This document shows positions 1 to 64,000 of a stretch of 64,000 nt of DNA, one piece after another; within the stretch, counting starts at the first letter, position 1, and each line of letters begins with the position of its first letter. Position numbers and translations under genes: made by a program. The DNA comes from Bacteroidota bacterium (GTDB lineage Bacteria > Bacteroidota > Bacteroidia > Bacteroidales > UBA12481), in NCBI GenBank assembly GCA_018669475.1, contig JABHCC010000124.1, positions 62,001 through 126,000 of the forward strand, read 5' to 3'. Under the pieces are notes generated by a model. That model was not told where the DNA came from. It did no database searches and saw only the letters and a list, made by a program, of their open reading frames with translations.

Positions 1-643
1 GATTGCCTAAATTATTATTATACAAATATTGCCAGCCTTCAACATTGAGAATAGGAACAATGAAGATTTCAGTATTATCCACCCATTCAGTCACCTGGTA
101 ATTGCTCCCGTAATTATTGAGTAAATACTCAAGAATAACCATTGAGCAAAGCATGCCAACAGGTTCACGTGCATGATGCATTCCATCATATAATATCGAT
201 GGCTCATCCTCTTCCTGTCCCGGATTATCTGATATTTTTATTAATGGAATAGGTAGGTGCAGTCGCTGACTGTAACCCAGAACTGATAAGCGCATGATGT
301 CGGGATGCTGGTTAGCCAGAGCTCTCAGTTGAACATATACCTCCTCATAGCTCGGATATTCAATGACTTCAGGATTAGAATTGAATCCGGGAACAATCTC
401 TGTTCTGTATCCCATTTCAGCAAGACTGATTAATTCTTCAGGACCGGCAACAACTTCAGCATAGTTATTAATCTTTTGAGTTGCCAGATCAAAAGACAAG
501 GATTTAAAATGAGAGATTTCCTTCTCTCCTTCAAGATAGACTTTAACTAAAAATTTCTGAGGGATTTCAACCTGGGCAAAAAGCCTGGGGCTTGAAAGTG
601 CGATGGACAAGGCAAAAAAAAGGACAAGATGAGATAGTTTCAT
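1..643 (-). CDS. Secreted M14 zinc carboxypeptidase, 3' part outside window
   Basis: The frame starts at an ATG at 643 and runs off the left edge, so about 214 N-terminal residues are visible. A Lys then a hydrophobic stretch ending in LFAQ looks like a Sec signal peptide. A propeptide-like part is followed by the M14 zinc-site motif HHAREP (His156, His157, Glu160), the HxxE pair that binds and activates zinc in carboxypeptidase A-like enzymes. The family removes C-terminal residues from peptides, and export implies a role in extracellular peptide use. The remaining zinc His and catalytic Glu would lie beyond the edge. It is transcribed in the same direction as the LytTR gene upstream with a 53-bp gap. 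Family assignment is firm; specificity is unknown. Confidence 0.85.
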   Translation of the reverse strand, partial: MKLSHLVLFFALSIALSSPRLFAQVEIPQKFLVKVYLEGEKEISHFKSLSFDLATQKINNYAEVVAGPEELISLAEMGYRTEIVPGFNSNPEVIEYPSYEEVYVQLRALANQHPDIMRLSVLGYSQRLHLPIPLIKISDNPGQEEDEPSILYDGMHHAREPVGMLCSMVILEYLLNNYGSNYQVTEWVDNTEIFIVPILNVEGWQYLYNNNLGN

Positions 644-696
644 GGCTCAGGATTTGAAAACAATATAAGAATCCTGATCTGGCTTTCCAAGCGTGA

Positions 697-1425
697 TTAG
701 CCTAACTTCTTGTTATCCAGGAGTGCAAAAAAGGCTTTGCGGTATGATTCTGAAATGGGAATATAAGTGTCTCCGATCCTGATACGATTTCGTGAAATAC
801 TGTCAATCTTATCAATGGCTACCAACCAGGACTTGTGAACCCTGAAGAATTGTTCATCCGGGAGGATATCCTGCAGACGTGAAAACTTCTGAAGAGTCAT
901 AATCCGACTCTTAGGCGTATTTATCCGGAGGTAATCTCCCTGACCTTCAACGAAAAGAATATCGTGGAAGAATACTTTTTGCAGACGGTTTTCTGTCTTA
1001 ACAAATAAAAAATCGTTGGGATTTGTTTTAATAATAAGCTCCCTTGGTTCCTCCCTTTTTTCACTTTGATTCATTTTGGTGTAAACCTTTTCAACCGCTT
1101 TGATAAATCGCTCCAGGGAGAAGGGCTTAAGGAGATAATCAACGGCATCCAGCTCATAACCCTCAAGAGCGTATGAATCGTAGGCTGTCGTAAAAATTAT
1201 GTGAGGACGTTCTTTAAGCACATGGAGAAACTGTATACCAGTCAAGGCCTCCATTTGAATGTCAAGAAATATCAGGTCAACTTGATTCTTTTTTAAGAAT
1301 TCAATCGAATCCAGGGCATTATCAAAGCTTTTTACCAGCTCCAAATAGCTAACCTTGGAGATGTAGTCAGTAATAATCTCTAAAGCCAAAGGTTCATCAT
1401 CAATTGCCAGACACTTGATTTTCAC
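697..1425 (-). CDS. LytTR-family response regulator
   Basis: This 242-residue protein has an N-terminal receiver domain (acidic pair Asp9/Asp10, phospho-acceptor Asp55 in LIFLDIQM, conserved Lys near 100 in LLKPF) and a C-terminal LytTR DNA-binding domain at about 140-238 (VEGQGDYLRI, FFRVHKSWLVAI, RIRIGDTYIPIS). It should be phosphorylated by the adjacent LytS-type kinase and bind direct-repeat promoter sites. Its ATG overlaps the kinase stop codon by 4 bp, so the pair is translationally coupled. The divergent TonB receptor and ABC exporter are plausible targets, but that is inference. Length and motif order are standard for the family. Confidence 0.95.
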   Translation of the reverse strand: MKIKCLAIDDEPLALEIITDYISKVSYLELVKSFDNALDSIEFLKKNQVDLIFLDIQMEALTGIQFLHVLKERPHIIFTTAYDSYALEGYELDAVDYLLKPFSLERFIKAVEKVYTKMNQSEKREEPRELIIKTNPNDFLFVKTENRLQKVFFHDILFVEGQGDYLRINTPKSRIMTLQKFSRLQDILPDEQFFRVHKSWLVAIDKIDSISRNRIRIGDTYIPISESYRKAFFALLDNKKLG

Positions 1426-2462
1426 TTTATTATTGCATTAAAGGTTTTTTTCAGAGTGAGGGAAACTTTATATTGGTTTTTAATATTGGTAATCTCCAGA
1501 TCATGGCTGTCAGGGTATAGCAGCTCAAGACGACGTGATACATTCTGAAGCCCAATACCCTCTTTTTGCTTTTTAGCTGGTAAATTATCCAATGTGTAAT
1601 TAATAACCGTAAAATCCAGTTCGTCAATACCTACTCGCAGGCGTATTATAATTCCAGGGTTGTCAACCTTTCTTTTTCCATGTTTGAAAGCATTTTCAAC
1701 GAATGAAAGGAGCAAGAGGGGAGGTACAAAGATTCCCTTAATATCTCCTTTTGTTTTATACGAAATGAAACTGGGATCTTTCACCCTGAGTTTTTCTAAT
1801 TCAAGGTAGTTTTCCAGATGAACAAGCTCTTTCTCTAATGGTACAAGATCTGTTTTGGTTTCATAGAGCATATAACGCATGATCTCTGATAGTTTAAGCA
1901 ATGCCTCGGGTGCGTCATCCGATTTTTTATATACCAGAGAATAAATGTTGTTCAGGGTGTTAAAGAAGAAGTGAGGGTTGATCTGGGCTTTCAGAAGTGC
2001 TAATTCAGTGCTGTGTTGCTGCAAAACCAAATCTGCTTTTAACTGTTTCTCCATGTAATAATTCATGCTGATCCTGATCAAAATGGCAATTGCCATGATG
2101 AGGGAAGTATTTGTGCTATCAGCAATAAGAAAAGCTACAGACAACAGTTGGTGCTGTTCATAAATATTCTCCAGCAGTGGATTCAGTATATGGTAACCAC
2201 TGATTTTCATTACCATAATCAGAGAGGCCCCAAATAGAAAAACGAGAAAATTCTTTATAAACACCTTATTGAGAAGCACATACGGACTTATCAGCCAAAA
2301 TGAGAAATAGAAAGCAACAAGAGTAAATCCTGTTGTATAAAGAGTATGAATTCTCCAGGGTTTGGTGAGGTCCGGCGTGCTTGTGAATTGCAGAATTACC
2401 GGGATTATCAAAACCACAATCCAAAAAGTAATATGAATTAATACTTGTATGCGCTTGCTCAT
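1422..2462 (-). CDS. LytS/YehU-type membrane sensor histidine kinase
   Basis: This 346-residue protein starts with four predicted membrane helices (about 8-25, 42-63, 68-86 and 105-132), with no separate periplasmic sensor domain. It is followed by the His_kinase domain with phospho-acceptor His164 in the INPHFFFNTLN motif and a GHKL ATPase part (ENAFKHG N-box, EGIGLQNVSRRL G-box). It is the partner of the LytTR regulator, whose start overlaps its end by 4 bp. The pair type is very common in Bacteroidetes. The signal is unknown; short loops between helices suggest that it senses something in or at the membrane. Confidence 0.95.
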   Translation of the reverse strand: MSKRIQVLIHITFWIVVLIIPVILQFTSTPDLTKPWRIHTLYTTGFTLVAFYFSFWLISPYVLLNKVFIKNFLVFLFGASLIMVMKISGYHILNPLLENIYEQHQLLSVAFLIADSTNTSLIMAIAILIRISMNYYMEKQLKADLVLQQHSTELALLKAQINPHFFFNTLNNIYSLVYKKSDDAPEALLKLSEIMRYMLYETKTDLVPLEKELVHLENYLELEKLRVKDPSFISYKTKGDIKGIFVPPLLLLSFVENAFKHGKRKVDNPGIIIRLRVGIDELDFTVINYTLDNLPAKKQKEGIGLQNVSRRLELLYPDSHDLEITNIKNQYKVSLTLKKTFNAIIK

Positions 2463-2728
2463 GCCTGTACTCTATGAAGATTCAAAATAAGCAATTTTAT
2501 TACAAGTGTCTTTAGCTCAATCGGCATTTTGATAAAAATCATCGGTAAGAGGCTAGTATTACTATTTATCTTCGGATTTTAGCCATGACCTTTAATTCCT
2601 TCTCGTTAGTCGATTTGTTGTCCTTTTTGACCGATTGTGAGGATAGATTATGGAAAATTCTTTCACTTTTGTCACAGATGCATGTAATTTTTCTCGCATC
2701 AACCGAACTAATAGTCAAACTAAAAGTA

Positions 2729-5140
2729 ATGAAAAGAATAAGTTTATTTCTCGCAATCTGCCTTGTATCGCTCTCAAGCTTCGCACAATCAGCTGATAAA
2801 GGCCTGATTAAAGGACAGATCCTGAATGCCACTAATAATGAAGCATTTTCAATGGTTAATGTAGCTGTTTTTAGCCTGCCGGATTCTGTTCTGGTCACTG
2901 GTTCAGCAAGCAATGATGCCGGATATTTTGAATTAAAAAATATTGAATACGGAACATACCTCTTGAAGATCAGTTTTGTTGGTTATGATACCAGGGAAAT
3001 CAACTGCGAACTTTCCAGTTTGAATTCTGAATTTGATGCAGGAATTATTACCCTGCGTGAATCGGCTCAGAAAATTGGTGATGTGGAAATTGTAACAGCA
3101 AAACCTGAGATTATTTATAAAGAAGGAAAGAAAATCCTGAATGTAGATCAGTTTAAAAGTACTGGTGCAACAAATCTGGTTGAGGTTCTTGAAAATGCCC
3201 CCTCGATTACAACGGATACTGAAGGCAATGTGTTGCTGAGAGGTAGTGCCAGTTATAAACTACTTATCGATGGAAAGCCGGCTCCCGTAACAGGAGGAAA
3301 CCTTCTACGTCAGATACCTCAGGAAATGGTCGAAAACATTGAGATCATAACCAACCCCTCAGCCAAATACGAAGCTGAAGGTGCAGCCGGAATTATAAAC
3401 CTGATTCTGAAGAAGCAAAGCGAGGCTGGATTCAACTCTATGTTGACCCTGCTGGCAGGATGGAATAATAAGTACAATGGAGATGTTCAGTTCAATTATA
3501 GAAAAAATAAACTCAACATGTTCGGAGGCGTTTCGGGTACATCTTATAATACTGACGTAGCTGGTGATCTGAACCGTACCAGTCTGATCGGCGGAAAAGA
3601 TTTTGAATATAATACCTATCTGGTTCAGACAACCACAATAGGAACAATAAGTGGAAACCTTGGACTTGATTATGATCTGAACGATAAAAACAATATCTCA
3701 GCCAGTAGTAATTTTGGCCCAATGCGTTTCGATATTGGTCTTAATAATAAAGTGTTTCGTGGATTTACCGAGGATGGAGTCGATGAAAAATATCTGGCCA
3801 CAAACTCCCTTCTTTTAGATGGATTTTTTGTCAATCCAAAAGTGGGTTGGTTACATAAATTTGATCAGGATGGTCATCAGATAGATATAAACATTTTCGC
3901 TGGTGGTTTCCAGGGTGATCTTCTTCAGGATCGTAATGAATATCTCGTAGATGATAACTGGGGCAATGTGCAGGATGTTTGGATGAAATCTAATAGCTCA
4001 GAGAAGAGTTTGATCAAGGACGCTCGTCTGAAAGTGGATTACGAAAAACCATTCGGAGAGAATAAGCTCGAAATGGGAACTCAACTGTCACGATATGTTG
4101 AAGACAATAAGTTTGTCCTGAATGATTACGATTTTGATCAGGATATTTGGATTAAAAATACTGGTTTCTCAAATGATGCTACTTTGAACAGAGACATTTA
4201 TGCTGGCTACGCTATCTGGTCAGGACCACTAAAAGGATTACATTATTCTTTAGGCTTACGAGCTGAATATACCGACCGGCTTATTGCTCAGGTGACCACA
4301 GATGAAGAATATGCCTATTCAAAGCTTGGTTTGTTTCCAAGTGGTTCACTTTCAAAAACATTAAAAGGCGGACAGCAACTGCAATTCAGTTTCAGTCGTC
4401 GTATTAATCGTCCGAACAGGCAATTTCTGAATCCATTTCCACAGTTCATCGACAATCAAACCGTAAGGGCAGGTAATCCGGATTTGAAACCCGAATTTGT
4501 TAATTCATTTGAGCTGAGTTTCCAGCAACCTGTGAAAATTGGAATGTTCTCAGTTGAAACTTATTACCGCCAGGCTAATGATTTAACCTCCCAGGTTTTT
4601 AGTGCTGATGATGAAGGTAACATGTTCTTCGGTTTTGAGAATGCCAACCAATCACATTCAGCAGGAGCAGAATTCATGGGTAATCTTGGATTTACAAAAT
4701 GGTTCAGATTGGTCGCCACTGGTAATGTGTATTATTATTCTCTTGTAGATGAGCGCATGGCTGATCTTGATAACACCTCTCTTCAATGGTCGACAAGGGT
4801 AAATACCATGTTTATGTTCGGATCAAACTCACGTTTAACATTCTCAGGTGTTTATACCGGACCAACACTGATGCTTCAGGGCCGTATGGCTGGTACCTTT
4901 ATGCTGAATGCTGGGTTTACCCAAACATTCTTAAAAAGAGCTGCTTCCTTAACTCTCGGTGTAAGAGATATGCTTAGCACCTACCGGATTCAAATGGAAA
5001 CTTTCTCCCCCGGATTGGAAGTATTGACCGATTTGCGTCCTGAATCACCGGTAATTACACTTACCCTGACTTATAATTTCAATAATTACCAGCGACGTAC
5101 CCCGGATGAGGAAGCGATGGACTTGAATTTCATCAGGTAA
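2729..5140 (+). CDS. TonB-dependent-receptor-like outer membrane beta-barrel protein
   Basis: I place the start at the ATG at 2729, giving 803 residues with a clean signal peptide (MKRISLFLAICLV...SSFAQ); an upstream in-frame ATG at 2585 would only add a non-signal-like extension. After the signal comes a carboxypeptidase-regulatory-like beta-sandwich (about 22-105), then a TonB plug domain (DQFKSTGATNLVEVLENAPS, LLRGSASYKLLIDGKPA, EIITNPSAKYEAEGAAGIINLILKK) and a long barrel of the outer-membrane beta-barrel type 3 kind ending in LTYNFNN. The N-domain plus plug is typical of Bacteroidetes importers of peptides, metals or signals; no SusD partner is present. It is divergent from LytS and directly upstream of the ABC exporter genes. 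Confidence 0.88.
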   Translation: MKRISLFLAICLVSLSSFAQSADKGLIKGQILNATNNEAFSMVNVAVFSLPDSVLVTGSASNDAGYFELKNIEYGTYLLKISFVGYDTREINCELSSLNSEFDAGIITLRESAQKIGDVEIVTAKPEIIYKEGKKILNVDQFKSTGATNLVEVLENAPSITTDTEGNVLLRGSASYKLLIDGKPAPVTGGNLLRQIPQEMVENIEIITNPSAKYEAEGAAGIINLILKKQSEAGFNSMLTLLAGWNNKYNGDVQFNYRKNKLNMFGGVSGTSYNTDVAGDLNRTSLIGGKDFEYNTYLVQTTTIGTISGNLGLDYDLNDKNNISASSNFGPMRFDIGLNNKVFRGFTEDGVDEKYLATNSLLLDGFFVNPKVGWLHKFDQDGHQIDINIFAGGFQGDLLQDRNEYLVDDNWGNVQDVWMKSNSSEKSLIKDARLKVDYEKPFGENKLEMGTQLSRYVEDNKFVLNDYDFDQDIWIKNTGFSNDATLNRDIYAGYAIWSGPLKGLHYSLGLRAEYTDRLIAQVTTDEEYAYSKLGLFPSGSLSKTLKGGQQLQFSFSRRINRPNRQFLNPFPQFIDNQTVRAGNPDLKPEFVNSFELSFQQPVKIGMFSVETYYRQANDLTSQVFSADDEGNMFFGFENANQSHSAGAEFMGNLGFTKWFRLVATGNVYYYSLVDERMADLDNTSLQWSTRVNTMFMFGSNSRLTFSGVYTGPTLMLQGRMAGTFMLNAGFTQTFLKRAASLTLGVRDMLSTYRIQMETFSPGLEVLTDLRPESPVITLTLTYNFNNYQRRTPDEEAMDLNFIR

Positions 5141-5198
5141 TAGGAATTATTTTTCACTTATATTGCCAAACAAGTTACATAACCAAAAATTAAAGTAC

Positions 5199-6107
5199 AT
5201 GAACGTCATTGAACTGGAGAAGATCACCAAAACATACGGCACCCATAAAGCTGTGGATGATCTTAGCTTGCACGTGCCCAAAGGAAGTATTTATGGCTTC
5301 ATTGGGCCCAACGGATCCGGTAAGACAACCACTATCCGGATGATAATGAATATTCTGTATCCTGATAATGGGAATATCAGATTATTCGGACAAGAGCTCA
5401 TTGGATCTCGTTTGGATGGGGTTGGCTATCTGCCTGAAGAAAGAGGTTTGTATAAGAAGATGAAAGTTAAGGAATTGATCAAGTTTCATGGTGAGCTGAA
5501 AGGGGTGAAGGATCTCGATCAGAAAGCAGATGGATGGCTCAAGAAATTTGACCTGAGCAAATGGGCCGATAAGAAGGTGGAAACCCTGAGTAAGGGAATG
5601 AGCCAGAAAGTTCAATTTATTGTTACTATCATAGATGAACCTGATCTCATTATTCTGGATGAGCCTTTTAGCGGGCTGGATCCTGTGAATGCTGAGATAA
5701 TCAAGGAGGTAATTCTGAAATTGAGGGATAAAGGATCAACCATTATCTTCAGTACACACGATATGTCAGTAGCTGAAAAAATGTGTGATTTCATTTTCAT
5801 GATTTACAAAGGCAAAAAAGTATTGGATGGAACATTAAGCTCTATACAGGAAAAATTTGGTCAGGATACTCTCAGAGTACAAACCGAGCTGGGAGTTTCT
5901 GCACTTGAAGCGATAAATGGAATTGAAAAGGTAAACGATTTTGGACAAATACAGGAAGTCAGAATGAGCCCTGAGACCAATTCTCAGGATGTCCTCATGG
6001 CTATCATGGAGAAAACCAAGGTGTTAAAATTTGAGCTTACCTCTCCTTCATTGAATGATATTTTTATCCGTATTGCACGACCTGAAAACAACGAAGATCA
6101 TGAATAA
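5199..6107 (+). CDS. ABC transporter ATP-binding protein (NatA/ABC-2 type)
   Basis: The start at the ATG at 5199 gives 302 residues and puts the first beta strand (MNVIELEKITKTYG) at the N-terminus. Visible motifs are Walker A GPNGSGKT (residues 36-43), signature LSKGM (a variant of LSGGQ), Walker B LIILDEPFSGLDP and the H-loop STHDM. A C-terminal extension of about 80 residues after the ATPase core matches the DUF4162-like tail common in NatA-type ATPases. It powers the membrane protein encoded next, whose ATG overlaps its end by 8 bp. Substrates of the family include sodium, antibiotics and lipids; nothing here decides which. Confidence 0.93.
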   Translation: MNVIELEKITKTYGTHKAVDDLSLHVPKGSIYGFIGPNGSGKTTTIRMIMNILYPDNGNIRLFGQELIGSRLDGVGYLPEERGLYKKMKVKELIKFHGELKGVKDLDQKADGWLKKFDLSKWADKKVETLSKGMSQKVQFIVTIIDEPDLIILDEPFSGLDPVNAEIIKEVILKLRDKGSTIIFSTHDMSVAEKMCDFIFMIYKGKKVLDGTLSSIQEKFGQDTLRVQTELGVSALEAINGIEKVNDFGQIQEVRMSPETNSQDVLMAIMEKTKVLKFELTSPSLNDIFIRIARPENNEDHE

Positions 6108-7413
6108 AGTTTGGATATTAGTTAAACGTGAATATAGAGCAGCCGTCAGAACCAAGGGATTTATCATTAGTTTGGTCATGTTGCCAATTTTTATGGGCGG
6201 TGGATTTGCTGCCTTCAAAATTTTTGAAGATAAAGTAGATCTTACTGACCGTACAGTGTTAGTGATTGATGAATCAGGCTCAGTGGGACAATTTCTCGTT
6301 GATGCATCAAAAGATCGTAATGCCAATCATATTACTGATGCTGAAAGCGGTGAAAAGAATCAGCCGGCGTATTATTTTGAACTGATTGAAAAAGAAGCTG
6401 ATTTCAGTAATCAGAAATTACAATTGTCTGATCGTGTCAGAGATAAGGATATCCATGCCTTCGTTCATATCGGAGCGAATGTTTTTAATCCCGGTGCTGA
6501 TCGTGAAGCATCGCGTATTTTCTACTATGCTGAGAATTCAGCTATGGACAGAGTAAAGGGATGGGTGTCAAGTAATGCCAACAGTTTTATCCGGCAGGAG
6601 AGGGTAATTGCCCTGGGGATTGAACAGACTGAGGTTGAGAATCTGTTTATGTGGATTGATGCCGAAGGTATGGGTTTGATGAAGATTGACTCTAAAACAG
6701 GAGATGTTCAGGATGCAAGGAGAAGCAGCGAGGTAGAATCATTTTTAGTTCCTTATATCATGATGCTTCTGATTTTTATGATGATAATGATGTCGGCTGT
6801 TCCTCTATTATCAGCCGTAATGGAAGAAAAAGGTGAAAGAATTGCAGAGGTTCTCCTGGGTTCTGTTACTCCTGGTCAGTTTATGCTGGGTAAAGTTCTG
6901 GGCGGATTGGCTGTATCACTAACCACTGTTTCCATCTACATTGCCGGTGGTGTTTTTATTGTTAACAAGATGGATATGGGGCATATGATTCCTTACGATA
7001 TTCTTCCCTGGTTCTTTCTATATCTGATTTTAGCAATCATCATGTTTGGATCGATTATGGCAGCTCTGGGTTCATCATGTAATGATTCAAAGGATGCACA
7101 AAATATTCAGTTTCCAGCAATGCTACCTCTGCTTATTCCTATGTTTATGTTATTCCCTATTATTCAAAACCCACTCGGTAGTTTTGCTACATGGGTATCC
7201 CTCTTTCCTCCTTTCACACCTATGCTGATGCTTATGCGTCAGGCCACTCCTGTAACTCTGCCGATGTGGCAACCTATAGTAGGATTGATAGGAGTGTTTT
7301 TGTTTACTGCTTTATCGGTATGGGCAGGTGGAAGACTATTCAGATCATGCATTATTATGGTAGGAAAACGACCCAAATTCGGAACAATGATCAAGTATAT
7401 TATTAAGGGCTAA
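6100..7413 (+). CDS. ABC-2 type permease (NatB-like)
   Basis: I use the ATG at 6100 (MNKVWILVKREYRAAVRTKG), giving 437 residues. The layout is the usual NatB one: a first membrane helix at about 20-40, a large extracytoplasmic domain of about 200 residues, then a cluster of five or six helices from about residue 220 (VPYIMMLLIFMMIMMSAVPL onward). The conserved stretch ISAVMEEKGER-like (LSAVMEEKGERIAEVLLGS) is typical of this family. It pairs with the ATPase just upstream to form an exporter. It ends 21 bp before a strong bidirectional hairpin. Confidence 0.9.
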   Translation: MNKVWILVKREYRAAVRTKGFIISLVMLPIFMGGGFAAFKIFEDKVDLTDRTVLVIDESGSVGQFLVDASKDRNANHITDAESGEKNQPAYYFELIEKEADFSNQKLQLSDRVRDKDIHAFVHIGANVFNPGADREASRIFYYAENSAMDRVKGWVSSNANSFIRQERVIALGIEQTEVENLFMWIDAEGMGLMKIDSKTGDVQDARRSSEVESFLVPYIMMLLIFMMIMMSAVPLLSAVMEEKGERIAEVLLGSVTPGQFMLGKVLGGLAVSLTTVSIYIAGGVFIVNKMDMGHMIPYDILPWFFLYLILAIIMFGSIMAALGSSCNDSKDAQNIQFPAMLPLLIPMFMLFPIIQNPLGSFATWVSLFPPFTPMLMLMRQATPVTLPMWQPIVGLIGVFLFTALSVWAGGRLFRSCIIMVGKRPKFGTMIKYIIKG

Positions 7414-7431
7414 ACAAGTACCTTATCCAAA

Positions 7432-7464
7432 AAGAAGGCCGGATTATAGTGATCCGGCCTTCTT
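7432..7464. terminator. Bidirectional intrinsic terminator
   Basis: A perfect 13-bp stem (left arm AAGAAGGCCGGAT) with a 7-nt loop sits between the convergent ABC permease and DDAH-like genes. On the minus strand it is followed by TTTTTGG, which makes it a good terminator for the DDAH-like transcript. The plus-strand tail is less U-rich, but the stem is strong. Confidence 0.85.
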
Positions 7465-7483
7465 CGTTATATACTTCCAGGAT

Positions 7484-8257
7484 TTAAAACCTTAAAGACA
7501 GACAGCTTAAGCCACCATCCAGTTTCTGAAATTCTGATACCTGAACCTGAATTATTGGATATCCCGCCGCTTTTATTTTCTTGGCAGCTTCCGGAAAACC
7601 ATCAGGCACTAATACTGTGCCGTTAAGCCATAGAGAGTTTGCAGCGTAGGCTTCATCAGGATCAATTGTAATTTTATTATAACCGTCAAATACAGTATGA
7701 TGATTGAATTCACCACATACCAGAAGATTATTGTTTTCAAGGTATGACACTCCGGTTTTTAAATGCAAAACTTCTTGCAGAGGTATTTTGGACCCGGTAA
7801 GGTCATATTTCTCAAGAATCCTGATTAGTTGTTCAGCTCCCTGCTCATTGGTGCGTTCCGAAATACCAATGTAATAATGACTGTCAACCATCATCACATC
7901 ACCTGCTTCCAAAGTGCCGGGTGAAAGAATAGAATCAATATTTTCATAATATTGCCTGAGAATTTCAGAAATCCCTTTTGATTCTCCCTTTCTTGAATCA
8001 GCTCCCGGATGGGTAATGATCCCACATTTTGGAGTACATAAAGCTACATCTTCAATGAAAGTAGAATCGGGGAAGCTTTCAATGGCTTCAAGCACTTTAA
8101 CTTCAAGTCCGCAATCTTCAAGTGCCTTGATATATTCCATATGCTGTTCCAGAGCTTTCTGAAAATCAGGCAATCCCAGATCTACGGTGGTAATTCCCTG
8201 AGTCATCGCCTTACATGGTTTGCGCACAATGGCATGTTTGAACTTTGTTGTTGTCAT
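7484..8257 (-). CDS. Dimethylarginine dimethylaminohydrolase-like amidinohydrolase
   Basis: This 257-residue protein is full length for the DDAH branch of the guanidino-group-modifying superfamily. The start TTTKFKHAIVRKPC, the acidic FIEDVAL motif, the SPGTLEAGDVM stretch, His in VLHLKTGVSYL and the nucleophile Cys252 in DGGLSCLSLRF fit the Cys-His-Glu/Asp arrangement of DDAH. Such enzymes convert N-omega-methylated arginines to citrulline plus methylamines. Related enzymes act on other guanidino compounds, so the exact substrate is inferred. It is on the same strand as the double-GNAT gene upstream, with 32 bp between. Three 9-bp repeats lie just before its ATG. Confidence 0.85.
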   Translation of the reverse strand: MTTTKFKHAIVRKPCKAMTQGITTVDLGLPDFQKALEQHMEYIKALEDCGLEVKVLEAIESFPDSTFIEDVALCTPKCGIITHPGADSRKGESKGISEILRQYYENIDSILSPGTLEAGDVMMVDSHYYIGISERTNEQGAEQLIRILEKYDLTGSKIPLQEVLHLKTGVSYLENNNLLVCGEFNHHTVFDGYNKITIDPDEAYAANSLWLNGTVLVPDGFPEAAKKIKAAGYPIIQVQVSEFQKLDGGLSCLSLRF

Positions 8258-8267
8258 CTTAGTAGTG

Positions 8268-8294
8268 CTTGTTATGCTTATGATGCTTATTATG
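8268..8294. repeat. Three 9-bp tandem units
   Basis: CTTGTTATG, CTTATGATG and CTTATTATG follow one another directly. They fill the gap between the DDAH-like start codon and the stop codon of the GNAT gene and run over that stop codon. Confidence 0.7.
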
Positions 8295-9411
8295 TGAGGG
8301 CGATATCAATGTAAGGACATGAAACATCGACATGGTTTTCTTCAAGATATTCTTCCGAGGATGTTCCCACAATGGTATGTGAATACACCTCCTGAGTGAA
8401 AAATGGTTTAACAGCTTTCAGCATGGGATCACCATAGTAGCTGCCCACTTCAACCATATTGTATCCTTCTTTTCGGGCCTGTTTGTAAACTGTTCTGAGT
8501 AATGCTTCAAAAATGGTCGGATCTCTGTTTTCGCAGGCAAAATCATTCACAATAATCTCTTTGAAAGGATCGCCGGGCTTTGGAAGCATGGGGAAACCAA
8601 ATAAAGGTCTGAGGTAAGAATATATCATGTAAACCCATTTGAATTTTTTTCTGTAAGCCATAATCCGCACCTGCCTGATAGACCGAATATCCCAAGCCGA
8701 GCAAACTCCAACAATAATCCCGTCTCGTTCAGCCACCCAGTAATTCTCAATTCCAAAATCTGGTCGGGTATCAATAAGCTCACGAAGATTTTGCTCATCC
8801 ATAACTACTCCAAACAAACGAGTGCGATACTCCTTATCCAACAGCTCAGCTATTTTTGCAATATCCACTCCACGTCCCCTCCTGATCACCAAATTTTGCC
8901 CTGTGCCTTTCGTCCTGAGCCTTTTACGAAAAGTAATAATTAGATTGTGTACTACTTGAAGACCAACGGATTCTGAATGTGGCATCAAAGGGAATTTAGA
9001 AATCCTTCGTCCGATCATGCTTTCTGTTGCCTTATTCCCTTTTACGGTACTGGCAAATCCTATATCTGTTAACTTGCCAATTTCCTCAAATAGTGGCTGC
9101 GCTGCCTTATATAGCCAGCCCAGCTTGCGGGCCTCTTTTTTTACATACAAATTGGCAAAATATCCCACCAGGGTCTTTTTCCCATTCACATACAATTCCT
9201 TTTGACAGATCATTCCATAACCAACCAGCTGGTCATTCATGAAAAATCCATAGGCTTTATAGCCTTTAAAAAACAGACGTGGAACAATAAAAATATCAGG
9301 TGAGCGATCCAGACACAAACTCAATCCATCTGACTCCATAGGAGATTCGAGAAGAATGGCCAGCATCTCCTCATTATATTCCGGCCCAATCTGTTTAACT
9401 ATCAGAGACAT
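8290..9411 (-). CDS. Double-GNAT acetyltransferase-like protein
   Basis: The 373-residue protein appears to hold two GNAT-fold units. The first, about 1-150, has a beta-strand acceptor region (YGFFMNDQLVGYGMI), the strand before the acetyl-CoA loop (GYFANLYVKKEARKLG) and the following helix. The second, about 175-370, has ENYWVAERDGIIVGVCSAWD and a basic segment with KEIIVNDFACENRD. It belongs with the 34880-35983 gene in this window: same two-unit layout, a similar mid-protein W-D segment and a C-terminal aromatic region. A substrate cannot be read from sequence. It lies between the DDAH-like gene and a TonB receptor on the same strand. Confidence 0.75.
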   Translation of the reverse strand: MSLIVKQIGPEYNEEMLAILLESPMESDGLSLCLDRSPDIFIVPRLFFKGYKAYGFFMNDQLVGYGMICQKELYVNGKKTLVGYFANLYVKKEARKLGWLYKAAQPLFEEIGKLTDIGFASTVKGNKATESMIGRRISKFPLMPHSESVGLQVVHNLIITFRKRLRTKGTGQNLVIRRGRGVDIAKIAELLDKEYRTRLFGVVMDEQNLRELIDTRPDFGIENYWVAERDGIIVGVCSAWDIRSIRQVRIMAYRKKFKWVYMIYSYLRPLFGFPMLPKPGDPFKEIIVNDFACENRDPTIFEALLRTVYKQARKEGYNMVEVGSYYGDPMLKAVKPFFTQEVYSHTIVGTSSEEYLEENHVDVSCPYIDIALT

Positions 9412-9475
9412 TTTTCAAACAAGTTTACGGATCCCTACCTCCAATGGATGACTATTACAATAAAGCAAAAAAAGC

Positions 9476-9521
9476 GGCGTCACGATCTGGCGTCACTAAG
9501 GGCGTCTCGATCCGGCGTCAC
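9476..9521. repeat. 21-bp direct repeat built from GGCGTC elements
   Basis: Two 21-bp copies at 9476-9496 and 9501-9521 differ at two positions and are 4 bp apart. Each starts with GGCGTC and has a second GGCGTCAC near its end, so four GGCGTC elements occur at 12-13 bp spacing. They sit directly after the stop codon of the TonB receptor gene. Confidence 0.8.
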
Positions 9522-9524
9522 GTC

Positions 9525-11918
9525 TTAAAAGTCCACCGCAAAATTCACCATAGGAATCAGCGCATTCCCCGGATGATATCTGTAGGCGATCTCATTGATA
9601 TTACCATTGTACCATACTCCATTGGCATTCTTATGATTGGTGACATTCTGGATGTCGAGTGATATATTCATAGCCCACTTTGGCCGGCTGAACCGGTATG
9701 CAACACGGGTGTCAATCCTCCAGTATGCAGGCATCCTGCTTTGATTATAGGCACCTTCAACACCCACAAAATATCCGGCCTCAACCGATTTTGCTTCATC
9801 AAGTGTTGTGTATCGGTAACCGCCGTTGTATATCAATCTGGCACCCAATTGTAAGACTCTTCCCTGACCAAAATCAAATTCTTTTCCTGCGGTAAAGGCA
9901 GATACAAGCAAACTGGAATATCGGTTATGATACCATTGCTCGTTAAGCGGCTTATATTTTGCGGCAAAAAGAGATCCGGTGACCAGAAAGTAGAAGCTCT
10001 TTGCAGTCATTTTCTCAATGGCCAGATCAACCCCATAATTCAATCCTCTTCCTTCGCTCACAACTGTAAAAGCCGGAAACTCAGAATTGGTATTCATGAA
10101 GCAGTATAGGTCGTCAGGATTCGGAGAAATGGGTAGGTTATGCAGATCCTGAACATAAACCTCGGCCTGGATTTTTAACTTATCATCAGTTGAGTACTGG
10201 TAAGCCAGGATGGCGTGATTACTGTATAGCATTTTCAGGTCAGCGTTCGGCATGCTGGTTCCAATGCTACCATCCGGTAGGGAATCCTGATGCACATAAG
10301 AAAAGGCAGGAAGTGGCAGATGCTGACTGTATTTACCCAATGCCAGACTAAGCCTGTGCTTGCGATTGAACTGATACTTGGCAGATAATCTTGGATCAAT
10401 GGATGCTGTCATGTTTTGCGTCAGAGTCAGGACATGGAATCCACCAGAAAGTGTGAATTTTTCTGTCACATTATAGATTCCCTGAGCATAGGCCTGTGCC
10501 GTTTGAGTAAGACCCGAACCCTCAGTTTCAGTACCCCAAAAACGACTGGCTAATGCATCAGCTGTAATTCTCCGTGGCTGATGCATCTGGAAGAAATCAT
10601 ATGAAATTAGATTAGCAATAACACCTGCTTTGATTCTGAAAAGGGGACTAAACCTTTTGCTGAAAACATAGGTGGAGTAGAGGCGATTCTCATTGGTATG
10701 GTCTTCACGATACCTATATGGAACATCGTCATAATCAAGCGTGTCGTTATATCTGTCGATAAAACTGGTGGTGGCGGCAATTGCAAACTTTGAGAAGGTA
10801 CTGGAGTTGTGCGTTTTTGTATATATCGCACCAAAAGTTGCCGTTTTTGAGGAAAAATACTCAATCTGAGAATGCCACCATACATCATCTTTCCGATCCT
10901 CTGCAGGATAATAGGGGTTGTAAATTTCCAAAGAATTTCCAGCCAGTCCGAAAATATTCCATTTGGAGTTATTCTCAGGATTATCAAAATAGAGATTAAA
11001 TGAGAAATCATAAAACTCATTAAAAGCATTCTCACCTGCCGGATGAAATCCCATATAATTCATCACGCCAAGCATGGAATATCTGGCGTTGAAGATGAAG
11101 GAACTCCTGTCTTTCTTTATCGGCCCCTCCATGGAGTAATCAATTCCAATGAGATTTAATCTGAAGCGGTTCTCATATTTTTTTGTATTTCCGTTTTTTA
11201 AATGGATATCAAAGGCAGCTGAGATTGTGTTTCCAAATTCGGCCGGCATGCCGCCTGTATAGAAGTCAGACCTGCTCATCAGCTGGGCACTGAGTATAGA
11301 TATACCTCCACCTGAGGATCCCGGACGAGCATAATGGTTTGGAGAAGGAATATCCAGGCCTTCAAGCCTCCAGATCATTCCGAAAGAGGTGTTGCCCCTG
11401 ACAATAATGTCATTTTCAATATCCAATCGTCCCTGTTGTGTTCCGGGATAGGATTGAGCCATTTTTGACACATCATTTAAAGCAACAGGTACTCGCTCGG
11501 TTTCTTCAACTGAGAATGATCTTGCACTAACATAAGCCAATTCATTCAGTGGTTCGTTCACATCCCTGATGGCAGATATTTGAACCCCGTCAATCTCAAT
11601 CCCCTCAATCAATTCTATTGTTATAACTACTTCTTTGGCTGATGTGATAATGAAATTACCACTTGAATAAGAATCGTAGCCCACATAGGTGCACTGTATT
11701 TCAGCGCGACCCAGAGGAACTTTTTTCAAAACAAACTGTCCATTTTCATCTGTGATAGTGCCAATAACCGGATCGGTATTACTAACATAAACAGTTGCTC
11801 CAATCAAAGGTGATTTTGTGAATTTGTCAATTACAGTGCCGCGAACATTTTGTGAATTTTGGGCATGTACAGTAATCACACAAAAAATGGAAAGTAGAAG
11901 AGTAATAATTTTTTTCAT
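9525..11918 (-). CDS. TonB-dependent receptor with carboxypeptidase-regulatory N-domain
   Basis: The ATG at 11918 gives 797 residues starting with a signal peptide (MKKIITLLLSIFCVITVHAQ); a further in-frame ATG at 11942 would only add MFSANRKP. Domains in order: carboxypeptidase-regulatory-like fold (about 25-105), plug domain (VPVALNDVSKMAQSYPGTQQ, NDIIVRGNTSFGMIWRLEG), then a barrel ending in MVNFAVDF. The PNHYARPGSSGGGISILSAQ segment is typical of plugs in this Bacteroidetes group. It transports an unknown substrate across the outer membrane. It lies 79 bp downstream of the large putative glycoside hydrolase on the same strand, which could mean co-expression and a sugar-containing ligand, but no SusD-like lipoprotein is present. 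Confidence 0.88.
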   Translation of the reverse strand: MKKIITLLLSIFCVITVHAQNSQNVRGTVIDKFTKSPLIGATVYVSNTDPVIGTITDENGQFVLKKVPLGRAEIQCTYVGYDSYSSGNFIITSAKEVVITIELIEGIEIDGVQISAIRDVNEPLNELAYVSARSFSVEETERVPVALNDVSKMAQSYPGTQQGRLDIENDIIVRGNTSFGMIWRLEGLDIPSPNHYARPGSSGGGISILSAQLMSRSDFYTGGMPAEFGNTISAAFDIHLKNGNTKKYENRFRLNLIGIDYSMEGPIKKDRSSFIFNARYSMLGVMNYMGFHPAGENAFNEFYDFSFNLYFDNPENNSKWNIFGLAGNSLEIYNPYYPAEDRKDDVWWHSQIEYFSSKTATFGAIYTKTHNSSTFSKFAIAATTSFIDRYNDTLDYDDVPYRYREDHTNENRLYSTYVFSKRFSPLFRIKAGVIANLISYDFFQMHQPRRITADALASRFWGTETEGSGLTQTAQAYAQGIYNVTEKFTLSGGFHVLTLTQNMTASIDPRLSAKYQFNRKHRLSLALGKYSQHLPLPAFSYVHQDSLPDGSIGTSMPNADLKMLYSNHAILAYQYSTDDKLKIQAEVYVQDLHNLPISPNPDDLYCFMNTNSEFPAFTVVSEGRGLNYGVDLAIEKMTAKSFYFLVTGSLFAAKYKPLNEQWYHNRYSSLLVSAFTAGKEFDFGQGRVLQLGARLIYNGGYRYTTLDEAKSVEAGYFVGVEGAYNQSRMPAYWRIDTRVAYRFSRPKWAMNISLDIQNVTNHKNANGVWYNGNINEIAYRYHPGNALIPMVNFAVDF

Positions 11919-11997
11919 GGGTTTTCGATTAGCAGAAAACAATATAGCAATTAATTTGGGGTTTTTAGAACTGTCAGCCTGATCAAATATGACAGGC

Positions 11998-14952
11998 TTA
12001 TTTGATTATTATCAACCACCCTTCACGGGCCGGAACTATAATTTTATCATGAAGAGAGAAGTTTTTAATTGGCTGAAAGTCCTGAATGGCAGGTGCATAA
12101 ATTCGAACTGCCTTGGGGTCAAGTCCTAATGTATCCCAATCAATCTGCAAACTTACTTCCTCGCATTTATCAGAAAAATTACCGATGGCCAGTATAGCTG
12201 AATTGCTTTTTTTATAAAGACTTATTTTAACATTTTTGCTTATTTTCTGATCAGTGCCAAGGGCATTCACCGGACAGTCCTCCCAGAATCCAATCATAAC
12301 AGCTTTATCAATTTCAAATTCATCCCAGAATCCCCAAACTGGCCGGGGATTTGCTGAATTTCCTTCTGATGTCCAGGGCAGTCTTACCGTCATACCAAAC
12401 AGCATGCCCAACCAGCGGTTTCCTCCTCCGTGAAGCATATCCCCCATTAAACCGAAAGGAATACCAGATACTTCGACAAACCAATTATCAGGAGGCATCT
12501 TATTATATTGAAAGCTCTCGCCGAACCATAGCTTGTCAACGTAGGGAAAGAAGTCGGTATATTGAATGGCCGGACCTTTTGAAAAGCCAGTGTTTGAATG
12601 CAGGTCGATCAGACAGCCTGGTTTTTCTGCCTCCATTACTTTCCGCATTCTTTTTAGAATCCGCCTGTCGAAAGAGACATCATCCAGATATAAGCCATCG
12701 ATATCCATATTTCGTACCAGCCATCCCAGTCCTTCGATATAATAATTAAACCATCGCGATGATTGAGTTGAAGTAAGTACTGAGGCATCAGGTGATCCTG
12801 ACTCAAAATGCTGATACCACTGTGGCGTATAGTCTGTGACAAAATGCTCACGCAACCAGGGATATCCACCCCCACGACCTCCTCCGAGAATCTCATCATC
12901 CAGACTTCTCAGTGCCCAGATCTCTGTTACATGATTGCTCAACTCCCTGATTGTGTAATAAATTTTAACTTTTAAACCCACATCATGATATTGGTCAACT
13001 ATTCCCCGTAATTCATTAACAGCTATAAATGGATAGTTTATGTAGGGATTATATTGATTTGCATGATGGATATTAACGATTTTTATTCCATGCTTCATCT
13101 CAGCCTCCACTCCGGCAGGTGCACCACCGCTGTGATAATACCGGTTTGTAAACTGATCAGCCGTGCTCAGTGCTTTGACCGGGGTAGGTAGTAATGCAAA
13201 TTCAAAAACCCATTTTTCACCCGGATAGAGCTCAAGGGCTCCTGTTCCTGCTGTAGCCAGAGTTTTATTTGGAAATTTCTTCAGGGATAAATAACCTTTC
13301 CCATCATTATTCCAGGGCTCAGGAGGACCTGGCTTGTATAAATTCTGAAGGGGCCCGTGATAAGAGCTGCCTCTTATCTCACACCACAATCCTCCCCTGG
13401 CATTTCCTACCCAGAAACTATCCTCTGGCTTATTCCATTTGCTTGTGTGATCATCGGGTGTTTCACATCCGGGCAGGCTCATGCCCATCATGTAACTGGC
13501 AGTCTCCGGCAGGAAAGGAATTTCTAAACGGATATCTTTCAGTGTGATATGCTCTTTTATATTCAGACTTAATCTGTAATTCTGATGGCCATCAAACTCC
13601 AGGCTGGAATATACATTCACATCCAAAGCCTGATTATTCCAGTTATGCTTCCACTCTGCCCTGCCAGAATTTTCTTTTGTAAGCTCTCCTCCCGGATGGG
13701 TAAATGAGAAAATTTTATCTCCGGAGTCAAAAATAAAAGAGACGGGATTTGCCAGAATATTTGTCTGAGTTGCAATCATGGCCGGTAAACCGGATGGAGC
13801 AAATTCAATCTTCGTCCCGGATGTATTCCAGGTATTCTTGGTGGATTTACTGATTCTGGAATAAGGCTTTACAGGCTCGTCATCCAATCCAGCAGTTGAA
13901 TTTAACCATCGTAGGCGGGAATGACGCCAGGTTTCAGCATCACCGCGATCGGATATTATCTCATTATTGATCTCAATATGACAGGCTACAGTTTGATCTT
14001 CAAAACCCCTGGCCTTAATAATGATTTCGCTCGAATATGTTCCCGCTTCTGTGTTTTCAGGGATGTCTACCCCAATCCACAGGGCCTGGACACCACCTTG
14101 CTTAAGGCTCAGGTGTTTGGTAAACGGAGTGCCATAAGGATCTACCCCTGCTGTATTAAAGCAGGTGAAATGCAAGTTGTCAATAATACTTCCCTCTCCG
14201 GCCTGGGAGGAGTCTTGTTGAAACTCTACCGAAAGATTCTCAACATCGCTACGAGCCGCAAATACTCCAATCTGAAAAACATAATATTCGTTTCGCATTG
14301 CTTTGCCATGAAAGCTGTTCGAAGGACCTGTCTGAATCCATTTATGAGGGATGTCATCCTTCATCCGGATAGGAAATTTACGATCCTCAGGAAACAGCAA
14401 ATAAGGCTCTTTGTAATTTTCCAACAAAGAATCTTTCTCAGATTCCAAAGCTATCACCTCCATTGGGTAAAAACTATCAAACAATGTGCGAGCCTGAATA
14501 GAAAGAACCTTAGCCTTCACTCCTGAGCCTTGTTCCTTAAGTCCCATATCGTGAGTTTTGGGTTTTAGGTATCCATAATGATAAAAACCCCATCCTTCCT
14601 GAACGACATAGGGCAGGTAGTAGAAATAGTATTGTCCGGCTTTGTCAACAGGCCCGAATGACAGTTGACATATTTCTTTATTTACTGTGATACGATGGAT
14701 GTTTTTTACTGTATCACCTGTGGCTGCTTCGATAATGATAAATTCTCTGATCTCAGGATTGGGGTCATGACGCCTCCAGTTAATTTCCAGATCTACCCAT
14801 TCAGCATCCCGACCGACTTCCAGAACGGCTCGATGGTTTCCAAATGATTCCTTCCAGGGTTTTTCAGGAACTGTATAGCTGTGAATGGTTTGGGCTGTCG
14901 AAAGGGCAGGGGTAAAGAAGAGGAGGATTAAAAAGAATCGAAGGTAGTTCAT
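11998..14952 (-). CDS. Secreted putative glycoside hydrolase (GH123/DUF6067-like), 984 aa
   Basis: I place the start at the ATG at 14952, followed by a signal peptide (MNYLRFFLILLFFTPALSTAQ). The first ~350 residues look like beta-sandwich domains (LSLKQGGVQALWIGVDIPEN, AGTYSSEIIIKARG). The middle part has the AEWKHNW and RNEYYVFQIG segments seen in Bacteroidetes proteins annotated as glycoside hydrolase domain-containing. The last third reads like a TIM barrel, with GLYLDDVSFDRR, LIDLHSN and KLWFGESF as candidate active-site strands with acidic residues. The overall design resembles the GH123/DUF6067 group, but I cannot assign a substrate. It is upstream of a TonB receptor on the same strand. 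Confidence is high that it is a real exported protein and moderate for hydrolase function. Confidence 0.65.
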   Translation of the reverse strand: MNYLRFFLILLFFTPALSTAQTIHSYTVPEKPWKESFGNHRAVLEVGRDAEWVDLEINWRRHDPNPEIREFIIIEAATGDTVKNIHRITVNKEICQLSFGPVDKAGQYYFYYLPYVVQEGWGFYHYGYLKPKTHDMGLKEQGSGVKAKVLSIQARTLFDSFYPMEVIALESEKDSLLENYKEPYLLFPEDRKFPIRMKDDIPHKWIQTGPSNSFHGKAMRNEYYVFQIGVFAARSDVENLSVEFQQDSSQAGEGSIIDNLHFTCFNTAGVDPYGTPFTKHLSLKQGGVQALWIGVDIPENTEAGTYSSEIIIKARGFEDQTVACHIEINNEIISDRGDAETWRHSRLRWLNSTAGLDDEPVKPYSRISKSTKNTWNTSGTKIEFAPSGLPAMIATQTNILANPVSFIFDSGDKIFSFTHPGGELTKENSGRAEWKHNWNNQALDVNVYSSLEFDGHQNYRLSLNIKEHITLKDIRLEIPFLPETASYMMGMSLPGCETPDDHTSKWNKPEDSFWVGNARGGLWCEIRGSSYHGPLQNLYKPGPPEPWNNDGKGYLSLKKFPNKTLATAGTGALELYPGEKWVFEFALLPTPVKALSTADQFTNRYYHSGGAPAGVEAEMKHGIKIVNIHHANQYNPYINYPFIAVNELRGIVDQYHDVGLKVKIYYTIRELSNHVTEIWALRSLDDEILGGGRGGGYPWLREHFVTDYTPQWYQHFESGSPDASVLTSTQSSRWFNYYIEGLGWLVRNMDIDGLYLDDVSFDRRILKRMRKVMEAEKPGCLIDLHSNTGFSKGPAIQYTDFFPYVDKLWFGESFQYNKMPPDNWFVEVSGIPFGLMGDMLHGGGNRWLGMLFGMTVRLPWTSEGNSANPRPVWGFWDEFEIDKAVMIGFWEDCPVNALGTDQKISKNVKISLYKKSNSAILAIGNFSDKCEEVSLQIDWDTLGLDPKAVRIYAPAIQDFQPIKNFSLHDKIIVPAREGWLIIIK

Positions 14953-14999
14953 TGGAATAGGCTTGAGTAACAAATCAATCTCTAAGATAACAAAAAGAG

Positions 15000-15024
15000 C
15001 GACTGGGTAATTATTACCCGGTCG
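15000..15024. repeat. Hairpin repeat upstream of the putative hydrolase
   Basis: The centre is GGGTAAT, T, ATTACCC, extended by CGACT/GGTCG arms, so up to 12 bp can pair. On the minus strand it is followed by CTCTTTTTG and then a TATCTTAG box at 14989-14982. It may be a REP-like element or a leftover terminator; no minus-strand gene lies upstream of it. Confidence 0.5.
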
Positions 15025-15606
15025 TCTACCCAAAACCTAAACCTAATCCTAAAATGAGAAACTCTAAACTTACACCAGATTGGTGCTAACCCTGTCTTAC
15101 ATGAAATATTACTAAACTTTACTTGCTTGCTGTTTTTATTCTTGTTTTTACGCTTGATTTATTCACACATTGAAATTACAACATTAAGCTCTAAAATAAC
15201 GATTCTCTTTGATGAACTATCGAAAATACCTGACGAATCGACGGTGAAAGTCTAACTGTGATAGTATTTTAGGGGATTCTGACCTTTAATTCTCCAGGGT
15301 TTTGTGTTGGGACTTCGTGTATAATGTTTACTTAAACTATTAACCTTAGTAATACCAGCAAAATAAATATCAGAGATTGAAAAACGATTATTACTGGTCT
15401 GTTAATCGAATTGTTTTGAGTTTTAATGTTCATCCCGGGCCTCCCTTTTCCTTTAATTAGTTCAACAGTTCTTATCTTTCTCACATCTAAAAAAGTATCT
15501 TTAGCTAAAATTAACTAGAACAATAAAGATATGGATTTGTATGATGAAAGACTGCTTCTCTTTGACGAACGACTATAATTATTTGATCAACTGAATATGT
15601 AGAACA
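15025..15606. other. Intergenic region with two -7-like boxes and a 15-codon ORF
   Basis: No convincing gene is present. Two Bacteroidetes-like -7 boxes point toward the kinase gene: TATCTTTC at 15473-15480 and TATCTTTA at 15496-15503. A 15-codon ORF at 15531-15578 (MDLYDERLLLFDERL) repeats the string DERL and may be a chance frame. The rest shows no repeats or RNA gene that I recognise. Confidence 0.4.
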
Positions 15607-16137
15607 ATGTGTGCGAATGGAATTATTATCGGAATCGGTGGTTTGTCCCGCTCTGGGAAAAGTTTTCTGGCTGATCAGTTAGCCGCAAAGCTGCAAGCCG
15701 AAGGAAAATCTGTAAATATTTTGTCACAGGATGATTTTGTTTTTCCAGAGGAGGAAATTCCATTAATAAGGAGTCATATTGACTGGGAAAGTCCTGATTC
15801 AATAGATTTTCAGGGATTTAAGGATGTTATAAGGCAGTCTGCCCAAAAACATGATTTTACTTTTGCTGAGGGTTTGTTGTCTTTTTGGGACTCCTCACTG
15901 TCAAATGATTATGATTATTGCTTCTTCATTGAATTATCACAAGAGGAATATATCAGGCGAAAAAATATGGATTTGCGTTGGGGTAAGGAACCAGATTGGT
16001 ATGTTGAACATATTTGGAATTCATTTCAGAAATATGGTCAGATTCCACAGGGAATGAAAATGGATATGATTCTCAATGGGGATAATGATTTTGATATTGC
16101 AGGCATTTACAAAAAAATTATACGGGCCGATTCGTGA
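15607..16137 (+). CDS. Uridine-kinase-like P-loop kinase
   Basis: This 176-residue protein has an N-terminal P-loop (IGIGGLSRSGKS, with Walker Lys and Ser at about residues 16-17), a substrate-side Asp in LSQDDFVFPE, a DFTFAEGLLSF strand and a lid-like basic segment (EEYIRRKNMDLRWG). This order matches the uridine/pantothenate/nicotinamide-riboside kinase superfamily in a short form. The phosphate acceptor cannot be told. Its last codons (Arg-Ala-Asp-Ser-stop) are formed by the first copy of the 22-bp palindrome at 16124-16145. It is convergent with the class V PLP enzyme. Confidence 0.7.
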   Translation: MCANGIIIGIGGLSRSGKSFLADQLAAKLQAEGKSVNILSQDDFVFPEEEIPLIRSHIDWESPDSIDFQGFKDVIRQSAQKHDFTFAEGLLSFWDSSLSNDYDYCFFIELSQEEYIRRKNMDLRWGKEPDWYVEHIWNSFQKYGQIPQGMKMDMILNGDNDFDIAGIYKKIIRADS

Positions 16138-16145
16138 ATCGGCCC
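16124..16145. repeat. 22-bp palindrome, copy 1 (forms stop codon of kinase gene)
   Basis: The left arm is GGGCCGATTC and the right arm its reverse complement, with GT in the centre. It overlaps the last codons of the plus-strand kinase gene and could also end transcription. Confidence 0.9.
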
Positions 16146-16169
16146 CTCACGATTTACCGTTTTGGATGT

Positions 16170-16191
16170 GGGCCGATTCATGAATCGGCCC
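16170..16191. repeat. 22-bp palindrome, copy 2 (forms stop codon of PLP enzyme gene)
   Basis: It has the same arms as the copy at 16124 with AT in the centre, 24 bp away. On the minus strand it supplies Gly-Ala-Asp-Ser-stop of the PLP enzyme gene. Confidence 0.9.
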
Positions 16192-17386
16192 CTAATACTT
16201 TATCCAAAACTTTGATTAATTGTTGGGTTTCTTCCATTGTGTTGTAATGTACCATTGATATTCGAATCACTCCGTTTTGTTGTCGTAGCTTTAAATCGTC
16301 GATTAATCGGGCGGCGTAAAAATCTCCAAAACGGATTGCAATTTTATGCTTATCGGTTTTCAGTACTATTGATTCACTGTCAATATCACCTGCAACAAAT
16401 GATATGGTGGGAACACGAATAGCTTTATCAAAGCTTTTTGGTCCGATAATGCGGACTGACTTTTTGGTTTCCAGAAAAGAAATTAATTCTTTGCACAGCT
16501 TCTCCTCATGATCAGCTATGAGCTCAAATATATTTTGAGTATTATGATGAACAGCCAGATTATTGAAGTAATCTACAATTCCTGTTACCCCCCATGCGAG
16601 TTCGTAATTAACATTACCAGGCTGGAATTTATAGGCTGTTTCATTCTGACCAATGAAATAGTGGTTGTTGCCAGGCAGTTCAAGTAAATGCTGTTTTTTA
16701 CCATACATCATTGCATAATGCGGACCGTATGTTTTGTAAAAACTGTACACATAAAAGTCAACATCCCAGTCTTGCACATCAATTGGTCGGTGAGGTGCAT
16801 AGGCCACAGCATCAACACAAACCCAAGCCCCGTATTCATGTGCTAATTGTGTAATCTCTTTAACCGGATTAATTCTGCCGAGGATATTTGATGTATGAGT
16901 GAAGGCAACAAGCCTGGTTTTATCCGAGAGGAGTTTCTTCAAGTCATCAAGTTCCAATTCGAATGATCCGGGATTGATTTTCCAGGTCTTGATAACAAAG
17001 CCCAGGTTCTCAAGTTCACGCCATGCTCCGATATTAGCTTCATGGTCGCAATTGGTCACAATGATTTCACCACCGGCGGGAAAGTATTTGCCAATATTCA
17101 TTGCAAGAATTCTAATCAGCATGCTGGTGGATGAACCCATTACTATTTCGCCAGAATCAGCGGCATTAATGTACTTAGCCATAATATGCTGATTATCAAT
17201 CATTCTTTGTGTAGCCAGGTGAGAAGTGTGATATGTGGCACCCAGCTGAACATTTGAGCTTGTGATAAATTCATTGATTCGATGAATTGCTGCCTGGGTC
17301 ATTTGAGAACCACCGGCATTATCCATTAAAATCCAATCACTTTGGAGTCCGGGGAATTGCTTACGGATGTACGATAGATCGAGCAT
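16178..17386 (-). CDS. Class V aminotransferase / cysteine-desulfurase-like PLP enzyme
   Basis: The ATG at 17386 gives 402 residues starting MLDLSYIRKQFPGL, the usual start of this family; a longer frame to 17446 looks non-native. Conserved parts are MDNAGGSQM (substrate-binding start), TNCDHEANIGAWRELE, the PLP-ring Asp in VCVDAVAYAPHRP and the Schiff-base Lys in SFYKTYGPHYAMMYG. The C-terminal small domain ends in RISMVHYNTMEE. No Cys is seen in the loop where SufS/IscS carry their sulfur-relay cysteine, and YKTYGPHY matches the branch often annotated as cysteine desulfurase-like SAM-dependent or VC1184 family. The true substrate is open. Its C-terminus (ADS) is made by palindrome copy 2. 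Confidence 0.85.
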   Translation of the reverse strand: MLDLSYIRKQFPGLQSDWILMDNAGGSQMTQAAIHRINEFITSSNVQLGATYHTSHLATQRMIDNQHIMAKYINAADSGEIVMGSSTSMLIRILAMNIGKYFPAGGEIIVTNCDHEANIGAWRELENLGFVIKTWKINPGSFELELDDLKKLLSDKTRLVAFTHTSNILGRINPVKEITQLAHEYGAWVCVDAVAYAPHRPIDVQDWDVDFYVYSFYKTYGPHYAMMYGKKQHLLELPGNNHYFIGQNETAYKFQPGNVNYELAWGVTGIVDYFNNLAVHHNTQNIFELIADHEEKLCKELISFLETKKSVRIIGPKSFDKAIRVPTISFVAGDIDSESIVLKTDKHKIAIRFGDFYAARLIDDLKLRQQNGVIRISMVHYNTMEETQQLIKVLDKVLGADS

Positions 17387-17467
17387 AATTTGTAATTTTG
17401 GTAAAGCATCGTGGCAGAGGCCGCTTTGTAAACCGGTATTTGCCACAAAAACGCAATTCTCGAAATT

Positions 17468-18619
17468 ATGAAAAAAACTGTAAGCTTCCTGATTCTTTTT
17501 GTTTTTGTATGCACCCTTATTTCACCTGCCCAACGAGTACGGGATTTCGGCATTCAGCCCGGCATAATGGAACCTGGTCAATTGAATGCTATTACTGATG
17601 TGCCTGGTGTATTGGTCGGACAGGTGACTATATATCATCCGGGAGAGATTTGCACAGGAGTGACGGTTATTCTGCCACATGATGGAAATGTTTTTCAGCA
17701 TAAAGTGCCGGCAGCTGTGTATGTTGGAAACGGATTTGGCAAGCTCATGGGTAGCACCCAGATTGAAGAACTGGGCTATCTTGAGAGTCCGGTGGTGCTG
17801 ACTAATACCCTCAACGTACCAAAGGTTGCAGATGCAGTTCTCGACTATATTCTGGCTTTGCCCGGAAATGAAAGGATCCGATCTGCCAATCCTGTTGTGG
17901 GTGAAACCAATGATGGATACCTGAACGATATAAGGGGACGACATGTGCAGTCAGAACATGTTATTGAAGCTATTGATTTAGCAAAAAGCGGCCCTGTATC
18001 CGAGGGATGTGTTGGAGCAGGTACGGGTACTATATGTTTTGCCTATAAGGGTGGTATAGGAACTTCTTCCCGGCTTATGTCTGGTGGATTGAGTGACTAT
18101 ACCGTAGGAGTTTTAGTGCAGACTAATTTTGGTGGTGATCTGAAAGTAGATGGATATCCGGTAGGTGAGTATTTCAGGAATCAGAAAAAGGAATCTCACT
18201 ACGATCCTTCTCCTGATGGCTCCTGTATGATTGTTGTAGCAACAGATGCACCATTGGATGCAAGAAACCTGAAACGATTAGCAAAAAGAGCAATCTTAGG
18301 ATTAGCCCGAACCGGAGGAATTGCAAGTAATGGTAGTGGTGATTATGTTATTGCCTTCAGTACAGCACCTGAAATGAGAGAACATTACGGATCAGGAACA
18401 GTGACAACAGGGGGAAAGACAATTAGTAATGACCGCATTACGGGCTTGTTTCAGGGGGTAATTGAAGCTACGGAGGAAGCGATTCTGAATTCCCTTTTTA
18501 TGGCAACAGAAGTAGAGGGATATAAGGGCCACAAAGTGCCCCTTCTACCTAAGCAAAAAGTTATAGAATTACTAGAAAGTAGTTCAAGCATTATAAATAA
18601 CAGGGGGGCTGAAAAATGA
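17468..18619 (+). CDS. Secreted P1-family (S58, DmpA-like) peptidase
   Basis: This 383-residue protein starts with a signal peptide (MKKTVSFLILFVFVCTLISPAQ). It shows the S58 landmarks: NAITDVPGVLVGQVT, TGVTVILPH, NGFGKLMGSTQIEELG, GGIGTSSR and the autoprocessing/nucleophile region ASNGSGDYVIAFST. DmpA-type enzymes cleave themselves into two chains and act as aminopeptidases, often on D-amino acid amides or beta-peptides. The gene is divergent from the PLP enzyme, with about 80 bp between starts, and its TGA overlaps the racemase-family ATG by 4 bp. That coupling suggests a shared role, perhaps release and racemisation of D-residues (inference). Confidence 0.9.
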   Translation: MKKTVSFLILFVFVCTLISPAQRVRDFGIQPGIMEPGQLNAITDVPGVLVGQVTIYHPGEICTGVTVILPHDGNVFQHKVPAAVYVGNGFGKLMGSTQIEELGYLESPVVLTNTLNVPKVADAVLDYILALPGNERIRSANPVVGETNDGYLNDIRGRHVQSEHVIEAIDLAKSGPVSEGCVGAGTGTICFAYKGGIGTSSRLMSGGLSDYTVGVLVQTNFGGDLKVDGYPVGEYFRNQKKESHYDPSPDGSCMIVVATDAPLDARNLKRLAKRAILGLARTGGIASNGSGDYVIAFSTAPEMREHYGSGTVTTGGKTISNDRITGLFQGVIEATEEAILNSLFMATEVEGYKGHKVPLLPKQKVIELLESSSSIINNRGAEK

Positions 18620-19365
18620 TAGCTCTCATTGGAGGAATTGGTCCGCTGGCGGGTCTCAACCTGGCTCGCATTATTACAGAGCAGGTAAAAGTTAATAGGG
18701 ATCAGGATCACCATCCATGGATTTTAATGAACCAGCCCGGTCTTATACCTGATCGAACTGAGTTCCTTCTGGGAAAAGTAGACATAAACCCGGGAGATGA
18801 AATTGCACGTCAAATCCTGATTTGTGAAAGGGCGGGTTGTACTATAGCCGGAATAGCATGTAATACGGCTCATGCTCCTTTAATCTTCGAACGCATCCGG
18901 GAGGTGTTAAAAGAAGAAAAAAGTATGATCAAACTAGTAAATGCTATTGATGAAATGGTGAAATATTCAGAAGAGAATCTGGTGCAGGGTGAAAAAATTG
19001 GGATTCTGAATACAACAGGAAGTTATATGAATAAGCTACATTCCGGCCCGCTGAGAAAGGCTGGATTTGAAATTGTGGATATTGGTTTGGAAAAGCAGAA
19101 GAAGTTAATCCACGAAGCAATTTACCATCCTGATTGGGGAATAAAGGTGCAAGCAAATCCGGCAAGTGATGAGACTTTGACGAGATTGCAGGATGCTATT
19201 AATTTTTACAGACAAAATGGTGCAGGTGCTGTTGTTCTGGCCTGTTCTGAGATTTCACTTGTGATTAATCAGATTGACTGTCAGGGTTTAAACCAAATAA
19301 AACCCATGAATATTCTGGCAAGATCTTTATTAGAATCATACCTTTCTGAGGACCAGACTTTATAA
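18616..19365 (+). CDS. Asp/Glu racemase superfamily protein
   Basis: This 249-residue protein begins IALIGGIGPLAGLNLAR and carries the two catalytic Cys motifs of the Asp/Glu/hydantoin racemase fold, ACNTAH (first half) and ACSEIS (second half), as in PLP-independent aspartate racemases. A GILNTTGSYMNK segment begins the second half. It is translationally coupled (4-bp overlap) to the S58 peptidase. Most likely it interconverts L- and D-aspartate or glutamate in the cytoplasm. The coupling to an exported peptidase is slightly odd because the two would work in different compartments. It is convergent with the giant gene, with 87 bp between them. Confidence 0.85.
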   Translation: MIALIGGIGPLAGLNLARIITEQVKVNRDQDHHPWILMNQPGLIPDRTEFLLGKVDINPGDEIARQILICERAGCTIAGIACNTAHAPLIFERIREVLKEEKSMIKLVNAIDEMVKYSEENLVQGEKIGILNTTGSYMNKLHSGPLRKAGFEIVDIGLEKQKKLIHEAIYHPDWGIKVQANPASDETLTRLQDAINFYRQNGAGAVVLACSEISLVINQIDCQGLNQIKPMNILARSLLESYLSEDQTL

Positions 19366-19452
19366 AGGAAAAGTTAGACTAATCTTTGTGCGAACTTAAT
19401 GATGATTATTGCACAGAGAGAAAGGATGTTCTGAAAGATATTGTTGTCCGTC

Positions 19453-22400
19453 TTATTCCTGCTCAGGTTTTCTATGATTTTGGCCTGTTTCTGATTGTGA
19501 AAGCTTTTGCATAACAGCCCATTTTGCTGCGGCAACTGTCTCCCTGTTGATTTTTTCGGTTATTCTTCCCTTCGCAAGGTCTTTTATAGCCAAATTGCCT
19601 TTTAGTAGTAATAATTGAGTGATCAGGTTATTGACCAAAGTCTCTTCACTATACCCTTCAGCCAGATATAAATTTTCAGTCAGTTTGAGAAACTCTTCAC
19701 CAAATTCAAGGTTGTTTGGTAAGGAGATAATCTGCTCGAATGTTTCACTATATGAAGACAATTCTGCATTCAAATGTGGAGTAAGCAGCAAAGGTGAAAA
19801 CTCTTTTTTGGGGTCCACAGGCTTGAAGCCGCGTAAGTTGGTCAAATCAACACTGGTTTCTTTCTGATCAATACGTACAAACTTTGCCTTTCGCATCTCC
19901 TCTAATTGGTAGAGATAAAAATTATATCTGAATACTTCGTTACTAATCACATTCTCTGGTAGAACATTTTTATAAGCCTGCCGGATGGACTCTCTGACAA
20001 TCTGTTTCTTTCGAGGAATTTCAGGTTTCTGTAACCTTACCTCCCGGATAAGCTTTACCAAATCCTGGGCAGCTGTCTGGGGACCAGAGATTTCCTTTCC
20101 TTTCTTGCCTAAATCAGTCGACAGAATACCTAATTGAATATTTCTTCCCTGCCCTTTGCCATTTTTTCCTCCTTTTAGGATTTGAATAAGGTCTTTTTTG
20201 ATTTTTACCTCGCCCTCTTCGGCAATAAATGGATTTCCGGCCGGAGTAGAGGCCAAAGCACCAAATACAGATGAGAAAAATGAGCGGTCCAGTTCAAATT
20301 GTACTTCATCATCATTGTCAGTACTTGCATTAACTGTGAACCTGTTCTTAATAATATCAAAACGAATATCCTTTACCTTGACAGTTTGCCCTGAATGCTT
20401 CCCTGATTTTGACTCGAAAATCTGGTTGATCAGTTTGTCCAGATCAATCTTGTCGATCATTTTGTATGATGATCCCAGGTAGTCTTTTCCGGTAGATGGG
20501 TCCGTAATCCAATTCAGAATATCATCAAGATAACTACCATGTCGGGATAATACATCCACGATATTTTTGTCTCCGGTATATCTGAGCAGGGTTCGTTGAA
20601 AATGCGGACTGTCCTGACTGGTTGCTTTTTCTTTTCTCTCTCCATGGGATTCGCGATACAGAATGAAATTCTCAGGATTGGCATATCTGCGGATACCTGC
20701 TTCATCTCTTGAAAAATTACTTGCAGTCAGCATAATGTCAATTTTGTAAGGCATACTTATGTCACAAAATCCGGATATCGTGCTTCGTGAGTTTAAATCT
20801 TCAATATTGCTGTCAGCTGAACTTTCAAAAAGTGTTGAATATTGCTTTATATATTCGGGATCAAAATCAGTTACACGGCTGAAGTCTCCCAATTCAGTAC
20901 CTATTCCATACAGGTTTCCTTTATCATCCGGAAAAACATGGAACATATCACCAGCAATCAGTTTAATTGATCTGATACCTTTAAGATCTTTTCTCATCCA
21001 TTTGAGCATCAAAGCGGCCAGCATTTCAGATTTTCCTACCCCACTATCACCACTTATCTGAACAACGAAAACAGTACCATCATCTTCTTCTACAGCAAAG
21101 AGGGATCCATGAACCGGCATACCCCCCATCTCTTTAACTTTCTCGTTGAGAAGAGTTAAGCGGGGTTTTTTAATATCACCAAAATAGTCCACCTTTCTTT
21201 TCAATGGAGTAAGGAGAGTTTTAATTTTTCCTCTTGGGCCATCTAAATCGAAAAACCCGATTCTTGGGTAGGAGATAACTTTCTCAGGTGCCCCGTAGAA
21301 CACAATAATATCTGGGACAAATTCTTTTATCTCATTAAGGGTAAAAGTTTGTGTACCAAGTAATCTGTAGTTATCTGTTAAGTATTTCAGGTATGATTTC
21401 TGAAAGATATACAGCTCCTTCACCAGTCCCTGGTCGAATAGCTTGCAGCGATAATCTTCAGCATCCAGATTGCCAACAAAACGATTCATCCGATCACCAA
21501 AAAAGACAGCCGTAGGACGAGTTTTCATTTGTTTAATAAAGTCCTGATTGCTGTCTGAAGATTCTGTGTCAGTACTTTGTAAATCTTCTTCGACCCGGTC
21601 AATTTTGTGAAATGGGAACTCCCTTTTCTTGGCATCTGTAGCAATTCTGGTATGAGTCTGAACATCCTTTTCTCCAACAATAACCCCGCATTTCTGCAGT
21701 AAATCATTTATCCATCCTAAAGTTGAGTAGCGTTTATCTTTAGTAATATCATTGTCCATAGTGAATCCAGTATGAAGGGTATAGCCATGCTGGATCATTT
21801 CATTATTTGCTGAATTTTGACGGCTAAAACGATGTTCCAGCAAAAGCAACAGAATGTGATTATACTCTGTATATCTTGTGGTTGACCTGGTCTTGTTCAT
21901 GGCCTGAGTAAGAAAGAGAATAACTGAGCGCACTTCTTTTCTGAGCTTATCTGCAGAGATCTTTCTGGTTTTCTGAGCTTCAACTCCCGACCAGATATTA
22001 CTTAATGTGTAATCTATGGATGACAGGAGAAATTCACCGGCAATAAGGCGTGCCTCACCTTCATTGCATTCGTGTAATTTGCCCTGTAACTCATTAATCA
22101 TTTTGTTCCATTCTCCGCTGAAAAAGCTTGTGCTTGTAATTAGATAGGCGTTAAGCAAACATCCGGCAGGGGAATGAGGAGCTTGAATATTTGAGGTCAG
22201 CAATACTTCTGAACTACGTATAATCGCTTCGCTTTGATCACCTGGAAACCTTTCTTTCTGTGGTTTTAGCAATCTTACTGCAGAAACAAGCTGATGATCC
22301 AGATCAATAGAGCTTTCTGTAATTCCGGTGTTTTCAATAAATATCTCTAAGCCACTCAGGAATAATTCTTCGAGGGTTGGATCTTCGCCGTCTTGTTCAA

Positions 22401-25400
22401 ATGGCAGGTTAAAATGGAGGAGTAACTCCCGGATGAATTTTTTGAGAATCTGATTGTATCCTTCCAGTTTAGCCAGATCACCAGCCCTGTCATCCTCATT
22501 TACCCTTAGTGCCAATAATTTAACTTTTGCATCACTGAATAGAGTTCTTTCTAAGGCAATAAGAATCTCTTTCATGACCAGTAACTCATTTGGGCCATCT
22601 AAAATGTGATCATCCGGCAGGAAATTAAGCTTGGAACTAATATACTTCAGGATAGTGGATTTTCCGTAATAGGCAATAACCTCATGTATATCCCAGTCAC
22701 TAATGGCAGGTATACTTTTGTATATCTGGGGTAGAAGGTTTTCATATACCTTGGTGAAGGCCTGGCTGCGGATAAATGAAATCAAATCAGGACATTGGCC
22801 TACATTGTCATAAAACTCCAGTACTGAGTTTTCAGATGTCGCAATTGTATTGATATTAACTCCTGAATGCTTGGGCGACGGCAAATACAAACTTTTAATA
22901 TCGCGAATAAGCAAACTTGATTTCACTGATTTTGCCTGATCAGACAAACTGCCAAATTCAGAGATAATATCACTTATATTACTACTGATAGGTTTCCCTT
23001 CAATATAATTTTTCCACTGCCGGATAAAAATAGAGAAAGCTTGAGCTACCTCTGCACGGAAGAATTCATAAGCCTCGTTGGTGCCATCCAAATAGTCACC
23101 GAGAGAGAATCTTACGAAACCTGCGGGGTAGGGTAATACAGCTAATCCTCTTTCCTGAGCGAGTTTCAGGCAGTATGGCTCCAGCTTGACAAATTTGTCA
23201 GGGTCAAGAAATTGCAGGTTAAAAAGATATGATCCGTCTGATTCAAGAATATCAATCTCATCATGCGTACCTGTTTCTTTAATGATTTTTTTTGCTTCTT
23301 CACGTGCAATTTCAAAGCGAGTGCCCGACTCTTTGCGGAATTCCTTGTTCACCCTAAAACCATTTAGCTTTCTGACTAGTTGTTCTTTATAATATGAAAA
23401 GAAAGGCTCATCCTTGTATTTGAAGTCATCGGGTAATTCAAGAACATCAAGCTGATCAAGTGATTTTAGTTCATCAAGCAAGAAGAGATGAAGCGGACTT
23501 CCTTCGAATAATGATAATCTGCCGTACCTGCCGGATTTTCCAAATATTTTATCTGGCACATTTGCAGCAGTCTCGGTTTTGATATATGCAATGAGCTTTT
23601 CTTTGATTTTGTATCTGGATGCATCCTTTGGCAGGTTTTCATCCATCCTTACCTTAATGCGTTTGGCCAGCTGAGCCACCTCTAAGGTGTTGACAAGTAA
23701 GAATAAGGAGTTTGTGTTGGCCCGGTCTATTGAGAACAGTTTTCGAGCAAAATCCACTACGTCTTTTCGTGCAGGAGTGGCAGCAAGTGAACCAAGACGA
23801 TCACCGGTTGCACCCAGGTTCTTTGTTGTAGAGAGGGAAGTAACCATGCTAATAGTGGGGTAAGTGCCAAAATTATTCATGATATATCTTGAAATAGTCC
23901 TCCATTTCGGTTCTTCAGGATCATCTACTTTCACGGCATCATTATAGGCCTCATCCAGGAAGAGTGTAATTTTTGTTTTGTTGAGGAATTTTAGAAAGCG
24001 AATCATTGCCTGATTATTGAAATCAGAGTATCCTGTTGGATTTGCAGGATCGTTGATGACGAAAGTGGCGTTTTCACAAAATCTATCCCAAAGGGTGCCA
24101 GTGTCATCGAAGAGATGAAATGTATCACGAATACGCTCCAACTTCAGCTGCAGGCGTTCGAAGTCGACTCTGCCATTTTCAAAAAGTTCAATATTTATAT
24201 CAAAGGGGTTGATGTCAAATCGATCTGGTGGAAAGAGATCCCGATATTCCCATGAAGCCTCTTCAACAAAATAGATATATGGATTGGGCTGGCGATTCTC
24301 CCAGAAAAGAAGATCCCTGATGATCATCTGAACATCGTCAGATACGGATGATTTGTCAAGAGTGGATAATTTCGAGACAAAATCCTGAATAATAGCCTGG
24401 TCTTCAGGTGATTTAAGTTCATATTTTTCTTTAATTCCGAGATCAATAATCAGATTCTTAAATCTCCCCTTGTTATCAGCCGTATTTTCTACTTTGGTCA
24501 GGTATTCTTTGTACTTCTCAAGAAAGAGATTGATGCCAAAGTTTTTGTGAAAATGGTTGTGGAGAGTTCGTTGATAGGCATCAGGTAGTACATCTAAAAT
24601 TACAGCAGAGTTGTGAACGATATCCTGGTCAACTGTTTTTAATTTGCGCTGCAAAAGAAATTCGCCGAAAGTTTTTATTTGTGTACGTCCACCTCCCTCC
24701 AGAATGGTCGAAATTTCTAATTTTGGATTACCTGAATAGAAATAGTCTCTGGTTCTTTCTTCGAATTCCTTTACTAATTCCCGGTTCAGTTTTCTCTGTT
24801 CAGAAGGGGTTTTTACTCTGATAATGAGTTGGATAAATTGTTGTAATTTCGACAGGGTATAAATGTCTTTTATTACCTGCCGAGCAAATTCGTCAAATTT
24901 GAACAACATGATATCCTGGTCGGGCTGATCAGGTTTTGCAAGTTGTTCTTCTCTGATTTGCTTCATTTCCCTCTCATACTCACTTATCTGTATGCCGATT
25001 TTATTGATGAATTTTCGCAGATTATCTTCGTTTACCTTATCAAGAATTAGCCGGAGGTTCATCTGGGTATTGGCCGGGGCACCAAGCTTCTTCGTGTGTA
25101 TCTTATTAAGAGTATTGATTATGCCATTGTGAAAGGCAAATACCAAACATGTATTTGTTGCTTTTGACTCGGCTGAGTCATCCAGAAATATTGTTCGGTT
25201 CAGAAAGGGAAGAAAATCATGGCGACCCAGAATATTTTCGCGAAGAGCTGATACTCTGACAGCGAATAGTGAAACAGGATCTTGTTTCATTGAATTTATC
25301 AGTGAGTCAGCATTTTCATAGGTGATCTCCTGAATAATATCTCCCGTAAACACCTCTTCACGCAGCAATTTCACAGCGGTTTCAGCTGTGCCTGAAACTA

Positions 25401-26064
25401 AAGTCCTGATCAGGCCATTCAGACCTTTGAAATTTACCGACGATTCAGTGCGACTAAGAAAAAATGCTTTTTCAGCGGCTGAGGTGTAGTGAGTTGACTG
25501 TACCACCATCTGATCGAGGAGGTCAAGCATATAATTCCACTGGGCTTCTTCAACATTGTCGTTTATTCCGATTAGATCTCTGAACTTTCTTAGTACTCTC
25601 ACCTCATCGCCAATCATCACTTTATACAGGAAATCGATTGTTTTCTGTGTTACTGGTGGTGTACCTACAGAGAAATCATGCAGACGGAGGATATTAGTCA
25701 AACGATTCCTATCCTTCTCATCTACCAATTCATGATCTATTGCATATCTGAGATTTGTTTTGAATGCATTTCTCCTTGCTGAATACCGAAAAGCCTTTGA
25801 GTCTTCAGTTGGAGCCAACATCAGGTTAGTTTCAGTATAACCTGGCAGACTTTCTTTTAGTTCAAGTACATATCGGTTAATCTCTGCCGACTGAATATGT
25901 GGGTCTAATTGTTCCTCGTAAGATACTCTGACAAAGGATCGTAATGTTTCCATCACATGTTCTGGCAGAAAGTTCTCAGCTCTTTCTCCTAGTGAGGCAT
26001 AGAGGTTAATAAAATCTCTGGCTTCTTCGTTCAATATAGCTTTTGGAGATCCGGATAAACGCAT
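19453..26064 (-). CDS. Giant fusion: PLP fold-type I aminotransferase domain plus HPr-kinase/PEPCK-like P-loop domain, 2203 aa
   Basis: One uninterrupted 2203-codon frame. Residues ~550-1000 hold a class I/II aminotransferase domain: NDPANPTGY at 671-679, LFLDEAY with PLP-ring Asp704 and Tyr707, Schiff-base Lys748 in STTKNLGATGDRLG, and carboxylate-binding-type Arg985 in VRFSLG. An aminotransferase N-terminal-like DFSVGTPPV lies far upstream at 130-138. Residues ~1000-1560 look helical and are unrecognised. Residues ~1560-1800 resemble the HPr kinase/phosphorylase C-domain: His1652 in PVHGSLFAV, P-loop GDSGVGKSE (1672-1680, Lys1678) and IAGDM where HPrK has ADD. The C-terminus is again unrecognised and charged. 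There is no signal peptide or membrane helix, so it is cytoplasmic. The coupled chemistry is unknown; a phospho-substrate used by the PLP site is one idea only. It stands alone, with a -7 box at 26089-26082. Confidence 0.85.
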   Translation of the reverse strand: MRLSGSPKAILNEEARDFINLYASLGERAENFLPEHVMETLRSFVRVSYEEQLDPHIQSAEINRYVLELKESLPGYTETNLMLAPTEDSKAFRYSARRNAFKTNLRYAIDHELVDEKDRNRLTNILRLHDFSVGTPPVTQKTIDFLYKVMIGDEVRVLRKFRDLIGINDNVEEAQWNYMLDLLDQMVVQSTHYTSAAEKAFFLSRTESSVNFKGLNGLIRTLVSGTAETAVKLLREEVFTGDIIQEITYENADSLINSMKQDPVSLFAVRVSALRENILGRHDFLPFLNRTIFLDDSAESKATNTCLVFAFHNGIINTLNKIHTKKLGAPANTQMNLRLILDKVNEDNLRKFINKIGIQISEYEREMKQIREEQLAKPDQPDQDIMLFKFDEFARQVIKDIYTLSKLQQFIQLIIRVKTPSEQRKLNRELVKEFEERTRDYFYSGNPKLEISTILEGGGRTQIKTFGEFLLQRKLKTVDQDIVHNSAVILDVLPDAYQRTLHNHFHKNFGINLFLEKYKEYLTKVENTADNKGRFKNLIIDLGIKEKYELKSPEDQAIIQDFVSKLSTLDKSSVSDDVQMIIRDLLFWENRQPNPYIYFVEEASWEYRDLFPPDRFDINPFDINIELFENGRVDFERLQLKLERIRDTFHLFDDTGTLWDRFCENATFVINDPANPTGYSDFNNQAMIRFLKFLNKTKITLFLDEAYNDAVKVDDPEEPKWRTISRYIMNNFGTYPTISMVTSLSTTKNLGATGDRLGSLAATPARKDVVDFARKLFSIDRANTNSLFLLVNTLEVAQLAKRIKVRMDENLPKDASRYKIKEKLIAYIKTETAANVPDKIFGKSGRYGRLSLFEGSPLHLFLLDELKSLDQLDVLELPDDFKYKDEPFFSYYKEQLVRKLNGFRVNKEFRKESGTRFEIAREEAKKIIKETGTHDEIDILESDGSYLFNLQFLDPDKFVKLEPYCLKLAQERGLAVLPYPAGFVRFSLGDYLDGTNEAYEFFRAEVAQAFSIFIRQWKNYIEGKPISSNISDIISEFGSLSDQAKSVKSSLLIRDIKSLYLPSPKHSGVNINTIATSENSVLEFYDNVGQCPDLISFIRSQAFTKVYENLLPQIYKSIPAISDWDIHEVIAYYGKSTILKYISSKLNFLPDDHILDGPNELLVMKEILIALERTLFSDAKVKLLALRVNEDDRAGDLAKLEGYNQILKKFIRELLLHFNLPFEQDGEDPTLEELFLSGLEIFIENTGITESSIDLDHQLVSAVRLLKPQKERFPGDQSEAIIRSSEVLLTSNIQAPHSPAGCLLNAYLITSTSFFSGEWNKMINELQGKLHECNEGEARLIAGEFLLSSIDYTLSNIWSGVEAQKTRKISADKLRKEVRSVILFLTQAMNKTRSTTRYTEYNHILLLLLEHRFSRQNSANNEMIQHGYTLHTGFTMDNDITKDKRYSTLGWINDLLQKCGVIVGEKDVQTHTRIATDAKKREFPFHKIDRVEEDLQSTDTESSDSNQDFIKQMKTRPTAVFFGDRMNRFVGNLDAEDYRCKLFDQGLVKELYIFQKSYLKYLTDNYRLLGTQTFTLNEIKEFVPDIIVFYGAPEKVISYPRIGFFDLDGPRGKIKTLLTPLKRKVDYFGDIKKPRLTLLNEKVKEMGGMPVHGSLFAVEEDDGTVFVVQISGDSGVGKSEMLAALMLKWMRKDLKGIRSIKLIAGDMFHVFPDDKGNLYGIGTELGDFSRVTDFDPEYIKQYSTLFESSADSNIEDLNSRSTISGFCDISMPYKIDIMLTASNFSRDEAGIRRYANPENFILYRESHGERKEKATSQDSPHFQRTLLRYTGDKNIVDVLSRHGSYLDDILNWITDPSTGKDYLGSSYKMIDKIDLDKLINQIFESKSGKHSGQTVKVKDIRFDIIKNRFTVNASTDNDDEVQFELDRSFFSSVFGALASTPAGNPFIAEEGEVKIKKDLIQILKGGKNGKGQGRNIQLGILSTDLGKKGKEISGPQTAAQDLVKLIREVRLQKPEIPRKKQIVRESIRQAYKNVLPENVISNEVFRYNFYLYQLEEMRKAKFVRIDQKETSVDLTNLRGFKPVDPKKEFSPLLLTPHLNAELSSYSETFEQIISLPNNLEFGEEFLKLTENLYLAEGYSEETLVNNLITQLLLLKGNLAIKDLAKGRITEKINRETVAAAKWAVMQKLSQSETGQNHRKPEQE

Positions 26065-26081
26065 AATAATTCAATTTTGCA

Positions 26082-26089
26082 CAAATCTA
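26082..26089 (-). promoter_or_regulatory. Putative -7 box of the giant fusion gene
   Basis: The minus strand reads TAGATTTG, a full match to the Bacteroidetes TAnnTTTG -7 consensus, 18 bp before the ATG. A clear TTTG -33 element at the usual spacing is not seen. The leader would be very short. Confidence 0.4.
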
Positions 26090-26272
26090 GATCAAAACAA
26101 AGAAGAAATTATTCAGATAATTGAGGTTTTTCAATTATTGTCACTGGCGAAAGTGTAAATTAGCTAAAAACGATTATGAAATAGTGAAAAAATAGACTAA
26201 CTTCGATAATGAAAAAGTGAAAAGAGTAAAATGGAGAATGATTTGTAAAGCTCTTTTTTTTCTTTTCTTGCT

Positions 26273-26300
26273 GAAGACTGAAAACTGAAGACTGATAACT
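26273..26300. repeat. Heptanucleotide tandem array (4 units)
   Basis: Units are GAAGACT, GAAAACT, GAAGACT and GATAACT, head to tail, ending 8 bp before the ATPase start codon. See the other 7-bp arrays at 43114, 43234, 45511 and 61464. Confidence 0.8.
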
Positions 26301-26308
26301 TGATTAAA

Positions 26309-27505
26309 ATGCATTTTCTGAAAAAAATATCATCCCATCTTCTTAAATCCACTTCTTTAGATAATAAGAGATTCTTATTTGACAAGATCACGATGAGTAG
26401 CAGAATTGTTGGAATAGTTGGTGGTCGTGGTGTAGGTAAAACAACTTTGCTCCTTCAGTTGATGAAAACACGATTGGGGAAGAATGACAGAGGGCTTTAC
26501 CTCTCTCTTGACGATTCGTATTTTGCTTCGCACTCACTTCTGGATACAGCACAAAAATCTGTACAAGGTGGTATTACACATTTATTTATTGACGAGTTGC
26601 ACAAATATCCTGATGGTCTTAATGATATTCAGGTGATAGAAAGAGAAATGCCTGATTTGTCTGTTGTTTTCGCCGCTTCATCATTAGGTGATCATGACAG
26701 TATTTTTTACGAGTTGTCACGTATTGCTGATCTTCATTTTTTACCTGGTCTTTCTTTCAGGGAGTATTTGGCCTTCAGACATCAGCATTATTTTCCAATC
26801 ATCCCGTTTAATGAACTTGTTGAGTACAACAGAATACCTGGAGATAAAGTGTTGAATCGCATAAGACCGTTACAATATTTTGATGATTATTTACGACTGG
26901 GATATTATCCGGCAGGGTATGAAGGGGAAATGGATTCTGTAGTTTGGATTAAAGAACTGCTGGCCCGTATTTTGGAAGGTGATTTTACTGCTGTTCATCA
27001 CATTGATTATGAGTCTATCCTAAAGATCAAACGTATTTTAATGATTCTGGCGGAGAATGGGCCGCTAAAACCAAATATTGAAAAACTGGCTGATCAGGTT
27101 GGTACTACACGCGACAGCTTACTCAAATTTTTGAAATACATGCATAAGGCGGGCTTAATAGGGTGGCTTACCGGGGGACAGGAGGATATCAACTATGTCA
27201 ATAAACCAGATCGTCTGTGTTTAAATCATCCCAACCTTATCAGGGCCTTGTATGGTGATAATGCAGAGAGCTCAAATATTTATGAGAGCTTTTTATTGAA
27301 TCAGCTAAGAGTATCTCATCAGGTAAATTTGACAATAGAGGGTGATTTTCTTATTGATCAGGAATATGTTTTCGAACTCCCATGGAGTAATGCAAAGCGA
27401 AAAAGAAAATCTGAAGGCAGCATCCTTAAATATGAGATCAGTCCAGGGGCAGAGAAGAGGGACACCAATAAACTGCCATTGTGGATGATCGGATTCCTAT
27501 ATTAA
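26309..27505 (+). CDS. AAA_14/DUF4143-type ATPase
   Basis: From the ATG at 26309 the protein has 398 residues. It has Walker A GGRGVGKTT near residue 40, Walker B HLFIDELHKYP, a sensor-like VVFAASSLGD, the LSFREYL motif typical of this family and a winged-helix-like middle part (IEKLADQVGTTRDSLLKFLKYMHKAGLI). It ends with KLPLWMIGFLY, the usual end of family members. The nuclease-like DUF4143 part is reduced: the usual D-(D/E)xK residues are not obvious, although EFELPWSNAKRKRK and LKYEIS lie there. Function in the family is unclear. An in-frame TTG at 26300 lies inside a repeat and is unlikely to be the start. Confidence 0.82.
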   Translation: MHFLKKISSHLLKSTSLDNKRFLFDKITMSSRIVGIVGGRGVGKTTLLLQLMKTRLGKNDRGLYLSLDDSYFASHSLLDTAQKSVQGGITHLFIDELHKYPDGLNDIQVIEREMPDLSVVFAASSLGDHDSIFYELSRIADLHFLPGLSFREYLAFRHQHYFPIIPFNELVEYNRIPGDKVLNRIRPLQYFDDYLRLGYYPAGYEGEMDSVVWIKELLARILEGDFTAVHHIDYESILKIKRILMILAENGPLKPNIEKLADQVGTTRDSLLKFLKYMHKAGLIGWLTGGQEDINYVNKPDRLCLNHPNLIRALYGDNAESSNIYESFLLNQLRVSHQVNLTIEGDFLIDQEYVFELPWSNAKRKRKSEGSILKYEISPGAEKRDTNKLPLWMIGFLY

Positions 27506-27540
27506 CTGAACTGTCGCTGACTGCTTTGATGTGATTGTAG

Positions 27541-27778
27541 AATGAACCGACTGAGTCTGCCATTCAACGCTTGTTGCCTGAAGTGCTTGAAAAGACAGAT
27601 GTTCTCATGAATAATTACAAAACAGCAATTGAGTTTTTGAAGTCAAGGGGATAGAAGGTAATTATTCCCTCTTATAACACGCACTTTTCAGTATGCTTTT
27701 CTACTCAGATTTGTTCGAAAACAGGAAAAGATCGATGAGTTTGTGAAAATATGTAGTAATTTTAGCAATACAGCCTAG
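27541..27778 (+). pseudogene. Two short coding-like remnants
   Basis: Between the ATPase and the lipoprotein, frame 27541-27654 reads as NEPTESAIQRLLPE then VLEKTDVLMNN and ends SRG-stop. Frame 27662-27778 reads LFPLITRTFQ then RFVRKQEKIDEF and ends NTA-stop. Both have protein-like composition but no start codon or RBS in place, and the frames differ. They look like pieces of a decayed gene. I recognise neither. The rest of the 390-bp gap holds nothing else that I can see. Confidence 0.35.
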
Positions 27779-27896
27779 CTTGATTCAGTGTCCAACTTAT
27801 TGTAGCAGATCCATGTGTTCGGTTCTCGATATTTAGAATTATGAAGTGAATAACGAATATCGAACACCTATAGAAGAATAATGAATTAAAATCAAC

Positions 27897-29021
27897 ATGA
27901 ATTTATCTAGAATTTGCCCTTTAATCTTGCTATTCGGATTTTTCTTTTCGTGCGCAAATGAAGACAAGGAAAAAACTGATAGGTATGTGATTCCAGTCGA
28001 TCCCTATGCTGCCGATTCTGTCAAGCTATCATCGCTTGCTGAAAGCACTCGCTATATCACACTTGATGTGGATATAGAAAACTATATGTCTTATCCGAGA
28101 AAAATTGTTTTCTATCAAGACCGCATCTTTTGCCTGGGGTACAATGACTATTCAAAGTACTTTATTGGCATTTATACCGAGACTGGTAAAAAAGTAGGGG
28201 TGATCAGTGGTCAGGGCAAAGGCCCGGGGGAATTTCTGGAAATCAATGATTTTCTGATCAATCCTTACCAAGACCGCATTGAGCTATTATCCGGTAGTAT
28301 GCAAAAAAAGATCCTGCGCTATGATCTTAATGGCGTGTTCATTGATGAGATCCAAATTCCTCATATCACGTACTATTTTTCACTACTCAATGATAGTGCA
28401 TACTACATTCACAACACCATCCATTTCGCACGGGATAAGGAAGGCTATAATGTACATCAGATTGATTATAATACTGGCCAAATTGCAAACCAGATAATTC
28501 CCTGTAATCCGCTGTTTGACAATGTGCATTCGTGCGATTTCTTTAGGCGAGGAGATAAGCTTGGTATTCATATCGGGATTCGGGATACCCTTTTTCTGAT
28601 TAATCAAGAAGGCGAAATTGATGAGCAATGGTTTGTTGACTTTGGGCCAAAACAAGCGGCATTCTTTAAGGCTTTTCGACATGCACCTAAGAATTCAAAG
28701 CAGGAACTAGACCTGCTGAATGACTTTGACGGTCGTAGCTCATTTGGTGATTTCAAGTCAACGGATGACTATTTATGGTTCTATTATTCAGTAATTGAAA
28801 AGAATGCAGGCAGGTTACACCATTCCTATATCTATCATTGGTCGAGTGGAAAATCCTGGAATTGTCATGGAATAATCAACGATATTGATCAGGTGGCTAT
28901 CGGGTTAAGACCGATGACGACCACGCCTGACGGTGAGATGGTGTTTAGAGTCAATACCAGTAAAACTAACCCGGAATCTGATACCATTGTATTGGCTATT
29001 GTAACGATGAAAGAAGGATAA
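27897..29021 (+). CDS. 6-bladed beta-propeller lipoprotein
   Basis: This 374-residue protein has a lipoprotein signal (MNLSRICPLILLFGFFFSCAN, lipobox Cys at residue 19). The following sequence, with ESTRYITLD, KIVFYQDRIFCLG, GQGKGPGEFLEI and repeated beta-strand blocks ending in IVLAIVTMK, is typical of the Bacteroidetes 6-bladed beta-propeller (BF3164/DUF4934-like) lipoproteins. They are presumed surface or periplasmic; their ligands are mostly unknown. It stands between two ATPase genes of the AAA_14 type. Decayed relatives occur at 30455 and 30708, so this family has been duplicated and lost locally. Confidence 0.85.
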   Translation: MNLSRICPLILLFGFFFSCANEDKEKTDRYVIPVDPYAADSVKLSSLAESTRYITLDVDIENYMSYPRKIVFYQDRIFCLGYNDYSKYFIGIYTETGKKVGVISGQGKGPGEFLEINDFLINPYQDRIELLSGSMQKKILRYDLNGVFIDEIQIPHITYYFSLLNDSAYYIHNTIHFARDKEGYNVHQIDYNTGQIANQIIPCNPLFDNVHSCDFFRRGDKLGIHIGIRDTLFLINQEGEIDEQWFVDFGPKQAAFFKAFRHAPKNSKQELDLLNDFDGRSSFGDFKSTDDYLWFYYSVIEKNAGRLHHSYIYHWSSGKSWNCHGIINDIDQVAIGLRPMTTTPDGEMVFRVNTSKTNPESDTIVLAIVTMKEG

Positions 29022-29200
29022 ATGTCAATTGAAGAACTCCAAATATGCCATTGGTGGAGAGTTTGTCAAAGAGGTCAAAACGACAGATGTGTTAGTTAGC
29101 CGACTCGTGGATGAAGTTGAAATGACGGAGGCAGACAAGCTTCGATTACAAACAAAAAGCAACTTGCAATTTGGGAATCTAAACTTATATGCAGAACTAT

Positions 29201-30400
29201 TTACATTAAATATTTTGCTGTAGTAACGAGCTCGGTATTTATTTCAGGATAAAGAGATTCTATCGAACTAAAGGATCTGGGACGTTTACTATTACTCCAC
29301 TTTATCTCTATGGCATTGATTTTGCCTTCACTATGAACGATGAAGTCTATTTCTGTTTTATTTATTGTTCTCCAAAAGTTCACTTTTTTCATTGAATAAT
29401 AATCTTCTGAAAGTATTTCTGTCAGACAGAAGTTCTCAAACAAGCTACCCTTGTCAGTTCTTAGGCTCAAATCATTAAAATTATTCAAAATGAAATTCCT
29501 TAATCCCAAATCCAGAAAATACAGCTTTGGTGTTTTTGTGATTTCTTTGCTGTAGTTTTTATGAAAAGGGTATATTCTTTTACAGATAAATGTTTGTTCA
29601 AGGATATTCAGGAATTCTTCAATCTTCAATCGGGAAACTCTCATTGAGTTTGAAATAGAATTGACATTTAACAAATCACCTGACTGCATTGCAATCTTGA
29701 TTAAAAATTTGTTGTAGATATCAATATCTTTTAAATTGATGAAATCCACAAGGTCCTTTTGAACGTAAGCCTGATAAATGTCTTTAATTCTTAATTTTTT
29801 ATCGATTGATTGCGGTTCTTTCGCAATAGCAGGATAAGAGCCGAACAAAAGAATATTATTCAAAGCATCTTGTTTTGTTATAGGTCCGGCAAAATCAACA
29901 TATTCATTAAATGATAATCTGTTAATTGTAAAAACACGAGATCTGCCAACGAGATGTTCTTTGGTCTTTGCTTTTATCTCTAACTGTGAAGAACCGCTGT
30001 ATATAGTTTTTATGTTTCTTTTCAGGTCAAAAACTTCTTTTAGAAATAGTCCTGGAGAATTCAAACGCTGTATCTCATCTATAAAAACATATTTCCTTCT
30101 ATCATCATTACCTAGAAACTGAATAAATTCCGGAATTGCTGAAAACAAGGAATGTAACTGCATATCGTCTAAATTGAAGTAGAAAATATCCTTATCAGAG
30201 ATTCCTGATTTAAGCAGATCTTCAATTAGCAGCCAAAGCAAGGAGCTTTTGCCAACCTGCCGGCTACCAACAAGACCCAGGATAAGCTCGTTACTCATAT
30301 TGTCTATCAGCGTTCTGAAGATTTCTCTGGTTCTAAGATTAAATGAATAATCCTCTTGATCCCGCCATGGATTTTGCAATAAAAAAATTTCGCTAATCAT
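29201..30400 (-). CDS. AAA_14/DUF4143-type ATPase, second and divergent copy
   Basis: This 399-residue protein has Walker A GSRQVGKSS (about 44-52), Walker B KYVFIDEIQRL, the YSGSSQLEIKAK sensor segment, LSFNEYVDFAG, a winged-helix part (SISNSMRVSRLKIEEFLNILEQ) and a complete C-terminal nuclease-like DUF4143 region (ENFCLTEIL, KTEIDFIVHSEGKINAIEIKWS) with the D-ExK residues of the PD-(D/E)xK fold. It is a different subfamily from the 26309 ATPase. Its promoter region carries a 28-bp perfect palindrome overlapping a -7 box, so tight control by a dimeric repressor is likely. It is convergent with the beta-propeller lipoprotein. Confidence 0.88.
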   Translation of the reverse strand: MISEIFLLQNPWRDQEDYSFNLRTREIFRTLIDNMSNELILGLVGSRQVGKSSLLWLLIEDLLKSGISDKDIFYFNLDDMQLHSLFSAIPEFIQFLGNDDRRKYVFIDEIQRLNSPGLFLKEVFDLKRNIKTIYSGSSQLEIKAKTKEHLVGRSRVFTINRLSFNEYVDFAGPITKQDALNNILLFGSYPAIAKEPQSIDKKLRIKDIYQAYVQKDLVDFINLKDIDIYNKFLIKIAMQSGDLLNVNSISNSMRVSRLKIEEFLNILEQTFICKRIYPFHKNYSKEITKTPKLYFLDLGLRNFILNNFNDLSLRTDKGSLFENFCLTEILSEDYYSMKKVNFWRTINKTEIDFIVHSEGKINAIEIKWSNSKRPRSFSSIESLYPEINTELVTTAKYLM

Positions 30401-30414
30401 ATTATCTAGGTAAT
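30401..30414. promoter_or_regulatory. Second operator-like half palindrome next to the start codon
   Basis: ATTATCTAGGTAAT matches the core of the 30427-30454 palindrome (ATTATCTAGATAAT) at 13 of 14 positions. It lies directly upstream of the ATPase ATG, over the region of the ribosome binding site. Confidence 0.55.
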
Positions 30415-30421
30415 ATTAGCC

Positions 30422-30429
30422 TAAAGATA
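30422..30429 (-). promoter_or_regulatory. Putative -7 box of the ATPase gene
   Basis: The minus strand reads TATCTTTA, one change from TAnnTTTG, 22 bp before the ATG. It touches the 28-bp palindrome. Confidence 0.45.
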
Positions 30430-30454
30430 CAAAATTATCTAGATAATTTTGTAT
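30427..30454. promoter_or_regulatory. 28-bp perfect palindrome, candidate operator
   Basis: Each arm is 14 bp (ATACAAAATTATCT and its complement), with TCTAGA in the centre. It abuts the -7 box of the ATPase gene. A perfect palindrome of this length in AT-rich intergenic DNA is best explained as a binding site for a dimeric regulator. Confidence 0.65.
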
Positions 30455-30530
30455 GTAAATCATCTATTCAATAATCAAATAACTGGGAAAACCTTCTCAA
30501 CTGGCATAGAAAAGGCCTGTGACAAATATG
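30455..30530 (+). pseudogene. Small remnant copy of a beta-propeller lipoprotein gene
   Basis: Read from 30461 the frame gives HLFNNQITGKTFSTG then IEKACDKYE. This aligns without gaps with HIFYNLKTGETFSVG then RETACDIYD in the larger remnant downstream. The DNA is also similar over about 70 bp. No start codon or longer frame is present. Confidence 0.7.
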
Positions 30531-30548
30531 AAGTAAGCACTATATTGA

Positions 30549-30628
30549 CGTTTTTTTGGAGATACTTTTTGTAGAATATTACTTTATCTGGAGATAAATT
30601 GTTGATTTATTGCGTTTTTTTGGAGATA
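30549..30628. repeat. Two copies of a 16-bp T-rich repeat flanking a small palindrome
   Basis: CGTTTTTTTGGAGATA occurs at 30549-30564 and again at 30613-30628, exactly 64 bp apart. Between them lies TTTATCT-GG-AGATAAA (about 30583-30598), whose arms share TATCT/AGATA with the operator-like palindromes at 30401 and 30427. Confidence 0.65.
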
Positions 30629-30707
30629 ATGAATTCATTAATATACCTCTGTATGCCGTTTGCTCCACTTTTACTATTATCTAAAGATTTTCAATTCTTG
30701 TTTTTAG

Positions 30708-31256
30708 CCATCAAAGCCTGATATGTTTTCATTTGAGAATCAGGAAGTTTATCCTATCTTTATCAAGCTTCCCCTATTTTAGATTATTGAGAACCATGGC
30801 TTTACCAACGAATACCTCCGAGATAATTCCCAGTCATTGGTTAGCAAAGTATTAGACTATACTTTTGTCATGTCCATCACTTTTCTCCCTGGCTACCTGG
30901 TAGCTCATGTTGCAGATTTAGATTTAATTCACATATTCTATAATCTAAAAACCGGGGAAACTTTCTCAGTTGGCAGGGAAACAGCCTGTGACATATATGA
31001 TAGCTCGTGGAAGTGGATTCATAGCTCAATGGAAAACGATATCTATGGAATAGAACCAGCAGATTATTACCATTATATCCCAGATCAGAGCCTTTGTGTA
31101 TCAAGATTCAATTGGGATATTACAGAGTCCCGAGATCTCAATTGCATAAGGCAACTTAATGTTTCTCGTCCTGATATCAGGGATCAATTACTTGAGATTT
31201 GCCAGAACCCATCAGATGATCAAGGTACGGTTCTGGTGTTGATGCATATGAAGTAA
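30708..31256 (+). pseudogene. Decayed 6-bladed beta-propeller lipoprotein (C-terminal half)
   Basis: The frame reads PSKPDMFSFENQEVYPIF and continues to LPLF, then hits a TAG at 30780-30782 and continues in the same frame with IIENHGFTNEYLRDNSQS and a further 140 residues to 31256. The end (GTVLVLMHMK) matches the end of the intact lipoprotein (DTIVLAIVTMK), and the interior (DYTFVMSITFLPGY) resembles the last blades. There is no signal peptide, and the only start for the 139-residue part would be a TTG. I read it as a pseudogene whose 5' half is lost; stop-codon readthrough is not needed to explain it. Confidence 0.7.
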
Positions 31257-31458
31257 AGGAAAATTCCTATATCTGCATTATAGCAACCCCGGTTAACGTA
31301 ACCGCTATTGCACGAATAAAATCTTGGGTTATGAAATTTTGCAATAGGGAAAGGGAATTATCCCTTCTTGAAAAGATCAGCAGCAAAGCTTTAAAATCGG
31401 CACAAATATTTTGGTTCTGCCCGTAAACAGTTTTTATCTTTATTCAAATTGCAGTGAG

Positions 31459-34400
31459 TTATTTCAACTGTATCTGATTTACAATTTCGTAAACTAATCT
31501 GAACTGTGCATCTCCTCCTCCCGGATTCCAGGGTGTGCCTCCTGCTGAATCTTTATAGGAGCTTAATGCTCTCTCAGCCTGATCAGTTTTATTAGAATAC
31601 ATAGCACTGGCCCAGTGAACAACAGGATTCTTTGGATTGGCTTTCATCCAGTCGCTGAGAATTTTCACAGATGAATCTTCTTGTCCGAGCAATTGAAAAC
31701 TATAGGCCAGTAACAAATATGGAGAATCCCAAGAAGGTTTGTTTTTCCTGGTGTACTCAATCACCTTCTGAAACGACTGGCTGGCTAACTTATCTTTCTT
31801 TTCAGACATCAGAATTAATCCGAGGAGGTAATCTTCAATTCTTTCATCGGTAAGATAGGCTTTGCCAACACCAAGATTCTCAGGCCATTCACGTGCCTGG
31901 GCTATGTTTTGCAAAGCTTTTTCTGTTTTGCCATTTTTGTACTCTTCAACCGCCAGTAACAAGTGAGCCTGACGATATAAATCATGCCCTTCCTGTGCAC
32001 CTTCAGCCGGAAGAATAATCTGATCATTAAGGATATTCAGGCATTTCTTATAATTACGATTGTATAATTCTGCCTTGGCCAAATCCACCTGGGTGATAAA
32101 ATGATCAGGGAATTTCTTTGCTCCTTTGCGGGCAATCTCCAGAGCTTGTGGAAAGGCTCCATGTTTCATGTAAAAACCAACCATGGATTTGTATGCCCTC
32201 CAGTTATCAGGATCAAGCTGCAAGGCTTTCTCCAGATCATGCACTACCAGCTCCGTATTTTTCCCTTCAAAAAGACGTGTTCTTGACAGATAAAAGGAAG
32301 GTGTCTGCGGTTCATCTCTGCATGACAGGAAAAGTTTTCGTGCTTCATCCATTTGCCTGTAATTCCAATTCATCAGTCCCAGATAGTATCGGTTTTTCCA
32401 ATGAGGAGATTCACTTTCTGCTTTTTCGAAAACTTCGTACATCTCTGCACGGTATGGGAAAACAAAGTCTATGGGAGAATCGAGAAAGGAGGTTTCTGAT
32501 TTCATATCAGAAGATAAATATGCTTTAAGATATTGGATCAAGGTATTATCCGGTGCAAAACTCAGAAGTTCCAATGCATCTTGTTTGAGATTCAAACGGG
32601 AATAATAGAGGGCCAATTCGAGATAGACTTGTTCTGGAAATTCAACCTGGATATTTGATTGAAATGCTTTTATCACTGATTCTTCAGAAGTATGAAGATA
32701 GAATTCATAACGAGCCATATGATTTAAGGGATCAATCTCCAGCAGAACCTGCAGTGTATGAAATGCCTCAGAATGTTGTTCGAGCAAACGAAATGCAAGG
32801 GCTGATAATTTATATGCACTGAGATTAAAACGATTATAATCCAGAGATGATTCTGCGTATGAAAGAGCCTTTCTGTAGTCTTTCATAAGAATAGCTACTT
32901 CGGCCAGCTGAGAGTAAGCTGCTGACCTGAATTCCATTGAGCGAATACATAGTCCGAAGGCTTCTCTCGCCCTGTGATATTCACCATTCTCCTTTTTCAC
33001 TATTCCAAATAAGTAATTGGCTTTTGCATTATATGTGTCTATTGACAGCACCCTTTTAAGCAAGTTTTCGGCATTATCAGTCTTTCTGATTCGCATCAGT
33101 TCTTCAGCCGCACCCAGTAAAGCCGGAATATAGTTCTGATCTTCCTCCAGACACAGGTAAAAGCCCTTCAAAGCTTTTTCATACTTACGTTGACGACTGT
33201 CTTCGAGTGCCTGTTGGTATTTACCCTGAAGAGAAGACCAGTCAAATTTTGGTGAGGTAGTGGGGCGGTCAGAACTTCTTGGATTAGCAGTAGCTTTGCT
33301 TTGAGAATCCTGCCTTTGTCCGGATGACAAATCGAGGTCGAATATAATGGCATTGCCTGCATGCAAAGAGACCTGATGACTTGGGATTGCTTTGACAAAA
33401 GATTGGTAAACTTCCATTGGTTGCAGGTCAAGCCAAAAAGAATATAAGATCGAATCATTGACTAAAACAAAAACAGAATCCCGCACAGCCTGCAAAGCAC
33501 AAAACCGAATATTCAAGCCTTCACTCTTGAGGCTTAATTCTTCAGTCTGATTTTGATCTTTGGTCTTGAGTCTTCGGTCCTGGATATTCAGAATCCCAAA
33601 TTCATTAATATCCGTAATCCCTTTTGTTCCTTTCACCGGAAACCAATACTCTGTAAAGCGTTCCACTTCTTTACTTTTAAAATCTAAATGTTTATATGGT
33701 GTTTTTGTACTTTGTACTGCAGCCTGGTTGAATAATAAACCGGTTTGAATTTCAGTGTATTGCCCATTCCCAAGGTCGGTATCGGTAAGGAGGTCGACCC
33801 AGATTTCTCCCTGTCTTGCAAGCCCCCATATCCATATTTTCTTACCTGGCTTAATGGCATAATCTGTTAAATGGCCGAAACCAAAATCTTTGTTGTGATA
33901 GTAACCTCCGTAGTAATCGGCAATCTCACCCAATACATGATAGCTGTGATAAGTGCCGTAATTGTTTTGTGCATATTGACTGATATCCCTGCCATCTGCC
34001 ATAATCGGCCAATCATGAACATCACCCGGATGTCCGATGTAGTTTGTTCCCGGCCAGTAAAAACGTAGATCATCAGGTGCATCAGCCGCGGCATTCATCC
34101 ACTGGTATTTTGATGTGCTGAAGTCTGTTGGATTAAACCAATTGGCATGAGTTTCAAACCAGGCCTTATCCGAAGGTAACCTTACTTCAACACGCCATTC
34201 TGTACGTGAACTTAGGTCCATAGCTCCCAGAAAACATGATACACTACCATCAGGATTCTCCACTGCGAGATAATCGACAGGTGTTGAAGTGCTTGGAGCA
34301 TGACCAATTGATCCAAAATTAAATTCTATTCCTCCGGATGTCCAGGCCCCCCGCATGGCCACATCACGAAACTTAATAACTTTGTTGAAATACAAGAATT

Positions 34401-34695
34401 CTTCTCCTGTGGATTTTTCAATTGCACCCAGAACTTTTCCTCCAATTTCAGGGGCTATTAATACTTTGATCCACTCATTCTCCATTTCAATAATTTTCCA
34501 TTCCTTGTCAATAGCTGTGTGGGTATAGCCGTCGAATCTGTAATATGGATAAATAATTCCTGGTTTGGCTATCGGATTGGGATCGTCAAAACCATAGGTT
34601 CGGAAAGTCATGCTGGTTTCTCTGATGCTTGCATTTTGGGCCAAAGAGCCCAGTGTTATTATAAAGGCGAGGGCCAGGAAGACAAGGTTTTTCAT
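31459..34695 (-). CDS. Secreted DUF5107 plus TPR-repeat protein, 1078 aa
   Basis: A signal peptide (MKNLVFLALAFIITLGSLAQ) is followed by a DUF5107 domain at about 50-380, a beta-sandwich similar to galactose-mutarotase-like folds (IKVLIAPEIGGKVLGA, TSGGIEFNFGSIGHAPS, WMNAAADAPDDLRFYWPG). From about 490 to the end there are many TPR-like helical repeats (ALLGAAEELMRI, ANYLFGIVKKENGEY, AAYSQLAEVAILMKDY, NWRAYKSMVGFYMKHG). This two-part design is widespread in Bacteroidetes near carbohydrate genes. The likely role is sugar-linked binding or conversion in the periplasm; no catalytic claim can be made. It has no close operon partner. Upstream are 10-bp tandem repeats and the second double-GNAT gene, divergent. 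Confidence 0.82.
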   Translation of the reverse strand: MKNLVFLALAFIITLGSLAQNASIRETSMTFRTYGFDDPNPIAKPGIIYPYYRFDGYTHTAIDKEWKIIEMENEWIKVLIAPEIGGKVLGAIEKSTGEEFLYFNKVIKFRDVAMRGAWTSGGIEFNFGSIGHAPSTSTPVDYLAVENPDGSVSCFLGAMDLSSRTEWRVEVRLPSDKAWFETHANWFNPTDFSTSKYQWMNAAADAPDDLRFYWPGTNYIGHPGDVHDWPIMADGRDISQYAQNNYGTYHSYHVLGEIADYYGGYYHNKDFGFGHLTDYAIKPGKKIWIWGLARQGEIWVDLLTDTDLGNGQYTEIQTGLLFNQAAVQSTKTPYKHLDFKSKEVERFTEYWFPVKGTKGITDINEFGILNIQDRRLKTKDQNQTEELSLKSEGLNIRFCALQAVRDSVFVLVNDSILYSFWLDLQPMEVYQSFVKAIPSHQVSLHAGNAIIFDLDLSSGQRQDSQSKATANPRSSDRPTTSPKFDWSSLQGKYQQALEDSRQRKYEKALKGFYLCLEEDQNYIPALLGAAEELMRIRKTDNAENLLKRVLSIDTYNAKANYLFGIVKKENGEYHRAREAFGLCIRSMEFRSAAYSQLAEVAILMKDYRKALSYAESSLDYNRFNLSAYKLSALAFRLLEQHSEAFHTLQVLLEIDPLNHMARYEFYLHTSEESVIKAFQSNIQVEFPEQVYLELALYYSRLNLKQDALELLSFAPDNTLIQYLKAYLSSDMKSETSFLDSPIDFVFPYRAEMYEVFEKAESESPHWKNRYYLGLMNWNYRQMDEARKLFLSCRDEPQTPSFYLSRTRLFEGKNTELVVHDLEKALQLDPDNWRAYKSMVGFYMKHGAFPQALEIARKGAKKFPDHFITQVDLAKAELYNRNYKKCLNILNDQIILPAEGAQEGHDLYRQAHLLLAVEEYKNGKTEKALQNIAQAREWPENLGVGKAYLTDERIEDYLLGLILMSEKKDKLASQSFQKVIEYTRKNKPSWDSPYLLLAYSFQLLGQEDSSVKILSDWMKANPKNPVVHWASAMYSNKTDQAERALSSYKDSAGGTPWNPGGGDAQFRLVYEIVNQIQLK

Positions 34696-34756
34696 GAGGC
34701 TGTTGTTTGGATACTAAAATAGTGAATTGCTTTGGAAATAGGGCATTGGTGGGGAA

Positions 34757-34816
34757 GGTTACGCAAGGTATCGCACGGTTACGCAGGGTTACGCTTGGTT
34801 ACGCACGGTTATGCTT
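34757..34816. repeat. Six 10-bp tandem units, consensus GGTTACGCNN
   Basis: Units in order: GGTTACGCAA, GGTATCGCAC, GGTTACGCAG, GGTTACGCTT, GGTTACGCAC and GGTTATGCTT, followed by GGTTT. They lie between divergent genes, about 60 bp from one start codon and 60 bp from the other. The unit length equals about one helical turn. Confidence 0.85.
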
Positions 34817-34879
34817 GGTTTATTGGTTTTTTACTTGTATTTTTTTATTTTTAACTTACTGAAACGATTGATGAAGTAT

Positions 34880-35983
34880 ATGTCAAAAGAAAAAGTTGTT
34901 ATTGATTTAATGTCAGATGCTGATAATGAAGCTATTCTGGCACTTTCTCATCGTTGCCCTCAAGATGGTGTAATCGGTGGCTACCCAGATCGCTCACCTG
35001 AATTTCGAAGAATCCATCAACAGCTAAGCAAAAAATCATATCATATGGTTGCCCGAAAAGGAGATGATCTCATCGGGGCTTTCGGGGCAGTATATACTAA
35101 TTTGCAATACGAGGACAAGAATTATGATTCCGCCTATTTGCTGGATCTCAAGGTAGATCCTGAGTATCGCAGATCGACAACCGCATATCGGGTGGTGAAA
35201 GAAACTGTGAATCACCTTCTTGAAATTGGCACAGAATTGGCCATTGCCAGTTTCCTGAAAGATAATGAGTACTCACTCATTTTTACCAAAAGTCGTGCTG
35301 GAATTCCGGATGCTAAATACCTGGGAGACATAAGAATATTTAGTATCATACCAATACTAAAAAAGAGAATATCGAATAAATTCTCCATTGATCATCCAAC
35401 TGAAGAAGATATTCCCGAACTAATTAATTTATACAATAAATTTTACTCGAAATATAAGCTGGCTCCCCGAATGACAAAAGATTTATTCAGCTTGTACGTG
35501 AATGAAATTGACGGAATGGATCTGGGACAGTTTTGGGTTGCCCGACAGGATGGAAAAATAAAAGCTGTTCTGTGTGCCTGGGATGAGGATCATTACAAGC
35601 GTTGGTTTGTGGTAAGGATGAGTCGCTTGATGAAATTTTTCTCCTTTACTCTTAGAACATTAGGAATGATAATGAAAATGCCGGCTCCAATTAGGGAATT
35701 TAAGTCATTCAAACACATTTCGTTGGTCCTCTCGGCTCATGATGATTGTATCGATGGTATGCAGGATCTGTTTCGTAGCGTCAATAATTTTTACCGAGGG
35801 AAAAAATACACCATCCTGCAATCACATTATCATATTAAAGACCCAGTAAATGAGGCACTTAAAGGACTCAAGGGCTTCAATATAAATGTAGAAGTTCATG
35901 TTTTCACAAAGGATAAAGAGGTAGCAAAAAAAATTGCAGAAGATGACCGCCTGGTACACTTCGAATGGCCAATGTTTATTTGA
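34880..35983 (+). CDS. Double-GNAT acetyltransferase-like protein (relative of 8290-9411)
   Basis: I choose the ATG at 34880 (MSKEKVVIDLMSD), 367 residues; ATGs at 34871 and 34811 also exist, and the latter lies in low-complexity DNA. The first GNAT-like unit has MVARKGDDLIGAFGAVY and YLLDLKVDPEYRRST (strand and acetyl-CoA-loop region). The second has FWVARQDGKIKAVLCAWDED and ISLVLSAHDDCIDG. Like its relative at 8290 it combines two units and an aromatic/basic central section. The substrate is unknown. Its last 8 bp overlap the end of the convergent GH18 gene. Confidence 0.72.
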   Translation: MSKEKVVIDLMSDADNEAILALSHRCPQDGVIGGYPDRSPEFRRIHQQLSKKSYHMVARKGDDLIGAFGAVYTNLQYEDKNYDSAYLLDLKVDPEYRRSTTAYRVVKETVNHLLEIGTELAIASFLKDNEYSLIFTKSRAGIPDAKYLGDIRIFSIIPILKKRISNKFSIDHPTEEDIPELINLYNKFYSKYKLAPRMTKDLFSLYVNEIDGMDLGQFWVARQDGKIKAVLCAWDEDHYKRWFVVRMSRLMKFFSFTLRTLGMIMKMPAPIREFKSFKHISLVLSAHDDCIDGMQDLFRSVNNFYRGKKYTILQSHYHIKDPVNEALKGLKGFNINVEVHVFTKDKEVAKKIAEDDRLVHFEWPMFI

Positions 35984-37439
35984 CAAACAACTTACAACAA
36001 ATCCCGATCCGTAGAAAATACACTCCCGGCGATAGCTGACTGGTACTAATGCTGTTGGATGTTTCACTTATTGTAAATCTGTTTATCACTCTGCCTTGCA
36101 GATTTGTAATCCGGGCAGTTTTTGCTTGTGTAGAATTACCAGAGAAATGAAAATGAAGCACATCTCCGACTGGATTCGGGTATACATGCAGTCTTTCATC
36201 CGGTAGGGTATTAATATGCTCAATACCACTTGAGTTTGTAAATTTATTACGCAATTCATCCCATAACTCGGGTCTGTCACCATCGTAACCCAGTGCCCAC
36301 ATGCCAGTTCCTTTCAGATTATGCTGAAGAACAAGATCATACTTAAGGCCCAGACTTGTATCGGTTTCGAACCAGACCTGATAATTATTGCTGTTTTGCC
36401 TATAGCTATACCAGGATGCCCGGCTTGGAATATGCCATTTTAAGCCATGAAGCAATGATTCCTCATAGGCAGTTTTATATCGTGGGTGACCCAGATGTTC
36501 CTCAGTTTGAGAATGAGCAGCTGTGGTACGGGTTTTCCATCGATCGCCATAATATGGGACACCCAGGATAAGTTTATGGGCTTGTGAACTAAGCACGGCA
36601 CCGTATTCTTGCTGGATGGTATTTGTAATGTTATAAGAACCGCCTCTCAAAGGGGCGCTTGGTCCGCTTGTTTCACTCCAGCTCCCGTAAAAATTATAGC
36701 CCATAATAAATAGATAATCGCAAGAGTGGGCCAATCCGGGTAAATCCCATCCTCCCCAGTTTACGGGTGGTGCGGCGAAGGAAATCTCGCTGCCGGGTAC
36801 CTCCCGATGAAGATAATCGGTGAGGTCGGCCATGAAACGATTCAACAGACTGCCTCGATCGGCGCTTGCAAGGTTCTCAAAATCAATATTTACGCCATCA
36901 AGATCGAATTCCTTCAGGAGTGCTGCCAGGTTTTCGAATAGATTCTGCTTACTTACTGATGAACTAAGCAAGCTGTGAATCTGGCTAGTTGTGAAATTAA
37001 CCACTGTCGCAATGATTTTCACACCCTCCTCATGAGCAGAATTTATCACATCCACCCATGGCCAATATGAAGGCACCGTGAGACTTCCGTTTGCAGATAC
37101 AGTAAAATCAAATATTGCAATATGAGTCAGAAGATCATACTGGAGCGTATTTCTGGAACTAGTATATTCCCAATCAGGCAGGTATCCAAATATGGCATGT
37201 GAAAGAGATGTGTTTTTCACCTGCCGGATGGGTACGATGCGGTAATCGGTGTTGGCAAAGAATGATGGTTTTTTAGCAAGCTCTTTATGGGACTCGTATT
37301 CTGTTTGGTGAATGGATTGGGCCAGGGATGATGGGTTTGGTGAAAAAAGAATGATAATGAGGAGGAGTACAGTGGCTACGACCCTTGAATTTCTAAGTGT
37401 TCCCTGCTTTCGCAGGGATGACAGCTTAGAAGTTTTCAT
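35976..37439 (-). CDS. T9SS-secreted GH18-family glycoside hydrolase
   Basis: This 487-residue protein has the GH18 catalytic motif FDLDGVNIDFE with acid/base Glu188, plus AIFGYLPDWEY at the start of the barrel, SFAAPPVNWGG, YLFIMGYNFYGSW and KLILGVPYYGDRW, and a barrel end GTGMWALGYDGD. This type cleaves GlcNAc linkages in chitin-like or peptidoglycan-like polymers. The last ~75 residues (LHVYPNPVGDVLHF to GVYFLRIG) are a type IX secretion sorting domain. The N-terminus is odd: about 20 basic residues, partly encoded by a hairpin repeat, come before the hydrophobic signal segment (VVATVLLLIIILF). Its start overlaps the end of the thioredoxin-like gene by 14 bp, so they form one operon. Confidence 0.88.
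   Translation of the reverse strand: MKTSKLSSLRKQGTLRNSRVVATVLLLIIILFSPNPSSLAQSIHQTEYESHKELAKKPSFFANTDYRIVPIRQVKNTSLSHAIFGYLPDWEYTSSRNTLQYDLLTHIAIFDFTVSANGSLTVPSYWPWVDVINSAHEEGVKIIATVVNFTTSQIHSLLSSSVSKQNLFENLAALLKEFDLDGVNIDFENLASADRGSLLNRFMADLTDYLHREVPGSEISFAAPPVNWGGWDLPGLAHSCDYLFIMGYNFYGSWSETSGPSAPLRGGSYNITNTIQQEYGAVLSSQAHKLILGVPYYGDRWKTRTTAAHSQTEEHLGHPRYKTAYEESLLHGLKWHIPSRASWYSYRQNSNNYQVWFETDTSLGLKYDLVLQHNLKGTGMWALGYDGDRPELWDELRNKFTNSSGIEHINTLPDERLHVYPNPVGDVLHFHFSGNSTQAKTARITNLQGRVINRFTISETSNSISTSQLSPGVYFLRIGICCKLFVK
37401..37418. repeat. Hairpin repeat inside the start of the GH18 gene
   Basis: TCCCTGC, TTTC, GCAGGGA: a 7-bp stem with a 4-nt loop, followed by TGACAG. The pattern resembles dispersed CCTGCGAAAGCAGG-type repeats of other bacteria. 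It lies within codons 8-13 of the GH18 frame. Confidence 0.7.
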
Positions 37440-38838
37440 TTAACAATTGTTCAAGTGTATTCTCCATGTTCTCACTAGGACGTGGGGCATGTACACTTAT
37501 GATTTTACCATCGGCATCAATCAGGAGGTACCTGGGCAAATCACCTATATAATATTGGTCATGCCAAATATCTGTTTCAGAATCCTGAATTAGTTGTATG
37601 CCTCCCAGTTTCTGGTTTTCCAGGATATATTTCCATTTGTTTGTGTCTTTGGTAAAATCCATAGACACAGATATAAATTTCACTCCTCTGGATTCAAATT
37701 GCCGTATCAGTTTCTCCCAATAGGGAAACTCATTTATGCTCCATGCCGACCAGGATGCCCAAAGATTGACATAAACCAGACTTCCGGCGTAATCCGACAG
37801 GCTGACCTGATTACCTTCTACATTAAATGCAGTAAAAACAGGAGCCATTTCTCCACGAGCCAGCTTCTTAAGATTCTCTAATTTAAGCTTGATAATCGAG
37901 ATAAAATCTTCATTGCTGCAGTGTATCTCGAAATTAGTTATGAAAGTTTCAAGATGTTCAGTACCGAAATTGTCGAGATGATCGCTCATACTTGTGAACA
38001 GGGCATAATCCCTGATAAGAGTATCGGTAAAGACTTGCTGAATTACCCTGAAACGGGCTACTGATTCAGGGAACCAGAGCTTACTGGTTTTAGGGTTGTC
38101 ATCAATGTATAAGGCCTGCTTGAAATCAAGATAATCATCAATGAAAGACTGGAATACATTGCTTACCATTAACTCAGGATTATTCAGCTCAATTTCGTTC
38201 AGATAGGTGGGATGATAATCATCCGGCAGTTTTGCCACTTCACCTGAAAACAAGGCATGGTAACCTGGATAAATAAGGCGTTGATTTGCCCAGCTATAAT
38301 GGATGTCAGTTTTATGACGTGTAACGAAAACAGAGTCAATCTCGGGATAACGCTTTACATATTCTTTGAGAAGGGTTAGCTTGAGGTCTTCTATGCTATC
38401 GGTGAAGGCAATAAATTCCTGAGGATTTTTCGTAAACAGCTTCTCGTTATCAATGGTAGTCTGCCGCTCAAGTTTTGTTGCCAGCAGGAGATAGTGATTG
38501 ACAGGTCCCAGTTCATCACTGAATTCGGTTTTGTCAGGAAAGTCATCGGCCAGTATCTTGATAAAAAGAGACTTGCCGGCTTCAAGGTAAATACTGGAGA
38601 AAGAGTTATTGAAAATGATCAGACCTGTTCCCGGAGCTTCTACTGGTACGGAAAGAGAGAAATTCCCCTCCTTGTCAATTTTTGCGCTGTCAATAAGAGC
38701 ACCAATGTTAACAATCACATTTCCGCTCAGTACAGGCTCAACAGATCCTGAAATGGTCGTTAGCTTATTGTCCTCCGGCTGTCGGTTACAGGCAAGCAGC
38801 AGGATCAATCCGGCCAGTGAAAAAAATATCTTCTTCAT
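37426..38838 (-). CDS. TlpA/thioredoxin-like lipoprotein lacking redox cysteines
   Basis: This 470-residue protein has a lipoprotein signal (MKKIFFSLAGLILLLACNR, Cys17). An N-terminal DUF4369-like beta domain (about 28-110), a helical middle and a C-terminal thioredoxin-fold domain (about 335-470) follow, the usual build of Bacteroidetes TlpA-like lipoproteins. At the active site, however, the sequence is WASWSAWS (Ser364, Ser367) where redox-active relatives have WATWCGPC. The cis-Pro loop (DLPRYLLID) is kept. It should therefore be redox-inactive and act as a binding or chaperone-like module. It is between GT117 (15 bp upstream) and GH18. Confidence 0.88.
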   Translation of the reverse strand: MKKIFFSLAGLILLLACNRQPEDNKLTTISGSVEPVLSGNVIVNIGALIDSAKIDKEGNFSLSVPVEAPGTGLIIFNNSFSSIYLEAGKSLFIKILADDFPDKTEFSDELGPVNHYLLLATKLERQTTIDNEKLFTKNPQEFIAFTDSIEDLKLTLLKEYVKRYPEIDSVFVTRHKTDIHYSWANQRLIYPGYHALFSGEVAKLPDDYHPTYLNEIELNNPELMVSNVFQSFIDDYLDFKQALYIDDNPKTSKLWFPESVARFRVIQQVFTDTLIRDYALFTSMSDHLDNFGTEHLETFITNFEIHCSNEDFISIIKLKLENLKKLARGEMAPVFTAFNVEGNQVSLSDYAGSLVYVNLWASWSAWSINEFPYWEKLIRQFESRGVKFISVSMDFTKDTNKWKYILENQKLGGIQLIQDSETDIWHDQYYIGDLPRYLLIDADGKIISVHAPRPSENMENTLEQLLNENF

Positions 38839-38853
38839 CTGTTTATAGAATTA

Positions 38854-41800
38854 TCAGGGTTTAGCCTGTCCAATCATTTGCAAATAAGTTGAATAGTACT
38901 GATCAGATTTCGCCTGAATTTCTTCCTGCAATTCTGTTTCACCTGCTTCTTCGGCAATTCTCAATAATTCTCTCAGTTCATAAGCCAGAGCATTTTGAAT
39001 TTGCTGATTGACTGAAGGGATATACTTCTCCCCAAGTGATAGATAGTAATTCATGTTATCCTGAACACCGTCGAATGCCACTTTCATCATTGCCAGGCCT
39101 CTCTCCTTATTTCCGGCTTTTAACCAGGCTTCTGCTGAGTTTACATCGAGGAAAGAATACCCGATTACAGCAGTAGGGATCACTTCCTCCATTTTAGCAA
39201 GAACGGCCTGGGCTTTATCCATTTTATTCTCTTCTATCAGAGCCATTGCCAGACGGTTGAAGTTATTTCTGAGGTTGGTCATCATTCTCCGGCAGGTTTC
39301 ATCAAAATAAATACTCTCATCACCAAAATTGGTGTACCTGAACTTATTCATCAGATTATCATATGATCTCTCAGTGTTCACTCTGCCCCTGGTTGAGGAT
39401 TGTCTTTCACCCTTTATTGGAACCAGTCGATAAGTAAGTCCGTGAAGTTCAAGGTATTCATCTAGGCGTACTGAGCCACTTTGTCCGGGTGTTGTGTAAT
39501 AAATCGGACGATCCCATTCATTGTGGGCTAGTAAATCGAGTACTATGAGTTCATCTTTATAAATTGCTGTCCTGCCGGATGGGTTTATTTTCCATGTTAT
39601 CTGGTCAACAATCTGATCTGCTTTATCGCTGGTAACGGTTCCATTATTAATGACTTTTGCTGAGTCAACCGGCAGAATGAAAGTATCAGTAGGCAGATAA
39701 TGAAAAAAGCGTCCTGTTGATGAAGACAGTTGTGTGCCTTTGTCCTCGTTTGCAACAAATTCAATAAGTTCCTTAAGGTTTGCTTGCTCAACACGTTTTT
39801 GAATAGGGATATATCCCCTTTTCCCCTGTCTGAATTGCTCGTATTCCATACTTATTGGCAATGCTTCGGAAGTATAATACTTACGTTTCATCTGCTCGAT
39901 GTACCATTCCTGCGGCATGAAAGGCATACAGGCTACACGTACATCTGTTCTGAAATTTTCAACTTCCTGCATATACCAGAGAGGGAAGGTATCATTGTCG
40001 CCATTTGTGAAAACGACAGCATTTTCATCCAATCCGGCCAGGTAATTATATGCAAAGTCATGAGCCACATAGCGGTTTGAACGATCATGATCATCCCAGT
40101 TTTGTGTGGCCAGCACACCTGGTACCAGAATCAATCCGATTACCGTGGCAGTTATGGCCCCACTTGGTCCTTTCAGGTATTTACTAAGCAATTCATATAT
40201 ATAAACCACGCTAATGCCTATAAACATTGCAAAAGCATAGAAAGATCCTACATAAATATAGTCACGTTCGCGAGGTGTGACTGGAACCTCATTCATGTAT
40301 ACAATAATCGCAATACCTGTCATAAAAAAGAGGAGGGTGACCACCCAGAAGCCTTTCCTTTCGCGTTTGTAATAGAACCAGGCACCTAATAAGCCCAGCA
40401 GTAAGGGAATTCCATAGTATTTATTGTTGGCTTTGTTTTCGGTGGTGCTGGCAGGCAGGTTATCCTGAGATCCCAGACGTGCTGCATCAATAAAATTAAC
40501 ACCTGTAATCCAGTTGCCACTCATTATGTCACCATGACCCTGAGCATCATTCTGACGACCTGAGAAATTCCACATGAAATACCTGAGGTACATATGTCCG
40601 AGCTGATATCTGAAAAAGAATCGCATATTCTCAGTGAAAGTGGGCTTGTTTAGATATTGAGGGTCCTCACCTGGCACTTGCACCTGTATCGGGGTTCCCT
40701 TCACTTTGCCCCAACGTTGATAGGCGTCAATATACCTCTGTTCAAGGTTGTTGTACATTCTAGGAAAGAAAGTAGTGAAGCGATCATCATATACATACTC
40801 GGTACGTGTATCAGCGACCTCATATTTACCATCTTTTTGATAATAGATTTTTTTGCCATCCTTATAATCTTCGATAGGTGCATTGTAATATTCACCATGG
40901 AAGAGGGGGCGTTGACCATATACTTCGCGGTTCACATATGAGAGCAGACTAATGGTATTATCCGGATTATTCTCATCAAGCGGAGGGTCGGCCTGTGAAC
41001 GGATGGGAATGATCAGGATGGATGAATAGCCAATCATAACTATTGTTATTCCCAGCAAAATAGTATTCCAGAGCACATTACCTTTTTTCTGTGTTCTCCA
41101 AATGCCAAAAGTCAGACCGGCAATTAGCAGAAGAATAAAAATCATGGCTCCAAAGTGATACGGGAGGCCAACTGTATTAGTAAAAAACAGCTCGAAGCCC
41201 ATTGCGAGCTTAATAGTTAATTGAATAACTCCGGATAGCATTATTATAATAAGTAGGAATGATGCTCCGATGGCTAACAGGAATCCTTTGATTGAGAAAG
41301 TATATTTCTTAAAGTAATACACCAGAACCATTGCTGGCAGGGCCAGAAGGTTGAGGATGTGCACACCTACTGACAATCCCATTAGGAAGGCGATCAGAAT
41401 AAGCCAACGGTTGCTATAAGGTTCGTTGGCTACATTTTCCCATTTGAGGATAGCCCAGAAAACCACTGCTGTGAAAAGAGCAGATAATGAATAAACTTCA
41501 GCCTCAACTGCTGAAAACCAAAATGAATCAGTAAATGTATAGCTGAGGGCACCAACCAAACCGGCACCAATTACAATCAGGTTCTCTGCAAGACTTAGTT
41601 CTTTCTTGTCGCTGAATAATTTACGTGCAAGGTGGGTTACTGACCAGAAAAGGAAAAGGATAGTAAATCCTGAAGCCAGTGCCGACAACACGTTCATTGT
41701 AACCGGAACAGCTTCCAGATTGCCAAAAGCAAATAGGGCAAAGAATTGTCCGAGCATCATAAATAACGGAGCTCCGGGAGGGTGCCCAACCTCAAGATGA

Positions 41801-41928
41801 AAAGCGGTAGCAATAAATTCACCGCAATCCCAGAAGCTTGTGGTTGGCTCTATAGTGAGCAGATAAACCAAAGATGCGATCGCAAAAACGATCCAGCCGG
41901 TTATTATGTTTACTTTTTTAAAATCCAT
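38854..41928 (-). CDS. DUF2723 / GT117 membrane glycosyltransferase-like protein
   Basis: This 1024-residue protein starts with the family hallmark (TIEPTTSFWDCGEFIATA, then HLEVGHPPGAPLF), containing the Asp/Glu residues thought to be catalytic by analogy with protein O-mannosyltransferases. About a dozen membrane helices occupy residues 10-300 and 510-610, followed by a soluble C-terminal half with DENAVVFTNGDNDTFPLWYMQ and helical repeats at the end. The family is classed as GT117 and is common in Bacteroidetes; a role in glycosylation of exported proteins or glycans is likely but not proven. It heads an operon with the thioredoxin-like lipoprotein and GH18. Confidence 0.9.
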   Translation of the reverse strand: MDFKKVNIITGWIVFAIASLVYLLTIEPTTSFWDCGEFIATAFHLEVGHPPGAPLFMMLGQFFALFAFGNLEAVPVTMNVLSALASGFTILFLFWSVTHLARKLFSDKKELSLAENLIVIGAGLVGALSYTFTDSFWFSAVEAEVYSLSALFTAVVFWAILKWENVANEPYSNRWLILIAFLMGLSVGVHILNLLALPAMVLVYYFKKYTFSIKGFLLAIGASFLLIIIMLSGVIQLTIKLAMGFELFFTNTVGLPYHFGAMIFILLLIAGLTFGIWRTQKKGNVLWNTILLGITIVMIGYSSILIIPIRSQADPPLDENNPDNTISLLSYVNREVYGQRPLFHGEYYNAPIEDYKDGKKIYYQKDGKYEVADTRTEYVYDDRFTTFFPRMYNNLEQRYIDAYQRWGKVKGTPIQVQVPGEDPQYLNKPTFTENMRFFFRYQLGHMYLRYFMWNFSGRQNDAQGHGDIMSGNWITGVNFIDAARLGSQDNLPASTTENKANNKYYGIPLLLGLLGAWFYYKRERKGFWVVTLLFFMTGIAIIVYMNEVPVTPRERDYIYVGSFYAFAMFIGISVVYIYELLSKYLKGPSGAITATVIGLILVPGVLATQNWDDHDRSNRYVAHDFAYNYLAGLDENAVVFTNGDNDTFPLWYMQEVENFRTDVRVACMPFMPQEWYIEQMKRKYYTSEALPISMEYEQFRQGKRGYIPIQKRVEQANLKELIEFVANEDKGTQLSSSTGRFFHYLPTDTFILPVDSAKVINNGTVTSDKADQIVDQITWKINPSGRTAIYKDELIVLDLLAHNEWDRPIYYTTPGQSGSVRLDEYLELHGLTYRLVPIKGERQSSTRGRVNTERSYDNLMNKFRYTNFGDESIYFDETCRRMMTNLRNNFNRLAMALIEENKMDKAQAVLAKMEEVIPTAVIGYSFLDVNSAEAWLKAGNKERGLAMMKVAFDGVQDNMNYYLSLGEKYIPSVNQQIQNALAYELRELLRIAEEAGETELQEEIQAKSDQYYSTYLQMIGQAKP

Positions 41929-41993
41929 GTTATTACTTATTTCTTGACTTAATATTTACTCTGCAATTCACGATTTTCGAACAATCACGCAAA

Positions 41994-42482
41994 TTATAAA
42001 AGATTTCCTTTATCCCGCTCCATTTCTGACTCATAAACTGTATCTGCGGGAAGATTATTGCTCATTGAGGCTTCTACGGCCAGCTGATCACACCGTTCAT
42101 TCTCCGGAATATTCGCATGACCCTTTACCCAAATGAATTTGACTTTATGCTGCCGATAGATTTTCAAAAACCGTATCCAGAGATCGGGATTTTTTTTCTT
42201 TTTAAACTGTTTTCGCTCCCAATCGAAAACCCAGCCTTTTTCTACCGAATCAGAAACGTATTTCGAATCGGTATAGATTGTAACCTGTGAGTTGCTGTAT
42301 TTCAGGGTCTCCAGGGCAACGATAACCGCTAAAAGCTCCATTCGGTTATTAGTTGTCATCCTGAATCCGGCAGCTAATTCTTTTCTTTTATCCCGATGTT
42401 TCAATACCACACCGTAACCTCCCCGACCCGGATTTCCCCGGGCAGCACCATCTGTATAAACTATGATTTGAGGGCCTTTCAT
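41994..42482 (-). CDS. rnhA: Ribonuclease HI
   Basis: At 162 residues this is the standard size of bacterial RNase HI. The four metal-binding acidic residues are visible: Asp10 in VYTDGAARGNPG, Glu in NNRMELLAV, Asp in IYTDSKYV, and the last Asp in NERCDQLA. It also has the basic handle region (WERKQFKKKKNPDLW) and WVKGHANIPENE with the active-site His. It removes RNA from RNA-DNA hybrids. Its ATG overlaps the stop of marC by 4 bp, so it is the second gene of a two-gene operon. Confidence 0.96.
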   Translation of the reverse strand: MKGPQIIVYTDGAARGNPGRGGYGVVLKHRDKRKELAAGFRMTTNNRMELLAVIVALETLKYSNSQVTIYTDSKYVSDSVEKGWVFDWERKQFKKKKNPDLWIRFLKIYRQHKVKFIWVKGHANIPENERCDQLAVEASMSNNLPADTVYESEMERDKGNLL

Positions 42483-43054
42483 TTAATCTCAATACCTGTG
42501 TTGGTCATAAACAATTTTATCGCGATAGCTAAAAGGATGATTCCGAAGAATTTCTTCAGAATTAATATCCCCGCCTGTCCAAGCAATTTTTCAAACCAAT
42601 GTGTCAGTTTGAGAACCAGGAACACGACAACAATATTTAAGAATAGTGCGATAAGTATATTAATACTGGCATACTCGGCTCTTAATGAGATGAGGGTGGT
42701 GATCGATCCGGCTCCCGCTACCAGGGGAAAAGCTATTGGAACGATAGATGCGCTTGAAGGAGTATCGCCTTTGAAAAACTCTATTCCGAGAACCATTTCG
42801 AGTGCCAGAAAAAGAATGATAAATGAGCCGGCAATGGCAAAGGATGAAATATCCACACCAAACAATCCCAGGATCTGTTCACCTAAAAACAGGAATGCTA
42901 CTAAAAGGGCGAATGCCACCAGACTGGCCTGTAAGGCTTTTATTTGTCCTCCCTTATTTTTTATACTCAGGATTATTGGAATTGAGCCCAGAATATCAAT
43001 TACAGCAAACAAAACCATAAAGGCAGATACAATATCCAGGAAGTTTAATTTCAT
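42479..43054 (-). CDS. MarC-family integral membrane protein
   Basis: This 191-residue protein has six predicted helices and the MarC/YchE signature (FAVIDILGSIPIILSI near the start, PLVAGAGSITTLISL in the middle). Family members are inner-membrane proteins of uncertain function; the old link to multiple antibiotic resistance was not upheld. A perfect -7 box (TATCTTTG) lies 38-46 bp upstream, and a heptanucleotide array lies just beyond it. rnhA follows with a 4-bp overlap. Confidence 0.92.
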   Translation of the reverse strand: MKLNFLDIVSAFMVLFAVIDILGSIPIILSIKNKGGQIKALQASLVAFALLVAFLFLGEQILGLFGVDISSFAIAGSFIILFLALEMVLGIEFFKGDTPSSASIVPIAFPLVAGAGSITTLISLRAEYASINILIALFLNIVVVFLVLKLTHWFEKLLGQAGILILKKFFGIILLAIAIKLFMTNTGIEIK

Positions 43055-43092
43055 GATTTACAGCACTTAAGCAATGATAGTTTTGATTTGTG

Positions 43093-43100
43093 CAAAGATA
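43093..43100 (-). promoter_or_regulatory. -7 box of marC-rnhA
   Basis: The minus strand reads TATCTTTG, a full match to TAnnTTTG. A 7-bp repeat array starts 13 bp upstream of it, in the place where the -33 element would be. Confidence 0.5.
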
Positions 43101-43113
43101 AGAAAAATAAGTT

Positions 43114-43141
43114 TTAAGGCTTATGGCTTGAGGCTTGAGTA
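43114..43141. repeat. Heptanucleotide tandem array (4 units)
   Basis: Units TTAAGGC, TTATGGC, TTGAGGC and TTGAGTA follow each other. The array lies immediately upstream of the marC -7 box. Confidence 0.8.
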
Positions 43142-43155
43142 TGGGTAAAAGAAAA

Positions 43156-43195
43156 CGGGTTTGCATTGGAGCTATTAAACTCGCATACAAACCCG
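43156..43195 (-). terminator. Intrinsic terminator after the S46 peptidase gene
   Basis: On the minus strand CGGGTTTG pairs with CAAACCCG (8 bp). A small inner GAG/CTC stem shortens the loop, and a T-rich tail (TTTTCTTTT) follows. It lies about 120 bp past the peptidase stop codon and before the marC promoter. Confidence 0.65.
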
Positions 43196-43233
43196 ATAAG
43201 TAATAAATTCGACAGTAAAGGAGAGAGGCAATG

Positions 43234-43308
43234 GTCCCTGGTCGTTGGTCCTTGGTCGTTGGTCCCTGGTCGTTGGTCAGTCCCTGGTCCCCTTGTCCCT
43301 AGTCCCTT
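43234..43308. repeat. Heptanucleotide tandem array (about 10 units)
   Basis: Units alternate GTCCCTG and GTCGTTG (with GTCCTTG), then become irregular (GTCA, GTCCCCTT, GTCCCTA, GTCCCTT). The first six units form three 14-bp double units. It ends 6 bp from the peptidase stop codon and lies between that stop and the terminator at 43156. Confidence 0.85.
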
Positions 43309-43314
43309 GTAGTT

Positions 43315-45465
43315 CTAGTAAACCAGCGTCATTTCGTCAACCAGATGACCAGCACCTGCGTATTTATCCATGATCCATAGGACATAGCGGATATCAACGT
43401 TAATGCAACGCTGCAGGTCGGGTTCGAAAGCGATGTCACCTGACATAGCTTCCCAGTTTCCATCAAAGGCCAGTCCGATTAATTCACCACGTCCGTTGAT
43501 GACACCTGAACCTGAGTTACCACCAGTAATATCATTATTGGTGATGAAGCAAACTTTCATTACATCACCATCACCATAATCGCCATAATCTTTAGCTTCA
43601 TATAGTTCTTTCAGTCGTGGAGGAACAACGAATTCCCAATTATTTGGATCTTCTTTTTCCATCACACCTTCAAGAGTGGTATAGTACTTATAATGTACAG
43701 CATCTTTTGGATCGTATGCTTTCACTGAACCGTATGTCAGTCTCATTGTGAAGTTGGCATCAGGATAGAATGTTTTGTCTTTCTCCATTTCTAAAACTCC
43801 ACCAATCCAGAGGCGTTGTCCAATTGCCAGATCAGCTCCAAACTGACGAGAATCACGACGAATCTCAGCTGATTTGGCAAAGATTGAAATAGCTGCCTGA
43901 TAAGCCAGGTCTTTGTCCAGAACCTTTTTGCTCGGGTTTGCTAAGAAAGTGTTCAGAGCTTCCTGACTTGCAAAAACAGAAGTCGCAAACATTTTGTCAA
44001 CATACTTTTTGAAATCGCCTTTATATTTCTTCTTGATAGTTGTGAAAATGTCAGCATGATATTCAGGAGCAATATCAGTAACGAATAATTTCATCATAGC
44101 TGCAGTGATCTTCTGGTCAGTAGGAGCGTTGTAATTCTTGAAATATCCTGCTGATCCATTTTTCATTCTCTCAGCCGCTGCTTGAATTTTTTCATCTTCG
44201 GCACCTTCATCTAATAGGCGGTACAGACCAGAAGCTCCGTTGGCAAATGAAATAATTTCACTTCCTCTGGTCAGACACTCGGTATAATACTGAGATGCAT
44301 GGTTATAAGGAGCTGCTCCGTCAATAGATTTCCTGATCATGTCGAGTGCATCACCATATTTCTTTTGCTTATCAGGATCCATACTTATCCACTTGGTGAA
44401 TTTCTCCTGTAATGCAGCTTTTTTACCCTTAACATTTAGATCTTTCAGACCTTTACTCTGGCCGATTGAAAATTTCCAGTAATTAGTAGAGCCTGAATAT
44501 TTAGATGCATATTTAATTCTAACAGCATCATCAGCCAGCATATCTTCAAGCATCAGTTCCTGACGCAGGCTACGGGTTTTAATTCGGTTAGGGTGAGTGA
44601 TACTCAGTACATTATCGATCTCATAAGAGGTCATAAAACGAGTTGTACCTCCCGGATAACCGAGGATCATTGCAAAATCGCCTTCCTGAACACCTTTCAT
44701 TGAAACAGGTAAGTAATGCTTGGGTTCAAAAGGAACATTTTCCTCTGAAAATCTGGCAGGTTCACCATCCGGAGACATATAAACACGGAATACAGAGAAG
44801 TCACCTGTGTGACGAGGCCACATCCAGTTATCGGTGTCGGCTCCGTATTTTCCGACTGAACTGGGAGGAGCGCCAACAAAACGAACGTCACGGTATTGAT
44901 TGTAGACTACCATGTAATATTTGTTTCCTGAAAAGAACGGCTGAATACGTACCATTCTAAAATCATTGGTCTCAACTGTTTCCTGCACTTCTGCAGCAGC
45001 AGTACGAATAGCCTGGGCTCTTTCCTGCTCAGTCATATCATTAGTTACATTGGCTAAAACCTTATCGGTAACATCCTCAATATAATCAAGGAATATCACT
45101 GCTAAACCTGGATTAGCCAATTCTTCTTCAAAGCTAGCTGCCCAGAAACCATCTTTCAGGTAATCATGTTCAACGGTTGAATGGGATTGGATTGAACCAT
45201 AACCACAGTGGTGATTTGTAAGGAGGAGACCTTGAGCAGAAACGATCTCTGAAGTACATCCACCACCAAAAATTGCGATGGCATCTTTAAGGCTGGAATG
45301 ATTAACGCTGTAAATGTCTTCAGCAGTCAGTTCCAGACCCATTTCGGTCATGGTACCAATGTTTAATTTTTCCAGAAGGGGTAGTAGCCACATTCCCTCA
45401 TCGGCCCTGGCTGATATATTAAGAGCCAATGCAAAACCAATGAACAGTGCGGTGAGTTTTTTCAT
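43315..45465 (-). CDS. S46-family dipeptidyl-peptidase, DPP7-like
   Basis: This 716-residue protein has a signal peptide (MKKLTALFIGFALALNISARA) and begins the mature part with DEGMWLLPLL, the usual S46 start. The chymotrypsin-fold triad is in place: His85 in TNHHCGYG, Asp222 in RHTGDFSVF and Ser651 in TGGNSGSGV. The residue 18 after the Ser, known from Porphyromonas work to separate DPP7 (Gly) from DPP11 (Arg), is Gly669 in FDGNWE, which predicts cleavage after hydrophobic P1 residues rather than Asp/Glu. It would release dipeptides in the periplasm for a peptide-fermenting or amino-acid-using cell. A weak -7 box and a GGGAATC array lie upstream. Confidence 0.94.
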   Translation of the reverse strand: MKKLTALFIGFALALNISARADEGMWLLPLLEKLNIGTMTEMGLELTAEDIYSVNHSSLKDAIAIFGGGCTSEIVSAQGLLLTNHHCGYGSIQSHSTVEHDYLKDGFWAASFEEELANPGLAVIFLDYIEDVTDKVLANVTNDMTEQERAQAIRTAAAEVQETVETNDFRMVRIQPFFSGNKYYMVVYNQYRDVRFVGAPPSSVGKYGADTDNWMWPRHTGDFSVFRVYMSPDGEPARFSEENVPFEPKHYLPVSMKGVQEGDFAMILGYPGGTTRFMTSYEIDNVLSITHPNRIKTRSLRQELMLEDMLADDAVRIKYASKYSGSTNYWKFSIGQSKGLKDLNVKGKKAALQEKFTKWISMDPDKQKKYGDALDMIRKSIDGAAPYNHASQYYTECLTRGSEIISFANGASGLYRLLDEGAEDEKIQAAAERMKNGSAGYFKNYNAPTDQKITAAMMKLFVTDIAPEYHADIFTTIKKKYKGDFKKYVDKMFATSVFASQEALNTFLANPSKKVLDKDLAYQAAISIFAKSAEIRRDSRQFGADLAIGQRLWIGGVLEMEKDKTFYPDANFTMRLTYGSVKAYDPKDAVHYKYYTTLEGVMEKEDPNNWEFVVPPRLKELYEAKDYGDYGDGDVMKVCFITNNDITGGNSGSGVINGRGELIGLAFDGNWEAMSGDIAFEPDLQRCINVDIRYVLWIMDKYAGAGHLVDEMTLVY

Positions 45466-45491
45466 TTTTTTATGATTTTGAGATTAAGGAT

Positions 45492-45499
45492 GCAAGATA
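45492..45499 (-). promoter_or_regulatory. Putative -7 box of the S46 peptidase gene
   Basis: The minus strand reads TATCTTGC, close to TAnnTTTG, 27 bp before the ATG. A 7-bp array begins 12 bp upstream of it. Confidence 0.35.
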
Positions 45500-45510
45500 G
45501 GAAAAATATG

Positions 45511-45544
45511 GTAGTCAGGAGTCGGGAATCGGGAATCGGGAATC
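45511..45544. repeat. Heptanucleotide tandem array (GGGAATC x3 plus edges)
   Basis: Three identical GGGAATC units at 45524-45544 are preceded by the looser units GTAGTCA and GGAGTC and followed by GGAAATT. It lies between typA and the S46 peptidase gene, upstream of the peptidase -7 box. Confidence 0.8.
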
Positions 45545-45563
45545 GGAAATTTTTGTCACCAAT

Positions 45564-47345
45564 TCACGGCTTCTGATTCAAATCGATCTTTCGTATTCTT
45601 AGATTTTTTGGTGTTACTTCCAGGTACTCATCCTGCCCGATATACTCCATGTTTTGTTCCAAAGAGAATATTCTTGGAGGTGCGATGCCCATTTTGTCAT
45701 CCGTTCCGGAAGCTCGCATGTTGGTGAGCTTCTTGGTTTTGCAGATATTCACCACGATATCATTCTGCCTTATATGTTCGCCTATTACCTGCCCCTGATA
45801 AACGGGTACTCCGGTAGGAACAAAAAATATTCCACGATCCTGAAGTTTGTCTATTGCAAATGGGATGGAAGTTCCTGTGGCCAAAGAGATGAGAGCGCCG
45901 TTGCGTTTTGAACCGATCTCTCCTTTCCATGGCTGGTATGATTCAAAACGATGAGCCGTTATAGCCTGACCTTGGGTAAGGGTGAGAATCTGGTTGGCCA
46001 TTCCCATTAGCCCTCTAGAAGGAATGCTAAACTGCAGACTGTTACGATCGCCCCGGTATTCTATATCGAGTAATTCACCTTTGCGATTACTTACTGCTTC
46101 GATTACTTTCCCCTGGAATTCTTCAGGAACGTTAACTGTCAGATGTTCAAAAGGCTCATGGGTTTTGCCCTTAATCTCTTTGAGAAGTACTTGTGGTTGA
46201 CCCATCTGAAACTCATATCCTTCACGGCGCATTGTTTCAACCAGAATAGATAAATGCAGAATTCCTCTTCCGAATACGTTTAACATATCTGGTGATTCTG
46301 TTTCTTCAATACGGAGAGCCAGATTTTTCTCGGTCTCACGATATAAGCGATCACGCAAATGACGGGAAGTAACATATTTGCCATCCTGACCAAAGAAAGG
46401 GGAATTATTAATGGTGAACATCATGCTCATGGTTGGCTCATCCACACTTATCGGAGTGAGTCCTTCAGGGTTTTCCAGGTCAGCAACTGTATCACCAATT
46501 TCAAACCCTTCAAGTCCCATCAGAGCAACAATCTCGCCCGATTGAACAGGGGTTTTTACCTTTTCCTTGCCCAGACCTTCGAAACAATATAGCTCTTTTA
46601 TTACTGATTTGTAAGTAGATCCATTAGCTTTTACCAATGAAACCTGCTGTCCCCATTGCAATGTTCCTCTAAGAATACGGCCAACTGCTATCCGACCCAC
46701 ATAAGATGAATAATCAAGACTGGTAATCATCATCTGAGGAGTACCTTCAATGACTTTTGCCGGAGGAATATGTTCAATAATCTGATCAAGAAGGAAACTT
46801 ACATCCTCACTTGGTTTTTGCCAATCTTCGCTCATCCAGCCCTCCTTTGAAGAACCATAAACGGTAGGAAAGTCTAGCTGATCTTCAGTAGCATCAAGAT
46901 GTGCCATCAGGTCGAAAACCTGATCCTGCACTTCATCAGGCTTACAATTGGGTTTGTCAACCTTATTGATAACAACTATCGGTTTCAGATTCAGTTCAAT
47001 CGCTTTCTGAAGCACAAAACGTGTTTGTGGCATAGGCCCCTCAAATGCATCAACCAACAGAATCACTCCATCAGCCATATTGAGCACCCTTTCAACCTCA
47101 CCTCCGAAATCAGCGTGACCCGGAGTGTCGATGATATTAATTTTAATGTCTTTATATCTGACAGAAACATTCTTAGATAAAATGGTAATTCCTCGTTCAC
47201 GTTCAAGATCATTACTGTCAAGGATGAGATCTTCAACCTCCTCGTTGTCCCTGAACATTTTTACCTGATGAAGAATTCGGTCAACCAGAGTTGTTTTGCC
47301 ATGGTCAACGTGAGCAATAATAGCGATGTTTCTGATACTCTGCAT
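45564..47345 (-). CDS. typA: GTP-binding protein TypA/BipA
   Basis: The ATG at 47345 ([20 protein letters not shown]) gives 593 residues, normal for TypA. GTPase motifs are AHVDHGKTT (G1), RGITI (G2), [11 protein letters not shown] (G3) and NKVDK (G4). The EF-G-like domains II, III and V and the TypA-specific C-terminal domain ([29 protein letters not shown]) are all present. It is a ribosome-associated translational GTPase used in ribosome assembly and stress adaptation, especially in the cold. It is a monocistronic-looking gene, divergent from the nitrate operon. Confidence 0.97.
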
Positions 47346-47423
47346 GATTGTCTTTTCAAAATGAGGGCGCAAAGGTAAGCAATTTTTGTAGTCTAATATG
47401 TTTTATCCGGCAGGAAATAGAAA

Positions 47424-47439
47424 TGTAACAAATGTGACA
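47424..47439. promoter_or_regulatory. CRP/FNR-type dyad upstream of the nitrate operon
   Basis: TGTAAC, AAAT, GTGACA: a 16-bp dyad with one mismatch between the arms, 68 bp before the first narK start codon. Sites of this form are bound by CRP/FNR-superfamily regulators, which often switch on nitrate respiration. The regulator itself is not in the window. Confidence 0.35.
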
Positions 47440-47507
47440 GAAATCCTCCGTTTTATGTCGTATTATCGTCAGCTAGGATAATTCTTTACTGTTTTACTTT
47501 AGTTATT

Positions 47508-49004
47508 ATGATTGAACAAAAAGCTACTGCGAAATCTCACAAAATGCTGTTTTTCAACACCCTGGCTTTTACAGTTTGTTTTGCCGCATGGATGTTGAAT
47601 GGTGTATTGGTGACTTTCCTTTCAAGTAATCAGGTTTTTGACTGGGGACCAGTGGAAATCGGATGGTTAATAGGGATACCAGTATTGACAGGGGCAATAT
47701 TCCGATTACCTGCCGGGATACTTACCGACAAATTCGGTGGAAAATGGGTATATGGATTGCTCCTTCTTTTCTGTTCAGTTCCGATGTATTTATTGTCTAC
47801 AGCTAACAGTTTCACTACTTATGCTCTATACAGTTTTGGTTTCGGATTAACAGGTATAAGCTTTGCAATTGGGATCGCGTACACATCCGTTTGGTATCCA
47901 AAAAAGAGACAGGGAACTGCATTGGGCATATTTGGTGCTGGCAATGCCGGAGCAGCGGTCACTACCTTATTGGCTCCAACTATTCTGAAGAACCTTACTG
48001 ATGCAGGCGAAAACATTGAAGCTTGGCGAACATTACCCAAGATATATGCTGGTGCATTACTTCTAATGGGAATTATATTTCTGATTTTCACTGAAAACAG
48101 AAAGCCGGCATCAAGCAACAAAAACTTAAGGGCGATGTTGCAACCTCTGAAAAATATTAGAGTCTGGAGATTTGGCTTATATTATTTTTTAGTTTTTGGA
48201 TGCTTTGTTGCCTTTGCTCAATGGCTGGTTCCATATTTTGTCAATGTATATTATTTACCTCTGATTACTGCTGGTATTTTTGCCTCACTTTTTAGCCTGC
48301 CAAGTGGTGTAATAAGGGCTTTTGGTGGATGGTTATCAGACAAGGTGGGGGCACGAAAAGTGATGTATTTTGTTCTTGGCTTGTCTGTGATCGTCACTTT
48401 TATGTTAATAATTCCCAAAATGGAGCTAACATCCCCTGGAAAAGGAGTTATGGCTACCCGTGGCGGAACTGTTACCCAAGTGACTGAATCTGGAATTTTT
48501 ATTGGTGAAAAGGAATATCCTCTTCAGGCAAGAACGCGGGATTTTTCTAAGTTGGATGATCGGGTTGTGGTATTTCCCACAAAAGCAATTTGGCAGGAGA
48601 GTGTTGTAAAGGTCGGTGATGTGGTAGAAAAGAAGCAATTGCTGGCTAAAGGTGTAACCAAAATTTATTTCCAGGCTAATGTCTGGATCTTTGCAATATT
48701 AGTCATCCTAATTGGTTCAGTGTGGGGCATTGGAAAAGCTGCTGTTTACAAACATATTCCCGATTATTTCCCTGACGAAGTTGGTGTTGTAGGAGGCATG
48801 GTTGGTGTTTTGGGAGGTTTAGGAGGATTCTTCTGCCCAATTATCTTCGGATATCTGCTGGAAGGAACAGGACTTTGGACCAGTTGCTGGATGTTTATGC
48901 TGTTATTATCAGGCATATGCTTGATCTGGATGCAGCGGGTGATAAGCAAGATGACCAGGAAGGAAGCTCCTCAGGTTGCTGAGATGTTTGAACAAACTTC
49001 ATAA
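47508..49004 (+). CDS. narK: NarK-type nitrate/nitrite transporter with an inserted domain
   Basis: This 498-residue major-facilitator protein has NarK signatures: RLPAGILTDKFGGKW in loop 2-3, SFAIGIAYTSVWYPKKRQGTALGIFGAGNAGAA split over the fifth helix, and KAAVYKHIPDYFPDEVG with GGMVGVLGGLGGF in the second half. Between the N- and C-terminal halves, residues ~305-388 form an extra soluble module (RGGTVTQVTESGIFIGE, KVGDVVEKKQLLAKG) with the strand pattern of a lipoyl-like/HlyD barrel-sandwich fold. It would move nitrate in, or exchange nitrate for nitrite, for the reductase encoded downstream. It is the first gene of the operon. Confidence 0.9.
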   Translation: MIEQKATAKSHKMLFFNTLAFTVCFAAWMLNGVLVTFLSSNQVFDWGPVEIGWLIGIPVLTGAIFRLPAGILTDKFGGKWVYGLLLLFCSVPMYLLSTANSFTTYALYSFGFGLTGISFAIGIAYTSVWYPKKRQGTALGIFGAGNAGAAVTTLLAPTILKNLTDAGENIEAWRTLPKIYAGALLLMGIIFLIFTENRKPASSNKNLRAMLQPLKNIRVWRFGLYYFLVFGCFVAFAQWLVPYFVNVYYLPLITAGIFASLFSLPSGVIRAFGGWLSDKVGARKVMYFVLGLSVIVTFMLIIPKMELTSPGKGVMATRGGTVTQVTESGIFIGEKEYPLQARTRDFSKLDDRVVVFPTKAIWQESVVKVGDVVEKKQLLAKGVTKIYFQANVWIFAILVILIGSVWGIGKAAVYKHIPDYFPDEVGVVGGMVGVLGGLGGFFCPIIFGYLLEGTGLWTSCWMFMLLLSGICLIWMQRVISKMTRKEAPQVAEMFEQTS

Positions 49005-49029
49005 ATCAAAAACAATTAAAATAATAGAT

Positions 49030-50625
49030 ATGTCTGTTAATATTAATGATTGGAAGGTTGAAGATCTGGCTTTCTGGAAAGAAAAAGGCTCAAAAATTGC
49101 CACGCGCAATATTTTGATTTCTATTCCTTCTCTACTACTTGCTTTTGCAGTGTGGATTATGTGGGGAATCATTATTACGAAGATGAAAGAGTTCGGCTAC
49201 AACTTTGGTATGCTGGAAGGCATCTCGGATGCTCTCAGAGCTGATAAACTTAAAGAAATCAATAGTTTATACTATACATTGCCTGCAATTGCAGGACTGG
49301 CAGGTGCTACTCTGAGAATTCCGAATTCCTTTCTGATCGGACTAGCCGGAGGAAGAAATGTAATATTTGTGACTACTCTTCTGCTAATAATTCCGGTTGT
49401 TGGTGTTGGATTGGCTCTAAGGGATATTAATACTCCATATATGGTCTTTGCCGCTATGGCTTTACTGTCAGGATTTGGAGGTGGAAACTTCGCGTCCTCA
49501 ATGAGTAATATAAGTTATTTCTTCCCAAAAAGAGTGCAAGGGACTTCACTAGGTTTCAATGCAGGAATAGGTAATCTGGGTGTTGGTATTATGCAGAAAA
49601 CCATACCTCTGGTAGTAGGTCTGACTCTTTTCAGTGCTGTTGACAGGGATGGAAGTGTCATTTCTTCAGGTGCTCTTACCGGTATTCAAAATGCAGGTTG
49701 GATATGGGTTCCCTTTCTTGTGATTTGTTCAATTGCTGCATTCTTTGGCATGAATAATGTGATCACCGGAACACCAAAACTACCTAATACTCTGCAGGGA
49801 TTAGGTAAAACCTTTTATATGGTACTTCTGGGGCTCATTGCTGCGGGAATCGGTGCTTATTTCCTGGTCGGATTAAAAGTAAATATGTGGATTGTTCTTC
49901 CGGTAGTTGTTATCCTGACTATTCTGTTAATGAAATATGCCACACCAGGTGAGATCAAGACAAATCTGGAGGCTCAGTTTTCTATTTTCAAGGATAAGCA
50001 TAATTGGATTATGACTATTATTTATACCATGACTTTTGGATCCTTTATCGGATTTTCCGCTGCTTTTCCAAAATTATGTCAGGATATCTTTGTTTACAGC
50101 GATGCTGTTAATCCTGAATTTGTCAATCCAAATGCACCTAACTTTCTCATGTGGGTGTTTCTGGGACCAGTGATTGGGGCCTTGATCCGTCCGGTGGGAG
50201 GCTGGTTGTCAGACAAAGTGAATTCTGGTTCGAGAGTAACAACAATCAGTACAATATTCCAGATTATTGCTGCTCTGGCAGTAGCCTATTTCATCAAAGA
50301 GGCGAAACAAAGCCCAAATCCTGAAGATTATTGGTGGCCATTCTTTGCCTGTTTTATGATTCTTTTCGCTACAACAGGTATTGGTAATGGATCAACTTTT
50401 CGTTCAATACCTTATATCTTCAGTCAAAAACTGGCAGGGCCTGTTTTAGGCTGGACCTCAGCAATTGCTGCTTATGGAGCATTTATTATTCCCAAAGTAT
50501 TTGGTGCACAAATCTCTGCAGGAACTCCGGAGTATGCATTGTATGGATTTGCTCTTTATTACCTTCTTTGCCTTGGGCTCAATTGGTATTATTATGATCG
50601 CCGGAATTCTGGTATCAAATGTTAA
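49030..50625 (+). CDS. narK: NarK-type nitrate/nitrite transporter, second copy
   Basis: I use the ATG at 49030 (MSVNINDWKVEDLAFW), 531 residues. The N-terminal cytoplasmic segment with WKVEDLAFWKEKG is typical of NarK2/NarU-like proteins. Further matches are LRIPNSFLIGLAGGRNV, SGFGGGNFASSMSNISYFFPKRVQG with GFNAGIGNLGVG (nitrate-signature region) and a C-terminal half with GWLSDKVNSGSR. It differs clearly from the preceding transporter and has no inserted module. A tandem NarK1-NarK2 arrangement, as fused in Paracoccus, allows proton-driven nitrate import plus nitrate/nitrite antiport. Confidence 0.9.
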   Translation: MSVNINDWKVEDLAFWKEKGSKIATRNILISIPSLLLAFAVWIMWGIIITKMKEFGYNFGMLEGISDALRADKLKEINSLYYTLPAIAGLAGATLRIPNSFLIGLAGGRNVIFVTTLLLIIPVVGVGLALRDINTPYMVFAAMALLSGFGGGNFASSMSNISYFFPKRVQGTSLGFNAGIGNLGVGIMQKTIPLVVGLTLFSAVDRDGSVISSGALTGIQNAGWIWVPFLVICSIAAFFGMNNVITGTPKLPNTLQGLGKTFYMVLLGLIAAGIGAYFLVGLKVNMWIVLPVVVILTILLMKYATPGEIKTNLEAQFSIFKDKHNWIMTIIYTMTFGSFIGFSAAFPKLCQDIFVYSDAVNPEFVNPNAPNFLMWVFLGPVIGALIRPVGGWLSDKVNSGSRVTTISTIFQIIAALAVAYFIKEAKQSPNPEDYWWPFFACFMILFATTGIGNGSTFRSIPYIFSQKLAGPVLGWTSAIAAYGAFIIPKVFGAQISAGTPEYALYGFALYYLLCLGLNWYYYDRRNSGIKC

Positions 50626-50629
50626 TTAA

Positions 50630-51049
50630 ATGGAAGAAGAAGGATTTAAATATTGGCTTACAGACCATGAGGATATGAGATCTCCGTTTCCAAAGCATAT
50701 GCATGAAGAACTGAGATCTCAAACTACGCAGAGATTTTCTGAATGGATTCACACAGTGGGAAAAGAAGGAATGTCACAGCTTAAGGAAACTGAGATAGTG
50801 GAGATGTTTGAAATGTTTCTTTTTAATGTGGGATTAAGTCTGACCTCAGATCCTGATCAACAAATAACCATCACTTACCCCTTAATGCCACGATGCGGAG
50901 ATGAAGTTGATGATATCAATAATGGACTATCATCTGTTACTCATCGCAAGATAATCGAAAAGGATGGAGAAAAAAGACAACTGCAACTTGTTCTAAAAAC
51001 ACAGTCGGGGGGGAAGTCCTGGCAGACAGAATTTGAATTACCCGCTTAA
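50630..51049 (+). CDS. Unknown 139-residue protein in the nitrate operon
   Basis: It starts 4 bp after the second transporter and its stop codon directly abuts the cytochrome ATG, so it is surely co-translated with nar genes. It is acidic, soluble and without signal peptide or Cys pairs; there is one Cys (PRCGDEVDD). N-terminal helices (HMHEELRSQTTQRFSEWIH) lead to beta-like strands (KRQLQLVLKTQSGGKSWQTE). I recognise no family. An accessory role in reductase maturation or transporter control is conceivable only from position. Confidence 0.75.
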   Translation: MEEEGFKYWLTDHEDMRSPFPKHMHEELRSQTTQRFSEWIHTVGKEGMSQLKETEIVEMFEMFLFNVGLSLTSDPDQQITITYPLMPRCGDEVDDINNGLSSVTHRKIIEKDGEKRQLQLVLKTQSGGKSWQTEFELPA

Positions 51050-51901
51050 ATGCAATATACGATGATAAGACTTTTATTGCTTTTTATTATGGCTTCTTTT
51101 TTGGGAAAGCCTGCCTTTGCCCAATCGGGTGAAGAAATATTTACAAAGAACTGTATTGCTTGCCACACGATTGGCAGTGGTGACAGAGTGGGACCAGATC
51201 TAAAAGGAGTGGAACAGAAACGGTCAGTTGATTGGATTGGACAATTTATTCTTTCATCAGGGAAACTAATTGAATCTGGTGATAAGGATGCCATTGCCAA
51301 TTTTGAGAAGTACAATAAAATCAAAATGCAGGACTTTAAATTCTCGGCTCCTCAATTATCTGATCTAATTAATTATATAGTATTAGCCGGAGGGGGTGAG
51401 ATCCCTGCTCCTGAAATCGAAGAGATTGAATTGACGCCTGAGCAGAAGGCCATACTTCTACCTCTTGGTTCCCGATTATTTGAAGGGATGGACAAATTTG
51501 ATGAAGGAGGTGTCTCATGTTTTTCTTGTCATAATGTGAGCTATGAAGGAATGAAGCAGGGGGGAAGTCTGGGAACAGATCTGACCAATTCATTTACTAA
51601 GTATAACGGGGCTGCAGGATTGAAAGGGTTTATTGCAACACCCTCATCCGCTATAATGGAGGTAGAATATACCAGGCATCCTCTTACACAGGAAGAGATT
51701 ACGAGTTTGGTGGTATTTCTCGAAGATGCAAACGGAAATGGAACTTCAGATTTTGAATCAACCTTTCTGCTTGTTGGAGGCATTATTCTTTTTTGCCTCA
51801 TGATTTTCGTAATCATGATCCTGTGGAGTGAGAAAAAGCGCAACGGCATCAACTCAAAAATACATAGCCGGCAACTAAAAGTAAAACATCCTAATCAGTA
51901 A
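51050..51901 (+). CDS. Membrane-anchored diheme cytochrome c (NarC-like position)
   Basis: This 283-residue protein has a signal peptide (about 1-25), two CxxCH heme-c sites (Cys35-Cys38-His39 and Cys157-Cys160-His161), each with downstream Met candidates for the sixth ligand, and a C-terminal membrane helix at about 232-256 (LLVGGIILFCLMIFVIMILW) followed by a basic tail. It directly precedes narG. In Thermus a diheme cytochrome NarC is encoded in the same place and serves as an extra subunit for electron transfer; the same role is likely here by position and design, not by a detailed sequence match. Confidence 0.9.
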   Translation: MQYTMIRLLLLFIMASFLGKPAFAQSGEEIFTKNCIACHTIGSGDRVGPDLKGVEQKRSVDWIGQFILSSGKLIESGDKDAIANFEKYNKIKMQDFKFSAPQLSDLINYIVLAGGGEIPAPEIEEIELTPEQKAILLPLGSRLFEGMDKFDEGGVSCFSCHNVSYEGMKQGGSLGTDLTNSFTKYNGAAGLKGFIATPSSAIMEVEYTRHPLTQEEITSLVVFLEDANGNGTSDFESTFLLVGGIILFCLMIFVIMILWSEKKRNGINSKIHSRQLKVKHPNQ

Positions 51902-51911
51902 TCGTAGAAAA

Positions 51912-54900
51912 ATGAGCTGGATTAAAGACATAATATCACCCAAAACCAGAAAATGGGAAGATTTCTATCGTAATCGTTGGCAACATGATAAAGTAGTTCG
52001 CACAACACATGGAGCAAACTGTACCGGAAGTTGCAGTTGGCAGGTGTTTGTAAAAAATGGCATTGTTGTTTGGGAGACCCAATCGATTGATTATCCCGTT
52101 ATTGATAAAAATATACCCCCTTATGAGCCTCGTGGCTGTCAGAGGGGGATTTCGGCTTCATGGTATCTTTACAGCCCGATAAGAATCAAGTATCCGATGA
52201 TTCGCGGTGCACTGTTTGATGCTTATACAGAAGAGCGCAAATCAGGATTATCCCCAACTGAAGCCTGGAAAAGTATTCAGGAAAATCCAGCAAAAAGGTC
52301 TGCTTATCAGGAAGCCAGAGGCAAGGGAGGCCTACGGAGGGTTTCCTGGGATGAAGCTCTAGAAATGATGGCAGCAGCAAACCTTTATACCGTTAAAAAG
52401 TATGGTCCGGATCGTCTGGCCGGTTTCTCCCCGATCCCTGCAATGTCAATGATCAGTTATGCTGGTGGAGCACGTTTTCTACAACTGATGGGGGGATTAG
52501 CGCTGAGTTTTTATGATTGGTATTGTGATCTTCCTCCAGCCTTTCCTGAGGTTTGGGGTGAACAGACTGATGTGGCGGAAAGCGCCGACTGGTTTCATGC
52601 GAAGTTTATAGCCGCAATGGGCTCAAATGTAACCCAAACCAGAACTCCGGATGTACATTTCTTTGCTGAAGCTAAGCATAACGGAACCAAAACTGTTGTT
52701 TTTGCTCCTGACTTTAATGCTGCAGCAAAATATGCAGATGAGTGGATGCCCATGCATGCCGGACAGGATGGCGCATTCTGGATGGCTGTTACTCATGTAA
52801 TTCTGCAGGAATACCATTACAATAAAAAAGTTCCCTACTTCCTGGAGTATGCCAAACGATATACTGACAGTCCATATCTTATTGAATTGATTAAGACTGA
52901 GGACGGTTACGAACCCGGACAATTACTAAGAGCCGGCAGGATTAGTAAGTATGCTGATTCTGAGAACAGGGATTGGAAATTCTTGATTATCAATGAGGAA
53001 GATGGAGACCTTGTTTGCCCTGGGGGTAGTTCAGGTCATCGCTGGGACAGTAAAAAGGGTAACTGGAATATGAATTACAGGGATACTGAAATTGGTTCAG
53101 ATTATAAGCCATTACTGAGTATTCTCGACAAGCATGATGAGGTATACATGGTGAATTTCACTGATTTTGCTGTTGAGAAAAAATCCAGCAGAGGTGTACC
53201 GGTCAGATTGATTGATACTGACAAGGGCAAAGTTCCTGTATGCACCGTTTATGACCTTATTATGGCCCAATATGGTGTGAGCAGAGGGCTTGATGGAGAT
53301 TATCCCTCCTCATCTGAGGATAAGGATTCTGCTTATACTCCGGCATGGCAGGAGATATTCACTGGAATTTCTCAGGATAATGTATTAAAATTTGCACATG
53401 AATGGGCTGGTACAGCCGTAGCCACAGAGGGAAAATGTATGATCCTGATTGGTGCCGGTATCAACCATTGGTATCATGGCAATCTTATGTACAGGGCCGC
53501 TATTATGACTCTGATGCTGACTGGCTGTGTGGGGAAAAATGGTGGAGGAATGAATCATTATGTTGGTCAGGAAAAGCTAGCTCCCGTTGATTCCTGGGGT
53601 GCTCTGATGAGTGCAAAAGACTGGCAGGCTGCCCCGCGCTTACAGCAAGCTCCAATCTGGCATTACATGAATTCTGATCAATGGAGGTATGATGGGAAAC
53701 AATCTGAATACAACCCTTCTCCCAAGAATGATCTCACAGATCTTCATACTGCCGATATGATTGTGAAGGCTGTGAAAAACGGTTGGCTACCTTTTTATCC
53801 GCAGTACAATCAGAATACTCTTAATATTACAAAAGAAGCACAGACTAAGGGCGCAGGAGATCCGGAGGAAATTAAAAAATACTTACTGGAGAGACTTAGA
53901 AAGAAAGAAATTTCCTACTCAGTAGAAGATCCTGATAATGAGGCTAATTATCCGAGGGTTTGGTATATCTGGAGAGGTAATGCATTGTTTTCAAGTGCAA
54001 AAGGACATGAGTTTTTCAATAAACATTATTTGGGCACCCATCACAAAATCATTGCAGATGAAGTGGCTAAAGATCTTGTAAAAGATGTGAAATGGCAGGA
54101 TAAGGCTCCTGTTGGGAAAATGGATCTTATCGTCGATCTGAATTTCAGAATGGATAGCTCCGCCCTGTATTCGGATATTATTCTTCCGGCTGCTATGTGG
54201 TATGAAAAGAAGGATCTGAATTCAACAGATATGCATTCTTTTATTCATCCTTTGGGGCAGGCTGTTCCACCATCCTGGGAAGCGAAAAGCGACTGGTCGA
54301 TTTTCAGAGAGATTGCTAAGACGACCAGCGAGCAGGCTGTAAACTATATGCCTGAACCTGTTCTGGATATTGTAAATACTCCAATAGCCCATGATTCACC
54401 CGGGGAGATCGCACAGCAATCTGTTAAAGACTGGAGTAGAGGTGAATGTGAAATGATTCCGGGAAAAACCATGCATAACCTTGTTGTAGTTGAACGGGAT
54501 TACACACGTATTTACGAGAAATTTACCAGTCTCGGCAGAGGTGCACGAAATGGATTAGGGGCACATGGAAATCCATATAAATGCGAAGATTTTTATGATA
54601 AACTACTTGAGGATAAAGACCATATTAATCTGATTGGTAAGGAGTATTATCCGGCCTTGGGAGATGATGAAGAGGCAATAAACATGATTCTGACCTTGTC
54701 GTCTGTTACTAACGGGGAATTGGCAGTTCGAGCCTATGAAAATGCAGAGCTTAGGACTGGCCAAAAACTTACTGACCTGGCTGAGGGCTACAGAAATGTG
54801 AGGATTAATTTCAAGGATCTTCAATCACAACCTAAGCGTTATCACAGCTCACCCGTCTGGTCAGGTGTTATTGCCGATGAGAAAACTTATTCAGGATTTA

Positions 54901-55523
54901 CATACAATTACGAGAAGCTGGTGCCCTGGAGGACTCTTACCGGCAGGCAACATCTGTATCTGGATCATGAGCTGTATATTAAGTTTGGGGAAAATCTGCC
55001 AACCTTCAAACCTTCTCCACTACCTGCCATTTTGGGTGATCTGAAGAACTCAGAAAAAGATAAGGATGCTATAATGCTAAATGTGCTTACACCTCATGGG
55101 AAATGGCAGATTCATACTACCTATAGTGATAATATCAGGATGCTTACACTTTCGAGAGGAATGGTTCCCTGCTGGATGAGTGAAGCAGATGCAGAAGCTC
55201 TGGGCGTTAAAGACAACGATTGGGTGGAAGCTTACAATGATTATGGCACATATAATACCCGGGTAATTGTTAGTTCCCGGATCCCTAAAGGAATGTGCTA
55301 TATCTATCACGGGAACGATAGTACATACTCATCAGTCAAGTCTGAAATGAGAGGAAAGAAACGTGGCTCAAGCCATAACAGTATCACACGTGCCCGTCTA
55401 AAGCCCTCACTAATGGCCGGGGGATATGGCCAGTTTACTTATCATTTCAATTATTGGGGTCCGGTTGGAGTAAATCGTGATTCCTTTGTTATGGTGAGAA
55501 AGATGAAAAAAATTGAAATGTAA
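51912..55523 (+). CDS. narG: Respiratory nitrate reductase alpha subunit
   Basis: This 1203-residue molybdo-bis-MGD enzyme is the usual NarG length. The N-terminal FS0 cluster ligands are His33, Cys37, Cys41 and Cys76 (THGANCTGSCSW ... RGCQRG). NarG has a His in place of the first Cys of periplasmic enzymes. The Mo-ligating Asp lies in SFYDWYCDLPPA. Later motifs GRNALFSSAKGHEFF-like (RGNALFSSAKGHEF) and HYHFNYWG near the end complete it. No twin-arginine signal is present, so it faces the cytoplasm as in classical NarGHI. It reduces nitrate to nitrite with electrons from NarH. Confidence 0.98.
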   Translation: MSWIKDIISPKTRKWEDFYRNRWQHDKVVRTTHGANCTGSCSWQVFVKNGIVVWETQSIDYPVIDKNIPPYEPRGCQRGISASWYLYSPIRIKYPMIRGALFDAYTEERKSGLSPTEAWKSIQENPAKRSAYQEARGKGGLRRVSWDEALEMMAAANLYTVKKYGPDRLAGFSPIPAMSMISYAGGARFLQLMGGLALSFYDWYCDLPPAFPEVWGEQTDVAESADWFHAKFIAAMGSNVTQTRTPDVHFFAEAKHNGTKTVVFAPDFNAAAKYADEWMPMHAGQDGAFWMAVTHVILQEYHYNKKVPYFLEYAKRYTDSPYLIELIKTEDGYEPGQLLRAGRISKYADSENRDWKFLIINEEDGDLVCPGGSSGHRWDSKKGNWNMNYRDTEIGSDYKPLLSILDKHDEVYMVNFTDFAVEKKSSRGVPVRLIDTDKGKVPVCTVYDLIMAQYGVSRGLDGDYPSSSEDKDSAYTPAWQEIFTGISQDNVLKFAHEWAGTAVATEGKCMILIGAGINHWYHGNLMYRAAIMTLMLTGCVGKNGGGMNHYVGQEKLAPVDSWGALMSAKDWQAAPRLQQAPIWHYMNSDQWRYDGKQSEYNPSPKNDLTDLHTADMIVKAVKNGWLPFYPQYNQNTLNITKEAQTKGAGDPEEIKKYLLERLRKKEISYSVEDPDNEANYPRVWYIWRGNALFSSAKGHEFFNKHYLGTHHKIIADEVAKDLVKDVKWQDKAPVGKMDLIVDLNFRMDSSALYSDIILPAAMWYEKKDLNSTDMHSFIHPLGQAVPPSWEAKSDWSIFREIAKTTSEQAVNYMPEPVLDIVNTPIAHDSPGEIAQQSVKDWSRGECEMIPGKTMHNLVVVERDYTRIYEKFTSLGRGARNGLGAHGNPYKCEDFYDKLLEDKDHINLIGKEYYPALGDDEEAINMILTLSSVTNGELAVRAYENAELRTGQKLTDLAEGYRNVRINFKDLQSQPKRYHSSPVWSGVIADEKTYSGFTYNYEKLVPWRTLTGRQHLYLDHELYIKFGENLPTFKPSPLPAILGDLKNSEKDKDAIMLNVLTPHGKWQIHTTYSDNIRMLTLSRGMVPCWMSEADAEALGVKDNDWVEAYNDYGTYNTRVIVSSRIPKGMCYIYHGNDSTYSSVKSEMRGKKRGSSHNSITRARLKPSLMAGGYGQFTYHFNYWGPVGVNRDSFVMVRKMKKIEM

Positions 55524-55544
55524 CACCAGATAAATCAGTTATAA

Positions 55545-57038
55545 ATGGATGTAAGATCACAAACTACAATGGTATTTCACCTCGATAAATGTATCGGTTG
55601 TCATACCTGTTCTGTTGCATGCAAAAACATCTGGACAGATCGTGAAGGATCTGAATATATGTGGTGGAACAACGTGGAAACCAAACCTGGTACGGGCTAT
55701 CCATCAAAATGGGAAGATCAGAAAGCATATAAAGGGGGATGGAAATTAAAACCTGATGGGAAAATCACACTCATACAGGGTAGTAAGGCAAAGGCTCTGA
55801 AGAATATTTTCCACAATCCATACATGCCTGAGATCACCGATTATTACGAGCCTTATAAGATGAGCTATGAGGAGCTTTTTACAAGCCCTCAGGGAGATGA
55901 TCAGCCTACAGCCAGGCCTGTTTCTCTTATTACCGGAAAGCCAATGGATATAAAAGGCGGGCCTAATTGGGATGACGATTTATCAGGAACTCAGGATTTT
56001 GCCAGGAAAGATTCTAACCTTGAAGGTGTGCCTGAAAGTGAAAAGCAAGCTCTGTTTGAGTTGGAAAGAATGACAATGTTTTACCTGCCCAGAATGTGTA
56101 ATCATTGCCTGAACCCTGCTTGCGTGGCTGCTTGCCCATCAGGTGCTATCTATAAAAGAGGAGAGGACGGAGTTGTATTAATCAATAATGAAAAGTGCCG
56201 TGGATGGAGAATGTGCGTGTCTGCATGTCCTTATAAGAAAGCATATTACAACTGGAAGGATGGAAAATCAGAGAAATGTATTTTGTGTTTTCCCAGGTTG
56301 GAAACAGGACAGGCTCCGGCATGTATGCATACTTGTGTTGGCAGGATCAGGTACCTGGGTGTAATGCTTTATGATGCTGACAGGATAGAGGATGTTTCCT
56401 CAGCTATAGATTCAGATTTATTGAGCAGTCAGATGAGCATTTACCTTGATCCGCATGATCCCGAGGTTATAGATGCTGCTAAAGCCAATGGAATTCCTGA
56501 TTCAACCCTGGAAGCAGCTCAGAAATCTCCGGTATATAAATTTGTGAAGGAGTGGGGTATTGCTTTGCCATTACATCCTGAATTCAGAACTGTACCTAAT
56601 CTTTTTTATGTGCCCCCATTGATTTCTTCTATGGGTTCAGTGAAAAACGGAAGCTATAAAACAGTTGGCGATAACCTTTGGGGTAGCATTGAAGAATCGA
56701 GACTTCCCGTTCAATATCTGGCAAATCTGTTCAGCAATGGCGATACAGATCTTATCAGAGATATACTTAAAAAGTTGATGGTAGTAAGAAATACAAGGCG
56801 TTTGGAAACTGTTGGAGATGTAGATGCTGAACTACTGAAGGATCAACTTAAGGAAACCGGCTATACTGAAGAGATTGCCAATGATATTTACCGTTTGTCT
56901 TCCTTACCTACAATGGATGATCGAATTGTGATAGCTCCTGCCCATCGTGAGGAGGCTATTGAAATGCTCGAGGCTACTGCAGATAATAAAGGTAGAACAG
57001 GTTTTGGCAATGCTGAGATGCCAAAAAGGATTCACTAA
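55545..57038 (+). CDS. narH: Respiratory nitrate reductase beta subunit
   Basis: This 497-residue iron-sulfur protein carries four cluster-binding blocks: CIGCHTCSVACK, CNHCLNPACVAACPSG, CRGWRMCVSACPYKK and CILCFPRLETGQAPACMHTC. The Trp in the third block replaces a Cys and makes the [3Fe-4S] centre characteristic of NarH. The long tail (VRNTRRLETVGDVDAE) matches the family. It passes electrons from NarI hemes to NarG. The gap to narG is 21 bp and to narJ 15 bp. Confidence 0.98.
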   Translation: MDVRSQTTMVFHLDKCIGCHTCSVACKNIWTDREGSEYMWWNNVETKPGTGYPSKWEDQKAYKGGWKLKPDGKITLIQGSKAKALKNIFHNPYMPEITDYYEPYKMSYEELFTSPQGDDQPTARPVSLITGKPMDIKGGPNWDDDLSGTQDFARKDSNLEGVPESEKQALFELERMTMFYLPRMCNHCLNPACVAACPSGAIYKRGEDGVVLINNEKCRGWRMCVSACPYKKAYYNWKDGKSEKCILCFPRLETGQAPACMHTCVGRIRYLGVMLYDADRIEDVSSAIDSDLLSSQMSIYLDPHDPEVIDAAKANGIPDSTLEAAQKSPVYKFVKEWGIALPLHPEFRTVPNLFYVPPLISSMGSVKNGSYKTVGDNLWGSIEESRLPVQYLANLFSNGDTDLIRDILKKLMVVRNTRRLETVGDVDAELLKDQLKETGYTEEIANDIYRLSSLPTMDDRIVIAPAHREEAIEMLEATADNKGRTGFGNAEMPKRIH

Positions 57039-57053
57039 AATGGAGTTATAGAA

Positions 57054-57635
57054 ATGATAATATTTCAAAAATTATCTTCTCTTTTTGATTATCCGAAGGC
57101 TGATTATTTTGAACGAATGGATGAGGTGGAAGCTTTGATCTCCCAATTCAATGCAAAGCATATCCTTGCATGGAATAATTATTCTCAGATGATTCAGCCA
57201 CTTACACTGGGAGATTTACAAGAAGGATTTATTTCTTCATTTGATGTTCAGGCAAACACTTCTCTCGATGTTGGCCATATCCTCTTCGGTGAAGATAAAT
57301 CACGGAACAAATTCCTGATTCACCTTAAGGAAGAGCATGCAAAAGTTCATCACAATTGTGGAAGGGAAATGCCTGATTATCTGCCTAATTTGTTGGGTTT
57401 GCTGGCCATTTCTGAAGATGTTGACTTTGTTGAAGAGCTTGCCATTAGTATAATTCTCCCAGCCCTCAGATTGATGAAATCAGGAATAGGAAATTCGGGG
57501 AATCCGTACACCAGTTTGTTCGAACTTTTAATAGAATTCATAGAAGAGAAATTTCAGGGTTCCACTTTTAAGGAATACGTTCCTGTCGCCAAAACAAGTT
57601 GCAATTTTTCAAAAAGTCATTGTCATCATGGATAA
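57054..57635 (+). CDS. narJ: Nitrate reductase assembly chaperone
   Basis: This 193-residue helical protein belongs to the NarJ/TorD chaperone family, recognised by FQKLSSLFDYPKADYFERM, DLQEGFISSFDVQ, NKFLIHLKEEH and EMPDYLPNLLGLLA. It should guide Mo-cofactor loading of NarG. The tail CNFSKSHCHHG is rich in Cys and His and could bind a metal, which is unusual. Its last 8 bp overlap narI. Confidence 0.93.
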   Translation: MIIFQKLSSLFDYPKADYFERMDEVEALISQFNAKHILAWNNYSQMIQPLTLGDLQEGFISSFDVQANTSLDVGHILFGEDKSRNKFLIHLKEEHAKVHHNCGREMPDYLPNLLGLLAISEDVDFVEELAISIILPALRLMKSGIGNSGNPYTSLFELLIEFIEEKFQGSTFKEYVPVAKTSCNFSKSHCHHG

Positions 57636-58356
57636 ATTAGTCGGAGTTTTATTTGTCGCATTGCCATATGTTGCCCTGGCGATATTTATTATTGGTAGTA
57701 TCTACAGGTATAAACATCAAGGGTATAAAGTCAGCTCTCTTTCTACGCAGATCATAGAGAGTAAGGTGCTGTATTGGGGTAGCCATTCTTTTCACATTGG
57801 GATAGTGATGCTATTTCTAGGGCATTTAATTGGATTTCTGTTCCCCTATACCCTTATTGCCTGGGGAGGGGTTCCGGCGAGGATTATTGCGATCGAGATT
57901 GGGGCCTTAGCTTTTGCAATATTGGCAATTTTTGGCTTATTCACTCTCTTGTTTCGAAGGCTAACCAATCCGGCATTGCTCAAGGTAACCAGCATTATGG
58001 ATTACGTGATCTATTCTTTACTGATTGTTCAGGTTGTGATAGGCATAGATACCGCACTCTTATATAAATGGGGAACATTATGGTATGCCTCATCACTTGT
58101 ACCATATTTGAAATCGATATTCATCTTTTCACCTGATATTAAGACTATTGTAGACATGCCCTTTTTCGTTCAACTGCATGTGAGTCTGGCTTTTGTGATT
58201 GTTGCAATGATTCCCTTTTCGCGCCTCATGCATATTCTGGTTTTTCCCTTTGTCTTCATTGGACGTGCTGCCCAGATCTTCATTTGGAACCGCGATCCGA
58301 AAACACACCGTGGTTCACGCAAGATGTTTCAGGGCAAGGTTCCGGGAAAGAATTAG
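57628..58356 (+). CDS. narI: Respiratory nitrate reductase gamma subunit (diheme b)
   Basis: This 242-residue protein has five membrane helices and the His residues that bind the two b hemes: GSHSFHIGIVMLFLGHLIGF in helix 2 and VQLHVSLAFVIVAMIPFSRLMH in helix 5. It oxidises quinol at the outer face and anchors NarGH to the inner membrane. The tail (SRKMFQGKVPGKN) is basic. It closes the nar operon. Confidence 0.97.
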   Translation: MDKLVGVLFVALPYVALAIFIIGSIYRYKHQGYKVSSLSTQIIESKVLYWGSHSFHIGIVMLFLGHLIGFLFPYTLIAWGGVPARIIAIEIGALAFAILAIFGLFTLLFRRLTNPALLKVTSIMDYVIYSLLIVQVVIGIDTALLYKWGTLWYASSLVPYLKSIFIFSPDIKTIVDMPFFVQLHVSLAFVIVAMIPFSRLMHILVFPFVFIGRAAQIFIWNRDPKTHRGSRKMFQGKVPGKN

Positions 58357-58472
58357 GGGGGGAGGTGACTGTGCCCTACGCCCTGGTAACTCCGAAAATT
58401 TAATTGTTCTGGAAAATTATTTGATGTTGTACTGATTCATTCTTATCTTTATTGTGGTCCCCCAAGACCAAT

Positions 58473-61424
58473 ATGCAGCAAATGGATCATTCTAACTTCT
58501 CCTTTCGCTTAATTCTGTTCATAAGCCTTACTTTTTATGCCTTAAATCCTTTATGTGCTCAGGTTGAATTAGTCGCCAAGCCCAACAATGGGAAACAACG
58601 AAAAGGAGTTTCAAGCCCCTGGTTTTATGAATTTAAGGATCAGGTCTATTTCAAAGGAGCCGATAATATTAGCCCGGGCCTTTTTTATACTGATGGTACA
58701 GAAGATGGTACAAAGTGCCTGAGCCGTGACTTTCATCCGGTGACAATTACTTCATGCGGTGAATACCTGTACGTAATGGGATCAAAAGCCCAATACAATC
58801 AAATATTCTTCAATCCATTTTGTCAATATGCCATCTGGAAGATCAAATATGATCATTCAGAAATTGAAAAAGTCATAGATATTTATCGTGGCTATGGGGC
58901 TTGGGGCTTTTCAATGTGGACTGAGGGTAATAGAATATTCTTTAGTAAACGTAACGGACTGTCATACATTGATCATGATTCGGGTGATGTAACTCATATT
59001 TTCAGCGGTATGGGCGAAGAAGGAGATGGTATTGATGATATTCTTATTGGTCAACGTGCAGGCAATGAGAAGGGTATGTTTTTTATCGGGTCACATAAGC
59101 TATTGAAACAAAACTTTTTTTACACTGATTATACTGAAGAAGGTACTGTTCCTCTGGGTAATATCCCATTGAAATATGGGCCGGCTTATCCCCTTAATGC
59201 CCTCGCCTTGCTTGACAATGTCTGCTATAATCTGAGCATAGATGATACGGTTCAACTATGGAAAAGCACTGGGGAACCAGATAGCATGGAGCTTGTTTGG
59301 GAATCTTATTCAGCTGATTTTAGCTTATATCCTGCTTATGATCCTAAGCTTACGAAATGGAATAATGACTTGCTTTTCACTTTGAGGGAGAAAATAAATG
59401 ACACTGTCTGGCATAGACTTTATGTGCATACTGACGGCCAGGTTCGTATGTTGAATGACTGTAAAGAGTCAACAGATTTTATTATCAATGCCACTGATAC
59501 CGGAGTGGCAATTCTAATGAGGAATGATAAGAAAACGGACAGGGCAGATTTGTGGTGGTACAATGATGAAGGCCTCAATTTTATTGAACAGTTGGTCCTG
59601 CCGGATAAGGACTTTAATTTTCATAAAGCGCATTATTTCCCTGACCACTATGTGTTGATTGGTGACAGAATAGGAATTTACAATAGAAATAATTTCGAAT
59701 TAGAGCTGCTTACCGGATTAATACACTCCAATATTTGGAACACCTCCAAAGGCATTTTTTTATTTGGGAAGGAGAATTATGATATTGTTGATCCCATGAT
59801 TCTTCAGCTAGATCCGATTCGTTTAGATACCCTGAAGAGAATGGTTTCAAATACTTCTTATGGAAATATCAGGGGATTAACTCCAATAGGTGAAGAATTA
59901 TACTTTTCTGCGGACTCGAAGGAGTTCGGAAAAGAACCATGGTTTACTGATGGATCATATTTGGGTTCTCAGCTTCTGATTGATATTGACTCGGCAGGTA
60001 GCTCTGATCCCGGAGCTTTCGTCAGATATAATAATCAAATAGTCTTTACAGTACCCGGGCTGAGATATTATTCACATTCCCTGCCAGGGAGCGTTGCAGG
60101 ATTATGGATCACTGATGGAACAGAAGAGGGAACAAAAATGCTTGCCGATATGCAAATTGAGGATGAATACAAGCCTAATCGAATTCCGGTAATTGATGGA
60201 AGCGTGTATTTCGTGGGCCGAACAAAGGGGCAGATTAATGATGGCTGGCGTTTACACCAATATCGGGAGGATCAGGGCGTGAAAGTATTGTTTGATGGAC
60301 AAAATAGTGAGCTGGATCTTCAAAGGCTTTCAAAGTTACAGGCCTGTGGGGGCAAGCTGTTCTTTTTAGCTTATAATGAAGAATCTGGTACGGATCTGTG
60401 GACTTCTGACGGATCAGAACAGGGCACATACTCGATTGACAAGATTGCATTTGACGGAAAATACAACACATATTTCGGTGTGCCGGTAAAAGTTTCAGGG
60501 GAGTCCTTGTTCTACACCCAGGACATGTCAAAGGATGGCTGGTATACTGATCGAAATGTACATGTAACAGATGGTACTGCAGAAGGCAGTTTTTGTTTGC
60601 TCAGCGATGGCGATTCTTATGGTAAGAGCCTGCATATAGATTTCATCGGTGGAGAAAATGGCGAGCTATTTTTTACTTATACAACTGCAACTCATGGTCA
60701 GGAACTTTGGTACACAGGTGGTTTGCCCGAAAACACCAGGCAACTTACCGGGTTCATGGATGTTCATCGGGAGGCGGATAAAAAATTCTCGGCAGGGAAA
60801 TATCTGAAGGATAAATTTTTCTTTGTTTGCTATACTCAGGAATTTGGTACAGAATTATGGTTCACTGATAAAACTTCTGAGGGCACAGAATTGTTCTTCG
60901 AACTAAATAATGGATATAAAAGTACTCTGCCTAAGTGTTTGCTTCAACACAACGAGCACCTCTTGTTCTTTGTTGAGGGTGAGGGCATCACGGATCCGCT
61001 GTGGATCACTGACGGAAGTTACGAAGGAACCCATCCTCTTCCATGGAATTACCCCCGTCTGGTAAATTTCAAAGAGGCCCTGATTTGGAAAGATGATTTG
61101 TATTTTATTGCCAGTCATCCTGATTTTGGACAAGGAATTTTCAAGTATCATCTGGATGGTGTGACAGGGATTGAGGAAAGGGGAAGCGACAGACGAGAGG
61201 CTGAATTTGAGCTTTTCCCTAATCCGGCAGGGGAGAATATTTACCTTCGGATGAGCCCTGAGAAAAAATCAGGATACAAAGTAGAGATTCTTGACAATCA
61301 AGGAAGAAAGGTTAAAGAAATGCGAAAAATGGGAGAAGAATGTCGAATTTCTGTTCAAGACTTACCAAGTGGAATTTATTTCATCAGAATTGGAGATGTA
61401 TGCAGGAAGTTTGTTAAAGAGTGA
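58473..61424 (+). CDS. T9SS-secreted ELWxxDGT-repeat protein, 983 aa
   Basis: The start at 58473 (or 58482) precedes a signal peptide (FRLILFISLTFYALNPLCAQ). The body carries many copies of the ELWxxDGT motif and its variants (LFYTDGTEDGT, PWFTDGSYLG, LWITDGTEEGTK, DLWTSDGSEQGT, ELWFTDKTSEGTE, LWITDGSYEGT), which form beta-propeller-like blades seen in surface proteins. The C-terminal ~75 residues (FELFPNPAGENIYL, GIYFIRIGD) are a type IX secretion sorting domain. It should be exported to the cell surface; the ligand is unknown. It follows the nar operon by about 115 bp with a TATCTTTA box in between and is probably unrelated in function. Confidence 0.88.
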   Translation: MQQMDHSNFSFRLILFISLTFYALNPLCAQVELVAKPNNGKQRKGVSSPWFYEFKDQVYFKGADNISPGLFYTDGTEDGTKCLSRDFHPVTITSCGEYLYVMGSKAQYNQIFFNPFCQYAIWKIKYDHSEIEKVIDIYRGYGAWGFSMWTEGNRIFFSKRNGLSYIDHDSGDVTHIFSGMGEEGDGIDDILIGQRAGNEKGMFFIGSHKLLKQNFFYTDYTEEGTVPLGNIPLKYGPAYPLNALALLDNVCYNLSIDDTVQLWKSTGEPDSMELVWESYSADFSLYPAYDPKLTKWNNDLLFTLREKINDTVWHRLYVHTDGQVRMLNDCKESTDFIINATDTGVAILMRNDKKTDRADLWWYNDEGLNFIEQLVLPDKDFNFHKAHYFPDHYVLIGDRIGIYNRNNFELELLTGLIHSNIWNTSKGIFLFGKENYDIVDPMILQLDPIRLDTLKRMVSNTSYGNIRGLTPIGEELYFSADSKEFGKEPWFTDGSYLGSQLLIDIDSAGSSDPGAFVRYNNQIVFTVPGLRYYSHSLPGSVAGLWITDGTEEGTKMLADMQIEDEYKPNRIPVIDGSVYFVGRTKGQINDGWRLHQYREDQGVKVLFDGQNSELDLQRLSKLQACGGKLFFLAYNEESGTDLWTSDGSEQGTYSIDKIAFDGKYNTYFGVPVKVSGESLFYTQDMSKDGWYTDRNVHVTDGTAEGSFCLLSDGDSYGKSLHIDFIGGENGELFFTYTTATHGQELWYTGGLPENTRQLTGFMDVHREADKKFSAGKYLKDKFFFVCYTQEFGTELWFTDKTSEGTELFFELNNGYKSTLPKCLLQHNEHLLFFVEGEGITDPLWITDGSYEGTHPLPWNYPRLVNFKEALIWKDDLYFIASHPDFGQGIFKYHLDGVTGIEERGSDRREAEFELFPNPAGENIYLRMSPEKKSGYKVEILDNQGRKVKEMRKMGEECRISVQDLPSGIYFIRIGDVCRKFVKE

Positions 61425-61463
61425 AGGATCGGTGATTCGGTTTGCGTATTCCTTCTTCCTTTT

Positions 61464-61518
61464 ACTTATCCCTTATCCCTAAGCCCTACGCCCTAAGTGT
61501 AAGCCCTACGCCTTAAGC
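61464..61518. repeat. Heptanucleotide tandem array (8 units)
   Basis: Units: ACTTATC, CCTTATC, CCTAAGC, CCTACGC, CCTAAGT, GTAAGC (6 bp), CCTACGC and CTTAAGC. A T-run and then a TATCTTTG -7 box follow within 18 bp. A two-unit match (CCCTACG, CCCTGGT) also occurs near 58374, upstream of the ELWxxDGT gene. Confidence 0.85.
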
Positions 61519-61528
61519 CTTTTTTTAT

Positions 61529-61536
61529 TATCTTTG
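61529..61536 (+). promoter_or_regulatory. -7 box upstream of the glycyl radical enzyme gene
   Basis: TATCTTTG is a full match to TAnnTTTG. The leader to the ATG would be about 210 nt and contains the small hairpin at 61693-61709 and two CTGAGGTGACR direct repeats near 61645-61666. Confidence 0.5.
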
Positions 61537-61692
61537 TTGTGTATGTCAGTTACTTGGAAACATACTATTCATAAAAAGTATCAGCGCTTGTTCGAGTGCT
61601 TGATTTCATAGTTAGGCAAAAAAGCTTGATGCAAAACAGTTATGCTGAGGTGACACTGAGGTGACGCTGCCATGACGAAAATGCATTTTCAG

Positions 61693-61709
61693 CCCGGATT
61701 AAATCCGGG
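61693..61709. repeat. Small hairpin repeat in the leader of the glycyl radical enzyme gene
   Basis: CCCGGAT, TAA, ATCCGGG: a 7-bp perfect stem. Similar CCCGGATTTAATCCGGG-type hairpins are often dispersed in genomes. Confidence 0.6.
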
Positions 61710-61751
61710 ATCCTATTGCTCTATCCCAATGATCACTAAAAGAACAAAAAC

Positions 61752-64000
61752 ATGAACACCCAAAATAACTCCCCCGATTTATCCTGTCTGCCTGAACGGC
61801 AGGCCAATGCTGAAGGTAATTTTTATAAAGACTATACTGATTCTGATCGAATTGGTCCGGGTATGAATGAGCGGATCCAACGACTGCGAAAGCTAAGTTT
61901 TGAGTCCCGGCCTTCTATCTCTATTGAGCGTGCACTTCACCAGACAGCTTTTTATAAGGAGAATAATGGTAAGTATTCGATACCAGTGATGCGGGCCTTG
62001 CAGTTTCTTGATCATTGTCAAAAGAAGACTTTATATATTGGTGAGGATGAGTTGATTGTTGGAGAGCGCGGACCAAAACCTAAGGCAGTTCCTACCTTTC
62101 CTGAATTAACCTGCCATTCAGTTGAAGACTTTCAGGTGCTGAATACCCGTGATCAGCAGCAGTATTTGGTTGATCAGGGGGACATGGATACATACGAAAA
62201 GGAGGTAATCCCTTACTGGAAGGGAAGGACGATGAGGGAGCGGATCTTTAATCATGTTCCTCAAGCCTGGAAACAAGCCTATGAGGCCGGGGTGTTTACT
62301 GAGTTTATGGAACAGCGTGCTCCCGGACATACAACACTGGATGGAAAGTTGTACAGAAAAGGGATGTTGGACTTTAAAGCCGATATAAAGACTCATTCAG
62401 ATTCTTTGGATTTTATCAACGACCCTGAGGCAACTGATAAGGCTGAACAGCTCAAGGCTATGGAGATTGCTTGTGATGGAGCAATTGTTTTTGCAGAACG
62501 GCATGCAGACCTGGCCGAAAAGATGGCTGCAAGCGAGCCCAATGAGAAACGACAGAAAGAGCTTCTGAAGATCGCTGAGGTTTGTCGTTGGGTTCCTGCC
62601 AATGCCCCCCGAAATTTTTGGGAAGCGATTCAGATGTATTGGTTTGTACACCTCGGAACCATCACTGAATTAAATGGCTGGGATGCCATGAATCCCGGGC
62701 ATTTTGATCAGCATTTAACTCCTTTTTATGAACGTGAAATCACTGACGGATCTTTGAGCAGAGATGAGGCTATGGAGTTAGTATCCTGTTTCTGGATAAA
62801 AGTAAATAATCATCCGGCTCCACCTAAAGTTGGAATAACCGCTAAGGAAAGTGGCACCTATAATGACTTTACAAATATTAATTTAGGTGGAGTTAAACCT
62901 GATGGTAGTGATGGAGTGAGTGAGGTGTCATATCTGATGCTTGAGGTGATTGAGGAACTGCATATTCTTCAACCAGGAAACTCGGTCCATATCAGTTCGA
63001 GAACCCCTGACCGTTTTCTTCATGCAGCTGCAAAAGTGATTCGTCAGGGACATGGGTACCCATCCGTTTTTAATCCGGATCAGTATGTGATGGAAATGGT
63101 GAATATGGGAAAATCTTTACAGGATGCTCGTGAGGGAGGATGCAGCGGATGTATTGAGGTGGGTGCTTTTGGCAAGGAGGCTTTTCTCCTGACCGGATAC
63201 TTGAATGTGCCTAAAGTCTTAGAGATTACGCTCAATCGGGGAATGGATCCGGTAGGTGGAAAAATGGCTGGAATTGACTGTGGTGATCCGAGGGAGTGGG
63301 ATAATTTCGAGCAACTATATGAGGCTTTCTTGAAGCAATTGAATTTCATTGTGGAGACTAAGGTAAAAGTGAGCAATTATATTGACAGAATGTTTGCTAA
63401 GAATGCTCCAGCCCCCTTCCTGTCAGTTGTCATTGATGATTGTATTGCTAAGGGACGTGATTATTATAATGGAGGGCCCAGATACAATACCAATTATATT
63501 CAGTGCACCGGTTTGGGAACAGTGACAGATAGTTTAATGGCTCTGAGAAAGCATGTCCTGGAAGGCAATAAATACAGCTGGACAGAGATGCTTGATGCCT
63601 TGGCTTACAACTTTCAGGGAGATGAAAAAATGCGTCAGTTTATCCTGAACCGAACTCCTTTCTTTGGAAATGATGATGAGGAAGCAGATGTGCTGGCTGT
63701 AAGGGTTTATGATGATCTGTTTAAAGCTATTGATGGTCGTCCAAATACTAAGGGAGAGTCTTTCCATTTAAATATGCTTTCAACGACCTGCCATATTTAT
63801 TTTGGCCTGGTTCTGGGAGCCTCAGCGAATGGTCGCCAGGCCCAGAAATCAATTTCGGATGGAACATCTCCCTCTCACGGTGCCGATACGAATGGACCAA
63901 CAGCTGTTATTCGATCATTAGGCAAACTTGACCAATCGAAATCTGGAGGGACATTGCTGAATCTAAGGTTCTTACCTAGCTTATTAAAGAGAGACGAAGA
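61752..64000 (+). CDS. Glycyl radical enzyme, trans-4-hydroxyproline dehydratase-like, 3' end outside window
   Basis: The open frame runs from an ATG at 61752 off the right edge (749 residues visible). It has the pyruvate-formate-lyase-like fold: PSISIERALHQTAFYKEN at the N-terminus, the active-site GGCSGCIEVGAFGKE with thiyl Cys467 and Glu469 in the C-x-E pattern of the dehydratase branch, and ISSRTPDRFLHAA. The wording around the Cys (GAFGKEAFLLTGYLN) best resembles HypD, which dehydrates trans-4-hydroxy-L-proline; other C-x-E dehydratases remain possible. The glycyl-radical loop and the activase gene should lie to the right. The first ~37 residues precede the usual start and are partly encoded by a hairpin repeat, so translation may really begin at the ATG at 61864. 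Confidence 0.82.
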   Translation, partial: MNTQNNSPDLSCLPERQANAEGNFYKDYTDSDRIGPGMNERIQRLRKLSFESRPSISIERALHQTAFYKENNGKYSIPVMRALQFLDHCQKKTLYIGEDELIVGERGPKPKAVPTFPELTCHSVEDFQVLNTRDQQQYLVDQGDMDTYEKEVIPYWKGRTMRERIFNHVPQAWKQAYEAGVFTEFMEQRAPGHTTLDGKLYRKGMLDFKADIKTHSDSLDFINDPEATDKAEQLKAMEIACDGAIVFAERHADLAEKMAASEPNEKRQKELLKIAEVCRWVPANAPRNFWEAIQMYWFVHLGTITELNGWDAMNPGHFDQHLTPFYEREITDGSLSRDEAMELVSCFWIKVNNHPAPPKVGITAKESGTYNDFTNINLGGVKPDGSDGVSEVSYLMLEVIEELHILQPGNSVHISSRTPDRFLHAAAKVIRQGHGYPSVFNPDQYVMEMVNMGKSLQDAREGGCSGCIEVGAFGKEAFLLTGYLNVPKVLEITLNRGMDPVGGKMAGIDCGDPREWDNFEQLYEAFLKQLNFIVETKVKVSNYIDRMFAKNAPAPFLSVVIDDCIAKGRDYYNGGPRYNTNYIQCTGLGTVTDSLMALRKHVLEGNKYSWTEMLDALAYNFQGDEKMRQFILNRTPFFGNDDEEADVLAVRVYDDLFKAIDGRPNTKGESFHLNMLSTTCHIYFGLVLGASANGRQAQKSISDGTSPSHGADTNGPTAVIRSLGKLDQSKSGGTLLNLRFLPSLLKRDE
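61790..61804. repeat. Quasi-palindromic repeat in the 5' coding region of the glycyl radical enzyme
   Basis: GCCTG, AACGG, CAGGC, with an overlapping CTGCC/GGCAG register. It encodes part of the segment SCLPERQAN, which is not expected in the enzyme family. Confidence 0.55.

Follow-up and report, generated by a model that had tools for sequence, protein, structure and literature searches.

Our analyses indicate, with a probability of about 85%, that a pair of REP-like palindromes has been inserted at the ends of two convergent genes, and that it supplies the C-terminal tails, ending in Ala-Asp-Ser (ADS), and the stop codons of both. The site lies in a stretch of 64,000 nucleotides (hereafter, the window) from the genome of a member of the Bacteroidota (G000; 5,556,786 bases, or 5.56 Mb, in 215 contigs, 95.4% complete). 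The site is genuine, owes its two gene ends to a repeat and is accounted for by known biology. The features concerned, in window coordinates, are as follows.

15607..16137, plus strand: P-loop kinase-like protein of 176 aa, with its last residues ADS and its stop from copy 1
16124..16145, no strand: palindrome copy 1, GGGCCGATTC-GT-GAATCGGCCC, ADS-stop on the plus strand
16146..16169, no strand: spacer of 24 bp between copies 1 and 2
16170..16191, no strand: palindrome copy 2, GGGCCGATTC-AT-GAATCGGCCC, ADS-stop on the minus strand
16178..17446, minus strand: class-V aminotransferase / cysteine-desulfurase-like PLP enzyme of 422 aa, with GADS and its stop at copy 2

The original prediction of two near-identical palindromes lying 24 bp apart is borne out by these coordinates and by the spacer; the copies start 46 bp from one another, in a 22-24-22 layout of 68 bp. 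Copy 2 is a perfect 22-bp palindrome and copy 1 leaves its central GT unpaired, while the spacer contains CACGATTTAC, which, judged by eye, resembles a decayed half-unit (GATTCACGAA...) beside the copies on contigs C41 and C182. The plus-strand ORF (15607-16137) ends in ...KKIIRADS with its TGA inside copy 1, and the minus-strand ORF (17446-16178) ends in ...DKVLGADS with its TGA inside copy 2, so the translations agree with the predicted assignment of copy 1 to the end of the kinase and of copy 2 to that of the PLP enzyme. The two facing proteins share the ADS end because one palindrome sequence landed in the same frame twice: ADS-stop-IG is readable in one of the three palindrome frames, in which the central dinucleotide gives the T of TGA, and the remaining two (of GPIHESA and GRFMNRP type) are stop-free and read through. 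A stop built in for either orientation, as had also been proposed, is thus found in that single frame and in copy 2, which has TGA on both strands, but not in copy 1, which has TGA on the plus strand only and reads ADSRIG, without a stop, on the minus strand. As for the genes themselves, the kinase-like protein had no match in Pfam, and its NCBIfam matches of uridine-kinase type were weak and far under the cut-off; the minus-strand protein is a class-V aminotransferase according to Pfam and is nearest to cysteine-desulfurase-like models, the best being TIGR01976 (339 bits, the cut-off being 352).

Comparison with orthologues indicates that the ADS ends of both proteins most likely derive from the repeat. 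We compared 10 PLP orthologues from eight genera (L061-L068, L152, L153; 49-64% identity by blastp), a set that excludes more distant family members with identity below about 40%. None ends in ADS; nine end at the residue aligned with L418 of the PLP enzyme, just before GADS, and one (L068) ends one residue later. The seven kinase orthologues (L091-L096, L162), with one short partial match, in G003, and 18 weak P-loop hits (E > 1e-5) set aside, have varied termini, such as ...KAKS in L162, and none of them ends in ADS either. All 10 PLP and all seven kinase orthologues that lack the repeat therefore also lack ADS, in agreement with the capture proposed at the outset, and no case of ADS without the repeat occurred among the 17. 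The same-genus genome G001 (62% complete) yielded no close orthologue of the kinase or of the PLP enzyme, and the nearest comparison is therefore at family or order level, without an orthologous empty site. The presence of ADS in both convergent proteins could also be read as a functional C-terminal tag, for stability or localisation, gained via the repeat. We consider this highly improbable, given the absence of ADS from 17 of 17 orthologues, the fact that other copies in the same genome make no ADS ends, and the constraint that any protein ending within the palindrome at TGA can only end in ADS. As a separate observation, a different repeat array, made of GTGCCCGTAGGGGTTTT units, lies downstream of the PLP orthologue in G004 (L061), and the 3′ end of this gene, there and in the window, looks as if repeats often collect at it.

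The palindrome is a sparse dispersed repeat in G000. Its exact 20-mer core with central R has three occurrences, one on C41 and two in the window, and allowing up to 2 mismatches to the 22-mer gives six copies at five places (C41, C58 with the window pair, C71, C182 and C68), so that the whole-genome count suggested with the original prediction places it well beyond the window; the control pattern read backwards gave no match in G000 at up to 2 mismatches. Three copies, on C41, C71 and C68, lie between convergent ORFs, about 39, 22 and 24 bp past the plus-strand stop. The copy on C182 (G000:C182:18339-18437; L007 / L030) is accompanied by several decayed half-units (GATTCACGAACCGG...); together they lie in frame inside an open frame of 580 aa that matches the GKRP SIS domain and C-terminal lid. 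This insert occupies about residues 438-472, ahead of the lid domain, and adds about 35 residues; in a comparison with 60 genomes of the order, matches to this ORF cover only the domains flanking it. Stop codons are thus overlapped by two of the six copies, both in the window, with three copies past stops and one inside an ORF. We therefore rejected the palindrome as a general maker of ADS ends, since four of the six copies overlap no stop; the ADS end is not a general property of the repeat. A broader count, of GC-rich hairpins whose arms measure 9 bp or more, gave 17 in 463,361 bp of the same genome (the window and 20 further stretches), of which three overlap a stop codon, two of these being the window copies.

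Beyond G000, matches with up to 2 mismatches were found in the family sample (12 genomes) only in G000 itself and in the same-genus G001, whose copy lies between convergent genes, directly after a gene ending in TAG, that is, in the position of a REP foot. Exact GGGSCGATTCNNGAATCGSCCC occurs in 4 of the 393 genomes of the order sample (G000, G344, G502, G618), and matches with up to 1 mismatch occur in 8 of the 296 genomes of the phylum sample, including G000. A scan of named genomes yielded one contig, from a Bacteroidetes MAG (JAPLDJ010000017.1), where the repeat surroundings are identical in reading to those in G502; the assignment of the window to the Bacteroidota rests on this match. Outside G000, the order sample contributes five places, in diverse settings: one is clearly between convergent genes (L151), two are between same-direction ORFs (L147, L149), one palindrome is in frame within a 584-aa ORF (L148), and another is 5′ of a plus ORF with an uncertain left neighbour (L150). 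Independent copies on other contigs of G000, in G001 and in the named MAG make chance palindromes or an assembly artefact the most improbable of the explanations that we weighed. The assembly does consist of 215 contigs, with unknown quality at the site, but the flanking genes are both whole, and the four strand-matches seen in the window at up to 3 mismatches compare with none in 100 dinucleotide-preserving shuffles of the window.

The location of the copies is biased within the family. All six intergenic places are convergent (four of the palindrome and one of a sister palindrome in G000, plus one in G001), although convergent calls followed a simple, crude ORF rule and the numbers are small. 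Convergent gaps make up 47 of the 276 positive gaps (17%) and 18% of the gap bases in the 463,361 bp of the own genome, and the 6/6 observed against about 18% expected corresponds to 0.183^6 = 3.8e-5 if the places are independent. Without the window place and two extra places, 3/3 remain convergent (p 0.006; own-genome CGATTC copies). The order-level places outside the own genome do not show this bias (1/5 clearly convergent). The sister palindrome just mentioned is on C53 (L019, G000:C53:18890-18957), where two copies of a different 22-bp sequence, GGGTCGAATCACGATTCGGCCC, repeat the 46-bp register of the window pair, again between convergent ORFs, and copy 1 forms part of the end of a 66-aa plus ORF (tail SNHDSAHRLTKP). 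It is conceivable, although speculative and improbable in our view, that the 68-bp pair (22-24-22) itself moves as a ready-made gene end, with a stop, a short tail and a hairpin for two facing genes, and that sister families sharing this paired architecture are selected or targeted for convergent 3′ ends.

The convergent placement could alternatively reflect a selected bidirectional transcription terminator, the coding overlap then being incidental. On each strand of a 91-nt stretch the two copies pair into a single long hairpin (-48.2 and -45.8 kcal/mol, with z-scores of -8.0 and -7.3 for the two strands), a 1.3-kb segment contains 4 terminator-like sites where shuffles give 0.9 +/- 1.0, and the C41 copy is followed by CTTTTT. 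The T-runs after the window copies are weak, however (CTAATACTTTA on the plus strand and GTATAATTTT on the minus strand), and a terminator would leave unexplained the near-identical copies at unlinked places, the copy within the GKRP-like ORF and the sister form in transposase genes. We therefore regard this explanation as unlikely and favour the insertion of a REP-like pair. Rfam returned two sub-threshold microRNA matches over the pair, which we dismissed as fortuitous hits to a long hairpin.

The link to mobile elements comes from relatives in the phylum. Seven genomes with matches other than G000 have 15 palindrome places, of which we examined 13 loci, one of GGGCCG type (L052, G057) and 12 of GGGGCG type (G037, G049, G065, G111, G174, G202). 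The GTAGGGGCGATTCATGAATCGCCCCTAC-type palindrome, which is one mirrored base pair apart from the window palindrome, lies inside a Y1-transposase-like reading frame in 8 of 12 loci from six phylum relatives. In these eight it comes just past the HUH stretch MPNHIHGIIEI, NHIHGIIEI or similar, and some of the frames are broken by stops. Four whole Y1 ORFs that we inspected run from NHIH through VGAIHESPL, encoded by the repeat, and WQ to YIxNNP (three) or YIKTNP (one), spelled out as YIKNNP, YIKNNP, YIINNP and YIKTNP. Of four ORFs or ORF pieces submitted to Pfam (L048, L049, L053, L051), two matched Y1_Tnp over the cut-off, one fell just under it and one had no match. These motifs give the palindrome-bearing Y1 genes of the phylum relatives the signature of RAYT subclass 2.4. 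In the window's own family, a Y1 gene in G010 (L045, G010:C15) also has subclass-2.4-like motifs (NHFH...WQ...YIRNNP) and carries two palindromes of its own, GTAGGGGAGGACCCGCGGGTCCTCCCCTAC and GGGAGGACCCGCGGGTCCTCCC, with GTAG...CTAC.

No cognate subclass 2.4 transposase was found in the G000 assembly (95.4% complete). The sole Y1 gene (PF01797) found there, on C180, reads DHVH...YIKNQREHH, the signature of subclass 1.2, which is listed without REPs, and the window palindrome was not seen in the 3.3-kb locus of this gene. We rejected a link to this transposase, given its subclass 1.2 signature and its lack of a flanking palindrome. The original idea that a REP-like or small mobile element had been inserted thus gains from the dispersal of the repeat and from relatives tied to Y1/RAYT genes elsewhere, but no transposase able to move the repeat was found in the assembly. 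Judged by their sequence, the window palindromes can be considered REP-like and related to the REPs of subclass 2.4; they are not strict members of that class, because they lack the GTAG foot and no cognate gene was found.

PMC6006769 describes double-foot REPs as flanked by GT[AG]G on one side and by the reverse complement of this foot on the other, in the form GTAGGGGCGATTCATGAATCGCCCCTAC. As in those of TnpA_REP subclass 2.4 (RAYT group 4) in that paper, the window copies form a long palindromic hairpin with a G/C-rich base, and other Bacteroidota have a relative, one mirrored base pair off, in frame within subclass-2.4-like tnpA genes. The stem of each copy as RNA has 9 pairs, a 4-nt loop and a GGG/CCC base, within the range of 7-20 nt used for REPs. 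By contrast with subclass 2.4 REPs, the window copies have no GTAG foot, number about six in the genome and come with no subclass 2.4 gene that we could find. A GTAG or GTGG foot is present on neither side in any of the six own-genome copies, the nearest being TTAG at copy 2 and, outside G000, ATAG at the G001 copy; the foot is present as GTAG in the order relative L151 and also occurs in the f24 loci. A cognate tnpA_REP was found for the sister palindrome in phylum relatives and not for G000. The own-genome repeat is dispersed, with 6 copies at five places, a number far under that of classical REPs, which usually exceed 100 copies according to the abstract of PMC2817692.

According to PMC3733652, REPs lie mainly between convergent and same-direction ORFs, and those in convergent gaps are frequently no more than 20 bp from either 3′ end; GTAG REP termini “often provide” flanking ORFs with their TAG stop; and REPs also occur within ORFs, slightly more than 10% of the intragenic repeats being at the ends of coding regions. 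The phenomenon is therefore already published, and the window is one more case of it. Like the GTAG-tagged REPs of that paper, our repeat lies between convergent ORFs, overlaps coding ends, supplies stops and also occurs within ORFs. There, however, the stop is the TAG of the tag, as in the G001 copy, where a TAG stop stands at the tag position, whereas the two window genes both use a TGA in the middle of the palindrome, read in one frame. The in-frame C182 copy is also reminiscent of Rickettsia palindromic elements (RPE), which the same paper describes as short palindromic repeats in frame in protein genes, although these belong to a different phylum and have a different sequence. Literature searches were limited to open-access sources: among the papers listed for the repeat letters or their translation, the titles pointed to unrelated assay, gene or genome studies, VGAIHESP-type strings were absent, and a narrow search for palindromes, stop codons and convergent genes returned one review on frameshifting.

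The following scenario would account for the site. Short REP-like palindromes, akin to the double-foot REPs of subclass 2.4, would have been inserted as a pair between the convergent 3′ ends by a Y1 transposase acting in trans, which may since have been lost or may be unassembled. Insertion at each old stop, or within a residue or so of it, would have created the frame reading (G)ADS-TGA; each gene would thereby have gained, or swapped its end for, a short and presumably harmless tail ending in ADS, and would now use the TGA at the palindrome centre. The neutrality of the tail is presumed, and any role of the pair as a terminator or RNA hairpin would be equally conjectural. The site offers a clean and directly checkable case in which one repeat has altered the C-termini of two host proteins together, and it connects a sparse Bacteroidota palindrome with one particular transposase subclass, the genes of which contain a sister repeat. 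It also calls for caution in annotation, as a C-terminal ADS or an internal VGAIHESP or GRFMNRP can be repeat-derived rather than conserved protein sequence.

Other repeats were noticed along the way. Tandem arrays of TGGTCCCTGGTCGTTGGTC type occur in the window (43232-43278) and in L115, L127 and L134, and the GGTCGTTGGTC unit turned up again in three of the 20 stretches that were sampled. In one of these, L115, the unit neighbours a further palindrome (CGTTCGGACTAAAGTCCGAACG), which overlaps a long ORF at its stop.

Follow-up and report, generated by a model that had tools for sequence, protein, structure and literature searches.

The class I aminotransferases of fold type I, such as the kynurenine aminotransferase II homologue 1x0m, LysN (2zyj) and the aspartate aminotransferase TM1255 (1o4s), are proteins of 390 residues in which a Schiff-base lysine, an NPTG segment, a cofactor-site aspartate and tyrosine, and a C-terminal arginine occur in a common order. 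Transaminases that make oxaloacetate from aspartate are natural partners for oxaloacetate-using enzymes, among them phosphoenolpyruvate carboxykinase (PEPCK). The ATP- and GTP-dependent PEPCKs (for example 9e35, rat PEPCK) comprise two lobes and carry a Y-G-KK segment, a metal-ligand histidine, a P-loop, a kinase-2 Asp-Asp pair and the arginine of an NSR motif. HPr kinase/phosphorylase is not known to have either the PEPCK N-terminal lobe or the Lys-Lys pair, and PPi-type PEPCKs are large proteins of ~1100 amino acids. The latter, found in Entamoeba and Propionibacterium, have been reviewed (PMC8100219) and reportedly do not possess the catalytic motifs of the ATP/GTP enzymes (PMC10441589).

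The window analyzed here, a 64,000-nucleotide stretch from a Bacteroidota bacterium, contains one gene (19453..26064; minus strand, as are all features below) whose 2203-amino acid product unites an aminotransferase with a PEPCK-like domain. The preliminary description had pointed to this pairing as one not known from a described enzyme, and no published account of the fusion was found in the open literature searched. The reaction proposed for the PEPCK-like half is of the same type as that of PPi-type PEPCK, but its catalytic motifs are those of the ATP/GTP enzymes; the PPi type is set apart by description, not by sequence.

One frame, two folds

The fusion protein is real. Its gene is the exact single open reading frame reported earlier, from an ATG start to a stop codon at 19453-19455, and the probability of 2203 open codons arising by chance at this base composition is ~10^-62. 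In a comparison with the most similar full-length relative, dN is 0.14 while synonymous sites are saturated (pS 0.84), indicating strong purifying selection. Full-length copies, 48-80% identical, were collected from ~70 named genome loci, and in an alignment of ~80 relatives, from which one row in the wrong frame (L087) was set aside, the PLP lysine, the P-loop and the metal-ligand residues are invariant at every covered position. Computation thereby establishes the open frame and its conservation, both folds, and the invariance of the catalytic residues, with both catalytic sets intact in one polypeptide. The structural check proposed earlier was made with AlphaFold2, and both folds, aminotransferase and PEPCK, were obtained.

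Residues 74-1023, insertion included (22996..25845), are predicted to form a complete fold-type-I aminotransferase. In the model of this half (pLDDT 84, pTM 0.84), 381 residues align with a kynurenine aminotransferase II homologue in VIA (Z 23.7, rmsd 3.2), and Pfam Aminotran_1_2 (PF00155) matches residues 630-776 above its cut-off (E 7.6e-9, 35.7 bits vs 19.7). The motifs NDPANPTG (residues 671-678; 24031..24054) and DEAY (704-707; 23944..23955), the predicted Schiff-base Lys748 in SxSTTK (S745-T-T-K748; codon 23821..23823) and the predicted alpha-carboxylate Arg985 (codon 23110..23112) lie where they had been reported, and K748, the N675 region, the PLP-nitrogen aspartate D704, Y707 and R985 are all invariant. 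Fold and motif order are thus those of the class I aminotransferases, whereas identity to them is ~11-17%, a PEPCK-like domain is attached, and a large insertion together with extensions brings the aminotransferase to ~950 residues, against the usual 390.

The insertion, mostly helical and ~290 residues long (approximately residues 311-600; 24265..25134), has low model confidence at 496-524 and is conserved to the same degree as the catalytic parts. As it splits the fold, the aminotransferase, correctly recognized in the preliminary description, begins near residue 74 and not at 550. A helical N-terminal extension (residues 1-73; 25846..26064), seen in the AlphaFold2 secondary structure, lies outside the aligned aminotransferase range. 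The modeled fold does not single out one amino acid substrate: aspartate, kynurenine, aminoadipate and alanine enzymes match this half in VIA with close scores.

The rear half, residues 1429-2012 (20029..21780), is modeled as a complete two-lobed PEPCK fold, not merely an HPr-kinase-like P-loop (pLDDT 78, pTM 0.69). PEPCKs fill the first 50 places among the Foldseek matches (E 2.1e-6), and VIA aligns 378 residues with residues 10-547 of a 615-residue PEPCK chain (Z 14.2, rmsd 4.5), with a low identity to solved PEPCKs of 12-13%; no HPr kinase is among the fold matches listed by either program. The earlier assignment to the HPrK/PEPCK superfamily was sound, but the domain is larger than had been supposed. 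The fusion scores below the Pfam PEPCK cut-off (PF01293, 10.8 bits vs 26.5) and does not match PF00821 at E 1e-5; the Pfam scan listed neither a PEPCK family nor, at E<=1, Hpr_kinase_C (PF07475). Querying the sequences of solved structures with either the single protein or a profile of the C-half was uninformative about this half, and no PDB sequence was a convincing match to the profile. Pfam matches to FapA, NACHT and STAND, all below cut-offs, were dismissed as chance.

In a profile alignment with the ATP-PEPCK of the same genome (pckA, G000:C200), the Y-G-KK segment, the histidine and the P-loop are in register. Y1627-FGDI-KK1633 (21166..21186) is the counterpart of PEPCK Y-GEM-KK, which holds the metal-binding lysine, and His1652 (codon 21109..21111) that of the metal-ligand histidine; the P-loop GDSGVGKSE (residues 1672-1680; 21025..21051) and the kinase-2 metal ligand Asp1706 (codon 20947..20949) follow. 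Arg1760 in LNSRSTIS (codon 20785..20787), compared with the genome's own PEPCK, fits the arginine of NSRASYP (NSRxxYP) well, while Arg1473 in TRIATDAKK (codon 21646..21648) is a tentative counterpart of the substrate arginine of GRSPKD, mapped by motif and spacing only. R1473, Y1627, K1632, K1633, H1652, K1678, S1679, D1706 and R1760 are all invariant among relatives. The histidine, P-loop and GD pair (1705-1706) had been located correctly before. In contrast to ATP/GTP PEPCKs, the P-loop reads GDSGVGKSE instead of GLSGTGKTT, and an invariant Gly1705 stands where PEPCK has the first aspartate of the kinase-2 pair. Unlike those enzymes, this PEPCK part sits within a 2203-amino acid protein.

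Stand-alone relatives

Residues 1548-2008 of the rear half align with its nearest relatives, a family of stand-alone 577-amino acid PEPCK-like proteins (L136-L139, L174-L182), one of which, AYP99509.1 of Limosilactobacillus fermentum, is annotated as phosphoenolpyruvate carboxykinase. A stand-alone relative matches the fusion at E 1e-24 and ATP-PEPCK at E 5.5e-7, the latter more strongly than the fusion does. Unlike the fusion, these proteins have no aminotransferase and keep the kinase-2 DD pair; NAR(V/I)TIP occupies the NSR position.

In four genomes the stand-alone gene adjoins PEP carboxylase, and at four loci its neighbor is class I fructose-bisphosphate aldolase; both ATP- and GTP-PEPCK are absent from six of eight such genomes. 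These neighbors, which belong to stand-alone relatives of one family and not to the fusion, point to oxaloacetate/PEP chemistry where no known PEPCK is encoded.

A proposed route between aspartate and PEP, and its alternatives

It is quite possible, if somewhat short of probable, that the fusion is a bifunctional metabolic enzyme interconverting aspartate and PEP via oxaloacetate in one protein. With both sites active, as we infer, the front half would convert aspartate to oxaloacetate and back, paired with 2-oxoglutarate/glutamate. The rear half would turn oxaloacetate into PEP with release of CO2, or fix CO2 in the reverse reaction, and would use a nucleotide or some other phosphoryl donor. 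Aspartate and PEP would thus be interconverted while unstable oxaloacetate, the presumed shared keto acid, was kept inside the protein by channeling. For anaerobic Bacteroidota, formation of aspartate from PEP seems no less likely than conversion in the gluconeogenic direction. An ordinary PEPCK is also present in 20 of 25 fusion carriers, so the fusion is not their main PEPCK. Replacement of pckA was considered and rejected, as ATP-PEPCK is absent in five of the 25 carriers, no more often than in others (p = 0.54). The sub-cut-off Pfam score, Gly1705 and the HPrK-style P-loop letters count against a PEPCK role.

A wider reading, held more tentatively, is that the aspartate-PEP enzyme encloses its oxaloacetate and that its PEPCK half and the 577-amino acid proteins constitute a third PEPCK family, outside Pfam and NCBIfam, which supplies PEPCK activity where the known types are absent. 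If true, a single, very large enzyme would unite two textbook steps where PEP, oxaloacetate and aspartate metabolism meet, and oxaloacetate channeling could be tested on it directly; moreover, a candidate PEPCK family missed by sequence libraries would close what looks like a gap in the metabolic models of genomes that encode no known PEPCK.

Gly1705, the ordinary PEPCK that carriers usually retain, the low identity to solved PEPCKs and the ambiguous PLP substrate would also suit a kinase of PEPCK fold that acts on some other small molecule or keto acid, made or consumed by the PLP half in specialized biosynthesis. This is rather unlikely, given the retention of the PEPCK substrate-side residues (K1632/K1633, R1760 and probably R1473), the PEP and gluconeogenic genes around stand-alone relatives, and the fact that no biosynthetic cluster surrounds the gene at the fusion loci.

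The preliminary description leaned toward an HPr-kinase or serine-kinase character, and a protein kinase that regulates transamination by acting on the PLP half or another protein would explain why the histidine, GDSGVGKSE and GD occur in HPrK order, P-loop letters and preceding histidine being common to both; stand-alone relatives also match Hpr_kinase_C weakly (13.5 bits vs a 33.3 cut-off). Such a kinase is improbable: both PEPCK lobes are present, the PEPCK-type Lys-Lys pair, the NSR arginine and a candidate substrate arginine are kept, stand-alone relatives neighbor PEP carboxylase and aldolase, and HPr kinase (PF07475) was found in 0 of 99 relatives. SerK (TK0378), previously cited as a kinase of this fold, is a ParB-annotated protein (PMC5120207), and SbnI is mentioned in a ParB-CTPase-fold paper. 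Nothing specific favors serine phosphorylation followed by PLP chemistry, and the case for a link through oxaloacetate is stronger; aspartate/PEP interconversion is likelier than either HPr kinase activity or phosphorylation of free serine.

The ~1000 residues outside both folds, namely the insertion, a middle helical region (residues 1031-1428; 21781..22974) that is assigned to no fold and is the least conserved part of the fusion, and a C-terminal helical tail (2013-2203; 19456..20028), make the protein far larger than catalysis needs, as if one half were a sensor or scaffold, such as a PLP- or nucleotide-binding regulatory domain, for a catalytic other half; this too is improbable, because complete catalytic residue sets, needless in a dead sensor, are invariant in both. 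Finally, an aspartate beta-decarboxylase or other lyase in place of the transaminase is very unlikely: Foldseek lists L-aspartate beta-decarboxylase and its relative 3f6t near the top of the matches to the PLP half, but such an enzyme would yield no oxaloacetate; the 50 VIA matches listed, all ordinary class I aminotransferases, are compatible with either activity.

Carriers and genomic setting

The fusion proved widespread when searched for, being kept at full length in more than 100 species, mostly Bacteroidota, but no conserved neighbors were found across the loci compared. It was unmatched in phages and viral contigs, and a phage or plasmid origin was rejected; only a stand-alone relative lies on a plasmid, in one L. 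fermentum. An S58 peptidase and Asp-Glu racemase pair adjoining the fusion is a local feature. Named carriers include Alistipes, Odoribacter, Ancylomarina and Geofilum, and the habitats represented are those of gut, sediment and marine Bacteroidota.

Architecture of the fusion protein

The fusion gene is a single ORF of 2203 codons on the minus strand (window 19453-26064), as the preliminary description had stated, and the chance of so long an open frame at the window's base composition is ~10^-62. The genes on either side are oriented away from or towards this ORF, so the fusion is probably transcribed alone, as a single-gene unit. Between the fusion and its nearest full relative, dN is 0.14 and synonymous sites are saturated. 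The source assembly (5.56 Mb), which its relatives place in Bacteroidota, carries one whole copy; on another of its contigs, near a HipA-like ORF, lies an isolated 32-residue stretch (L002, G000:C171:16246-16341) that is 81% identical to fusion residues 1982-2013 and is perhaps the remnant of a second copy.

The PLP aminotransferase domain proposed earlier is supported for the front half. The Pfam match is only partial (PF00155 at residues 630-776, E 7.6e-9), and the AlphaFold2 model of residues 1-1035 (72 sequences; pLDDT 84, pTM 0.84) matches fold-type-I aminotransferases in VIA-align over 381 of ~400 residues (model residues 74-1023; Z 23.7, rmsd 3.2 Å). In this model, a mostly helical insertion of ~290 residues (roughly 311-600) splits the aminotransferase: the earliest large-domain strands (residues 218-225, 244-248 and 266-271) lie before it, and those bearing NPTG, DEAY and the Schiff-base lysine come after. 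Conservation of the insertion equals that of the catalytic parts. Aspartate aminotransferases and aspartate beta-decarboxylase are among the first Foldseek matches; the fold does not fix the amino acid substrate.

The rear half as a PEPCK-like domain

For the rear half (model of residues 1031-2203, 75 sequences; pLDDT 78, pTM 0.69), all 50 Foldseek matches listed were PEP carboxykinases (PEPCK; best E 2.1e-6). VIA-align (Z 14.2, rmsd 4.5 Å, 378 residues) paired fusion residues 1429-2012 (399-982 of the half) with residues 10-547 of a 615-residue PEPCK chain, a span that places both PEPCK lobes in the predicted structure. When profiles of the fusion and of canonical ATP-PEPCK, the source genome's own copy among them, were compared (E 5e-4 for the comparison), Y1627-FGD-I-KK1633 aligned with Y-MGS-M-KK of that copy and H1652 with the metal His; the two P-loops were also in register. 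R1760 in LNSRSTIS matches NSRASYP of the same copy, and R1473 in TRIATDAKK may, by motif and spacing only, be the counterpart of the GRSPKD substrate Arg. A firm departure is the kinase-2 Asp-Asp, replaced by Gly1705-Asp1706 with the Gly invariant. Although the fusion keeps the fold and most of the active site of PEPCK families, it falls below their sequence cut-offs and lacks their Asp-Asp, so it is best called PEPCK-like rather than filed as a family member.

The preliminary description had named an HPr-kinase/PEPCK-like P-loop domain because the P-loop letters GDSGVGKSE are of the HPr kinase type. These letters and His1652 stand, but both PEPCK lobes are present, and a PF07475 search found no HPr kinase in the 99 relatives. 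Its citing of SerK as an HPrK/PEPCK-fold kinase fails, as SerK is a ParB-annotated protein (PMC5120207), which leaves the free-serine-kinase analogy without a basis in shared fold.

Distribution and proposed function

At least 2150 residues of the fusion are present at 51-80% identity in about ten genomes among the 99 relatives; in others, fragments lie at the ends of contigs. In a scan covering 84,980 species genomes, 128 places were found to encode relatives. The best 80 of these, the majority full length, belong to Bacteroidales, Marinilabiliales, Rikenellaceae (Alistipes), Odoribacter, Flavobacteriia and a few Ignavibacteriota and Calditrichota, with named isolates including Alistipes sp. 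dk3624, Odoribacter sp. Z80, Ancylomarina euxinus and Geofilum rhodophaeum; none was found in the phages and viral contigs searched. In a quick-method, midpoint-rooted tree, the Ignavibacteriota and Calditrichota members form one clade nested among Bacteroidota, and those of Rikenellaceae, Odoribacter and Marinilabiliaceae mostly cluster by family. The named catalytic residues are invariant at every covered position of the alignment.

Since oxaloacetate is the one natural metabolite common to PLP transaminase and PEPCK-like domains, the fusion is proposed to interconvert aspartate and PEP, with oxaloacetate shared between the two domains. Beyond the frame, conservation, folds and invariant residues established by computation, we infer activity of both sites, substrate identity, channelling and direction. 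As ordinary PEPCK is also present in 20 of 25 fusion carriers, the fusion has a special role, perhaps to connect nitrogen (aspartate) with carbon flow or to guard oxaloacetate from decay. Searches of the open-access literature, which includes few subscription papers, found no description of an aminotransferase-PEPCK-like pairing, a weak sign of novelty. The components themselves belong to known kinds. Their pairing, the protein's size and a PEPCK branch this divergent in sequence appear to be new.

Stand-alone relatives and other genes in the window

Stand-alone proteins of ~577 residues (loci L136, L137, L138, L139, L174-L182 and L020) match fusion residues 1548-2008 at about 28-39% identity in matched segments; one, encoded by a plasmid of Limosilactobacillus fermentum, bears the annotation phosphoenolpyruvate carboxykinase. 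Their family profile gives E 1e-24 against the fusion and 5.5e-7 against ATP-PEPCK, but those members that were scanned do not reach the curated PEPCK cut-offs of Pfam and NCBIfam. One copy directly adjoins PEP carboxylase in four genomes of one family (with EPSP synthase also present at three of these loci), and a second adjoins class I fructose-bisphosphate aldolase in four loci. ATP-PEPCK is absent from 6 of 8 stand-alone carriers vs 14 of the remaining 96 relatives (p = 0.0006 counting genomes and p = 0.015 counting families; the genomes are not independent), and the same six carriers also lack GTP-PEPCK. These neighbours and the PEPCK absence are the best evidence that this superfamily branch does oxaloacetate/PEP chemistry, and they mark the stand-alone proteins as a candidate third family of PEPCK that library cut-offs miss.

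Elsewhere in the window, at 17468-19365 (plus strand), an S58 peptidase gene (DmpA type) overlaps an Asp/Glu racemase gene by a few bases, convergent with the fusion gene. Two AAA_14 ATPases (PF13173) lie <3 kb apart at 26300-27505 (plus) and 29201-30400 (minus), the latter also with DUF4143, and 11998-15033 (minus) encodes a protein of the glycoside hydrolase 123 N-terminal type at full length (PF19543, 1176 bits).
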